Assembly: GCA_009823395.1 (NCBI GenBank)
Contig: CM020502.1
Coordinates: 15,023,444 to 15,087,443, forward strand
Length of the DNA: 64,000 bases
Direction: 5' to 3'
Source of the DNA: Thamnaconus septentrionalis
Lineage: Eukaryota > Chordata > Actinopteri > Tetraodontiformes > Monacanthidae
Shown here: positions 1 through 64,000 of the stretch, piece by piece
How positions within the stretch are numbered: position 1 is the stretch's first letter
How the letters are laid out: each line of letters starts with the position of its first letter
The notes under the pieces: model-generated
Told to the model about the DNA's origin: nothing
Database searches by the model: none
What the model saw: only the letters and a program-made list of their open reading frames with translations
Position numbers and translations under genes: made by a program

Positions 1-739
1 AGACTTCAAGGTTCCAAAACCACTTGAGGGGCAGCAAAGTTTGACTCATTCAATTGCTTTGTCTATTTTCATTATTTTAAATGGCATTCCTCAATAAAAC
101 TTTTATTGATGCTCTGAATATTATATACGCTGTTTAAAACAATAAGAGATCTTGAGTGGGAGAAAACGCCAGGAGAAGAAGCTGCACTCTGAATACTGTG
201 ATACTTTAGCTTATTTCAAATCAGAATCTCATCCCTGCCCATGCCAACATACACGCAGCAGAGTGAAGCCATGGCAACAGAAGCGGTGAAACGTCATAAT
301 GCAAGAACTTTTCTGAGTTTTGTGCGCTTGTATTGAGCACTCGAGAGATCGGAGCAGATTTATACTCTGATAAATAACCAATTTTGCAAAAAAAACAACA
401 CAAATTAATAAAGAAATGTAAAAATGTACTAACTTTCACGAGGGCCAAAAATAGGCGGAGATAATCAAGTAGGAAATAACTCAAGAGATAAATTCCTGCT
501 TTAATTCCACTGAGGCTGCGACACCAGCTTTCTAAATTAGGTCGACGGTGCTGAAAAAAGAGCTTTTAAACTGTCAAATCCTTGAAAAATAGCACACTCC
601 ACTGCCGCACCGTCTTGCCTTCTCATCAGTCGCCACACAGAGCCATGCAGGTGTTCAAACTACAGCAACACCAAGCTGGTCTTCATGCACACACACACAC
701 ACACACACACAGGCGTGTACAAAGCTCTCAGCCCAGTAC
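1..739. other. Left edge: intron of the znf384-type gene
   Basis: The exon ending at 740 finishes with a good donor and mid-codon, so this stretch should be intron leading to exons outside the window. I see no finger-coding exon in it. A (CA)n microsatellite at 688-711 starts only about 30 bases from the donor. Confidence 0.55.
688..711. repeat. (CA)n microsatellite
   Basis: About 12 uninterrupted CA units just downstream (minus sense) of the znf384 exon 6 donor. Confidence 0.9.
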
Positions 740-3700
740 CGTGTGTGCTGCTGGAGGTGGCTGAGCTGCCTGAAGGTTTTCTGGCAGTAGGTGCAGGTGT
801 AGGGCTTGGCACCGCTGTGGATGCGGATGTGCTGGGACAGGTAGCTGGAGTTGGCAAACGACTTGGAGCAGTGGGGGCACTTGTGGGGCTTGGCCTCAGT
901 GTGGGACTTGGCGTGGATCTGCATGTCGGACTTGCTGAAGAACGTCACCGCACACATCCGGCACCTTGGCAGAGAACAGAGGGGAGAATTAGGCAGTTGA
1001 TCGATGAAACGACGGCGAAAAACGACTCAGTGTGTGAAATTCTGCCATCTGGTGGTCAGATTTTAGGTTGCAGCGCTTATTTGCTCAGCCTTCTTGGTCC
1101 TTTGCACATCAAAAAACTGTGCCGTGAGGCTCCCATAAATAGACCTATTTCAACCATTTGTTCGCGACCCACCAGTCGAGAAATGATTTATTTATTTTAA
1201 CAATTTGTTTGTGTTAAGTGTTTTTGAGACCAGACAACAAGAACAACAAAAAAAAAACTCCTCTCTTATATGGGTTTGTTTGATTACCTGTAGGATTTCG
1301 GGCCATCTTTGTTGGTGTGTTCATCCTCATCATTGGACAAGTCATAGGGGTCAGCAGCGTGGTGCTAGTGCATAAAGTTGAAATATATTTGTAATACAGC
1401 CAAGAAAACGCACCACATCTTATGTTGTGTGGGTAATCTACAATAGTACTCTAGTTCCAATATACAGTACCAGTCCAAAGTTCTGACACACCCGTTTCTT
1501 TATCTTGATTACTTTCTACACTGTAGATACACACTGAAGACAACAAATATATGAGCAAGATATGTGGATCAATGTGGCAAAAGAAAAAAATGTTTAATAC
1601 CTTAATATGTTATGTATGTATATATTTTATATGGAGGGTGGCTATTCTAGATCATCTCAAATATAGAACTTTTTTTTAGTTATTTCACACTTTTTTTGTT
1701 GACTACATATTCCATATGAGTTCATTCATAGCTTTGATGCCTTGAGTGAAAATCTACAATGCCAACAGTCATGAAAATGAAAGAAAATCCATTAAATCAG
1801 AAGTGTGTGTCCAAACTTTTGACTGCTAGTTCAAGTCTAACAGGGTCCACATGGAAAGAAAAGAGAAGAGCTTCACCTGGCCACCAGCAGCGAGGTGTGC
1901 CAGTATTAACGCATCACTTCCTGGAGGAAGGACCCCTCCCACTCCTGCCAGTCTCCCCATTCCCTGTTTGCTCTTCCTGCCTCGCTTGGATGGCGTTGGC
2001 ATGACAACTGCAGGTGGGACAACAACAGCCTCCTTTTTGTCTGATAACAGAAAGTAACATGAAAGACAAGACAGAAAGGGGTGGAGGAAGAGTCGCAGAG
2101 TGTCGCGCCAAACATAGTTGCAACATTGTCAGAGGGTCGCACAACTCGTCTATGGTAGTCACAACACGGGGGGTTTGTTTTCCGCCTCGGTCGGACAGTG
2201 AAGTGTTATGAGTAGTATGAAAGAAACGTGCGCATGCTTGCATGATGCATTGGGAAATAGAGGAGCAGTAGGCAGTAGGTACATCTGAGGTAAGATGCAA
2301 CACAAAAAAGTAAATGACTATGGATAAAATAGTAATGAATCAAATGTAGGTGTGGCACACTTGCATGGATGGCTTGGCATCAGTAGCGCAAAAAATGAAA
2401 TAAATTGTGATGCCACTAGTGATGTTGTTAGTTAATCAAATATTGATTAGTTGTCAATTAAGAATTGAATCAATCAAATTAAATTAGTCACAATTAATTG
2501 AACTTTTTTACACGAGTAGTTAATATCATAACAGTGTAGTGGCAGGAAAGAGCAATTCAACTGTAGATACTGTGACGGTGATAATATACCTAGAACAAGT
2601 TACTGTTAAACAACTTTTTTTTAAAGAAAGTTGAAATGTGACACATTAGAAGTCAACTTAAAGTCAGATGAGAAATGTTTAGGGTTTTAACTGTTCTCTC
2701 ACATTGGTCCCTCAACATTATTTAAGGGTTATTTAATATGTTCCTTACACATTTTTCATTATGAAATTTAGGTTCTCAGGAAAAATGGCCGCTCATCAAC
2801 TAATCGTGAATCAATCGATAAGGTCAATCAACTAACGATTAATGAATGAACCGATCATTTGCATCCCTAGATGCCACCATTGCTGAGCGCAGTGCTTCCT
2901 GCACTGATGTCTTGGGGGAGAAAGAAGTGAGCCAGTGTGCCAATGAGTTACCTGCGTTTGAGGGGTGCAGTGCAGACACTATCATGGAGGTGGCTGTGTG
3001 GGGTCCAGTTACAAATGATTGCGTGGATGCAGTGGGAACCAGTGTACCTTGAGGGGTGGTGATCATTAACCCGGCTAAGAGGAAGAGAGAGACTGTGATC
3101 TGGCTGTTCTTTCAAATCAATCAACCGTCACATGAGACCATTTTTATTGCCACTGTTGGACGCTTGACTGGGTGTGACAAACAGCGTGTTGGGTCGATCC
3201 TTATTGAGGGCGGGATATTTATTCTTTTTTTTAAATTGATGTAAATGTTTATTTTTGCCAAAATCAACAGTACAAACAAACATCTTGATCGCTTCAATGT
3301 AATTATTTGTATAAAAAAAAGATGATGTAAATACCTACAACTAATATTTTGGAGAAAAAAGAGCGGGCGGGACATTTTAATTGATTATGTAGTATAATGG
3401 GCAGATTGTGAAAATGTGTGTATTAGAACCTAAAAAGGGGACAACAGAGAAGTCAACAAAGACAAAACAGCTTTGGGAAATGGAGCGGTGATGAAATACA
3501 AAGAGGAAGGAGGAGGAGGAGGAGGGGGGGGCGCACACAGTCGCACAGCCGCCCACTGACCTGCCGTCATGATGCCCGAGGAGGGGACAGGCACGACGGT
3601 GATGTTCTGAGAGGTGTGGGACTGGTGCAGGTGTCCTCCGACCACGCTGCCGCTCCCGCCCGCCTCCTGTTTGGGGACCACGCGCACCCCGGCGCCTCCG

Positions 3701-4639
3701 TCCACCGAGCCCGGGATGGCGAGCACGGCCGTCGGGTAGTGGGGGGAAGCGGTGGCGGAGCCGGACGGATGAGGAAAGGAGGGCACGTTGCCCTTCTCTA
3801 GCTGCTCCTTGGTCTTGTTCAGGAACATGGCGTTCTCAATCTACACAGGGATAAGTAGAGGGGCGGGTTGGTGGTGAGAGTGGAAAGGAAAGGGGGGGAA
3901 GACAGTAGAGGTGTAAAGAGGAAGCAATGGCCAAACAGGAAGGCGGGTGAGTCGTTGAGAAGATGCCAAAGTGAGGAGGAGGCCAGGACAGGTAGAGAGG
4001 GATGGTGAGGGCGTCGGGAAGATGATACCAACCGAAGGAAGGAAGGAAGGATGGATGGAAGGAAAGATGGTACATGTGTAGAGGAGATGATGAAGAAGAA
4101 AAACAAAGCGTCAAGGTTAAGATGGGGGTGGAATGGACGATGTTTGGAGTTTGAGAGCAGATGTGAAGGATGGCGGAGGTTCAGATGGATATGCGTGTGT
4201 GCAGAGGGGCAAAGAAACAAAAGAAAACAGAAAGACAAGGTGAGATGCACAAAAAAAGCCATAAAAAGAGGAGCAGAAGGAGGTCGAGGAGATGAGACAG
4301 AAATGGTCATGTCATCGAGTGCACCGGCGCCACCTTCAAATCAGGCAACTTGAGTGAGGTTGAGTCACAGACTGAGTGAGGATTATCTGATGGTGTTATC
4401 AACAAAGTGTTTAGGGTCAAATCATTGTTATTCTTTCTTTTCTTTTTTTTTTCTTTAAGGTTTAAGAATTTCCATTCATAGTCAAAGTGATACTCCCTCC
4501 TGGGTATCTTTTGACATAGCACATACCACTTATACCATGTGTATTTCAAGACAATTCCAACAACAAGTTTGTCTACCTGTCCTTGTACAGTGGGGACGGG
4601 AGACCAAAAGTATGATGAGTTGAAAGGGGAATCGTCCAT
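740..4639 (-). CDS. znf384: ZNF384-type C2H2 zinc finger transcription factor, 5' part (truncated by window edge)
   Basis: Six coding exons (minus strand, in order): 4577-4639, 3561-3840, 2952-3074, 1877-2040, 1288-1364 and 740-964. All have GT-AG borders and consistent phases. Exon 1 encodes MDDSPFNSSYFWSPVPTVQGQ in pieces comparable to the conserved ZNF384/ZNF362 N-terminus, and exon 2 opens IENAMFLNKTKEQL, the next conserved block. Exon 2 also holds QNITVVPVPSSGIMTAG, exon 3 MIVSALHPS, exon 4 a basic SKRGRKSKQG patch, and exon 5 an acidic NDEDEHTNKDG stretch. Exon 6 carries three C2H2 fingers (CRMC, HKCPHC, YTCTYC) and stops after QQHTR. The IRIHSGAKPY linker favours ZNF384 over ZNF362. 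In the family this is a nuclear DNA-binding regulator of matrix and osteoblast genes; that role is inferred. Later fingers and the C-terminus must lie left of position 1. The start codon follows an acceptor by five bases, so a non-coding 5' exon lies upstream. Which teleost paralogue (a or b) is unresolved. Confidence 0.85.
1463..1830 (+). mobile_element. Tc1/mariner-like MITE, copy A
   Basis: Starts TACAGTACCAGTCCAAAGTT and ends with the inverted form of the AGTCAAAAGTTTGGACACAC terminus typical of fish Tc1-like elements. About 370 bp, no transposase ORF. It lies in the znf384 intron between exons 4 and 5. Related copies occur at 43601-43902 and 48453-48814, with a decayed one near 16821-17081. 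Confidence 0.75.
2412..2872. mobile_element. Possible hAT-like non-autonomous element
   Basis: AT-rich block with repeated GATTA/TAATC motifs that ends in TTTGCATCCCTAG, a form common at fish hAT termini. The left terminus is less clear. It sits in the znf384 intron just downstream of exon 3 (minus sense). No target duplication could be fixed. Confidence 0.35.
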
Positions 4640-7600
4640 TATTTCTGTAATTAAAAAGCAACACACTTAGAAAATACCTGTTTGTTCCTCCTTACTATGC
4701 CCTTCTTACTGTTTACTGTCACGTGAAACGAGACCATGCATGGCTGCGCACAATCATCTTAAGGTTGCTTCCTTTCCCCGTATTCTCTCCTCCATGAGAC
4801 GGCACATTGACCTTTTTTTCTGGATCAGTGTGAAGTCTTAACACAGTCTTGCTGCAGGCTTTTTTGGTTTTTTTTTCTAGTCCTCTAGTCACGCGCCACT
4901 TATCGATAGCCCCGCCCCACCCCCACCCGAAACATAGCCATCAGGTAATAGTTATTGTTGCAAAAACTTGCTGGTTGGAGGGAGACGCCTCTAGATTCAA
5001 AGGGTGTTTTTCTTTATCGTTAACATTTGATTTTATTCACAGAGAAGAGGATATGAAAGGAATCAGCTGAAGATGTTTCATCTTCCAACCAATTGACATA
5101 AAAGGGACTTGTCAGAAGAGGCAATAGTAAAGCAAACACTGATAAGGAAAGTCAGCTTGTATGATTTTTTTTTTCCTCCTTTAACAGCCCATGCACGCCC
5201 TCACTGGTCCCTTAGACAGTATGTGTTGCTGTTTACAGTATACATGATTTGGAATTAGTTGCTTCATCTGCAACATTTTCATACGTCTAGTAATGAAACA
5301 TAAAATACGCAGCTGAAATCAACTGCAGCCAAGAAAAATGACAACGGAGTATTCTCCTTTTGTACATAAATATGTATGTTAAAAATAACTTCTATTCTAG
5401 TAGTTCATTGTACAGTTTGCTTAAGACAACACAAACTGTTTAAAAGACTCTTCTCCATCCTTTTAATACCAAACCTCCCATCTCGTTTACTGATCATCTC
5501 CCACTGACAGAACAGCAATTTTTTTTGTGTGGCATGAGCTGACAAAATTTAATTAGTGTTTTTTTGGACATGCACTTGCACGTTATTAGCCGCACATTTT
5601 GCAACTGATATTGACCAGTGTTAGAAATTAGAACTGCTCAGTCTCATGTATGCATGTTAATGTTTTAAATAACATGCATGAAAATATTACAAACATTCCA
5701 AGAAAATCATGCATTAATCATTATATATATGTTAGTTATGGTGAACTGACATTGAATTAAAAAAAAAAAAGCCTGTGCTTTATTATTATTATTATTATTA
5801 TTATTTTTTTAACCCTTTAAGGAAATAAAGGCATGATGGGAAATTGCATTTGAACCCCTAAAAATAGCCAAGTACATGCATATAATGCACATCTCTTCGC
5901 CTGAAAACAATGTATTCGTGAAAGTAGCCTCTCTCTCTCTCTCAACTATATATGCACTCATTTAAAATAAAGGACGGGGCGAGCCTAAGGGTTTTTTTTT
6001 GGGGGGTGGGGGGCAATTCAATGACAATGCCTTCATAATGATAATGACGAGAGGCACAAACTGGCTCCAAATATGTGGTGCCGCTAGCCGCGGTCTGCTG
6101 CCACTAGCCGTGGATTTTTTTTTTTTTTTAAAAATGTCTTGAATAAACAAAATGTATTTGAATGACTTTGCTTCGTTCAAAGCACTCGGTATGAAGCAGG
6201 TAAACCAGCAGCCTAAGCAAAGAGCTTAACGAGCTACCTCGTAGCTGTAAACATAAACATGGCTAGCGTTAGCCGCCAATGAGACAAGGGCTCGCTAGCG
6301 AACGTTAACTTGCCTCCATTAATTTTCTCCCCTTTTGTTCGCTGGCTCGCTCTAGCTACAAGCAGGCCCGTATTTTCATAGTGCTTTACAAGCTCGTCTC
6401 GGCGAGTAAAACGCAAACATCGTTGCTCCCGACGCCCTCTTTGCTCGCTCGCTTGCTCATCTCGCTGAGTGAAAATAAAAAAAAGAGAAAAAAAAAGTCA
6501 CGAATAAAAAAAAAAAACCGAAGACCGAGTGAGAGAGGGAAAAAAACCGTCGACGCCGTTGCCTCTGTGGGAGACGCAGCTTCATGCAGACTTCCGGCGG
6601 CTGGGGCGACAGTGCTTTTCAGACACACTGAAAATAGCAGATAATGAACAACCGACTAGTAAGTCTTGTATTAATTACCGGTTAAATCGATTCCCCGTCA
6701 ACCCCCCCGGAGCTTCTTCGGGTCGGGACTGTTGGGAAACTTTATCCAAATCCGCCCCTCAAACCCCACAGTTATGCCGTTTTTTTCTTCGCTTTTTCCT
6801 TTTTTTCCCCTCCCTTCGAGCTCTTCTCAACGCGGCGCAGTCAAGCGAACAGAAAACCGAACGCCCGTTTCCGCTCATTAGTTTCAAAATAAAACTAGTT
6901 TAACGTGGTTTTCTCTCTTCCGTTGGGGTTGTAAATTCGCCATTTGCCAACATTTTTTGCCCTGTCTCGCATCTCTACTTCGTTTCAGGGACAGTCAGCG
7001 TATTTTCGTTTAAGAGGCTTTACAATGTACGGGACGTTTTTTACCCTCAATCGAAACTGTACGATTGCGTACTTCCTGCTTTAAGCGTGCTGTCTTTGGG
7101 AAATTTATAGACTCGCGACAGTGTATTCAACGCCTTCCGGTTTACCGAATATACCTTACCTTCAGTCAGAGTTGTAGAAAATCTGCAAATTTTAAGGTTA
7201 ATTTACCTCTTAAATGTACCAAAATTGTGCTAACTTGTGTACCCGTAAGCCCAGCAACCCAACTCAACTCTGTTTTAACACTCAGACCCTATTTCATAAA
7301 GCCAACGTCATATAGGTAGTTGCTGGTCTTTTGTGAAAAAAAAAAAAAAAGGTTAATAGCTAGGTTACAGTGACACCATTTATTTTTTACCTTTACGTTT
7401 TTACTGTATAAAAGTAACCTAATGCAACTCATTTGCACAATTTCACTTGAAACAGGAAGAAAGATACCCATGTCTCTGAAACGCCATGAGTTACTGGGGT
7501 TCAACTTTCCTGCCTAACTGCCCATCACCCTCCAAACACCAGTCTTACATGTATATGAAGGGGAAATACCATTAGCCCAGTTACACGTCTATAAATCTGA

Positions 7601-10600
7601 AAAATTTCAGCAGCAGCGTCAATAGAACAGAACCACCAAAGATATATTTGCATTTTTTGGCACACACTGACTCTCCATGATTATGGATAAATATTGTAGA
7701 ATGTTGAGAGGTGATGTATCAGAAAATTAAAAAGACAGATGACAGTATGATAGATTTATTCTGTTGATATAGTAAATATATTGTGACACATGACAAGTGT
7801 ACAGTGGACAAGTTTTTAGAATTACATTTGGCTATAAAGATAAACATCCTGGAGTAAACAGACACAACCTAGAGAACAACAAAAATGGTCCTTTCGATTT
7901 TACTGAGTAGACACAGAGCATTCTAACTATGACCATTACGACCCTTTTAACGTGGAGCGAAACATTACAGATGCTATTAAGGCTTTAGAAAGAGTTGGTA
8001 GATGTGTTGGTGGAAATATAAAATATATACTGTAAGTACATCAATTTAGTGCTACAGTAATGTTTCTCTCAAAAGCATATTTCACTCTCTTTAGCCAACC
8101 AGTACAAATTGCAAATGAATTAGTAATACTATTAAGTTGCATCCAGCACCCTGAATAAACACCTATGCATTTGAATGATTGCTGTTTGAACGTGACAGGT
8201 TTTAATGCATGCAAAAACAGCACATTTTATCCTTAAAATCTACATAATGAGCAATTGTTATACATTTGAATATACCAAAACAAGCAGTGCAAAAAACACA
8301 GCAACAGATGCACAAACACAACATTTTTTTTAGTGATTTTCAGAAATGAAAAATCATAAACCATTTCAATTTTCTTTGACTGGAATCTGTGCAAAAATGA
8401 CACGTGACATATCTTTTTAATACTCAGCCAGATGTTATAGTGAGGTAGCAAGCAAGAGCGATAGTGAGACAGGTGATTTGGAAGATAGACCCCATAAACC
8501 CCTCCCCCCTCCCCCCCACCCCATTTAAGCTCAGTAGTTCTTGGCAAAAGCTTTAAAAACTCAAAGGTATCATACACAGAATCAATAAAATGTATTATAT
8601 GAGTAGTACTAAGTCAAAACAATGGTAGTAATGATGATAATAATGATAGTTTGATGATTCACTATTCCTGGACAGACAAGTTAAAGCTTTGAGGTTCAAT
8701 TAAAACCCCAAGTGTTTTCACAAGCTGAAAATTGTGATCACTGTATAAATAGGCTCAATTAGAGAATTAGTACCACTTTTTGTTTTAAAAAAGTATTTTA
8801 AACTTCAGCTTTATGTCTTTATACGTTACACCTGAAACCTCAACCTTAAATACGCTTTAGTAATCCATCTGAGCATCCTTGATATGTTCTCCACCCAAAT
8901 ATGTGTTTTTTTTTGCCAATTATTACTATATCAGTTTAAAATAGAACATAATTTCAAAGAGTGGCTGTTCTCACTGTTGATGTAAAACCATCTTATTTAA
9001 CAAGAAGCACAGATCAGTTCAGCGATTCAATATACTGTATAATAGAGGATTCAAGCATTCCGAGAAATGTGACTCTACGTTGGGTGAATTAAATTATTCA
9101 GTCAGACTCACTGTTGATGGTTTTAAAACTTTTTTGGGCTGAACACCATTGATGAACAGCAACAGCAACAATTTAAGGCTCCCAAGATTTAGGGGCAATA
9201 AACTGTGCTTCATGTGTCAACTAAGATTGCCGCTTTGAGGACAATCACGGTTGAATTCTTTTCTCCAATGGTTCATTGTGAGTAATGCATTTAGACTGAG
9301 ATGCCAATTCCAAGATCTTTGGTGAGTATGAATCATCTAAATACATCAATAAAAAGTGCAAATTTCATACTGCAATACTGTGACTCGCTCTTAACACAGA
9401 ACTTTTCCTCATACCAGTGTATTAAACTTTTAAAATAATTAATAAAGATCATACATGACAGATGTATTAGAACAACATGAAAACACATTGTCAAACTTTT
9501 CTAAGTAGACTTTACAAAAATATAAATAATGATTGAAATAAAAATGATTGTACAGCTATTTTTCCAAATGCATTTCAATTTCTACCTGAAAATTTGCAAT
9601 CCACAAGACAAACCTTTTGGTCAGACTATTTCAAAATCAATTTATACAGGAAAATAAGTGTTGTAACATGATTACAGAAGATAATCAAACACTTTGACTT
9701 TTGTAGAATTTTCTTTTCTGCGGAACTAAGCAATCCCTGAAAAGGGTGAAGCTTAATGTTAGGCCTAAATATGCTTTCCCCCATTTTTGAGCACCTAACA
9801 AGCAATGCCATCTTCTCACAATGAGTGGCCACAGCAAAATGACTTGTTTCAGAGAAGATGAAGTGAAAGCAATATTTGAGTCTGATATTTGTTTTTTTTG
9901 GAGACCATGAAGTTTTTGATTATACATTTTCATGATCTTACAGTTATAGTAATTACCCAAGGAAGCATAACTTCCTCAAGAAGTAAATTAATTACATGAA
10001 TTAATGGAAATTATACCAAATTTTAGGCACAATTCATTCATAAGCTCTGATAGGAGACTTTATGGAAACTTGGGGGACTGCCTAAATATCCTCCTCTATT
10101 GCCTGAAAAATTTGAATAAATTCTGTAATAGTGGCTGTTAAATCCAAAAGCGGTTAGTAGCAATAGTTGAGAAACCTGCTGAAAGAATGTTGATGGTAAA
10201 CGTCAGTTAAGATGCACTTAAGGTTTCACAGCAAGGCAGTGCAAAAGCAGTCATGGCGAAGACATTGAAGGCCAGTGGAGACGGTGGAATGACACACAGA
10301 GGAAAATACAGGGATTATCAATGTTGAACCAGTCAAGAATGTGGGACAACACAGGCAGAAGGGTGCAGGGAAGGACACTGGCCTGCTGAGACAAAAACTG
10401 AACAGAGGCTACAGTTACCAGCACTACTTCTTTAAATAAATTGGAAGTCTGGCGAAATTTAAATTACATTTATTGAAATTGAAATGTATTTTGTCTTCAA
10501 GACAAAAGCGCAGAACCAGCAGAAATGCGGATTAAACTGTGATAAATATCTGAACAACTGTAGCCAGTGCAGCACAATAATGATGAAGTCACACTTCTAC

Positions 10601-10789
10601 AACACAGCGACATCACACAGAGATGTCAACATCGCCACATGGAAGGAGCGGTTACATGGATGATGAGAGACAGCAGTAGGGATTAATAGGAGGTTGTTAA
10701 TGTGAGCAGACTCATGCAGGGAGTCCAGGCACCAGAGGAAATGCAGTGAGACTAAGTCTGCCTGGTCATCGCAAATATCCACAGTCTCC
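4640..10789. other. Intergenic: znf384 5' flank and flot1 3' flank
   Basis: No coding exon recognised. 6180-6910 is relatively CpG-rich with GC-rich short motifs and is the likeliest znf384 promoter/first exon zone. 7740-10700 is AT-rich single-copy-looking sequence, compatible with a long flot1 3' UTR. Poly-A signal candidates in minus sense (TTTATT on plus) are at 10469-10474 and 7755-7760. An (ATT)n run lies near 5781-5806. Short ORFs here show no family resemblance. Confidence 0.5.
6180..6910 (-). promoter_or_regulatory. Candidate znf384 promoter / non-coding first exon region
   Basis: This is the only CpG-enriched stretch upstream of the znf384 start codon. The coding exon 1 is preceded by an acceptor, which requires an upstream untranslated exon. 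The exact start site cannot be read from sequence alone. Confidence 0.35.
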
Positions 10790-13700
10790 TCACTCTGACA
10801 CAGTCATCTGCAAAATAGAAAAGTGTGGTGGGGAAGGTCTTTAATTTTACCTCCCTTTGTCCCGGGGTGAAGACATTGACAGTTGTCAAAGCAGAAATCA
10901 GAAAAGCAGAACGAGCACACGTGAACATGATGAATATTTCACCTGGGAGATGGAGACGCCGGTCAGCTTCTCCACCACATCGGGGACGCGGGTCATGATG
11001 TCCAGCACCTCTCCTGACAGCTTGGAGGCACCCACCTCCCCAGCTCCACTGGACACCATGGTCACCTTGCGGGCTGCGCACAGAGGCTTACTGATCTCCT
11101 CTGCCATCTAGTGGACAACAGATGTACACAAAAAAATGTGGAAAGCGTCAATCACTTGCTGTAAACCAGCTACCATTCACACCACACTATTGCGGCTTCA
11201 TACGCAAATCTAGACCACATGTGATAACTGTACAAAATGCATCTCACCATTTGGGTGTGATATCAACATTACTTTTTGTTATCAGTGGACAGAAGATTTT
11301 TTTCTGATGCCAATTCCAATTTCAAAAGATGCAAAAAGGTCACTGCTGACCTTAGGAAAAAAAAGTTGGTATAGAAAGAGAAAGTGTGAAATGCCAATTG
11401 GCATTTCTGTAAAGAAAAAATGCTTTCAATAGATTCAATATTTTGTGAACAGAAATAGGAGAATGCATTTTGAACCCACGAGAAACGTAATCATATAGTA
11501 CTATGCAAAAAACAAAAAAAAAACACGTGTCATTTTGGATGCAGCTCTGACCAAAGGAAGTTTCTCCAGCAGCATGTCCACCATGGCTCCATCCTTGTAC
11601 TGCTGGAAGGCCTCTGCCTTCTTTATCATCTGCTCTGCCTCAGCACGACCCTTGGCCTCCACTGCAAAGGCCTCAGCTTGTCCTTTCATCTGAACAAGAG
11701 TTTACGCAATCAATTAGTGGGGAAAAAAACAACTGCTGGACGAGGCCAGTTCTCATCTGAGACACTTACAATGTAACCACTAAAATCTCTAATGTTTTAC
11801 ATGTTCAAAAGTGAACCCAGCTGAGCGTAGGTACTGCTGATGACTCACCCTGATGGCTTCAGCTTCAGCTTCTGCCTCCATTATCAACTTCAGACTAGAG
11901 CCGAACAGAGCAGACAGGTGTTAGTTTAATGAACACTTCTGTATGATTTAACTATTGAAATATTTGATAGAGCTCATCTTAACTCTAGAAAGGTCGGCTT
12001 AGTAAAAAGTGTTAGAGACTTTTTCATGACGCATGGGCAAAATAAAAGTGAAACCGAGATGATACTGGGGTGATAAATGGGGTTCTTGAGACCCACCGCT
12101 GAGCATCGGCCAGTTTCTCCAGGCGGTACCGCTCGGCCTCCGCAGGCTTCTTCACCTTGGCTTCCAGCTCTTTCTCCCGACGAGTGATCTCCTGCTCCTG
12201 GAGCATGATTTGCTGCGTGCGCTCAACCACCAGGATCTGCATCTTCTCCTCCTCAATTCGCTGCTTTGTCTTTGCAACCTGCCAGCGACACACATGGCCG
12301 CTCAGGCGTTGCTCCCGATTCAACATCAAATCACATCGATCGGTAACTGTGCGCCTTCACGCTGTGGTTGGAATCCTCATTCAGTTTAATTAAAAAAAAA
12401 AAAATCAACCACCAATCTTTAGGGAGCGTGATTGGACAATGTTAAAAATACAACTAAACACAGACACCCAGGCTTTAAACCTATTCAGACAGAAAGGATA
12501 CATGAAACATAAGAAACCTAGAATTCACCCATTTTTGATTTTTATTTGCTGACGAGACACCAAGTGGCTGGACAGTAACATGAAATAGTGATTTTTTTTT
12601 TTTTCAGAGTGTGTACCTGTAGCTGGTAGGCCATCTCTGACTCCGCCTTCTTCGTGTTCACCTCAATGTCATAGGCTGCTTTTTTCAGCTCGTAGTCCCT
12701 CTGGGCCTTTGCCATGTCGATCTCATTCTTGTACTGAGCTGACACTTTCACCTGCATCGCGTGCGCCTCCTAAGAAACGAGACAGAAAGAGGAAAAAAAT
12801 AATAATATAAAAGAATTAGCAGGCACAAGTAACTTGACAGTAAGATTAAATAAGAGTTATAATTCCAGGTCGTTCAAATACTTCTAAAATATGCACTGCT
12901 CTGAGTTGATGACATGCAATAACATTGGTCTACTAATTTTGACCAAAGGCCACAATGGTGGCGTGGTTTCCCACAAAGGGTTGACTGGAGCTGTAAGCCC
13001 GTAACATTGCAGACTCATAGCACTACTATATTTGCAATGATGCAAAAATATATGTAAACTCACAGCTCTAGTTTGTTATGACACAAATCCTTTTAATTTA
13101 TAAGGTTAAAACACATTACTATGTTGATCAATTTTCAATCTCTTCAAGTGAAGTCAGTCACAAGACAAATATCAAATGCAAGTTATTACATTACTTTGTT
13201 CAAAATGTTTTTTAAAATGTTCTACCTTCTGCATGAAACCGTTTCGATTTTGAGATTTTGAATTTGTGGGCTTTATCAGATGACACATTTTAAAAATAAA
13301 CTCTGCTGCAGTGGAAACACTGGAATCTAGTGGTCATCATTATGTGGGTCACAATTAAACAACAAGGTTTGTGGGAGATAGAGTTGTGGGCAACATAAAA
13401 TACATCCATATGTGTCCCATTTATTTATTAATATATTTTACCGAGTAGGGTTGTTTCAAAATAGATTTGGAAGCAAAAATTTTCAAAATACTTAATTGCT
13501 CTATATCATAAAGTTCTGGGTGAAATGCACATGCAAAGGTTGTTTTGTACATTAGTGTGCTGAGATTTGTGCTTTTGATTTACTATCAAAGGAGGAAAAT
13601 ATGACAAAACACAAAAACGGCAAACGCTTCAAATACTGCTGCTGGTATAATTGGCCCAGAATTCCAAAATGAGGCCAAGTGTAATAACAAAACAAACCCC

Positions 13701-14527
13701 CCAAAAAAAGACAAGCACACCTCACCCTGATCACAGCGTCTCTCTTGTTCTTGGCCTCGCCAATGCGGGCGTCTTTCTGAACCTGGGCCGTGCGAGCCTT
13801 CCCCAGTGAATGCAGGTAGTCCTACGTACAAGAGGGCAACCACTCAGTGAACATCAGCCCCTCCCCCAGGCGTCGCCACGGTGAGGTGATGGCAAATTCA
13901 TGTGCAGAGCAGAACATTTAAACCACAAGTGATCGGCACAAAGATTTGTATACTTGTACACTTAATATAGTGCAATTTTGAGGACATGAGTTGGTTGACC
14001 TGCTCGTCGTGGACGTCCTTCAGAGTGTAGCTGACCACGCCGATGCCCATGTTGACCAGGTCGGAAGAGGCCACCTTGAATACCTGCTCCGAGAACTTCT
14101 TCCTGTCCTTGTAGATTTCCTGTGAGAGAAGGACGTGCATCGCAAACAGACGGTTTCATGAGAACACTGCAGTCCACAGCAGTGTGGTAAAGAAGCCGCC
14201 CGACCCGCCTGAGCCTGACCTCCACAGTCAGATGGGCGATGATGGCCCGCTGGTGGCCTTCCAGGGTCTCCAGGGCGATCTGAGCGATCTCCGGCTCCGA
14301 CTTGCCCATGAACATCTGGCACGCTGCGGCCAGCATCTGCTTGTTTTGACCCTGGATTTTCATCTGCACAAGACAGTTACTCCTTTATTACGGCATTCTT
14401 TACAATATGCAATTCTGCATTTTTTAAAACCTCAAATCTTCATTTTAATTATTCTTTTACTCTCTTTGCACTTTCTTATGAACTGATTGTGCAGCTGAGA
14501 AATTGAATTTCCTTCGGGATTAATCTG

Positions 14528-14589
<62 letters not shown>

Positions 14590-16124
14590 ACCAAGTTCAT
14601 TCATATGCATTTATGATAAATAAATCACAAAACTGTGAAAAGAAGAATATTTTAGTATATTATAAAATGTAGTATACTTAGTAAAACATGGAGATGATGA
14701 TAATAACTGACCTGTAACAATAAATAAGTTTGGTGACATGTTAAGGCTCATACATACATCATGTGAATGTATGTATTTAATACAAGGTATTTTTTTTTTA
14801 TTTTTATAAATAATCCTCCAGTGATAATGAGAAGGCCCATCTTTAATGGAATTTTCTGTCTGTCTCCCTCTAATTTCAGTAGTGTTCCAGCTTCTTCCGC
14901 TCAGGCCACACCTGCAGTCACTCAGCCAATCAGCACACCTGTAGCTCATCTCCTGCAATCAGGTCCAGCACACACTGACCAGCTCCACTCTTCTTTCTTT
15001 CGGTCTTTATTTTTTAACCTTTTTCACGCCTTCCACAATAAGTGGAGCCCCACTTGAGACTTCTTTGGCAGGATGCTAATTTTCACTCTAATTTAAACCA
15101 ATGTGAGAGGACCAATAAATCTATGAGAAAATTTCAGTCGGTGTTAAAAATGAATGGAAGTTCAGTACTGAGTGAGCCCTCTCACACACTACTGACCTGG
15201 GCTATTCCGGTGACAGATATTGGCACCCCATGGCGAGTATACACTTTATCACTCTTCACGTTCAGAGTCAGAGTGTTCAAAGAAATCCTGCAGAGGGAAG
15301 TAGGAGGGAAACAAGTGTGTTTTTGGACTTGGCTGCACCAGTTTGGATAGAGATGAAGGATAATGTGTCAGCAATAACAATCAATACATTCAAGACAACT
15401 GATAGCAGTTGCACAGAGTGCTGCTCCACCTCAAATAATCAATTAAAATGTGCTCATTGAATCAGTAAAAACAGTATGAGGAAGAGGGTCACTGACAATG
15501 GTGGACAATGATGCACACACAAACCTTGCTGTGATACAGTATTTCTGTGAACATGTATATAAATAATATGTGAGGAACTATTATTGTTATTATTATGGAC
15601 TATTACATTATGTAGTTTTTGCATTACATTGTGCAAGAAAATCTCATAGAGCCACAAAACCATTATTTTTTAAAGACAAACTGATTTTAGTACATTTGTA
15701 TGCATATTACATGTCTTGTAAAAATAGTATTCAAGTAAAACTTGCATATATAGCACAGTCATATACTAAAATAAGCTCTAAAAAGCTCTAATAAGCAAAA
15801 AGCTTTCGCATTTACCGACCTCTGTATCTTCTGAATGCACGGCACAACAAACACCCGGCCTCCAGCTATCATCAGTGGAGGAGAGCGACAGAACCCTGAG
15901 AGAGAAGAAACGAGAACAACTGTGAATTGCATGTGTGATATGACTGTGTGATGGTATGAACGCATGTGCAAAGTACTTAGTTTGTTTAGAATATCAGCCT
16001 TTAAATCAACAGTTGCGAAAAAAAAAGAGACTGATTATCATTTTATTGTAAAAATGTTTGGGATAGATGACGTCATTTTACCTGACACCACCATCGCCTC
16101 GTTGGGACCACAAGTGTAGAACAT
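10790..16124 (-). CDS. flot1: Flotillin-1 (reggie-2), complete coding region
   Basis: Twelve coding exons: 16082-16124, 15820-15895, 15197-15287, 14220-14363, 14000-14119, 13726-13821, 12617-12769, 12097-12278, 11849-11894, 11552-11689, 10943-11107 and 10790-10807. The joined frame gives 423 residues, against 427 in human FLOT1. The N-terminus [20 protein letters not shown] is a close match to FLOT1 and not FLOT2. Cys34 (in VVPCIQ), the family's palmitoylation site, is present. The SPFH/PHB domain covers roughly residues 1-185. It is followed by the flotillin coiled coil with EA-rich repeats ([27 protein letters not shown]) and the conserved [10 protein letters not shown] and GVSISQ blocks. 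Flotillins are inner-leaflet scaffold proteins of plasma-membrane and endosomal microdomains, acting as hetero-oligomers with FLOT2. The last exon encodes only MTVSE before TGA, unlike the mammalian end; it is the least certain exon. Introns hold a (TCTA)n repeat and otherwise no recognised element. Confidence 0.93.
14527..14588. repeat. (TCTA)n microsatellite in flot1 intron 3
   Basis: About 15 uninterrupted tetranucleotide units between flot1 exons 3 and 4. Confidence 0.9.
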
Positions 16125-16800
16125 GTTTGCTGGACTCTTGCTTGACACGCACCAGTTTGAAGAGAGCAGTGGGGCCCGGTTGCTAAAATGACAGTAATGA
16201 AAATGTAATTCGTGACAGCGCTAAGGTCGAAAAAAACCCACGAAATTTGACATTATACAGGCGTGTTGTTGGGTCGCACCAACAAATAGGTCGTAGGAGA
16301 GATTAAACTATCGCGTCTGCGTCTCCTCATTCAGTAAGAGAGGGAGGGAGAGAGGGAGGGGTCGTGATGCGCCACCCGGAGCTTGTATGTAATTTAATAC
16401 AAATGTTGCGCACTTAAATACACACAGACGGTCCAGGGGGGGGGATCATGACTTGACGAAGGCTGCGGATATAATACACGAAAAAATACGTGACAGACGC
16501 GTTAAAAGGTAAACAAAGTGGTAAACGCTAGCTTGATAATTTCATTGCATGGTTCGGATTGCAGGCGAAAGCTGACGTCACTGGCAGAGATAAAACTGCG
16601 ACTGGCATGCACTTACCAGTTAGTGAATAAAGGACAGAACAGCAATGAAGCGGTGGAAAATATTAAGCTAGTGGGTTTAGAAGAACGTTAGATTTTGTCA
16701 GGTGCCGTCTAAACAGTGCAAGGAGACCCCCAGCGGCGGCAGGAGCAGCGACGGAGCATGCCCATTAACCTCAGTGTGCGCTAACGCCATCTAGCGGCGT
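16125..16800 (-). promoter_or_regulatory. Candidate flot1 promoter region
   Basis: CpG-containing sequence immediately upstream of the flot1 start codon, with GC-rich motifs. The start site is not resolved. Confidence 0.4.
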
Positions 16801-16820
16801 AAAGTATCACTCTCGAATGC

Positions 16821-17081
16821 AATGTTTTTTTCTTTATTACTTTCTACATTAGATACATAATGAAGACATAAAAAATGTGAGCAAGATATGTGTAATTATG
16901 CCGCTTTTTATTTTTAATTATTCTAAAAATGTTTTTTATGAAAGGTGGCTATTTTGAAGAATTTAAATATAAAACGTGTTTGAATTATTTGACACTTTTA
17001 TTGTTTCCTCATATGTAGAGTGAAAACTGCAATGTCAATAGTCATGAGAATGAAAGAAAATACATTAAATTGAGAGGGTTT
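16821..17081 (+). mobile_element. Tc1/mariner-like MITE, decayed copy B
   Basis: Internal sequence matches the copies at 1463, 43601 and 48453: TTTCTACATTAGATACATAA, GAGCAAGATATGTGTAATTA and GAATGAAAGAAAATACATTA blocks in the same order. Both termini are lost. Confidence 0.6.
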
Positions 17082-19206
17082 TTTTTTTTTTTGCTGAACA
17101 AACTTAAATTTACAATGTAGCTTTGTTGCCTCAAAACAGCAGTAGAATGCAGCCAAACATGATAAATAATGATAAAGCAGGGGTAAAAACACATTTCACT
17201 GGTGTCATTCCAAGTGGTAATTTTTCTTAAAAACAAAATGCAATTAAAGGAAATAAAATAAAATGCAATGCTATTGAAGCAGTCCTAATCAGTCTGAGTC
17301 AGACTCAAGACAAATGAACAGACTTGATACGTACCTATCTTGAATTTAGGACTCTGGAGTGTAAAATACACATCAAGAAGCAGGAGCATCGCTAGATTTG
17401 GAGGACTGGGGTGACAGGAGATGTGCCCTCATATTTGTCACTGGCATCAAATGTATAGTATGATATAATATTGTATACTATGCTCCTTAATTCCTCTCTA
17501 TAAGATACACTACAGGTGTAAAAACCAGTTTCTGCACTGTACACTGGGCCAACCAGAGTATTACTGGTCTCTCCCAGCCTGAAACCAAATTTCAAGTCCA
17601 CTTGTTCTGACAAAATGAGGGGAATGCTTGTCAAAAGTACTAAACAATAAGGTTTTATAGGAATAAAGTCTGCATTCTTTGTAGAGTACATTCTTTTTTC
17701 AGACTATGATCCTTTAGTCCTGTGACACTCAAATAAATACACTGGAAAATGGTGGATATGACTCACCTTTACAGTGCAGGCCTCACTGTGCCCTGACACC
17801 TATCAATCATACAGTTGTGGAATAATTATTATTAATATAATAATAATAATAGTTTGTCATTGTTAACAGCACGGACCTTTATTCAGAGTTCAAACAGATG
17901 ACAGAAATCTACATCACGTGAACAATTTAACCTGGGAATTCCAGCTGCTAACTGTCACTGTCACTGTTACTGCAAGCAGAGACGAAAGCTAACTTTAAGG
18001 AAAACTTGTACATGCTTCATATTCTCCTAATCCTGCACTGAGCCAGCTATGTGTAGTGTTTATGTTGCACTGCCAGCAGTGTGAGGTAGCAGTGAAACAC
18101 ATGGAAGAGTAATGCAAGTATTCTCTGGATAAACAAGCAGAATGGATTTGATAATGACTGTGACAGTGGGCTAAACTTTAATGGAGTGCAAGTGATTTGA
18201 TGACAAACAAAATGTTTTCAATGTGTGAGAAGTTGCCCCAGAGGTCCTCCGTGATGAAGGGGGCTTTCCTCTGCTTTACTGAGCGCCTGAGGAGGTAGGT
18301 GGGCTGTTCTGGTTATCGTCCTGGCCTGTTTTGTTTTGGTGGAAGTAGTGAGGAAGTTGAACCAGGTTGAAATATTATAGATTATGGATTATAGATTTGT
18401 ATTGCATGCAGCTGTCCAACCCTTTTAATTGGTCCTCACACGCTTTACAATTGCATAAAAAGGGTCCACATGAAGAGGTTGTGTTATTATTATAGATGAT
18501 AAATATTTTATTTAACAACTTTACATCTGGTATGTACAGTACAAACACAAGAGAAACAAAACCAGGCGGGGTGCGTCGACGGTGTGGCGTAGACAAAAGT
18601 ACACTGCAGCAACAATGTGGCGCTGATTTGATGTCATGTCACAGAAAAGAAAGGAACCCAAAACAGAAGAACTCAGTGCACCAACAGTCGCTTCCTTCTT
18701 AAACATCATCTGAAAGAGCCACATTTCATCTTCGACCCCTGGAGCTGCAATTATCCTTTGACCTTTTCTTTTATTACATTATGTGTCTAAGTTACACTTG
18801 TGTGATGCAGCCAGCAACCGTCAGAGTAACTCGTTAAGTGTGTAGTGGGAGGAAGGGGGGGGGGTCACAGTCTCATACGAAAGCAGTGGAAGGTGTTTTT
18901 GCAAGTGTGTACATCCAATAATAGTCTGTGAATGCTTGAAGTGCAGAGAGGCACAAATAGCAGACTTGTACAGTACATGATACTCAAACACACAGCACAG
19001 CCTGTACATTTCTCACTACAGCGCGCAGAGTCGGTTGGAAGAACATGGACCACAGAACCGAGGAGGAGGCAAACACCACTGCTGCGACTCTTCTTCTCCC
19101 ACATCATTTTTTGGCTTTTGAACATTAGTTACAGATGCCTGACGCGGCCTACAAGGGCTCTGAGCGAAGCTTGACCAGGCACACGGATACATGGCTGAGA
19201 GTGAGT

Positions 19207-19236
19207 GAAGAAGAAGAAGAAGAAGAAGAAGAAGAC
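19207..19236. repeat. (GAA)n short tandem repeat
   Basis: About nine GAA units in the flot1-slc2a3 interval. Confidence 0.85.
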
Positions 19237-19463
19237 GCAATGATGGGAATGATAGAAGAGACGCTGTCAGCGAGCGGCTATGTGCACCCCAGAGGAAAAC
19301 AACTGACACACGGCCATGCAAGTCAACATAAAGATACTCTCTCAAAAATTACATATTTACACGTAAATACTTAGGTGCTAAAATAGACAACTATGGTTTA
19401 GGAGCAGTGTTCACCTGGGTCCACTGGTTGGTTTCAAGTCATTTCAATTGGACACCCTCACAA

Positions 19464-19915
19464 GTACGGAAGCGCATTGCATTCACTGGATAAAAAAAAG
19501 AAAATTAGGCACCTTGTATCGTAATTATGAGAACAGATCTCATCATTATGAGGTCAGGATCTTGTAATTAGCAGGTGCCGTACAGTTGGAGTCAAACCAG
19601 ATTGGATGAATTTGTATCCATGAAGCATCTTGTGTTGATTCAACTGCTCCTGCAGAAAGAGAGCCACATCCAGGACGCCAGGGTGTTGACATACTAATAT
19701 TAATACCATCCTCAGTTTTAAGAAAGTTTTAAGAAAGTGTTTCCCAGTGTCTTAAACCCAGAAGGTGGTAATAGCTGATTCACTGCGATAGCGCCATCAT
19801 TGGCCACTGAGTAGAAAGGATTGACAGACATCTCTTAATCACAAGATCCTGATCTTGTAATTACGAGATAAGGTGCCTATTTTTTCTCTCCAGTGAATGC
19901 AATGCGCTTCCGTAC
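19464..19915. mobile_element. Palindromic MITE with ~70-bp terminal inverted repeats
   Basis: The left end GTACGGAAGCGCATTGCATT recurs inverted at 19890-19915. The inverted similarity continues through CACTGGA, the A-rich run, TAGGCACCTT and CGTAATTA, about 70 bases into each arm. The element is 452 bp with no ORF for a transposase. A target duplication is not clear, so the superfamily is unassigned. Confidence 0.8.
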
Positions 19916-22900
19916 AAAAGAACCCGTTCCCAAAGAATGTAGAGGTCCTTTAAAGTGCAGTCAATCCGATCAAGTTTTCTGCACTTGATAGTCATCAAGT
20001 CTCGACCAAAATGAACCATTTGCATTGTATATTTCAGTCACAACCACGGGTTATCTTATGTCTGTCAATGTTAATTTACTAATGTCACCATTATGTTACA
20101 TTTTTAGTAAGAAATTGTAACATGATCCCTGGTTTCACAGCAACGCACAATGATTTCTTTGCCGATTGGCTCGCAAATCTCTGTCAAAGAGAGTCGCTTG
20201 TGTTCCCTTATCTATCCTGAGACACGAGTGAAAGACAACTTTCACCCCCAACCTAACCATACTAGGTTTCACCGTCACTAACTCAAATTTCGATGTGGCA
20301 CACGAGATAAAAAAAAAAAAAAAGCCTCCTCATTAACGTGATTTTCCCTTCTCGAGAAGCTCTAATTTGTCAGGAGTCGAGGAGAGATCGAGGGCCGAGG
20401 TGTTTGAAACCCTGATGCATCACAGCTGGCAAACCCAGCTGCATCAGCTGCGCAGGAAAAATAGAACCTCAGTTGTTTTTTGTTTTTTTAATGGTTTTTC
20501 TTTAAATTGTGATTTAGATTCTGAACTGGATGAGCAAAGCAGGACTCTGAAGAGGGAGTTGACTACACTGAACACTACCACACGAGGGCGTCGTACCGCT
20601 CACCCACCCTCTTCTGTCCGTGCAAACACAGTTCACCACTTGTACCGAAAAAAACTGCAATAACGAAACCATGGCGAAAACCGTTACACACGTCTCCACT
20701 AAAACATCAACTGTGTTTAAGCCACACGTTTCATAAGACAAACGACAGATGTGAGCACGTTATATAGTGAATCTGTCAGTACATTATATCAAGGCGACAT
20801 CCAAATTGAATGATAGACCAATCATCTTCAAGGATATAAATAAACAAACAAACAAATACATAAATACATAAATAAATAGATATCTAATGTTGCTAAAATA
20901 AATGGTGATAAGGTTTTTTTTCAACCAGAATAAATAGCACATGGTACAGAATGGAATTCTGCATTAACACAATTTAGGATACACACATACCACACCATGA
21001 ACATACTTGATTGGTAATACGACAACAACAACAAATGTTTCCAGTGTGTAAACGCTGACATTGCTCCACAACTTGTCAGACAAAGCTTCACAAAGTGGCC
21101 ACAATATCTTGTCTTCACAACATTCTTGTCATTACAAAATGTGGGCAACAAGACAGATGACAAGTGTGTTACTAAAGAATGCTGTCCTCAATTTAATGAA
21201 CATTTTTTCGTTTGGACAAGAATGTTAATGGTAGTTTGTTATTGACTGAAGCATTTCTGTTCGGAGTGAGCATTCGCTTCGTCTGACAGCTGCAGTGAAT
21301 CTATGTTGGTTTTTTTTGAGGAGCAACGCAGTTTAACTAACACAAGTAACACAACATAAGCAACAGCAAAGTAAATGGTTTCTTAAATTGTTAATTGAAA
21401 ACCTCTTTGAGTTATCCTGTCAGGTTTAGGTATGTTTTCCGTTTTTCATTGTCAATTTTTCAAATTATTATAACTATTTTGAGCTGTCAGTAGATTGTGT
21501 TCTCCTTTGCAGAACAAAAATGAATGAGGGAAAAATTTGAAAAGCAAAGATTAAAAGCCGCAATTTTGCACTTTGTTTTCTATCTTCACACTTTGTTTTC
21601 TTCATTTTCCATGAGTCACTTCTCAGCTCCTGTCTTGCTTGATGTTAAGCTATTAATTACAGAATTTATACCGTTAACTATTCACTTAACAGCCTGGACA
21701 GATGATAAATTGCTGTCGCTATTCATTTAAATCACTATCTATTTAAATGCACTATTCCATAAACAGTGAGCTCTTTAGCAGAGGTCACTTTGCTGCCTCA
21801 TATGTTGACTAAAGGCATCTATAGATCATCTAGAGACTGTATAGCACATGTGTATTAGCAGTATTTAGCTTTGACTTTGAGCTGCACAGCGTGTAGTGAT
21901 TCTTTACCTCATCAATAAATAGTTATTTTGGAAAGCATTAAGATTCTCTACCTCTTACTGTGCATTATATTTATATATGTGCAAAAAAGAAATCGCATGA
22001 AATAAATACTACTCTTCTATTCTATCATGTAAAACTATATATTGCACACTGGCCTGCTGTGATTTTTGTGTGTGTAAACCAATTCAGCCACTGTGAGTTT
22101 GTCACAATTTTTCATGAGCTTCACACAACAGCAGTAATACATTGGTTATTATAACCTGTCCTTGTTCTGCTTCTTTGTGTTTGCCTGGAGGAGAGCAGGC
22201 TCATAGAGATTCAAACCTTTCACAGTTAATGTCCACACTCAGTTTAAAAATAGATTTTTCTTTCATTGGAAACATTATCAGCCACCACTGAGATCATGAA
22301 TAGTTGTGTACACTGCACTGAAAACACTCACTGTTAGAGAATGTCCAGTGTGTCTCAACTAGTTTGAAACTAATTGGAAAAGAATCTTCGTTATTGTCTT
22401 GGTGGAGATTTGTATTCACCCAGCGGGTTATGGCTGCTGCGTGAAAAGCTGGATGATTGAATAAAAGTGGTCAGTGGTGGCTGTTACTTTCCAATATTGA
22501 CACGTTTCCACGCTTTTGTTGCACATAATGGTCAGCTTTTCACTTTGGCATTGTGTAAAACCTCAACAGGTAAATGTAGAGGCTTCATTAAAAAAAAATC
22601 ATTTCCTTAACCTATGATTTAAGAGTCAAGAAAATTAAAGGAGAACATTAAAAAAAATAATGTTAATTATTAAATATCTTTATATTTGGCTACAAAGCTG
22701 CACTACAATATTCACCCTCCAGGGAGTGTAGGTCACATGACACGGACCTTGACCAATACACAGCTCCAGAAGGCTGCGCCGCACAGTTGTGTATGTGTTG
22801 GCAAACCTTCTCTTAGTGCGCACTTTCACATTTCACCATCGTCTGATCTTCCTGACTGTTGCTTCAGTTAGTGTTTAGTTCTACATAGAAACTATGGGAC

Positions 22901-23183
22901 GACACAATGATTGCTTCCATTTCACATCTTCGGAGGGAACGATTAATCAGAAGGAATCTGAAGAAGAAACAAAATGAAAAGACAACGCTATTGGCCAGAA
23001 AGATTAAAAAGAAAACAAAAAAACCAACATCATCATTTTCAAATTTGAAAATTGGAATTGTTCCCGTTGGGTTGAACACTTTCTATTGGAGGTTTCATAA
23101 TCAACAACAACTGAAATAACTGTTTTCATATTTTACCTTCCGTCCGTAATCTCTTTACTCTTTGAACGCAATCCGCAGGTGCT

Positions 23184-26100
23184 CTACACGTTCTCCTGCG
23201 CTGTTGAGTTGGACTTGTCCTCCAGCGGAGTGCTTTCAGCTGCAGGAGCAGCAGCAGGTGGCGCCGCCTCCACCAGAGGGACCTTCTCCTTCACTGGTGA
23301 GGAGGGGTGTGTTGCAGCTGCGCTGGCGCTGGGCGGCGGGTCCTCGACAGAGGAGGAGGTGGCCGCCGGCCTGCTGCCGAAGCTGTTGGCTATCTCCTCA
23401 AAGGTCTTGCCCCTGGTCTCGGGCACTTTGAGGAAGGTGAAGATGATGAAGATGATGAGGAAAGCAGTGAAGATGAGGAAGACCCAAGGCCCACACAGTT
23501 CCTGGGAAGAATAGAGATGGGTAATAATGTTTAATATCCCAGACTGGTAAACACACAAGATAATAAAAAGTTCGGATCAAGAATTGTCCAGCATTTTAGT
23601 GGTGATGGGCGATAACACATTTTTCAAATTCAATACGATAATCAATATTTTGTGGGGTTGATATTGTGATATCGATATCAATATCAATACACTTTTTGGT
23701 TTGTAATTTTTTTTTCAATACACATGGCCCTAAATATATTACAAAAAATTAAAAACAGTTCAAGAAAATGTTTACAGTGCAATACAATTTCAATATAAAT
23801 CATAGATAAGTAAAAAGTGCTATAAAATCTTTATCAAAAATAAATATGTGCTAAAAAAAATCCCTCAATATTTCCTTAAAATTATTGATACAAAATTGTA
23901 CTCTGATTAGCGATCGATATATCAATAAAAATATTGATATGCACGTCACTATATTTTAGGTGTTTCAAGAATCATTTTCTGCTGTAAAACAGCCGCTGTA
24001 ATTGCTCACCACTAGTTTCGGGAAGCTCATTCCGACGATGAAGTTGGACGTCCAGTTGCAGCAGCCCGCCACGGCCATGGCGGCTGGGCGGGGCCCCTGG
24101 GAGAAGAGCTCGGCCACTATGAACCATGGGATTGGACCGGGGCCCAGCTCGAACATGGCCACAAACAGCATGACAGCAGAGATCGCCACATAGCTCATGG
24201 CTGGCAAGTCTTTCTGCACAGATACATGGACAGGGAGGAAATGACATGTGTTCAGAATGTGTATTAACTGACATTATGTTGTAAAGATGATCAGTCTGAG
24301 GCAGAGCTGCTCTATAGCAGTGCGTAATAAATGTTCCAAAAACAAAGGCATAACAAAACAAAAAGGCTCGTTAAAGTGTTCAATCCAGACAAAATGCTTT
24401 TTGTTTCTGTTTGACAGTTTTGTTGCCTCCCAGTGGTGGCAGACTTCATCTACATGCTTGGTGTGTTACTAAGGAACATTTTTCTGATATTTGTATCCCA
24501 TCAGCTTTAATTTTAGAACCTCTACCAAACTACTGCATCATTTTTCTGGAATGCATGTAAATAACTGTATATATAATATAGTTTAACATCAAGAAAACAA
24601 TTATATATTTTTTCTTTTTTTGCAAAACAGTAAGTTTGAAAATTGAAACAATCCTACTAAGATTATAATGTAATTTGTGGCAGTGGTGACATAAACCTTG
24701 TACTGGGTGGTGGTCTAATAAATTTGGAAAGCATTGGATATCCAACCACGAGGATTTCCACTCACCAGCAGCAGAGAAATGGTCATGATCAGAGCGCTGA
24801 CTGCCATTCCGCTCAGTCCCAGAAGGTGCAGAGTTCTCCGTCCAGCCTTCTCCACCAGGAACAGCTGGCAAACACAAGATCGAGCGGTAAACTGCAGAGT
24901 TCACACTGAGCAAAACGCAGACACACGGGCAGCAGGTGACAGAGTGGCGACTCTCACAGAAACAACAGTGAAGATAGTGTTGACGACTCCGGCTCCGATG
25001 GTGGCGTAGATGGGCTGCTTCACCCCAGCTGAGTCAAAGATGCCAGTAGAGTAGTAGAACACCTGAGGACACAGACAGGACAGTCAGTACACAACATGGT
25101 GTCTGTATGTAGCTGCCTGACTTGGACTCTGACACTCAGTACTTCCTGATCATGTCGTAATGGACACACTTCATCAGATGAATTTCCATAGAGCCAAATA
25201 TTGCAATGAGAATTGGATTATATGTCCAAAGTGAATAAGAATGTTCCATGTAAACACCCACCTCTGAAGACAACAGGCCCATTTCTAATGGAAATGAATT
25301 TGGTTCCATTTGTTTGTTCCCAAACCAATCGGAAGTAAAATTGTCTCATGGAAACTGTGAAATGGAAAGTTGTGTGTCTTCACACTTGCAAACATGGAAG
25401 CCTCCAAACAGCACAGCAGCCTACACTGGAGTATAGAGTTTTTTTTATTAATTAAAAAGCTCAAAAGGCTTTTATCATATATTATAAAATCATTGCGCGC
25501 TTTGATTGTTGCAAAGCTTGAAATGATGACCTATTTAACAAATGTTCAGGTGATGATTTGATTAATCTGCACATAAGGCTGTAAAAAATCCTTTTGAATA
25601 AATTCTGCGACAATTTGAAAACACAATTGAATTTTTTGAATTTTGATTTCTTTTATTATTATTATTTTTCTTGGAAAATGTGCTTATAAGAGATTATTGT
25701 AAATTATATGTTTAGATTGGTTTTATTTGTGACAGTGACCATATTATGACTGTGGAGAGAAATTTTGTGCAACTTTCTTTCTTTTTTTTTTTTTTTACAA
25801 TTGTTAACATTGCCATGTGTTGGCGAGTGAATGAGTGTGTGACTCACAGCGTTGATCCCTGACAGTTGCTGCGAGAGCTGCAGCATGACGGCGATCAGTA
25901 GCGGCTGTCGATACGACGGCGAGCGGAAAAGCTCCACGATGGTGACCTTCTTCTCCGTGGCCATCTTGGCGCTCTCCTCCTTCATCTCCTGAAGGTCTTT
26001 ACTCACATCCTCAGTGCCACGCAGACGCACCAGCGCTGTGGACGGGACAATGGTCAGGAATAAAGTGGGATTTGTTTTCACGTCTAAACATCCAAGAAAA

Positions 26101-29100
26101 CACGGTGCACTTTACACAGGGCTTAAATGGTTAAATGTCATGTTCGTGTTTCATATGTTACATGCTTCATACATAATCTAAGATGTAACCTCACAAAACT
26201 TCATCTTTGACAGGTTTGTCAGACAACAGAAGCTATGATTCAGCTCTGGAGTTTAGAGTTTAGACTCGACTCCTGCCACAGGAGTCAAGTGAAGGAGAAG
26301 TGGGTCAATGCTTCAGAGTTCCTCCTGACAGGCTGCATGTTGTGCAGATGCCAAAACCTGCTGCCTGTTCAAGGACTCTCTCCCTCTCTCTCTCTCTCCA
26401 GGAAAAACATCAGACCTGACCCGCCCCATCTCACCGCTGTGTCTCCCTGAAATGGCTGATTCTATTCCAGCTTTCTCCTTGATCTTTTCTGTTCATTTAT
26501 TCTGCAGATCTTTTGACATCTTATAGTGTCTGGCAGTTTGACTCTCCGTGCATTCTTTGTTTTTTAAAAAAATCAAATACACAAAATAAGTATTTATTTT
26601 TATAGTTCACTGCTTAAATCATCTAGTTAACTTAAACTAAAATTGTTAAAATAGTAATATTATCAAGAGGTGGCTATTAGTCACTGATGTACTTGGACTG
26701 CATGTGTTCATAGATAGATAGAAACTTTATTGTCTGTTTTTCAGTAAAAAACAAACAAACAGAAATTGGTGCAATAAGAGACCTGTCCTCAAGATCTGTG
26801 TGTGCTACCTCCTGGATAATGGACTTTAAACTGTAATAGTGTTGGTATTAGCATTTTTTAACATCACAAGTGATATTTAAAACCCAAGAGAATAACCCGT
26901 TGATTGTTAGTAATTACTAGTGCAGAGAATGAGATTGTAGAAGTATGTGGCAGTAGAAAATGGTACGTTGCAGTTGTCTGTTCATACCTTTACATGCCTG
27001 CTCCTCCTGTTTAAGGTTGATGAGCAGGAAGCGAGGGCTCTCAGGACAGAAGGGCAGCAGGATGCACTGAAGCACAGCAGGGATGACAGTGAGGGCCAGG
27101 AGCAGGGGCCACAGCTTCTCTGAGCCCAGCAGAGCCTCCAGGCCAAAGATCTAAAGACAAGAACAAACCATCTCAAAGTGTTACTCATACAACATCGTTC
27201 CATTCAGAAATTTTCTCGAGGTAAGGAATTAAAAAGGTCAAGTGATTCAGGAAGTTTGGCGTCTTGTCACTCCCACTGCTGACCTGTGCAATCAGGATGC
27301 CCACCACCACGCCAAGCTGGTGGAGAGTGCCGAACGCTCCTCGCAGGGGAGTGGGCGACACCTCTCCCACGTACATGGGTGTCAGGCCGGTGAAAAGGCC
27401 GCAGAACAAGCCGATGACCAGGCGTCCAGCGATCACCATCTCATAGGAGGAGCAGATGGTGGAGAAGCCCATCAGGAGGCCGCCGATCACGGCCAGAATG
27501 TTCACCAGGAACATTGAGCGACGCCTGAGAAGGTGCAGAGAGGGAAGGAGAAGATAGACCTGTGAGGTGCTTTTAAACACAGTGCATATTCATTTTAGAA
27601 GTGCCAGAAATGTAAATAATTCACTCAACTTCATGGGCTGTTTTTGTAGTGCTATAAATTAATTTGCCTCCTGCAAGCCAATTAGTGTGTGTGGGAATGT
27701 GTTTCTGAGTACATAAAATAGAGAAACATTGGCTGTGTATAAAAGTGGATGGACAATCTGGTTTTAAAAAAGGATACCAACATGGAATTGCAAAAACCAG
27801 CGCTGCTGCAAACAAAAGAATGCATCATTTTTGGTCCCAGAGGTGGTTGCATTCTGTCAACTATCAATGCATCAACAAGCACCTGTACAAACTGGTTAAA
27901 GTGCTTTTGTTTGTCTAAGTCACTAGCAAATAAATCATTTAATTGAGCCTTTGATCCATTTTGCCTGATTTTGTATAGTCTACAGTCTCCAGGGGCTCCA
28001 GTTTAATAACCAAGTGTAGTCGGCTGACCTGGTGGCCATTGAGCTACACACTGCACTCTAATCATTGCCCACCTGGTAAACACACACCCAAATATGGAAC
28101 CTTAACATCTCAAAATGAACCGGAAACTCAAGGTGGTGCTGACCTTGAAACCAACCTTCAAATTAAAAAAAAAAAAAAAAATTAATACTCTATGAATTTT
28201 GACTCAATATTTCCCATAAAGGAAAACATTTATTGTCCAGAATCACAAGTGAACTTTTAAATATTATTTAAGAATATCTTACATGAATGAGAATATTCTC
28301 ACAAAGCCATCAAGATGAGGTGGAGAAAAGCCAAATGCATTAGCGTGTTGTTTCATAGCACACCAAACATTTTAATGGAAGTGGTTTTGAACAACATTCT
28401 CTCTTCAACATGATGCACAGACTCAAGCTCCCATAACTGCCAGTAGGAGTAAATGGCTCGGGATGATTCAGTCCAGCCACACAGGAAGAAAACAACAAGA
28501 AGAAAATACTCACAACATCCACACAAACACAACTCAGGTTGTGTAACTCCTAACTACAGAAGAGACACTAAACTCATTGAAAACCCGTGTTTCCTACCTG
28601 CCAAACCTGTTGGCCATGACTCCCACACTGAAGGATCCCACCATACCGCCAACGCTAAAGATGGACACGGCAACACTCCAGACAATTGTGCAAACTCCTG
28701 GGCTGATTGGCTGTCCATAACGCTCCATCCAGGTGTCGTTGAAGAAAGATCGTAGTTTCTGAGGGCATGGAAAGAGAAACAGTTCGGAAAAATATCTTTC
28801 TTTTTTCTTTTTCTTTCTTTCTTTTTTTTTTTTTTTTTTTTAAATCAACCACGTTTTATATTTGGATTCTTCAGATTTTGACCTTGAGCCCCTGGCTTCC
28901 ATTTGTGTTGTGGTCTCTCAAATTCTGACTGACCTGCTCGGGAGCATTGATGACTCCGGTGTTGTAGCCAAACTGCAGAGAGCCGATGACGGCGGTGCCC
29001 AAAGAGAACAGCAGGTAGCCGGTGACCTGCTTCTGCTGCAGGGAGAAAGAGTTGAGAGAACACGGGGAAGGAAAGGCAACAGGACAATGTCAGTGCAGAA

Positions 29101-32100
29101 ATAAATTCAGGACCACGAGGAAGGAAAAAGACCCGACAGGAGCCAGGATGAATTTCGTAATTGCAGCCATTAGGAAGATTGTGGCGCCGGGGCCAGACAG
29201 GGTTGTGCAGCGAACACATAAACAGTATCAGATATCAGACAGTGACTTCATGCTCAGAATAATCATAAACACACAGTTTCAGCATTGGATTATTATATAT
29301 AAACAAGATCATAAAACAAATGACGCACCCAGATACACAACTGGAAAGCTTATTAGGTTTTGTACATCCTCTGCAGAACAAACAACTTCATGATTTAATT
29401 TTCTAAACCCAACAGAAGACATTTTAGACAAATGAAAATCGATACTGCCCCTGATCAAGCCTCAACAAAATCCATAACCTATGCAAAGAGCAGTGACTAT
29501 GTAAAAACGATGATGATGATAAAAACTTAAAACAGAGATGAAAGTTATGTGTAATGGTCAGATTCTGTTCCTCTGTCTCTGTCGTCTTCCCCACCTTAGA
29601 AAATGGCAAACCGAGATAGGCTCCACACTTTTTGCAACCAAAAACATGAAAAAAAAATGACTCAACTATCTTAGCTGCCCACTGAACTGGTCACCTTTAA
29701 ATTTTAAACCTGTCAAAGCCAACAGCTTTGTCTCTTCAAGTATTCTCAGTCAGACATTGATGCAATACATTTAACAATAAATTCAGTGGTTAAGTTAAGT
29801 TCAGTTGTTCAAGATGAACTGAGGGGTCAATACAGATTATAGAGTCCAAAACAATATTTTATTCATCGAGTCCATATCCAGACACTAGTTGCGTTTCCAC
29901 GACCCCTAGAATTGCGGCAAACCAAACTATGGCAATAAAAAAACTGGTGATGGAAACAGCTCAACTTGGAAAAACCTCTCAAATATGGCTAAAAGGTTTT
30001 GATGCTCTCATGAGGTGGGTTTTCACACGTATCCATATAGAGGTATGTCACAAAAGTGTCATGGAAACACTTTTTCGTATTTACACGTCAGCGGACGTGA
30101 CGTACGGGGTCACGTGACCAGTTCACTGACCAGTGAAAATGGTGCGTTATGATTGGATGGAGGTGGGGACGGAATATTTTTTACAAGTCATCAAAGAGAA
30201 AAATACACCAACCATTCTTGAGAGCAAACAAATCTAAATAAACGAAAGCAAACGTTATTCTCATAAATCTCGCGAGCCGAGATTTGACCAGAATTACGGC
30301 TTCTCATCATTCAATGGAAACACCTGCAAATCGCAATTGTACGTGGTCGAAATTTTAAGAAATATCGCTTTTATTTTGCGAAAGGCAGTAATGGAAACGC
30401 AGCTAATATCTGTGGCAGGTCAGGCTGGGCCGCCCCAGGGGAAAGTAGGCCACTGTGTCTTTGTTGGTGCTGATATCAGTAATAAAGCCTCAATGCTGAC
30501 GGTGCAGACTGACTGCGTCCCTGCTGTATGCGACGGTGCTGATATCCGAACGGCTCTCAGGTGATGCGCTGCCCTTGGTTCAACCGCGTCACCACGGGAA
30601 GGTCAGACTGCATCAACACAGGAGGCTCTGCTATGGATTTGTTAAAGCCTGGTGGGTGTGGCCAGCGAGGGACCAATCAGACGACGAGAGGGAGGCAGAA
30701 AGATCAAACTGGAATTAATGAGTGCAAGAAAATAACTGAGCAGAGGCGGATGAGTCGGAGCCTGGGGGGCGAATCCGATTAGACTGTCCGTCTTCTTTCA
30801 TGACAGCAAGTAAACATGAACATTTTCCTTTACAGATGCTGCTTTTAGAGCCTGCTTCAGTCCAGGCCTGTGCTAGCACCTGACTGAGCAAAGGCGTCAA
30901 GAGGTTCCTGCGTAAGTAGGATAGTGAGATGTCCTTGTAAAAATTGAAAAAAAAATTAAATTAAAAGCAAATTGACATTCATTTTTGTATTTTTTGTCAA
31001 AGCTTTTGTAGGATCTTCTTGCTCTGAATGAAGACATCAACTTAAAAAGTAGCTTTTGAAGTAAGCAACTATACATGACTGTAAGAAAAGAAACCATAGA
31101 AGAAGTTAAAAAGTAATTTAATCATAGGAATAAAGTAATAGGAATGTTGATGTAGCAGTAGAAGGGAAAGTAATTGCCTAGAAAAGAGAGACTGCAACTT
31201 GCTTTAGTGGAATAGAAGGGAGTTTTTACTTTTGTCTGCAATATTTGTATTGGGTTTCTACTTTAACACAAATTCAGTTCAAATGGGACATTTTAAAAAA
31301 AAAAAGAATAATTCACTAAAAGAGAAAATACTGAAAAACCATAACAAGAGAATTATTTGATTACTTCCTTACTTTCCCTCAAAGGGGCTTTTAAACCAAT
31401 GACTTTTCAGATAACAGGCTGTGAGTGCGCACGCCAGTCCACTCTGGTGTGTTTGTCCCGAGGGTCACCTTCCTCCTTTGTCCTCACTCCAACCAGGACC
31501 AGCTTCCTTTTTTTGTCAAGTCACTGTGACTCAGTGGAAATGATCTGTCACATGATAGCAGCCAAAAGCTCCTTCAACAGGAGTGCGTGTGTAAAACAAG
31601 CATATTGCTGCTCTGGCCACTCCCTTTTCAATAAGTGCGCCTTCATTTAGAATCTGGAGCCTTCAAAAGTATAAAGTAACAAGGAATCCAGTGTTAAAAG
31701 TGCACAACACTTCAGTTTGCTACATATATGAGTCACAATCCCACCTTTTACAAACCAAAGGGAGGTTCATTACTTGGTGACTGGACAGTGAAGCTCCTGC
31801 AGGTCATGAAAGGACAAGAAGATTTCGGTTACGGACTGTGTAAATTATTCATACTACATCAGGAAGTCCAGAGATTTGTCCAGAACCCAATTAGCGTCAG
31901 CGAGGCGAACGCATGTCCGCAATGTTCACATCGCTCAAAGGAAATGACTCTATGAAGGGATTAGAGTGGCACATGGGAGGGCAAACTGTTTGACTGGCGG
32001 AGCCACAGTGGGCGGTAAAATGTGACAGAGGAGCTGGAACAGCAGCTGATGGATGGAGTGTTTCAATCGTAATTGAACAAAAGCAAAGTTACAACCAAAT

Positions 32101-32910
32101 CAGTGTCTTTGAAACCCGACGGCGTTTGGCTCTTTATTGCAATGACTCTGAAAACACTGAAAAGTGGGTGAACGACAAGCCAACCTTTCCCTGTTTCCAA
32201 TGAGACAGTCATTTTGCTTGTCAAATACTTTTGGGCTGACAAAATAATACTCAAAAATGTTTTAAAAATACAACCTTTTACCTTGGAGCTTTACCTTGGT
32301 CTCTTTGTTTTCAAGCTGCCTGCTGCTCACTGAATGGCGCTGAGTTACTATAGCGACCGTGTTCATGATGACGAAGCGCCACCGCAGAGATGTTCCAGGG
32401 ACTCGCTTGAGACCCCCAACACTGGAGTGGACGCATTATAATTTTCTGCCATCTGTGCGCACAGATAAAGACCCACAGGTGGTTTCGGAGGTGAACTAAT
32501 GTTGTCAGTGAAGTGTGACTCAGATCAATACACTAACTGCTCCCCACTCAGTGTCCTCGCTGATCTACCCAGTTGTGTTTTGCCTTCAAAAATAGCTTCA
32601 TCATGGTGTGTCTACGTGCTTCACTCCAACTGCAGACGTCCCTTCGCCGTTTCCCGACTTCCTCACCCCCCCTCCCATCAAGCCGCTGCCTGATCACCCT
32701 CCCCACCAACCCCCACCCCACCCCACTGTCCACAGCCTGCAGGTGACATTTTATTGAGCCATGCAGGCAAATGCACACAACACAGTGAGTGACGGCACGC
32801 ACGTAGCAGGAAGTCATAAGTTAAAGCGGCTCTACAGTGCTGCAACGATGCATGTGTGTAACACACACACACTGTACATACACACACACTGCATATGACC
32901 TACATCAGTG

Positions 32911-32941
<31 letters not shown>

Positions 32942-34362
32942 GAGAGAGTGAGAGAGAGAAAGAAAGAGAGAGAGAGAGAGCAAAGCTCGTCATCAGCTTT
33001 GTAGTTAAACCGAGAGGATTTATTTATTGAACTGTTTTCGGTCGTGCAAAGAATTTTATTTTTAACAGCCACTAAATTTTAATTTAGGAGTCCAGCTGCA
33101 CCCATGGCATGTATTGATAAACTCGTCAATAGTCATCACCAGAGGTCAGAGCAGGAGAGCCTCTGTGGCTCGCAGCAGAGCACAAAAATACACAAACTGC
33201 CACAAAATCACACACACAAACAAATAGACTAATCACAAAGCCACCGTGCCGATAAAAAATCCTCTTGTTGTTTAAATATAGATCAATATCTGGTGTTAAC
33301 GTTACACCTTTGTCACCCAGTGACAATTGATTGCTCTGGATGTAAATCAAGAGGTATTGTAACTGTGAGGTTTCCTGGTCACCCACTGGTCCACTAACTG
33401 GGGAGACCAGAAGGGCTTCGCATCTGAATTGACGCATGGTTTATTGTCTACTCACTTTCGTTGATGCACTTTTCTAATCAAAAAGAGCCACAATAAAGCT
33501 TTCTTCAAGTCAGCAGAGCATCTTCCCGACTCAGTCGACGACATCAACATCACAATATCAGCGCTTGCACATCCCATGATGATTTGCGAATACAGCGCCC
33601 GTCACCCAAGCTTGCAAATATCATACATACATTACTTATTACACCAATATGATATCTGCAAGTCTGTTTCCGTGTTACACAAAACAACTCAAAAGCTAAG
33701 ATAGAAAAGAGTGACGTACATTTAACAACAAAATAATGCAAGACTTGATTGTAGAGTTGTAGTCCAGACGGCACCAACCCAGACCAAGACCTTATCAAGA
33801 CTGGAGAGCATGGATAAAGTAAAATAACAACAAAACAGAATAAAAGACAAAATGTCTTTTTTTGAATTCAAGTTAGCTTCTAAATGCAACAGCAACGTCT
33901 CTTTTCAGCAAGGTGTCTTTTAATCATTTTCTTCAATGTTTTGCTGCTTTGTCAACTATTTTGAAACATTTTCATAAAAACAACTTTGCTTCATAAAATT
34001 CAAAAATCAATGAACTAGGAATAAGGGGGCAGGGTTTCACTCTGGGTGTCATCAACAGAGCGTTAAACGGCAGCAGCTGGATTCTTTTCTGTTATTACCG
34101 TGTCATTACAGTGTTGGCAGAGTCTCCACTGGTCTGGATCAAAAATCCCCAGTCCGTCCTGTCCCCGACCGAGACCACACCCAGTAAAAATGCCTTTAAA
34201 AGACCCTTGAAAAGTGCCAAGGTCCAATTTCCAGTGCTACACCACGTGACTGTACCAACACCAAGACACACGATGTGTTCCTCCGCTGGTCCGCAGTGAC
34301 TCAGACAGAACCTCAGCGCTCGTGTGTGATCGAAGCAGGGAGTCTCTCACCTGTCCCTCCAT
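23184..34362 (-). CDS. slc2a3: Class I facilitative glucose transporter, GLUT3-like, complete
   Basis: Ten coding exons: 34351-34362, 28934-29035, 28598-28758, 27284-27524, 26988-27150, 25848-26035, 24958-25062, 24766-24864, 24010-24213 and 23184-23501. They join in frame to 530 residues (human GLUT3 is 496). Exon sizes 161/241/163/188/105/204 are those of the GLUT1/3/4 group. Visible marks are: an N-glycosylation site in the first exofacial loop (FFNDTW, N45); PESPRFLL after TM6; QLS at 283-285 in TM7, which marks glucose over fructose selectivity; GPGPIPWF with Trp387; and PETRG at 452-456. Family role: twelve-helix plasma-membrane uniporter for glucose. Exon 1 encodes only MEGQ with A at -3 and G at +4, then a donor. 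It is separated by a 5.3-kb intron containing a MITE, GA repeats and no exon. The C-tail after PETRG is about 74 residues, Ala/Pro/Ser-rich and ending AQENV, much longer than mammalian tails. GLUT1 is the main alternative; the tail and SNWTSNF-type region favour GLUT3. Confidence 0.88.
23600..23951. mobile_element. hAT-like MITE in slc2a3 intron 9
   Basis: Flanked by near-identical 8-bp sequences, CATTTTAG at 23592-23599 and TATTTTAG at 23952-23959. This is the size expected for hAT insertion. Ends are related inverted (TGGTGATGGGC against TAGTGACGTGC). The interior is AT-rich with many ATCGATAT-like motifs and no ORF. Confidence 0.7.
29887..30404 (+). mobile_element. 520-bp MITE, copy 1 (slc2a3 intron 1)
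   Basis: Begins AGTTGCGTTTCCA and ends with TGGAAACGCAGCT, a terminal inverted repeat. The interior closely matches 46358-46880 over its full length (for example GGAAACAGCTCAACTTGGAA and ATGGCTAAAAGGTTTTGATG). It contains an E-box CACGTGA and a TGACGTAC motif. No ORF. Confidence 0.8.
32908..32980. repeat. Imperfect (GA)n tract in slc2a3 intron 1
   Basis: Purine-only run of GA units with a few interruptions. Confidence 0.85.
33750..33902. repeat. Dispersed repeat fragment, related to 63110-63422
   Basis: Shares GTAGTCCAGACGGCACCAAC, AACAACAAAACAGAA and AGCTTCTAAATGCAACAGCA blocks with the right-edge element. Probably part of a hAT-like non-autonomous family. Confidence 0.5.
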
Positions 34363-34674
34363 CTTCTACGATCCCTTCTCGCGCAGCTTCACTTTGAAAC
34401 TTGTGGTTGGCGGAGGGGCAGATCTTCAGGTGGTGGTTCGGGGGAGCCGCCTTCGGACGCAGACGAGAGCAGACAGCCTGCAGAACAGGAAGCGGTGTCG
34501 TGAGGCGCTGTCCGTGGTAGCGCAGCGCAGCGCAGCACAAAAGAACACACGTCTCGTCTGCACGCATTAGCTTTCATTCCTCGTCCTTTCACTCGTTATT
34601 ATTTTCTGATTCTGATTCTATTCACGACCACACAGCTGGGATATTGTCGTCAGTACAGCTTGGCACAGATAGGT

Positions 34675-34675
34675 A

Positions 34676-34750
<75 letters not shown>
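34675..34750. repeat. (TCTA)n microsatellite
   Basis: About 18 tetranucleotide units with one two-base slip. Lies about 310 bases upstream of the slc2a3 start codon. Confidence 0.9.
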
Positions 34751-34889
34751 GCTTCCAACATTTCATCTTATTCATACACTCAGACAGAAACAAACACAAC
34801 GGTCATGCCTGACGCCTCCTCAGTGTTCATCAAATCCGCACTGCCGGGTCTGACCTTTAGCTCACCGCTGCTCTACAGCCCCGAATAGT

Positions 34890-35530
34890 TGCACTAATAA
34901 TAATAATAACGGTCCAAAATGCCGCACGAGAGCCGACTGTTGACTGCGCCACCTCACCGGTCGTGACTCACAGAGAGAAGAGCCAGCGAGCTGCCGCAGT
35001 GTCCTCCACTGTTTCCTCCTCCTCTTCTCCTCTTCTCCTCTTCTTCTCCTCCTCTAGTTGGTCTTGTAGTTGCAGCTGTACGAGGAGAGCCGCACGTACA
35101 CGCACGCACGAACTCGTCTATGTGTGATTCTTCCAAACGCCGCCGCGTCCGCCAATCTACACCGGTGATGCTGCGATGCCGTAACCTTGCTCCGCCCTTC
35201 CCTCCGTGACGTTCGGTGACACCGCCCCACGCATCCCGTGAGCGGCCATGTCCTATTATAGCCGCCGCCTTTATTCGGTTACTTGGTCACGTCAGGTGAC
35301 GAAAGCGTGCGTGCCGCGCGCGCATGCGTGCACGGCGCGGATGAATCGCGGCGGTCGCGAGTTTTAGGTGGGATCGCCCCCTCACCACCTCCTCCCTTTT
35401 GGCGTTACACTCGGCTACCCATGATGCCTTTCGCCGGCGACCTTGACAGCCGAACCGCTGGGAGACTGATGCTGATGCTGCGGATGATGATGCAACGCCA
35501 CCGTCACGAGAGCAACACGGTCACGCGCTG
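34890..35530 (-). promoter_or_regulatory. CpG-island-like promoter candidate for slc2a3
   Basis: Dense CpG with repeated CGCGC, CACGC and GCGGCGG motifs upstream of the slc2a3 start. A CTATAATAGG TATA-like motif in minus sense lies near 35250. A CACGT/ACGTG core near 35288 could be a hypoxia response element, which would fit the known HIF control of GLUT genes; this is inference only. Confidence 0.5.
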
Positions 35531-36560
35531 AGGCTCAGATGATGCTCGACTTGTAGAAATGACGAACTTTTCTCTTTTAGATAGATATATAGATATATAG
35601 ATATATAGATAGATAGATAGATTGAGCTGATTACAAATTAGGAAAGTACACCAGCACTAAAAAAAAAAAAACAGTACAAAATATACAAAAACACTCAAAT
35701 CAATCTATGTACAACCAACAACCAAAGCAGATGTGCGAAAGACAGTCAAATTGTGCAGATGCAGGGATGAGCGAGGTCTTCTAAACCATGAGTGCATCAT
35801 TTTCCATTGAATCCAGGGAAAAAAATGTCCAGAATGCTCTCTGTCGCACAGTGGGGAAGAGTTCTAGAGTTGTAGAAGGTGATGATGGTGATGATGGCTC
35901 TGGGCAGGAAGGATCTCCTGAAGCCCCCTACAGACAACACAGCTGTGTGAGTCTCTTGGAGAAGACCCTCCGCTTTACGAACTTTGAACACGGTTTATGA
36001 TCGACAGTTTGAGAAAAGCCATGAAAGAAAAACATTTCCCCACATAAAAAAAAATACATGTTGGAAGCCATTCTCATGAGACTAAAACGTGATTCAGTTT
36101 CAGTTCCTCATCAACAGTATTCCTTTTTTTTTTTTTTTTTTTTTACAGAACAAACACGGGGTAAAAGAACAGAAGGGTTTACTCATTCATTTGAAGAAAG
36201 CTTTCAATTCAGCGTCAAGCTATCAGAACTTTAGTTGATCCTGGCTACCTGCATGAATGGCATAACAGCCAAAATACAAACAGTAGTGACTTTTTTCTTC
36301 TTTTGGTGTCTGCGCTGTTGTTTTCTAGACATGTCCAGATGACCTGACCACATACAAATATATGGGTGAAAGGGATAATGGCTAGCTGCTACGGTTAACA
36401 ACTTCATCTATATTCAGGTAACTGACCTTTAGAACTGCCAGGGGCTCAGAAGTAAACCTGATTTGTTGTGTTCTGCTTGTTTAAATCAATGCACCCAAAC
36501 ATCCCCTTTGTTTTCCATCAGATGAAGTGCAAAGACAAAACGCTTCACAGTACGATATAA

Positions 36561-36566
36561 TTTATT
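36561..36566 (-). promoter_or_regulatory. cox6b1 polyadenylation signal
   Basis: AATAAA in minus sense (TTTATT on plus), about 90 bases past the cox6b1 stop codon. Confidence 0.7.
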
Positions 36567-36654
36567 CAGTTCAGCCTTTGTACAGAAAGAGCAGATTTTT
36601 CACATTAAATACATGGATGAGGAATGTTCAGTGGGGGGAGAGGAAGGTGAGAGT

Positions 36655-38756
36655 TCAGATCTTTCCAGGGAAAGAACCCGAATCCTGCTGCTCGTCCCAT
36701 TTCTGAACCTGCAGAGGAGAAAAGAGGAGATATATTATCATCTTTAGAGGTCAACAAACAAAGGCCTCGCTTGATTGAATCAGCGGCTCTGTGTTCTTAA
36801 CTGCTATCTTCCGCAAGCGCTGATATACACGATAATTAAATACAACCAAGCACTGTCACGTTTTAACACCTTGAGCACCGTGTTCGCTGTGTTTGTGTTT
36901 TTTTTTTTAAACAATGGCTCTTTGCTGGTCTCTGCGTTGAACGTGGAGTAGATGCTACTCACCCAGCTCATAGGGCAAAGGCTCTTGTAGACCCGCTGGT
37001 ACCAAACACAGGGAGCTGTATCCTGATCCTTGGCAGTCAGGGCTTTACTGCATCGGTGGAAATCTGCAGCGAACACAGAATTCCACGTGACACAGTCAAA
37101 TCATTGGCTGATTTTGCCACCTGCTCGCAGCAGCCACCTGTAGTGATGTTTTAACAGCCTCTATATTTTGGCACATCAAACATTATATATGTTAGCGTTC
37201 TGTTGAATTCTTAAAAATAAGGTGATTAATAAAATATAGCCCGGGCCTGGGACCTTTCTGTGTGGAGTTTGCATGTTCTCCCCGTGTCTGCGTGGGTTCT
37301 CTCCGGGTTCTCCGGCTTCCTCCCACACTCCAAAAACATGCATGTGAGGTCAATTGAACATTCTAAATTGTCCGTAGGTGTGCATGTGAGTGTGAATGGT
37401 TGTTTGTTTCAATGTGGCCCTGCGATGAACTGGCGACTTGTCCAGGGTGTACCCTGCCTTCGCCCTAAGACGGCTGGGATAGGCTCCAGCAGACCCCTGT
37501 GACCCTGAATTGGAATAAGCGGGTATAGAAGATGAATGAATGAATGAATGAAATATGTATTTTCTTTCATTAGGAAAAAAATGAAAGAAATAAACATATC
37601 AACAAATTATTCAACTATTAGTATTTGATTTGAATTTAGTTTAATAAAGTGGTTCAGAAAGCACTGTATGGACCTACATTAGCTATGGTAGAAATGACCT
37701 GAAGCAGAAATGATGTAAAGATAATCTGAAGCGCATTTTCCCAACATGTTACAAATGAAGGTTTATTCTGTTCTAAGATCAGCTGACAAGCCATTCTATA
37801 CTGACCAATACATGTCATACACAGTCTGAAGTTTATCAATATCAATAAACTTAAAACAAGCACGAAGGATTTGTAACTTTGCAGTTGGCTGCACAGAAAG
37901 ATTCAGTGACATTTGCCTACAATTCACGATGGACAAAAAAAATGAAGGTTAACTGAGCAAGATTGTAAACTTGGACCCAAGTCACGAAACAACCATGAAA
38001 GTATTAAGCAAAATCTGATTAAACTGTCCTCCTCAGAAACACAAAAGCCGTTTAAGAACCCCCCAAATTCTTTACATTTAATAACATTGTTAGAAATCAT
38101 GGTCTGGTCTGCTGGAGGATGACATTAGGGAACAATTTGACTTCAGTTGCTTGCCTTTGGTCAGTCAGGTGTCAGCTGAGCCCCATTCTACACAAACAAT
38201 ATACCTAGTTTTCATCTGATATATGAATGATATAAAAATTGGGGCAACACGGTGGTGCAGCAAGAAGGTCGCTGGTTCGATTCCAGGCCTGGGACTTTTC
38301 TGTGTGGAGTTTTTGCATCTTCTCTCTGTGTCTGCTGGGTTCTCTCCGGGTTCTCAGGCTTCTTCCCACAGTCCAAAAACATGCATGTGAGGTCAAGTGG
38401 AAACTCTAAATAGGCCGTGTGTGTGTGAGAGAGCGAATGGTTGGAAGAGGCTCCAGCAGACCTCCACAACCCTGAGTGCAGGAAGAAGCAGGTTTTGAAA
38501 ATAGATGGATATAAAAATTGGCCAGACTTGAACCTACGGAGGAGTAGAACTTCGGAAAGTTGGACAAATTATTTGTACTGATTTTTTTTTTTTCTTCTTC
38601 AGGGAATTAGACTGTTATCAATTTGTTTTTGGACAATACTTCTCCTTTACCCAGGTAGTTCTGGAAACAGTTGCGGGTCTGGTTGGTGTTGGGAAAGCGG
38701 GCGTCGAACGGGGCCGTCCTGTAATTCTTGATCTTCTCCTCCATCTGCTCAGACAT
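36655..38756 (-). CDS. cox6b1: Cytochrome c oxidase subunit 6B1, complete
   Basis: Three coding exons: 38651-38756, 36963-37063 and 36655-36708. They join to 86 residues, exactly the length of human COX6B1. The protein starts [20 protein letters not shown] and ends SFPGKI. The twin cysteine motif of the CHCH fold is intact: NC-X9-RC (NCFQNYLDFHRC) and C-X10-C ([12 protein letters not shown]). These cysteines form the two disulfides of the helical hairpin made in the intermembrane space by the Mia40 route. Family role: nuclear-encoded subunit at the dimer interface of respiratory complex IV, on the intermembrane-space side. The start codon follows an acceptor by 11 bases, so an untranslated exon lies upstream; 39293-~39400 with donor GTACTG fits. 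Intron 1 holds a SINE, and intron 2 is short and plain. No mitochondrial presequence is expected or seen. Confidence 0.95.
37240..37551 (+). mobile_element. SINE/LINE-tail-like teleost retroelement, copy 1
   Basis: Contains GTGTGGAGTTTGCATGTTCT, CTCCCACACTCCAAAAACAT, CCCTGCGATGAACTGGCGAC and GGGATAGGCTCCAGCAGACC, familiar blocks of a widespread fish retroelement. Ends in a (GAAT)n tail. The 5' head is missing. Located in cox6b1 intron 1. Confidence 0.75.
38243..38508 (+). mobile_element. tRNA-derived SINE, copy 2, with target-site duplication
   Basis: Flanked by perfect 13-bp repeats ATATAAAAATTGG at 38230-38242 and 38509-38521. The head carries a pol III B-box-like GGTTCGATTCC. The body matches copy 1 (TGTGTGGAGTTT, GTCCAAAAACATGCATGTGA) but lacks the region between GCGAATGGTTG and AGGCTCCAGC. 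Located in cox6b1 intron 1. Confidence 0.85.
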
Positions 38757-39292
38757 TTTTACTGGATCTGCAAAAGACAAAATGAGAGTTTTTTTTTCTT
38801 CCCTCCAATCCATAAGACACAATGCAAGGACGACAGCTGCTGTTAACATTTATTTTTTAAATTGAATTTACCAAAAATTGAATCTGTAATATTAAATGAC
38901 ACTGTTAAAAGTTTTGAAGTCCCGACTTTATTGACTAATTTGACTTATTCCATTTCTGACTTTATTCCCTCAGCGTTGAAGTTTCATCAACACGTCGACG
39001 TTGTTTATTAGAGGCCACTACGGTTGAAAACATTTGAATAAAATTTCCTGAGGCCATAACGACAGCTGTAACCGTTACATGAAATGGTTAAAATGGCAAT
39101 GACTGTATATTTAACGCTCCAATGTTGCTAAGCCGCAGTCAGCTGACGGCGGACAGCAGCTAATAAGCGACGCTGAATTTGTTGAGACAAACGCGAAAGC
39201 ACCATCAGACAACTCATCATTTCCCCCCTAAAATAATTAATGAATTTAAGAAAAAAAAAAAAAAAAAACACACTGTAAATTCAAAACAGTAC

Positions 39293-39400
39293 CTTTTGCC
39301 AAAGAAATTCCACAGCCCTTCGGTATCTCCTCATCCAAAGCGATGCCTTTACGCAATGCATGTTGGGAAGCCAGTATATCCCTGTTTAAGAGAGGCTGTT
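39293..39400 (-). other. Probable cox6b1 untranslated first exon
   Basis: In minus sense the stretch ends TTGGCAAAAG followed by the donor GTACTG. Coding exon 1 begins after an acceptor at about 38768. The spliced leader would contain an upstream ATG frame that stops directly before the main start. The 5' end is approximate. Confidence 0.5.
39352..39367 (-). promoter_or_regulatory. ZNF143/Staf-type promoter motif of cox6b1
   Basis: Minus-sense CCCAACATGCATTGCG matches the extended ZNF143 (Staf) site pattern CCCA-N-M-AT-S-C-A-YYRCR. This motif is known to be common at start sites of nuclear genes for mitochondrial proteins. Confidence 0.55.
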
Positions 39401-41003
39401 TAGAAGAGAAACACTCCCACCTGCTGGAAATGTTGAGGAGGTACAACACTGTCATATTAAACAGATCATGTTTGAACTCAGAAAAAAAAAATATGACACA
39501 ACTTTCAAAAATTTGAAAAGAAATAGTTATAAATAATAATGACTAAAAAGTCAATCATCATGACGATTCATTTCTTTGGTGAATATTAGTGAATGTTTTT
39601 TTTTATTTTTATTGTTTTTTTCTTTTGTTGTGCTTTGCCTTGTTCCCCCCTGTCCAGTTGTATTTTTACTCCCATCTAATCAGGTGTATTTTTTGGGCCT
39701 CCTCCAGCCTGGTGTTCTCTCCTGTACCAGATCCTCCTAATGTGGTTACAACGTATTTCCTATTATTAGTGTGAGTCATGCCTATCCGCTCTCATCTGGC
39801 TTGTGCTGCCAGTTACAGTTGGGGCGTGTAGGCAGAAGAAAAACATTGTTGTTTCCATTATTAATACAATTTTCCTATGACTTCTTTATACTAAATTTTA
39901 CACATTGAATTTGCTAAATTACCCTTTTGAATTCCTCACATGAAGACACACACACACACACACATACACACACGATGAACTATTATCAGTATATAATAAA
40001 TAAATCAGGAAATCATCCAACTTGTTGTTTATGTTTTAGTTCATCAGCATACTTCACACTGTTATTCTGTAGAAAATTATAGAGATGGCTTTCTCAGTCA
40101 GTTCTACTTGTTGTCGTGCAAACATGTACATTAAAATACATGTAATAAACATACAGGTCAGGGACTGAGATGTTGAAAACAACGACCATCTCATATCACC
40201 AATAAAATCTCAGGATTTGACACACAAAGTCAATGGATAATAAGGTAAATTTAAAGTAATTGCCGACATTATATGGACACAAGAACAGAACTTGTTTTGT
40301 TCCTGTTCTGTATCTTCAAAGCTGTTTGTGTAACAAATTTGTAGACTAACATGTAACTCACTACTGATGTGTGCGGGGTTTCGCTCTCAGCTTTCATCCG
40401 TTCTCGTAGCGCCTCCCAGTGTCAAACAGTGGTACTGACTGTTCTTTCCATCCAGCAGACTACATAACACTTTCAGCTGCATCCTTTTTTCCAGTACTTG
40501 AAATGGAAGCAGTCTAAAAGTGATTATGAAGAGAAGACTTACTGTAATATTGAGAGCTAAAGTTCAATAAGTCAAATGTTGGATATCAAGCACAGAAAAC
40601 TTGTGCGTTTCCATTTCAAAACAAGGAGTTAACAGTAAGATGACAGTTAAAATGAGTTAATAATGGTAAATACACAAGTATGTAGAGGCAATAACTAAAT
40701 CATTTTAATACTTTTTGATATCGTTGTTGTCCATGAATTCCAAAACGTACTGATTCCTCTAAAAAACAGCAGCAGCAGCAGCAGCAGAAAAAAGTACAAC
40801 AGAAAAAGTGAAGCAAATAACTATTTCTATATTTTTCGTTTCTATTTGTTATTTCTAATAAGGAAATTAAAATTGTAGTTAGTGGCAATCCTGAAAAGAA
40901 AAATGAAGGTTGTGCTCGTTAATTTCTGACATCACATCGAAGCCCAAAGATCCGGTTCACAAAACCTTCTGAAATAAATACAGTCAATTTTCTCATATAT
41001 AGT

Positions 41004-41009
41004 TTTATT
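41004..41009 (-). promoter_or_regulatory. Candidate poly-A signal of the neuronal pentraxin gene
   Basis: AATAAA in minus sense, about 1.7 kb after the stop codon. There are other AT-rich candidates, so this is tentative. Confidence 0.4.
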
Positions 41010-41774
41010 CAAAATCCTGACAGTTTTACAAACACATAACAGCATTCCCTCAAGTTTTACAACTCAGTTGATAGTTTTGGCTTACACAGTTTTGGGACAG
41101 TTGACCCAACACAATGTAATGTTGTTTTTTTTTTTCATATTTACAACCAAGGACACAAGGATATTCAAAACAAACAAACAAACAAAAAATCTAAAATGTA
41201 CACCAAAGGCGAGTATGAGCAAGTTTTTCTGCATAAAATTGCATCAACATTTTTTTACAAGTATTTTTTACAGTATTTTTCTTACAAACTATACAGTTCA
41301 ATAGTTGCAGGAGTCGGATGCATCTATGTTGAGGAAACAAGACATGAAAGACATGTAACATGTATTTGGCCCACTATAATATCAGAAAAAAACTGGAGAA
41401 ATGTTCTAAAGTGCTTGACTTGGCATTGTAGTCGAAAAATAAACAAGACTTTGTGGATATTTACAGTTGGGGTGTGACACTATTGGTACGGAAGAGCGTT
41501 TTAATTTCATAAAGTTCAACATAGAAGTTTTCTGAGCTCAGTTATAATATACAAATATCTTCCAAACATTTCCTTTACAAACCAACACAGAGTGGGTCAA
41601 TAAAGTGCTAAGTACTTTAAATATTTACAGTATGAGAATGCCATAATAAATGTTATGTTTGATTAAAAACTCACTTACTTTTTATATAAAATATTTTAAT
41701 GTAAAAAACATAGGTTGGGCTATAAACAAGTAGTAGAATGTCTCTTTTAAAAATGTTTTTACTATTTCAGAGTA

Positions 41775-41828
<54 letters not shown>
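41775..41828. repeat. (TG)n microsatellite
   Basis: About 26 TG units in the likely pentraxin 3' UTR. Confidence 0.9.
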
Positions 41829-41833
<5 letters not shown>

Positions 41834-42729
41834 CTGCCATGTGGCCCAAGCCAGTCAGAAATAGGCAGGATCGGATCAGTTGTGCACACGCAAATCCTGT
41901 GGTAAGCCACCGGTTGCTGAGAAAGACATCAGCATTACAGCCAGTGACATCCCGGGGAGCGACAGTTAACTTGGTCTCAGCGCTGTCAGGTGGCTCGTAG
42001 TCATCAGGAGTCCTTGACTGACATTGGGCCGTTCTTACATAACACCTTCAAAGATCAAATTATCCGCTTGAGCGTCGTGTGAAACGCAACGCTTGGTGTT
42101 GACTTGTACATTTCCAAAGGTGCAATTTTTTTACAGTTCGAAAGAACAAAGAACTCAGGAGCTTTACCTTTTTGAAGAGATCTTTCTACAAAAAAAAAAG
42201 CTTGTTGCCTGGTTTTCAATATGAAATACTAGTATAAAACAGCCAAAATTCCTCTTTACATTTTCTTTTAAAAAAGTTGTGCAACAGCATTACCATTTAT
42301 TACATTTGATTGTTAGCATATCAAATAACAACCCTCAAGCTTGATATTCCCATAGCATTGTTCATGCCGAATCCTTTGGGTTCACTGTTTTACTTCCTCT
42401 TCCAGACAAAATCCTATTAGGTTCCGTGGATCTTGCAGAACACCTTCAGCCACAACCGCACGTTCTACTCAATCCAAGAGCCGGCGCTCTTCGGAGTCTT
42501 CAAAGTCCTTCTGCAGACCAACCAGGAAGCGAGCGAGCATGCAGGCGGAGAAGGCCGACAATCCCAACTGAGAGGACTAATAAGTGTGCTTATCACAAAT
42601 CTGTTGTCCGTCTGCCACCCGTAGCTCAGCTGCTTCAGCGTTTGACACTATCTTGATGAAAATCCACATCCGAGCTGTGAGTTTGTTGTATCTCTCCACT
42701 AAAGTCCTGCAAAAACCTGGCATCCTTCC

Positions 42730-45700
42730 TCAGTGGCAGGGCTCGAAGGGGAACTCGGTGAGGCCTCCGTGCAGCTCCACCAGTTCCTCCGACCAGGACA
42801 TGACGTCACCAACCAGGTGGCTGCTGCACGTCGCTTGGCTGTAGATCTCATTGGCTGTCAGGACCCTGGACCAGAGCTGGAGGTCGGAGAGCTCCCCCGT
42901 GAAGGACTGGGTGACGTCGAAGCGGCCGCCCACCGAATCCTGCCAGAGCAAAGGAGAACCAGAATCAGTCAGGCTTAAATGTTTAGCAGATCTGGACCTA
43001 ACTCATTTATATAAACTGTGTTGTTTATGGTCACTTAATGCTCCTCTGTTTATCAGCAATGAGGTTAGCAGAGAGAATTTCTATTTGAGGGCACATTGTG
43101 AAGTGCGTTGAGGTGCAGAACCCTGGAAATATGAGTGAATCATCTGCATATTCTATAGTTGTTAGGAAATCTCAGGAAGCTAGATTATATCATTATAAAT
43201 GGTTGTTAAATGTTATAATTTGTAAGTAAACGAATATTGTTAAGTTGGGGGAGGACTAGATAAGCATTTGCTTCTTCCTATTCCATTTTGGACAAAAAAA
43301 GAAAGGAGAAGAAAAGGGGAAAATAGAAAAACATAATAAATGTTCATGTGTTCAAGCGAACACATGTATAGCCATGTGAATACTTGTCTGTGTGCTGTTT
43401 TCTGTTAACTATTTGTATTTATTTTGTTTACAGTATCTTGAAATTTTTATTTTGATGTTGTTTTTTTTTCCCCAATAAATCTTTCAAAATAAAGTTGAGA
43501 GGTTAGGTTTCATTGTCTGGCAGCAAAACATCTTTTGGGGGGCTTTTTCTTTTCTTCTTTACAAGACTAAATAAAGCTTGTAGCTTGACAGCTAACTGAT
43601 ATACACTAAGAGTCAGAAGTTTGGACACACCTTCACATGCACTGGTTTTTCTTTATCTTTACTCCTTTCTACATTGTAGATACATATTGAAGACATCAAA
43701 CATATGAACAATACATATGAAATTATTCAGCAAAGAAAACATTGACAAATAAATGCTTAATATGAAGGGGGGATATTTTGAAGAAAATAAAATATGAAAT
43801 GTTTTTGAGTTATGTCACACTTTTTTTGTTTACATAGTCATTAAAATGAAAGGAAAATTATAAAATGAGAAGGCGCACCCAAACTTTTCACTGGTAGTGT
43901 AAATCGTATACATCTGTCCATTAACTGCAATTCATGATGTTAACACATCAAGTAAAAGAAAATGAATTCTCTTCTAAACATTTCCATAAGTCTCATTAAA
44001 ATTGCTTTGCATGCAAAACACAGGCACCAAGTCTTCTTCAGGTGTTTTGCTCATTAACCAAAATTTCAAGACGTCTAATGAGTGCCTTTTTGGCAGCCAA
44101 CTGTGTGTCCTACCTGCTCCTGGCCCAGGATGAAGGTCCCTCCAGCTTTGATAGGGTGCCAAGACGACAGGTTTTGCCCCGAGCCTTTCTTCACCCCGTC
44201 CTGATAGGCCTCCCAGACGCCATCGCGTGTTGACCACGTCACGCACATGTGGTGCCACTTTCCATCTGTCATGGTAATGGGCAGCGTCACCGCCTAGAGA
44301 CACAGACACAGACAAGGTATAAATGCGGCATCAATATTGCAGATGGCTGTTTGGATATTTTGCTCCATGCTGGAAACTCCGGTCCTTCGTGAAGGGGAAT
44401 GAAATGTGGCAGATTTTGTGAGAGCATATGTTTTCATCGGCTGAATTAAACTGTTCAAAGCGTCTCTGAGAGCTGAAGCAGCAGCACAGCCTCAAAGAAG
44501 ACAGACTAGTTAAGCTGTCATTCAGAAAACAAAGCAGGAACAAAGTCTTAGACTGGAAGCTTTGTGTGCAAGTGCTTCCCAATGTTGGGGAGGCGCATTT
44601 GTCAAGCAAGATTGTCTTTACTCAGTTCACTACCAATATAATACAATCAGAGCAGTCCAGAGAATATTCAACTGTGGCACTGATCAGCGTTATGACAACC
44701 AAGTGAGGAACTGCCCATTAGACCAACCTCCCATTAGTCCGACAAACTTGCCCATTGGTCCGATCTCCCATTAGGGTTAGGGTTATGGTTAGGGTAAATG
44801 TTAGGGTTTGGGTAGGTCGGAACATTGTGCAATTTGTTGGACTAACGGGAGGTCGGACCAATGCCATGCTCCCAACCAAGTGTGTGACTAAAGACAAACA
44901 CACATGACATGACTTCCACTTATAATTAGGCCAATCAATTACAATAATCTGATTATTTGCCTGGTTAATTCACTTGTTGAACTCGCAGGACTGGGACAGG
45001 GAAGAGAAGAAGACGGGCATCTGTTTTCCATTTAGCAAAGTTTACGAGCCTTTCAGGGAAGGACGGATTAGCCTGGCTAATTACATGACATTTTTCTGCC
45101 AGAAATCTGAGAACTTGGTAAATAACTCTGTGAAGGAGAGCTTGAAGTCAAGAAAGTTGACGTTTGATGAAATGACATGGAGAGCAACGAGAATTACAAT
45201 TACACAAACATGTTGGGTGCACACAACATGACAACATGCAATAGTTCCATACAAGCCATGATTGACCCGTATGGGGCACAGAAAGAAAAAAACAAAGCCT
45301 CAACATCCTCACCAGCAGATAGTGTTGGCTTAATGTCATCGGCGAGATTTACCTTGTCGTTGATCAGCAGCTCCATGGGGTTGCTGCCCCATTCGATAAG
45401 CACAAGCTCATTGGCTTGTCCTGGTACGGCATAGGAAAACGGAGTGCCAAGGCCAGGGCCCGATCCGGCCTTCACCCAGAGGCAGATTGTCAGGGCAAAG
45501 AGCTCGTTGACGATTGAGCGCTTCATCCTGCCATACATGTAGTTGGTTTTCATGGGAAAGTCAAGCAGGAAAGCGCTGGGGCTCTTGAACTTCTTGTGAT
45601 TACCTGGTGACATCAATGGATTTGGGTTAGATTCCGCTGTGTATTATTGGGTTTGTACAGAGGTTTTTGTAGCTACCTCTCAACTTCTCAACTCTCTAAC

Positions 45701-48700
45701 TTGTAGCTAACATACACCATTTGTACTAAACTAAAATATTTTATGTAGTACACACACATACCTTTTTAAAAGCATAGTTATAAAAAAAATTACTTTGAAC
45801 TCAAGAAATATAACCTCATTTGCTCCAACTCCCCCATTACCCAATAATACATATACAAATAAGTGCAGTTTGAACTTAATATTCTTATTCTTGCCCTTTG
45901 GCAAAAATCCCAAAATTTAGCAGTTGAAAATCTGCATGGCATTTAAGTGCTGACCTTCCCTTTCGTTTGTCTGAGATGTCAAGTCAAGACAGGTAGAATA
46001 AGTTAATCAAATAAACAACCAAACGAAACGATTCTAGGATTCCAAGTTGGGCTGCACGCTTTGTCAATGCTGACACTAACCCTTGAAGTGTTCCAACTAG
46101 ATGATGTGTACTTTTACAGTTGAAAACATGGCAGAAAAAAGGGTATGAAAGTCACTGTTTTCTCATGATCCATACAAATGATCGAGTATTTGCATTCTGA
46201 GGATTATACTCTTATTGAAAAAATAAGTGTGGTCTTTAATGTTTTAGACAATGAGGTAAAAAATACAGTACCATTGTAACCATTAAAAGCCACAACACTG
46301 AAAGAGTGGTGTCAATTGAAGAGTATGGTTCTCACTTTACCTCCCTACTGTGACAGGAGCTGCGTTTCCATGAATTCAAAGAATTGCGCAAAACCTAAAT
46401 ATGGCAATAAAAACTGGTAATGGAAACAGCTCAACTTGGAAAAACCTCTCAAATATGGCTAAAAGGTTTTGATGATCTCATGAGGTGGTTTTTCACACGT
46501 ATCCATATAGAGGTATATCGCAAAAGTGTCATGGAAACATTTTTTTGTCATTTACACGTCAGCGATGTGACGTACTGGATCAACTGACCAGTTCAATGAC
46601 CAGTGAAAATGGTGCATTATGATTGGACAGAGGAGGAGACAGAATATTTTTTACAAGTCATCAAAGACAAAAACATAAAATATAACAACCGCAGCAAAGA
46701 AATGTAAGCAAACAAAAGCAATTGTAATTCTTGTAAAATCTTGTGGAACGAGATTTTAGGAGAATTATGGCTTATACGTCACACCACTCAATGTAAACAC
46801 CTGCAAAACGCAATTGTACTTTGTTGTAGTTTTAGACATATCGCTTTTATTTTGTGAAAAACTGTCATAGAAACACAGCTGGTGTCACTCCAAAGGTGTG
46901 GCGGGAATATGAAGAATGATGTACCACTCCAATGAGTGGACAAATCCAAACTATTTTTCTGAATATTCACTCATCATTTGTTAGCAATTGACAAAAAAAT
47001 CTGTAATGATGGCTTTTGATGAGTCCATTGGTGAAAACACGTTGCCCATTTCTACAAGAGCCAGCAGTGACATACGTATACTTGAGCCTCAGCGTTTCAC
47101 TGACCGTGTTCTGTGTTGCTGTGGTGCAGCTGGCCGAGCACTGTTTCCAGTTTGCTGTGTCCCGTGCCGTGTACACTGGAGTCTTTGCTGATGAAAGGTA
47201 GCCGCCGAGGATGATACTCGTTGCTGTGATGGTTGTCGTGGTTGTCAGAGCCATGGTGGTCATCATGGTGCCCGTCGTGGTGGCCATCGTGGTGCCCTTC
47301 GTGGTGATCATAGTGGTGGTTATCGTGACGGTCACCGTGGTGGTTGTCATGGTATCTTGAGCCATGATAGTAGTGGTGGTCATCATGGTGGCCACTGTGA
47401 TGACTGGTATCGTGGTGGTCATCGTGGTGGTCATCATGGTGGCTATTGCGGTGGCTATCGTGGTGGCTATCTTGGTGGCTGTCATGGCGGCTATCGTGGT
47501 GGCCATCGTGGTGGTCATTATGGTCGTCATGGTGGTCATTGTGATGGCTGCCAGAATGTCCATAATGCCGGCGACCATGCGAGTCGTAATGGTAGTTGGG
47601 ATGATGACTATAGTGGCCTCTGTGATGGGTAATCCTGTGGTTGCCGTTATGGCTATTATGATGGTTGTCGTGATGGTCATCATGGTGGTCGTCGTTATGG
47701 CCTGTTCCGTGGTGGTCGTCATGGTGGTCATCGTGGTGACCGGTGCCACCGTGGTCGTCATGGTGGTCATCGCGGTGACCGGTGCCATGGTGGTCATCGT
47801 GGTGGTCATCGTGGTGGTCATCGTGGTGACCGGTGCCATGGTGGTCATCGTGGTGGTCATCGTGGTGGTCATCGTGGTGGTCGCTCCCGTGGTGGTCACC
47901 GTGGTGATCGTTGTGGTGGCCATAGTCACGGTGCTCGGTGTAGTAACTGTGCAGTTGCTCCTCAAGGGCGGTGATCTTTCGCTGGAGGAGTTCTCTCAGC
48001 GAGCTGGAGTACGAGCTGGAGGAGTTCCTGGCCTGCAGGTAAAACACAAATATCGACAAAGAACTCTCACAGTGAGAAATGGAGGGCTCTCTCCACAATG
48101 TTGAAATAGTCAACAAATAATGATAGGTTGAGCTAATGATAGGTTGAGCTGACTGAGCTGACTTTCTGAGAAAATAGTCTTTCAACGCTCCTCAAAGACA
48201 GTAAAAAGTAAAAAGGACACATTTGATTTGATTTATTTTATGATAGAGAAGCGGCTTACCTTAACTATGATACCAAATTTAAAAAACAAAAAAGGGATTT
48301 GTGCAAAACCAAGTAATGTTACTGACATATAATGACATATTATATTAATTACAAACAAATGATTTTTACAAAATACAGAGACAAAGGGGCTTGAGGGAGG
48401 AATCTGTTAGTGTTCGTATAGAGATCATAAGGAATAGAAAGTGGGGGTAGGAGTACACGACGAGTCAAAAGTTTGGACACACCTTCTCATGGAATTTAAT
48501 TTTTTTATCTTTACAACCTTTTCCACTGCAGATAGATACTGAAGAAATCAAATATATGAGCAAGATATATGTAATTATGCAGCAAAGAAAAACAAGTTCA
48601 ATAACTCTAAATATGCTATTTATGAAAGGTGGCCATTTTGAAGAATTTAAATATAAAAGTTATTTGACACTTTAATTGTTTCCTACATAATTCCATGTGT

Positions 48701-50932
48701 TTTCATACGTAGTTTTGATGCCTTCAGTGAGAAACTGCAATGTCAATAGTCGTGAGAATGAAAGAAAAGACATTAAATTCATAGGGTGAGTCCAAACTTT
48801 TGACTGGTAATGTATATAAGTTTTTACTTCTTCCTACTCCTTTTCGAGCATGTTTGATTTAATTTATTTTTTCTTATATTTGCTCATTAGCCTTTTATTT
48901 CTCATTATTATTAATGTATTTTGTTTGTTTGGTTTTGATTTCACTATTTACATATTTGAAATAAAGTTTTCAAAACAAATAATAAAGAAAAATGACGAGA
49001 TGACATTTAAAGTTGCCGGTGAATAGTCTCCCCCTCCTGTTTTCAAGTCATCCTTATCCTCGTCTTCCTCACCAGCAAATCCGGCTTTGTTCCCTGCCAG
49101 CGCACGCCACGATTAATAGCCTCGTCAGGGAGGATGAAGCTAATTGAAGATGAGGTTGGCTAGCGCCTTTTGGCTCACTGCCACAGGCTGGTGGCGTAGA
49201 CATCCTGTTAGTGAGGGAGGTAACGGGGAGGTAAATCCTGGCTCTGCTTCTGTTTTGTCTCACACCTTTGAGGGAGATTGAAGGGGATTTCTGGCAACAC
49301 CTTTCTGTGCGTGACCCAAGACCACCTGATAATGAGGCTTTCACAGGCCGGCGGGCGGCAGGGAGTTAGTCTCGCAATGTGACGACAGCGTCATCAAATG
49401 TTGGGGAAATAAGTGAGACAAGAGGTCCTCGCGTGCCTTTTGGTCTTAGAAAATATATTATTGTTGTATGTATATATTTTTTTAATATGTTGTTAATATT
49501 ATCTTTCATGTTCCGTCACGCTCTAATCCTCCTGTAAGCTCCTTCTTTCTCACTATGTCATGAGAAAATGACAGGGGTCATTTCAGGTTGGAGGCATTTG
49601 TGCATCACGTGTGCATCGCACATCGATGCACAAGACATACATACAAAACATATAATTTTGTTACTATAATTGTCATTGGTGCATGTTTAAACTATGAATC
49701 ATATGAAAATCAGCTCTGTGGTAATATTTTCTGTAATATTTCTTACGTTATGCTCACTGAATATTTTGTGACTAGACTGAAAAAGACACGCTGGTCATTA
49801 AAATAGAAATACATATATTATAATAGGACAACCACGTAAAGTTTGCGTCAAGAAAATAAGTTAGGCATCAACAGTGATAATGTTTCCATGTGTGAGAAGA
49901 GTGTTGCACAAAGGAGTTAAACTAGGGTTAAAATCAAATCACTATTGATCACAGGTTCTGATGGAGGGATCACTTTGCTTAAGTTTATGGTTTGAGTCTG
50001 ATTTTGATGATACTGATGTTCAAATGTTCTTCATATGTTATCGTTAATTCCATTCAGCCGAGGTATTTGTCTTGGTCTCGAATATGATGTATCAGCAATG
50101 CCTCTTGTTTTTGACTTTAAATGTCGACGACAATCTTTCTTTCATGTGTAATGCAGCTTTTTTTTTTTTTTTTACCCACCTGCAAGTTCTCGAGCCTCTC
50201 CTTTAGGGTTTGCAGCGTTTTGCCAGTCTGTTCAGGCGAGAAGGAGCTCCCATGCGACGAGCCCTTCCTGTGATAGGGATCCGACCTGTGGCTGCCATGA
50301 GAGTAGTGGTGGTCGTTGCTGTGATATGCCGAGGGCCCATGATGCGATGACCCGTGGTGGGTATCATGGTGGTTGTCGTGATGGTTGTCATGGTGGTTGT
50401 CGCGGTGAGTGTCATGGTGGCTGTCGTGATGGTTGTCGTGATGAGTATCGTGGTGGTTGTCGTGATGGCCAACACTGTGGTGACCGCCAAAGCCCTCGCA
50501 CAGCGTCAGCTTGGCAGTCAGCTCTCTGATGGTCTCTCGCTGGTCCAGTATTGTCTCTTTTTGCCTCACAAGACTTTCACGCAGGTGCAAGATGGTCGCT
50601 TTGGCCTCGTCAGACATCATGCCCCGCCGGGTGCCGGCATTTGGGCCACTGCTGTGACCATTGGTGGCTGGTCCATGGGGCACACTGGGCGGAGAATAGC
50701 AGCTAGGGTCTGCCTCTGGCGGTATCGGAGTGCAAACGAATTTGGGGCTAATGCCATAGTCGTATTCTATGCCAGGCAAACTACCTGCCGCTGCGGCACA
50801 TGATAGAAATGAATAAAAAACTAAAGACCCTAAAGGGGCAAAGGGGAGGAAAAACCCCAGAGAAGCCCCTACCTTGTGTGGGTTCATTGCTACCAATGAC
50901 ACGGGGCCCACAGGACTGACGTCTCTGGCCAT
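42730..50932 (-). CDS. Neuronal pentraxin with two long His/Asp-repeat insertions
   Basis: Five coding exons: 50180-50932, 47105-48032, 45353-45603, 44114-44293 and 42730-42939, joining in frame to 773 residues (NPTX1/2 are about 430, NPTXR about 500). Order: hydrophobic segment at about 22-49 (signal peptide or signal anchor); FVCTPIPPEADPSC; first coiled coil ending ETIRELTAKLTLC; His block 1 (151-227); second coiled coil (TLQTLKERLENLQ, then LRELLQRKITALEEQL); His block 2 (285-525); KLETVLGQLHH; pentraxin domain from about 563 to 770. The pentraxin signature H-x-C-x-T-W-x-S is present (HMCVTWST), as are TNYMYGR, GTPFSYAVPGQANELVLIEW, LGQEQ and the C-terminal cysteine pair. The start at 50932 has A at -3 and G at +4; Met16 (50887) gives a cleaner signal peptide. 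Family role: secreted or membrane-bound synaptic protein that clusters AMPA receptors. NPTX1-like is the nearest relative by eye; the paralogue is unresolved. Confidence 0.88.
43601..43902 (+). mobile_element. Tc1/mariner-like MITE, copy C (pentraxin intron 4)
   Basis: Left end AGTCAGAAGTTTGGACACAC and right end with inverted ACCAGTGAAAAGTTTGGGTG. The interior is shared with copies A and D. Confidence 0.75.
44723..44866. repeat. Palindromic repeat with telomere-like core
   Basis: CATTGGTCCGATCTCCCATT near 44752 recurs inverted at the right side, and an ATTAGTCCGACAAAC arm is also mirrored. The centre is GGTTAGGGTTATGGTTAGGG-like. No ORF. It lies in pentraxin intron 3. Confidence 0.65.
46358..46880 (+). 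mobile_element. 520-bp MITE, copy 2 (pentraxin intron 2)
   Basis: Begins AGCTGCGTTTCCAT, ends with AGAAACACAGCT inverted. Same orientation and nearly full-length similarity to 29887-30404, with small indels. Confidence 0.8.
47211..47933 (-). repeat. Coding His/Asp repeat, block 2 (pentraxin exon 2)
   Basis: In-frame array built on the 12-bp unit CACCACGATGAC (His-His-Asp-Asp) with variants HHDG, HHDS, HHDN and HHGTG spacers. About 241 residues, roughly 98 of them His by hand count. The first third is highly regular; the centre is more diverged (for example THHRGHYSHHPNYHYDSH) before regular HHD units return. Non-coding frames also stay open because the unit is a multiple of three without stops. 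Confidence 0.9.
48453..48814 (+). mobile_element. Tc1/mariner-like MITE, copy D (pentraxin intron 1)
   Basis: Left end AGTCAAAAGTTTGGACACAC; right end is its inverted form (CCAAACTTTTGACTGGTAAT). It is the best preserved of the four copies. Confidence 0.8.
50252..50482 (-). repeat. Coding His/Asp repeat, block 1 (pentraxin exon 1)
   Basis: About 77 residues (151-227), about 30 His. Units are HHDN, HHDT and HHDS, then a diverged tail with SHGSHRSDPYHRKG. It directly follows the conserved Cys of the first coiled coil and precedes the second coiled coil. Confidence 0.88.
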
Positions 50933-52294
50933 AGTCGGCCTCGGTCAGAGTTATTCCTTGACAAACAAGAGTCCGCCCTGGCCTTAGCTCTCCTGTCGTG
51001 ATGAGCACCATGAATGGAGGTCACAAGACTTGGACTGGAAGGCGTGAAGCCAACGCATGTCAAAATTTCAGACAGATTCCCCTCCCAGACAGCATTCAGT
51101 CCCTTTCAGAGCGGAAACGAGCGCAAACTCCAGGGCAGAATTCCTGATGGTTGCCAAATACTTGTCCTGCGAAGCAACCCTGTGGTATCACGCAAGGTTT
51201 CTTGGCTCCATGGCAAGTTAGCAACCTGTGAGAGACGAGCTTATGTATCCTGATAGCTCCTTTAGCTGTCTCAGAGGAAGAGGCGTTGGGCCTCCGCCAG
51301 CCAGGTGATCTCTCTCGGCTCCAAGGACCTCCTGTGTTTCGACAGCCAAGTGTAATCCCTTTAACTCTTGCTTCTAACCTTGCATCAGGTGACTGAGTGC
51401 CTTTGCCTGCAGGACAGAGACAGAGAAAGATTCAGCAAACAATATACAGAGTTATAAAGTCCATAATTGAGCTTGTGATGTCAATTATTATATTGGAGAA
51501 AAAAAATGTTTCTGTTTACATCATTAATAACACTGAGACTGTGAAAACGAAAACTGCAGCTTCATTTTCAGACGCTGACACATGCAGAAGAAATCTAGAA
51601 AATAAAGGCGTTGATAAACTGATTGAAAAGAAACATCCCTAACTGTATTGACTGTAATTGACTGTCTTCACACTAAGTGTTGGTTGGGGTATGCTGAGAC
51701 TGCAGCAGACACACATACTGGCGTTGACTGCCAATTAAACCACCCCCAACACCACAGCCAGGCAGTTCTCATAATGAAGGCTGGTGTTATTTTCCAGACA
51801 GACAGAGTTGAGCAGCCCAGACATTCACACGGGGGTCTCATGAATCAGTCTCAGAGCTCACCGCCCTCAGGAAGCATTTTCTGTTTGCTGTATGCGGAAA
51901 AAGTACAGTGGAGACAAATTGAATGTCCCTGAAGATTTAATCGCTTACCTTAGCAAAAACACTGCGCAGCTGTGTGTCTCTTGTACTGTATGAAACCGTT
52001 CAAACAAATATCTCTTACAGGCAAAACTATACTGTAGTGTACTTGTCCATATTTGTATCTATGTATATTCAGATTTGGTTGTTTTACAGTTACATCTTTT
52101 CAGAATTTGAAATCCCTTGACATCTGTCATTTTCTTGCTGGGGTGAAGAACTCAACAGCTTGACGCAAACCACAAAAATACATGATAACTGGTGTAATTA
52201 CAATGTAGTACCAAAGCTATGGAGCCTTTCTGAATGAAAACTGATGGAAATACATTGCCAGCTAGATAGATAGAGGAAGGAAGGCCTTGTTGAC

Positions 52295-52296
<2 letters not shown>

Positions 52297-52351
<55 letters not shown>

Positions 52352-52359
52352 GTTATTAT
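52297..52359. repeat. (ATT)n microsatellite
   Basis: About 20 units, nearly perfect. Confidence 0.9.
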
Positions 52360-53523
52360 TTTTAGCCACTGATCACCTGTGACTTGATATGTAGTAAAAT
52401 ACAGCTAATCTCAGTCACTGTTTAAGAGGGACAGATGTCAGCTATAGAAGAAAAGAGAACTCAAAAAATCATTGCTACTTTTACAATTTTATGCTGCAGT
52501 AATTGGCATTACAAAAATCAATCTAAATATAGCTTTACAGTCCACAGGGATTCCACGTTTGTCCAAACACAGAGGCATCCATCCGTATGATTATTGGGTC
52601 AACCCGGGAATAAGATACTAAGAAGAACACACAGGATGTTGTTACCTCTAAGCTTCTTATTGTCACGGCCTGCCACCAGCCCGAGCATCCGTAGCACCCA
52701 ATAAGTCCAAAGCTCTCAGTTCACTCACAAACATTTCCACAAAGTTGAAAATAAAACATTTTCAAGCAAATGTTTAAAAGCATTTTTTTCCTTAACATTG
52801 CCAAGACTAAACCTCAGGACCTCAGACTGGCACTGTAGCGCTGCTCACACTTACCCCGTGAAGCAACTTTCTCACAGTATGAGTGAGTGCTGTCACACTG
52901 CCACTAGAACTCTGTGTGCACTCAGAGCTGGAGCCATTTCTGTCAGCTGATTGGCTCTAAGACCTCCCAGAACATGACCGGACCTGTCAGGATCCTTTGA
53001 AAAAAAAAATATGTGACCAAAGTAAGAGGTGCCAGTTTGTGTCCAAGAAATTTGACTGGCCCTTTTTTTTTTTAATGTGTCACACATTGTGTCCTGTCAT
53101 TTTCCAAGCTCTTTAGGTAGTTTATCCAGAGTGACATTTGAATTACTGCATGGTATATCCCCGAACATTCCGGTGGATGTAACAAGTAGCATTTTTCATG
53201 TCACAAACAAAAAGCTGAACCTGGTTGGATATGTTCATGCATTACAAATGCAAAGCTGTCTGAAACTAAACTGTAAAATTTGCACCTCATGCATTTTTGA
53301 TTTGCAGTAAGAATCAGTCTTCAGTCTCCAACTGCAGTTTGTTTTCGTGTAGTCACAAACACTGACACACATGAAGCACGTGCAGTGTTCCATCCAGCTC
53401 AAAACTGCACAACATTTTCATTTTGATGTGTTTGTGTGCCAACCAAACATTTGGAAAGACACACAAAATATATAGACATAATATTTTGGGATGGTGGCTG
53501 AAAACTTTACCCCCGTGCTCTAT

Positions 53524-53524
<1 letters not shown>

Positions 53525-53587
<63 letters not shown>

Positions 53588-53609
53588 GTACATACATACT
53601 TACATATAC

Positions 53610-53666
<57 letters not shown>

Positions 53667-53700
53667 TATACGTGTATATATATATATATATATACATATA
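53525..53700. repeat. Compound (CA)n - (TA)n repeat
   Basis: About 29 CA units, a short spacer with CATACATA motifs, then a long TA run with CGTG interruptions. Inflated ORFs here are repeat artefacts. Confidence 0.9.
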
Positions 53701-56403
53701 TACATATGTATATGTAAGTATGTATGTACATATAGCAGTGGTAAAACTGAAACTAATATATTGATATTTTTTCATTTTTCCATATTGATGGCCATGCGGT
53801 GCAGACATATGAAACAACTTGCAAACATGAGCAGCGGGTGTCCAACAGCGAAGACGTCCGAAGACGGAGCGCACTTTAACGAGGCGTTCACAGGCCGCGC
53901 ACGCAGCCAGAAGATGAGGGCCCTAATCCGACAGTGAGCCCCGCTGTCTGATACTTAAAGACAACATTAGAGGAGATTTAGGAGACATGATACTTTGCCG
54001 AGGCACGAGGCCTCCAGCGTGAGCCCGGCCAGCGATGCGCCGCTGGGTTCACTCGCTCAGGCAAACATCACAGGCGTGAAGTTTGGCTGCCGTCGCGATA
54101 AAAGTTGCAGCAACCAACCCGCCGCTGAGCTCTTAAAAAAGTATTACACATTTCTACACAATCAAACGTCATTATGTGGCTCTCCACTTCAATACAGTAT
54201 ACTGTTAGGCATTTTGTTTCCAAAGAACTATCCTTTAAAAAATAAAGTGAATGGTCACTGTGGCCTTATTTCACAGGGAGAATTGCTTTAACTGACTTTG
54301 ATGCCATGTCAAAGAGCAGATGGTATCATAGAAGCTTTTAAGTCTGTTATAGTTTTGTGTTTCGGAGTTGCAATGTTCAATGCCAATGTTTAATTTCCAT
54401 CCTCATTGGACAGAACCACCAAGTTTCAAGCCATCTCCTTTCTTTTCTTTTTGCTTCATCAGTGTTTGAAGTCATGATCTTGAAACACCTCCGCACGTCC
54501 TCTTCAGGGTGACAGACTAATAGGATTGGCTGGATTGAATTCTGTTTAACAAGGGATTGGCTGCAGGGTCCCTGGTTTTAGCAGAAGAACTGACCCCCCC
54601 CTGAAGAAGTCAAGCCATTGTTGTCACATGTGGAAGAGAACATGTGAAGAACATGTGAAGTAGGGCAGCTGATTTATTTGTTTCAATGTATATTTTTATT
54701 TTTTTCTTCTGAGATTTTTAATTGAAAGTATGAAATTACTCTATGGTCACCACAGGCTGCATTGTTAGGCCCTGGAATCACATTAAATTCAAACAATTCA
54801 TGTAATTGTTGTAATTAAAATAGAATAACGTAAGTTAGAAGATTTCTTCCCTTGTCAAATCCTTCATGCCATTAAAAAGTTTCAGCTTTTTTCTCAACTG
54901 TTGTTGTCCACAATGTTTTAATTTACTCCTCGCAACTCCTCTCAAATAAACCCTGACAGTAAAAAAGAAAGTTGAAGACGACCACGAAGTAGAATTGTTG
55001 GCTTGACATGACCATTCAGGTGTGCTCAGTATCTGTCCATGTGCAAGTTCAGATTTGTTAAAGCCAATTCCAGCCCCTAGCTCAGGTTAATTAGCCAGGT
55101 TCTCCGGGTGCTCTGGATGTCCCACCAATGCGGTTCAAGTGTGGCTGCAGCTTATAGACGCTCCTCCCATCACATGTGAGGAACCTGTGTGAACCTGGTG
55201 TCGGGGCGAGTCATGTCTGCCTGAACGTGACTCGCCAAAACTTCCAGGTCACACCTGGACGGCTGATGACACCTGACACCTCGCTGTTCCATCACTAGTC
55301 AGCCGTTCAACTCTCCAGTTGAAAAAATATATAAAATTGCAAAATGCAGAAGAAGGCTGGGGTTATGGAAACAACCAAGAAAAGTTTGTTGTTTTTAACT
55401 GGAGTTGCGTGATAATTTGAAGTAAATTCAGTGTTTATTGGCTGGTCTTAGAGAATATTCTTTGTGTCCCTTTACTATCTTTCTTTTGCTATGTCCTGAT
55501 TCATTTCACTTCACATGTAAAAATGAATTGAATTAATTTTTTATAAAAAATGGCCTTCCGATAAATTACTTATTTTTGATACATATTTTTTTAATTTTAA
55601 AATATGTTTGTGATTTTACTGTACACACAAGAAACAAAATGTCAACAAAAACAACAGACATGAAAATCAAACTGATAGTACTTCTACTCACAAGAATACT
55701 TTTAGATGTATACCCAAAAAGACTTTTTTTTTTTTACATAGGCTCAGTCCCGCAAACGCTGCTTGCAGCTTTACATTTTTCTTTTGCTTCTACTGAGTTT
55801 CCTTCATTTTTTCACTTCTACAAATGTGGAGTTCTCTGTACAGCTCAGTGTTACTATGACATATCCCTTGAAATAAGACTAGAAATGCGAATAAAGACTA
55901 TTGACTCACTGTACAAATTAAGCACCATATTAATCATAATTACCTTGAAAAAGCTGGTTATTCTCTTTAAAGCCCAGGAATCCCTGTGTTCTAGAGGTGC
56001 TCAGATGGCCTCGTTCAGCGGAGTCACTAAGTGCCGTGAGTGCTGAGAGCTTGTACTGAACCTTTGCGCTCGCTTTTTAATTTTTGCACATTATTGATGT
56101 TAGTGCTTTGGTCTTTTGTAACTCTCAACAACTGGTAGTGCTTTAAACTGCGTCCATTAGCCAGCAGAGACTGTCTCTCAGAAACAGTGGGCAGCTTGCT
56201 GTCTGACTGTTTAATTCTTGCTTTTCAGTGCAGCAGGGCAGCGTGGGTAAAAGGCCAATGTGAATTTGATTCTTTGTGCACAAAGGGGGACAGAGTGAAA
56301 TTGTATCTTACCTAATCCAGCTAAACTGGTTTATGTGAGGCAATTGGCATTGCCAACAGCTTTTCTTTTTATTAGGAAAAAAAATACCTGTTTTAAATAA
56401 CTT

Positions 56404-56640
56404 TTAACAAGACCATGGCACAGCAATAAGGTTGTGGGTTTGATTCCCAGGTATGAAACCTCTCTGTGTGGCGCTGACATGTTCTCCCCTCTGTCTTCTT
56501 GGGCTTTCTCTGGCTGGTTTAGTTTCCTTTCCAGAGTCCAAAGTGATGAACGTTAGTCTAATTTGCAGCCTGAAACTCTCCCAGTGTTTGAATGTGGATG
56601 GTTGTTTGTCTCTTTATGTGACTCTCTGAAGAACATAAGC
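56404..56640 (+). mobile_element. Degraded SINE, copy 3
   Basis: Shows a head with GGGTTTGATTCCCAGG (B-box-like), TCTGTGTGGCGCTGACATGT and AATGTGGATGGTTGTTTGTC, in the same order as the copies at 37240 and 38243 but strongly diverged. Confidence 0.55.
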
Positions 56641-59523
56641 ACGTAAGTTAATAGTTAACAAGTACGAAATAAGTAAATAAGTGGCAGAGGAATGACTAAC
56701 ATATATATATATGTTCTCATAATTTACTTGTGAGTCATTTGTGGTGTCACCAATATTTGTTGGATGAGCACTCCTTGTGTAACACTCAGTTGTAGCTGTG
56801 TGAAGCGAACTCAGGTTAGTTACTTGTCTGGATGAGTCAGAGGTCAGAGGTCAGTGTCCTCACCCTAAGACTTCACCTTGAGGTTGAGAGTCACAGTTGC
56901 TTCATTACAGACTGGCCCTTCTCCCTGTTCAACGCAGAGCAGCTGAGAAACCTGGAATGTATTTGACGCTTCTCAAGGAGCGAATCGTCAGAAAAAAGGA
57001 AGCCACCGTTAATTTGGCAGCGAGGCAGCTTTGGCTCCGCGGCGGCTGGTTTTGTGGGTGTAAATCCAGGAAACTCAACTTGTAGGAAAATAGATGAATC
57101 AAGGCAAATAGAGATTGTCTTGTCATTCTAGTCCATAATAGAGTGACTGGATCTGTTGAATTCTTCGAGTCACTCTGTCGCAGCATTTTAATAGGCATCT
57201 CATGTCGCGCCAACCGGACCGAGTGCTGTTATATTTTGATTCGGGTTTGTCTGTGAAGCGCTCTTGTGTACTGAAGAGTGTAATTGTCGGAGTGGCTGGA
57301 AATTAACAACGCAGGCTTGATGTGGAGATGGCAAAAAGGTGAAATCATTTAGCTTCCACATGGAAACATTTAAAATTTGCTGACTCTTGAGCTTTGATAC
57401 CTTTTTAAAAATTAAATTGCTGAATGACGAACATCCAATTCAAGAGCAAGATGAATTTTTCAGTTCAGTCTCTTTTTCAGTGAAATGATCCACCCGTGAT
57501 GAACTGATCCGACAGAAAGGAACATACTTGTCAGCAGGTTGTTTTCTGATGTGAAGGGGAACATTGTAGCCTGATGGTAGTGCGGTCGAGGAAAAAAGGC
57601 CCAGAACAACAGAACTATCCAAGCTGACACTGGTCACACAGCAACTGACATCAGTCATTGCGTAGTTTACCCAATTTGGGATCAATAAAGTCCATCAATT
57701 GGAAGTGGAAAAACATGGTGGGAACAGGTACGACTACAAATGAATTTTACTGACAAAAACAAGCAACCCAATGAGTTGTGCTGATACAACATGAACGGCC
57801 AACACCTCGAACACGCGGCGGCATTAAAGCCTGAAGACGAGGTGTCAAACTCATCAAGATCTTAACCGCACGTGATCTAAAGCCCATCAAAACTGCACTC
57901 AATATTCCACAGAGCCAAGGGCGCGGCACATGTCGGGGTGGGACGAGCACAAGGAAGCAGCGCTGCAACGACAACAACAACAACAGCGCGGGTATTTCCT
58001 GCAGGCAGCTGCTTTTTACCGCCACTCAGCCAGAGCACACCTCACTTCTCCTCATAACTGCCCGTTAAACGTCAAATGTGTCAACAAAAACAAAGTCGTT
58101 CACAACTTAAAAATATCAGCTCCAAGTGTCGACAACAGTGATTAGCACTTTGGCTTAACACAAGTGTATACGCCACAGCTCAGCAACACTTCAGTGAGCG
58201 ACGGAGCGGAGCTGTGAGTCTCTGGAATAAACTCGCGTGATGTAACAGCGCACAAACACAAATGGCAACATCGAGTGTTTCTTATTTTGAAAAACCGCAG
58301 ACTTCCGAGCGTTTCCCAGCATTGACGCGACACATTAAATGTGTTCAACAGCCAGTAAAAAGTTGTGTGTGTCCTTATGTGTGTGTGTGTGTGTGTTACA
58401 TAACCATAGCATAAAGAAACCTTACTTTGGATTTACAAAGTCTAAATTCCGCAAATTAAAGGAAATGAAAACAGGGTTTTGTGTGATCAGAAAATGGAAG
58501 AATATTGTCTCGTCAGGTTTTCTCGAAACACGACTCGACGGCCAGCAAATTGCTGCAGATGCTCACCGCCAACTTCGTAATGGAACTGGTGTTTTTGCTG
58601 AGCTGCTCTAAGAGTAAAATCCCAGACCTTTGCTGCTTTGAGTAAAAGAAATAGTGATCAAGGAAGAAGAAGTAGAAAGAAAAACCTTTCTTACCTGCCT
58701 GCAAGTTTGTTGCCTTCAAATTGGTCGGTCCATTCTGCACACTGATCAGCTTGAGGAGGATTGGCCCCAGTTGGACAAATATAACTCCCTCTCCTCTCTC
58801 TCTCTCTCTCTCTCCTCTCTCCCTCTCTCTCACTCACACAACACAAACCTCTTGATGCTGGACGCTCAAACAGGTGGATTGCCAGTGTGGTCTTCCTTCC
58901 TTCCTTTCTTTCTTTCTCTCAATTCCCCCCTTTTTTCAGCAGATCCTTGTAAATACTGGAACTAAAATTTAAACTGGCGGGTGTGACTTTGGCAGCTATA
59001 AAAGCCACATAAGGTTAAGAGTCTTCCCTGAATAACTTTAGAATTATTGTTTCGGAATAATTCCCTGATGGCACCCTTGACCTTTCCCTGACCCCAACAT
59101 TAATCCCAACACTGCCAAACGGTGGCTGTATTCATTTCAAATGCCCTGGCATCTGAAGTCTGTTTAATTGAAGATTAAGCTGAGCCTTCGCCTCCAACCC
59201 ATCCCTGTACAGTTCTCCACCACATGTTTGCTGTGTGAAATGCCTGACAGGAGATGGATCCGTCCTGTTAATGGCCCAAGGCTTAGGAAGAGCCCCACAT
59301 ACCTAATTGGCGGGTTGACAGACCTGATGATGATGCAATCTGAGTTGTGTCACCGCCACCAAATTGTGAGTTTGCAACCTATTTGGTCCAAACTGTGTTT
59401 GTAAATTACGGCCATCTGCTTCCATAACTCTATAATAAACTCTATTACAGATAGACATCGGGGCAGATGGGCAATCACACCAGATATGTGGCAAATATAA
59501 TCAGGAATTGTGAGCGACTCGAG

Positions 59524-59924
59524 CAGGTGTGGCCAAACTGCGGCCTGCAGGCCTTATGTGGTTCGTTAAGCTTTTTAATCCGGCCCGCCGAACTTGAAGA
59601 AATTATATTTTTAGTCAGTAAGTCATTAAATAGCTGTATTTTAATCCATTCTTTAGTGTTTTCAGAGTAATTTGAGTAAAAGAGCTCAACACCGTGGGGC
59701 TTCGAAGACATTAATTCTGTTCTAACTTTGCTTTTGTTTATTTTCAATGGACATTAAAGCTGATGTTTGTGATGCTAATGTTTTCTACATATCCCATGCT
59801 GTATTTCTTTCTCCTATGAGGTGGCTCACCAAAACACTCCATTCATCTGTTGCTGCTCTGGCTCCTCTGTCAACCTTTAGAACCTATTGAGGCCTCACCA
59901 GTCAAAAAGGTTGCCCCACCCCTG
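59524..59924. mobile_element. hAT-like non-autonomous element
   Basis: Left end CAGGTGTGGCCAAACTGCGG; right end inverted reads CAGGGGTGGGGCAACC. About 401 bp, no ORF. A clean 8-bp duplication is not visible. Confidence 0.6.
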
Positions 59925-60328
59925 GAGTTGACTGAGGGGTAAATACAATGGTTGGTCAAGTTTCTCAGTGAGTCATATCAGCCTAAAATGTATATTCTTA
60001 CCACACCAGTTGAGCTTTAAAAAGCAGACATTCAACCAAACCAACCAAATGTCCCCCTCAACTCAGCCAGAATTTCCAAAAGGTTGGCCAACAAGTTGTG
60101 TACAGAATGTAGGTCTTGTCAGAATGAAAATGAAGAATTCCATGCCTCCCGTGACCTAATGCGATGAAAAATGCTGTGTACACATGCCTATGATAGGAGG
60201 AGGACTGAAATGGGTGCCAGGCTTCACAGATTTGTTTTTCAAGGCCAATGAAGTCGAACTGAGGAAAGAAACCGTAAACACAACCACTGATCTGAGAATC
60301 ATTTCAGATTAGCTTAATTAACACACAG

Positions 60329-60359
<31 letters not shown>

Positions 60360-62476
60360 GACAATTTGCAAACATGTTCTTGACTTTCTGACTTTAATCT
60401 TTTTAAGGGAGGCGCCTCCCTAAAAATTCTAAATAAATACAACATTTGACTTTTTGAAAAACTTTAACTCAGTTGTTGACCCAACATCAATCAACATACA
60501 TAACATAAATAGTATTTTATGGTCAACAACAGATTTTAAAGAAAATATTTTTCACATTATCAACAATTTGCAAATACTACAACGAATGCGAGTCATGCAT
60601 GATGAAATAATTGTAGAATTATTTACAATGGGCCGTCTCCAATACACGAAGAAATACTTTTTTGTTGTCCCTCCTCAGCGCTTCATAAATGTGCTGCACT
60701 GTGGGCTTTACATGTAGGTGTGTGAGTGGCGATAGTAAGAACAAAAGTGTGAAAACAAAGTCCGCTTCAGTCTAAGTGCGAGTCTGCGCTGCGTTGAAGT
60801 CTATTTTCTGCAACTGTTGTGGGTGTAGATGAAGTGTTCTGGGTTCGTCTCCCTCAAGGATTCATTTATTTATTTATTTTGCCTGTATGTCCATTGTTTC
60901 AAAAAGTAAGTCAGCATTTCCGTGCTGCACAGAGACAGAGTTATCACTTGAAAATTGTACTTTCATTTGGAACACTGGCACAATGAGTTTAATTTTTGCC
61001 ATTAGTGATGGAATATGAGAGATGTAAAATGCTGAGGAAACGTCATCTTAATTTCATGCCATCAGCAGACAAGAATCTCAAGGGAAAATTCTCTGCCAAT
61101 TAACTCACCATCATTTCATCCTTTGCACTTGACGCAAATTACATAATTACCAAGTCAACCCCTTTTCTAGCTCTTAATGATTTGCATTTTTCTCTCTTAC
61201 TGTTGGCCTTTTTTCCCTATTATTTTGGTAATTTGTTTAATAAAAATATGCTTTGTGTATTTAGGAGTTAAGCCTTATTCACTGTTTGCACCTTTGCAGT
61301 ACAGGCACGTTGTTATGTGTTTTTTAAGACTATTAGTATCTTTACACTGACTCAGGGACACGCACAAGAATTCCAGTGTGTCTGTTTTAAACTCTTTTTA
61401 ACTTTTACAAATGGCAATAAATCTCTAATCTTATCGAATCTAAGAATCAGTACAATTTGACTGAAAATATGAATGCCTTCTGCCAAAAACAGAGATAGTA
61501 GCAAAGGGTACAATGCCATCTATCAGATAAATACAAAATCAAATGAAATGTGGGCATTGAAACAGACTTCAAATTATTTCTTGACAACTCAATGAGTCAC
61601 TACTTTTACAGAAATAAAGTCAAATGAAATTTTCAAATCAAGCAGGTCATGTCATGCTTATGTGTATTATCATAGAATCACTGAATTTGTAGTCAGGCCT
61701 TCTTGCATTATGCAGCTGTTTCTATTCTGCACATGAAAAGTCCTTGAACCACAAGCCAAAACAGTGACTTGTCATTCCAGAGAGAAAAGTTCTGGAAGTT
61801 CGACTATTTATTAAGATCTTTTTTTTTTTTTTGCAAAACATACAATGTTGTTATTTGAACACAATAGAAAATTGTATCTTTTTGTATAATTTATGCAAGA
61901 CTTTCATGTGATAGAATGGTCAGCTGTCACTGTCACTTTTCACAGCTTACATGCGGGTCCTGGCCTATCTTCAACTTAAGCGCATTTCATAAGCTTGTCT
62001 GGGGATGACCCGCTAACCCAGGTTAATTCCAGCTCTTTTCTCTGCCGCCGTTTGCTATTCTAATGTTTATGGGGGTGTAGTGGCATCCAGACACTTGTTG
62101 TAAATCCCTGTATGGATTGCCCATATATAGAAGCAAGTAAAAATATACAATAGGAGCTAAAATAAGAACTGCCGTCTATCTTTAAAAGTGTACAGTGTAT
62201 AAATATCCTTTGAATATCTCTATGGTCTGGTTTACATGAAGAAGAGTCCTTCTTAAAATATTAATTTATTTATACCTCTTCTAAGCCATTTTCACATTTA
62301 ATTATGAAATATATATATTTTTTAGTTCGATCGCCCAGTCACCTGTAATGTTCTCTTTAGTAAAGAAGCAGTTCACTGGCATTATGTTTTATATTTTTTT
62401 GTTGATAGTCTGTCGACAGTAAATGGTCATTATGATATTATGCCTCTTGAATACAGGACATAAAGGAGATAAAGGA

Positions 62477-62640
<164 letters not shown>

Positions 62641-63109
62641 AATCTTCTAAAACTCTAAAAGACAGCCGGGTTATTAATCCTAACGCTGAACAAACCCACT
62701 TCAAACCACCATCTTAAGAGGCATTAGGGACTGAAAACCTTTTAAGTTGGGGTCTAGTAAGCTTCTTAGAAGTGATAATGCACTTACAGGAAAAGGCAAA
62801 ATTGTGTAGATTTCTTTATGTAACCCTCTCAAAGGATTTCAAGAACCCCTGGTGGGCTACAGTGGTGAACACCAAAAGTTGTATTCACACAAAAGCATGA
62901 CTGCATATGAGATAATTGTAATTTGATCATGGAATTACTGATTGCAGTAAAAAAGAGGAGTAAGATGATTCCAAAAGAAGTCTGGCATCGATCAGGCACC
63001 CAGGTTTACCCAAGGGAGGTCTTGTGGCCAATGTGGACAACTCCAAAGATACACCACAGCTATAGTATATGTGCATTGATTCAATGAACAGGGGAGGATA
63101 CAACAAAGT

Positions 63110-63422
63110 AGTGTTGTTGTCAAGACGGTACCAACCGAGGCCAAGACATTATCATGAGTAGAGAGAATTGAGACCGAGACCAGACCAAGACTTCGTATAT
63201 CAAAGAAAAATACAGTAACAACAAAACAGAAAACAAAATGACCAGTATCTTTTTTTAAAAAAAAAAATCAAATTTTCTTCTAAATTGAACAGCAACATAT
63301 TTGTATTACTATTTGTATATTCATGCATTTATGTGTGAATTTTCATATATGTTGAGATAGATGAGACCGAGACCCTTAAAAGGTTGTCTGGAAACCAAGA
63401 CAAATCTCGAGTACTGCAAAAC
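63110..63422. repeat. Dispersed hAT-like repeat, related to 33750-33902
   Basis: Shares GTCAAGACGGTACCAAC, AACAACAAAACAGAAAA and TTCTAAATTGAACAGCAACA with the slc2a3 intron copy. GAGACCGAGACC-rich interior; right end TCGAGTACTGCAAAAC. Confidence 0.5.
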
Positions 63423-64000
63423 TAATTCACAGAACATGAATGGGAAATGTTGAACATATCACAGATTATATGGATCTCCCTTGAAATTAGCATGTCCACT
63501 TCACAATAGGGGAGTAACTTCATTTAGTTGACCCATCTGCTTCCCCTGAGGGAGAGTAACTCCATCAGCACAGACTGGTTCATTTGAATTTACTGCATGT
63601 TCTTCCATTTTCCCTATACAAAGGCTCTTAACATAGGGCCCAGTATGTTTCAGACACTACATCATCCAACTCACTACTACCTCTGTGTCTCCTGCCTGAT
63701 GGAATGAGACACAGAGGAACGTGTCTATTCAGAGACAGTCCCTACCCCCCCGAAGCCATCAGGCATTTCAATCTGCATCAGCACTTTGAACAACTTCTGC
63801 ACCTGCTGGACCTCCGCACTATGTTGCATTATCTCCTCTGGTTACAAGGCTCCATGTCTACTGCTATAATGTCAGAGTTATATTGTTAAGCCCAGTCATT
63901 TGTTGAGAACTAAAATACTTTCACTTGTTACTAAAGGTGTGAAATGGCATTTAAGGAAAATAATGAACTGAACTTTACATTTGCAACAAAAAAGTATTTC

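Follow-up and report, generated by a model that had tools for sequence, protein, structure and literature searches.

An oligomeric stalk is the means by which neuronal pentraxins gather AMPA receptors into clusters. In outline, these proteins are described as consisting of a first coil (coil 1), a second coil (coil 2) and a pentraxin domain, where the three cysteines of coil 1 are thought to form disulfide-linked oligomers, and coil 2 alone gives rise to trimer-based oligomers, with calcium promoting the formation of higher oligomers (PMC12799932). In zebrafish, nptx1l is described as a neuronal pentraxin-like gene that is expressed in the cranial ganglia and the spinal cord (PMC4690400), and it resembles the gene reported here in being a fish gene of this kind. 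Among the matches listed, titles and abstract openings describe no His-rich neuronal pentraxin, subscription journals and sequence databases being outside the scope of that search. The window analysed here, which is the whole 64-kb stretch of DNA (64000 bases), carries on its minus strand an intact gene, probably of a teleost fish as judged from its letters, for a presumably secreted neuronal pentraxin; His-His-Asp-X repeats take the place of, or lengthen, two parts of its stalk. We are highly confident that the gene exists as described, that is, as a neuronal pentraxin with two in-frame His/Asp blocks (Table 1).

An earlier, sequence-only reading of this DNA had claimed a neuronal pentraxin gene of five exons in one continuous frame, and this is borne out by the present analysis: the gene runs from 50932 to 42730 on the minus strand and encodes 773 residues in a coding sequence of 2322 nt (including the stop codon), with all four introns bounded by GT/AG and in frame. 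The span given for it in that reading, 47105-50932, covers exons 1 and 2 and the intervening intron; the gene itself continues to 42730. Splice sites were scored in bits per site, with donor and acceptor summed for each pair, using a crude textbook matrix, by which the four annotated introns have donors of 6.2-9.8 bits and acceptors of 4.5-9.9 bits, and sums ranging from 10.7 bits (intron 2) to 19.7 bits. The first ATG of exon 1 is found at 50932 and a second in-frame ATG at 50887, and a hydrophobic, signal-like stretch, recognised by eye, occupies approximately residues 21-49. Strong internal splice-like sites are present near this stretch (50784-50872), including a donor at 50872 (8.9 bits) and an acceptor at 50829 (9.3 bits), and because of these sites confidence in the model is lowest at the 5′ end of the coding region.

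Table 1. Positions of the exons and His/Asp blocks of the neuronal pentraxin gene within the window.
Feature	Position	Strand	Content
Exon 1	50180..50932	-	hydrophobic, signal-like stretch; coil 1 and its three cysteines (67, 78, 145); His block 1; beginning of coil 2
His block 1	50252..50482	-	residues 151-227; 30 His and 11 Asp of 77
Exon 2	47105..48032	-	remaining coil 2; His block 2; residual end of coil 2
His block 2	47211..47933	-	residues 285-525; 98 His and 56 Asp of 241
Exon 3	45353..45603	-	start of pentraxin domain
Exon 4	44114..44293	-	pentraxin domain
Exon 5	42730..42939	-	end of pentraxin domain and stop codon

Other features of the window include sugar transporter exons on the minus strand at 23184-27589, where three open reading frames match PF00083, a C2H2 zinc-finger exon at 655-1026, and open reading frames at 12024-14384 that are flotillin-like by eye only and have no Pfam match. 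An imperfect interstitial TTAGGG telomere-like repeat of 7.2 copies lies at 44771-44813, within intron 3.

The assignment to the neuronal pentraxins is carried by the C-terminal domain (residues 571-772), which matches the solved structures of NPTX2 and NPTX1 at 300 and 298 bits, respectively, with the next best match at 100 bits. A Pfam search of the protein returned PF00354 at 116 bits (cut-off 25), and only Pentaxin and Laminin_G_3 were found in this search, the domain make-up of histidine-rich glycoprotein (HRG) not being encountered. Over 200 positions aligned with the human sequences, the domain is 60.5% identical to that of NPTX1, 59.5% to NPTX2 and 52.5% to NPTXR, whereas the three human domains are mutually 64.5 to 70.0% identical (70.0% for NPTX1 versus NPTX2). 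With NPTX1 and NPTX2 closer to each other than either is to this domain, the gene is probably a separate neuronal pentraxin paralogue. It has in common with NPTX1 (NP1), NPTX2 (NP2/Narp) and NPTXR the pentraxin domain, the three stalk cysteines, coil 1 and the GQEQD motif, and it differs in carrying 318 residues in two His/Asp blocks, in the interruption of the second coil and in lacking the second stalk sequon. The earlier statement that it keeps every mark of a neuronal pentraxin goes too far with respect to the second coil and the second sequon.

Aligned with human NPTX1 and NPTX2, Cys 67, 78 and 145 match the stalk cysteines, the second of them being shifted by a few columns. Block 1 sits between the two coils, separated from Cys145 by five residues. 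Block 2 starts directly after residues 263-284, within coil 2, so a continuous second coil is not found, and a short remnant after the block aligns with the end of the human coil 2. By a simple heptad score, coil 1 and the first part of coil 2 stand above most shuffles (their scores being reached by 47 and 20 of 1000, respectively), the second part of coil 2 does so less clearly (113), and neither the remnant that follows block 2 (312) nor block 2 itself (811) does. The NSS sequon at 254 is retained, and a second one present in the stalk of human NPTX1 and NPTX2 is missing.

The limits that had been proposed for the blocks (residues 151-227 and 285-525) agree with ours, and the earlier figure of roughly 128 histidines proves to be exactly 128 (30 + 98), to which are added 67 Asp (11 + 56) and only 14 Lys/Arg. 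Their description as arrays of His-His-Asp-X is accurate in parts, with 30 exact HHDX units in 13 distinct DNA forms, and less so for the middle of block 2, which is degenerate. Position X is usually filled by Asn, Thr or Ser in block 1; in block 2 the usual residues are Asp, Ser, Asn, Gly or Thr. His never occurs more than twice in a row, and in block 2 the gaps between His reach four residues at most. At the nucleotide level, the window contains 24 matches to CAYCAYGAYNNNCAYCAY versus 0 expected (the largest number in 100 shuffles being 0), of which 17 lie in exon 2, seven in exon 1 and none elsewhere, the two exons making up 1681 of the 64000 bases.

The repeat structure raises the main rival to a functional reading of the blocks, namely that a 12-base minisatellite expanded in two permissive coding linkers and was tolerated there, length and composition mattering little, so that the protein would work as a normal neuronal pentraxin whose spacer is longer and whose histidines have no role. 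A tandem repeat with a higher-order unit of 51 bases (3.4 copies, 89%) speaks for this explanation, as do the perfect 55-base repeats within block 2, which indicate recent expansion as would be seen for a neutral minisatellite, and the location of block 1 in a stretch that is poorly conserved between NPTX1 and NPTX2. It is less readily reconciled with the restriction of the same His-His-Asp pattern, within the 64 kb, to two exons, or with the position of block 2 inside a coil whose other parts are retained. As to one block being a copy of the other, their closest 36-base match (32/36) equals the best within block 1 (32/36), and block 2 contains a perfect one. The possibility that the repeat is part of a mobile element was rejected: within 42700-51000 the sole other family of direct repeats of at least 60 nt is a 138-nt pair located outside the exons. 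The members of this pair (43602-43739 in intron 4 and 48454-48591 in intron 1) are 80% identical, and by eye we take them to resemble a short non-autonomous DNA transposon of a type common in fish.

That the frame stays open through the arrays says little about coding, since a repeat of period 12 leaves several frames open; here it is also open over 342 aa in another frame of the minus strand and over 247 aa on the plus strand, and the open frame was discarded as proof. Changes of register within the repeat were located with a nucleotide model that has no knowledge of codons, at jump settings of 0.0001, 0.001 (strict) and 0.01 (loose). In block 2, all register changes are in whole codons at the settings of 0.0001 (8/8) and 0.001 (9/9), with all bases in the annotated frame; at the loose setting of 0.01, whole-codon changes account for only 8/22, with 93.5% of the bases in frame. 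The core of block 1 (156-198) shows zero, zero and two register changes at the three settings, and neither of the two is in whole codons. The decay of CpG at His-Asp junctions is silent in 12 cases and converts Asp to Asn in two (p 0.013), which is not what a tolerated minisatellite would lead one to expect, and silent C-to-T changes in His codons number 41 versus 13 Tyr codons in all (p 0.0002), while C-to-T changes outside CpG are silent in 21 cases and replacing in 13 (p 0.23), these p values being optimistic because the repeat units are not independent.

Comparisons of repeat pairs that are blind to register are mixed. In block 1, third-position mismatches lead at all three cut-offs; in block 2, first- versus third-position mismatches number 7392 versus 6091 and 2640 versus 2416 at the looser cut-offs, and 716 versus 815 at the strictest. 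A register-based count of transitions gave a stronger contrast (76 at third positions versus 39 at first and second positions combined, with 10 versus 14 for transversions, p 0.39) than the register-free C-to-T counts above, which are weaker and mixed, but it does not serve as main evidence, its register having been picked to fit His and Asp. The signs of selection at the codon level are moderate and mixed, which speaks for a tolerated minisatellite. On all these lines of evidence together the blocks look, tentatively, translated and moderately constrained.

A further explanation, that one or both blocks are removed by splicing and the main protein is a shorter pentraxin, appears improbable. 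For block 1 there are two in-frame internal pairs, 50872 to 50228 (sum 14.7 bits) and 50569 to 50228 (sum 11.4 bits), that outscore the annotated intron 2, and both would also delete the third stalk cysteine, the 50872 to 50228 pair deleting all three; removal of this block is judged unlikely for that reason and not from the scores. For block 2 an acceptor-like site exists at 47187 (6.9 bits), yet the best in-frame pair adds up to 6.6 bits, less than any annotated intron, and the best pair in any frame (11.3 bits) breaks the frame. All of these scores come from the same crude matrix.

Retained in the protein, the blocks should be disordered polyampholytes, as predicted from their composition; a search of solved structures for any resembling block 2 returned 0 matches up to E = 1. 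The blocks contain 94 His(i)-His(i+4) pairs, compared with a mean of 50 and a maximum of 62 in 500 shuffles, and pairs with this i/i+4 spacing on a helix can bridge a metal. Summed over independent sites with a His pKa of 6.3, the net charge of the blocks is +57 at pH 5.5, +31 at pH 6.0, -5 at pH 6.5 and -46 at pH 7.4, the sign being reversed between pH 6.0 and 6.5 in this independent-site sum. The sequence-only reading had gone on from the gene to its chemistry; the intact gene with its two in-frame His/Asp blocks stands, and the binding of metals and protons by the blocks is plausible, as suggested by composition. In the test tube, the spacer would very probably bind metal. That metal or pH has a physiological role is less likely than not, and the buffering or sensing of synaptic zinc proposed in the earlier reading is a hypothesis.

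Two His-rich proteins of other families offer analogies. In HRG, a cystatin-type architecture is combined with a His-Pro-Gly repeat. Histidine-rich calcium-binding protein (HRC) is a luminal protein of an intracellular store in which His is mixed with acidic residues, including long Glu/Asp runs, and it has no pentraxin domain; His together with acidic residues is common to HRC and the pentraxin described here, by analogy only. The resemblance to HRG lies in a disordered, His-rich tract in a secreted protein, with Zn2+ binding as the feature of HRG, whose His-rich region is described as binding several zinc ions, becoming compact and gaining affinity for heparan sulfate (PMC5988744). The unit here, in contrast, is His-His-Asp-X and is set in a pentraxin, so that the analogy is one of chemistry and not of kinship.

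This chemistry also suggests that, near neutral pH or with zinc, the spacer might serve mainly as a polyanion/polycation switch towards matrix, binding heparan sulfate proteoglycans and anchoring the pentraxin in the manner of HRG (PMC5988744), zinc sensing being secondary. Reports that glycosaminoglycan binding by a worm protein carrying a His-rich tail requires zinc (PMC12238268), and that a glypican drives the release of NP1 (PMC5663462), lend themselves to such an anchoring role. The blocks, however, contain few basic residues and sum to a strongly negative charge at pH 7.4 without zinc, and therefore should repel heparan sulfate; we give this explanation little credence.

The reading that we favour is that of a real pentraxin whose stalk would be a metal- and proton-responsive spacer, a statement that, taken whole and on the evidence of the letters, falls somewhat short of an even chance, and about as likely is the tolerated minisatellite. 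Under the responsive-spacer reading, coil 1 would still join the subunits into disulfide-linked oligomers and the pentraxin domain would still bind AMPA receptors, with the His/Asp stretches forming a long disordered spacer that may bind Zn2+ or Cu2+ and protons. Such a spacer would be positive in the acidic secretory vesicle and negative in the neutral cleft, and zinc may compact or cross-link it, so that zinc or pH could tune the reach of the receptor-binding heads and the tightness of their clustering, or their sticking to polyanionic matrix. Synaptic vesicles, at pH 5.3-5.7, are reported to acidify the cleft, where protons exert their effect via a histidine of the N-terminal domain of GluA2 (PMC11479944), and the same domain is named as interacting with neuronal pentraxin (PMC12422955). 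The charge sums, the His pairs, the behaviour of HRG and the acidification of the cleft lead us to propose that zinc and pH govern how charged and how compact the spacer is, and in this way adjust the clustering of the heads; the synaptic role of the spacer is an inference. Ca2+ or plain spacing could instead be its relevant property.

A more specific version, which is rather unlikely, would have a metal- and proton-gated spacer condensed and positive inside acidic vesicles, open and negative once released, and then cross-linked by synaptic zinc via His(i)-His(i+4) ladders, with AMPA-receptor clustering set by local zinc and pH and not by a fixed coiled-coil length. If the responsive-spacer reading is true, it would tie an extracellular organiser to the zinc and acidity of the synapse, and this natural stalk variant would provide a ready-made test of whether the length, stiffness or charge of the stalk controls receptor clustering.
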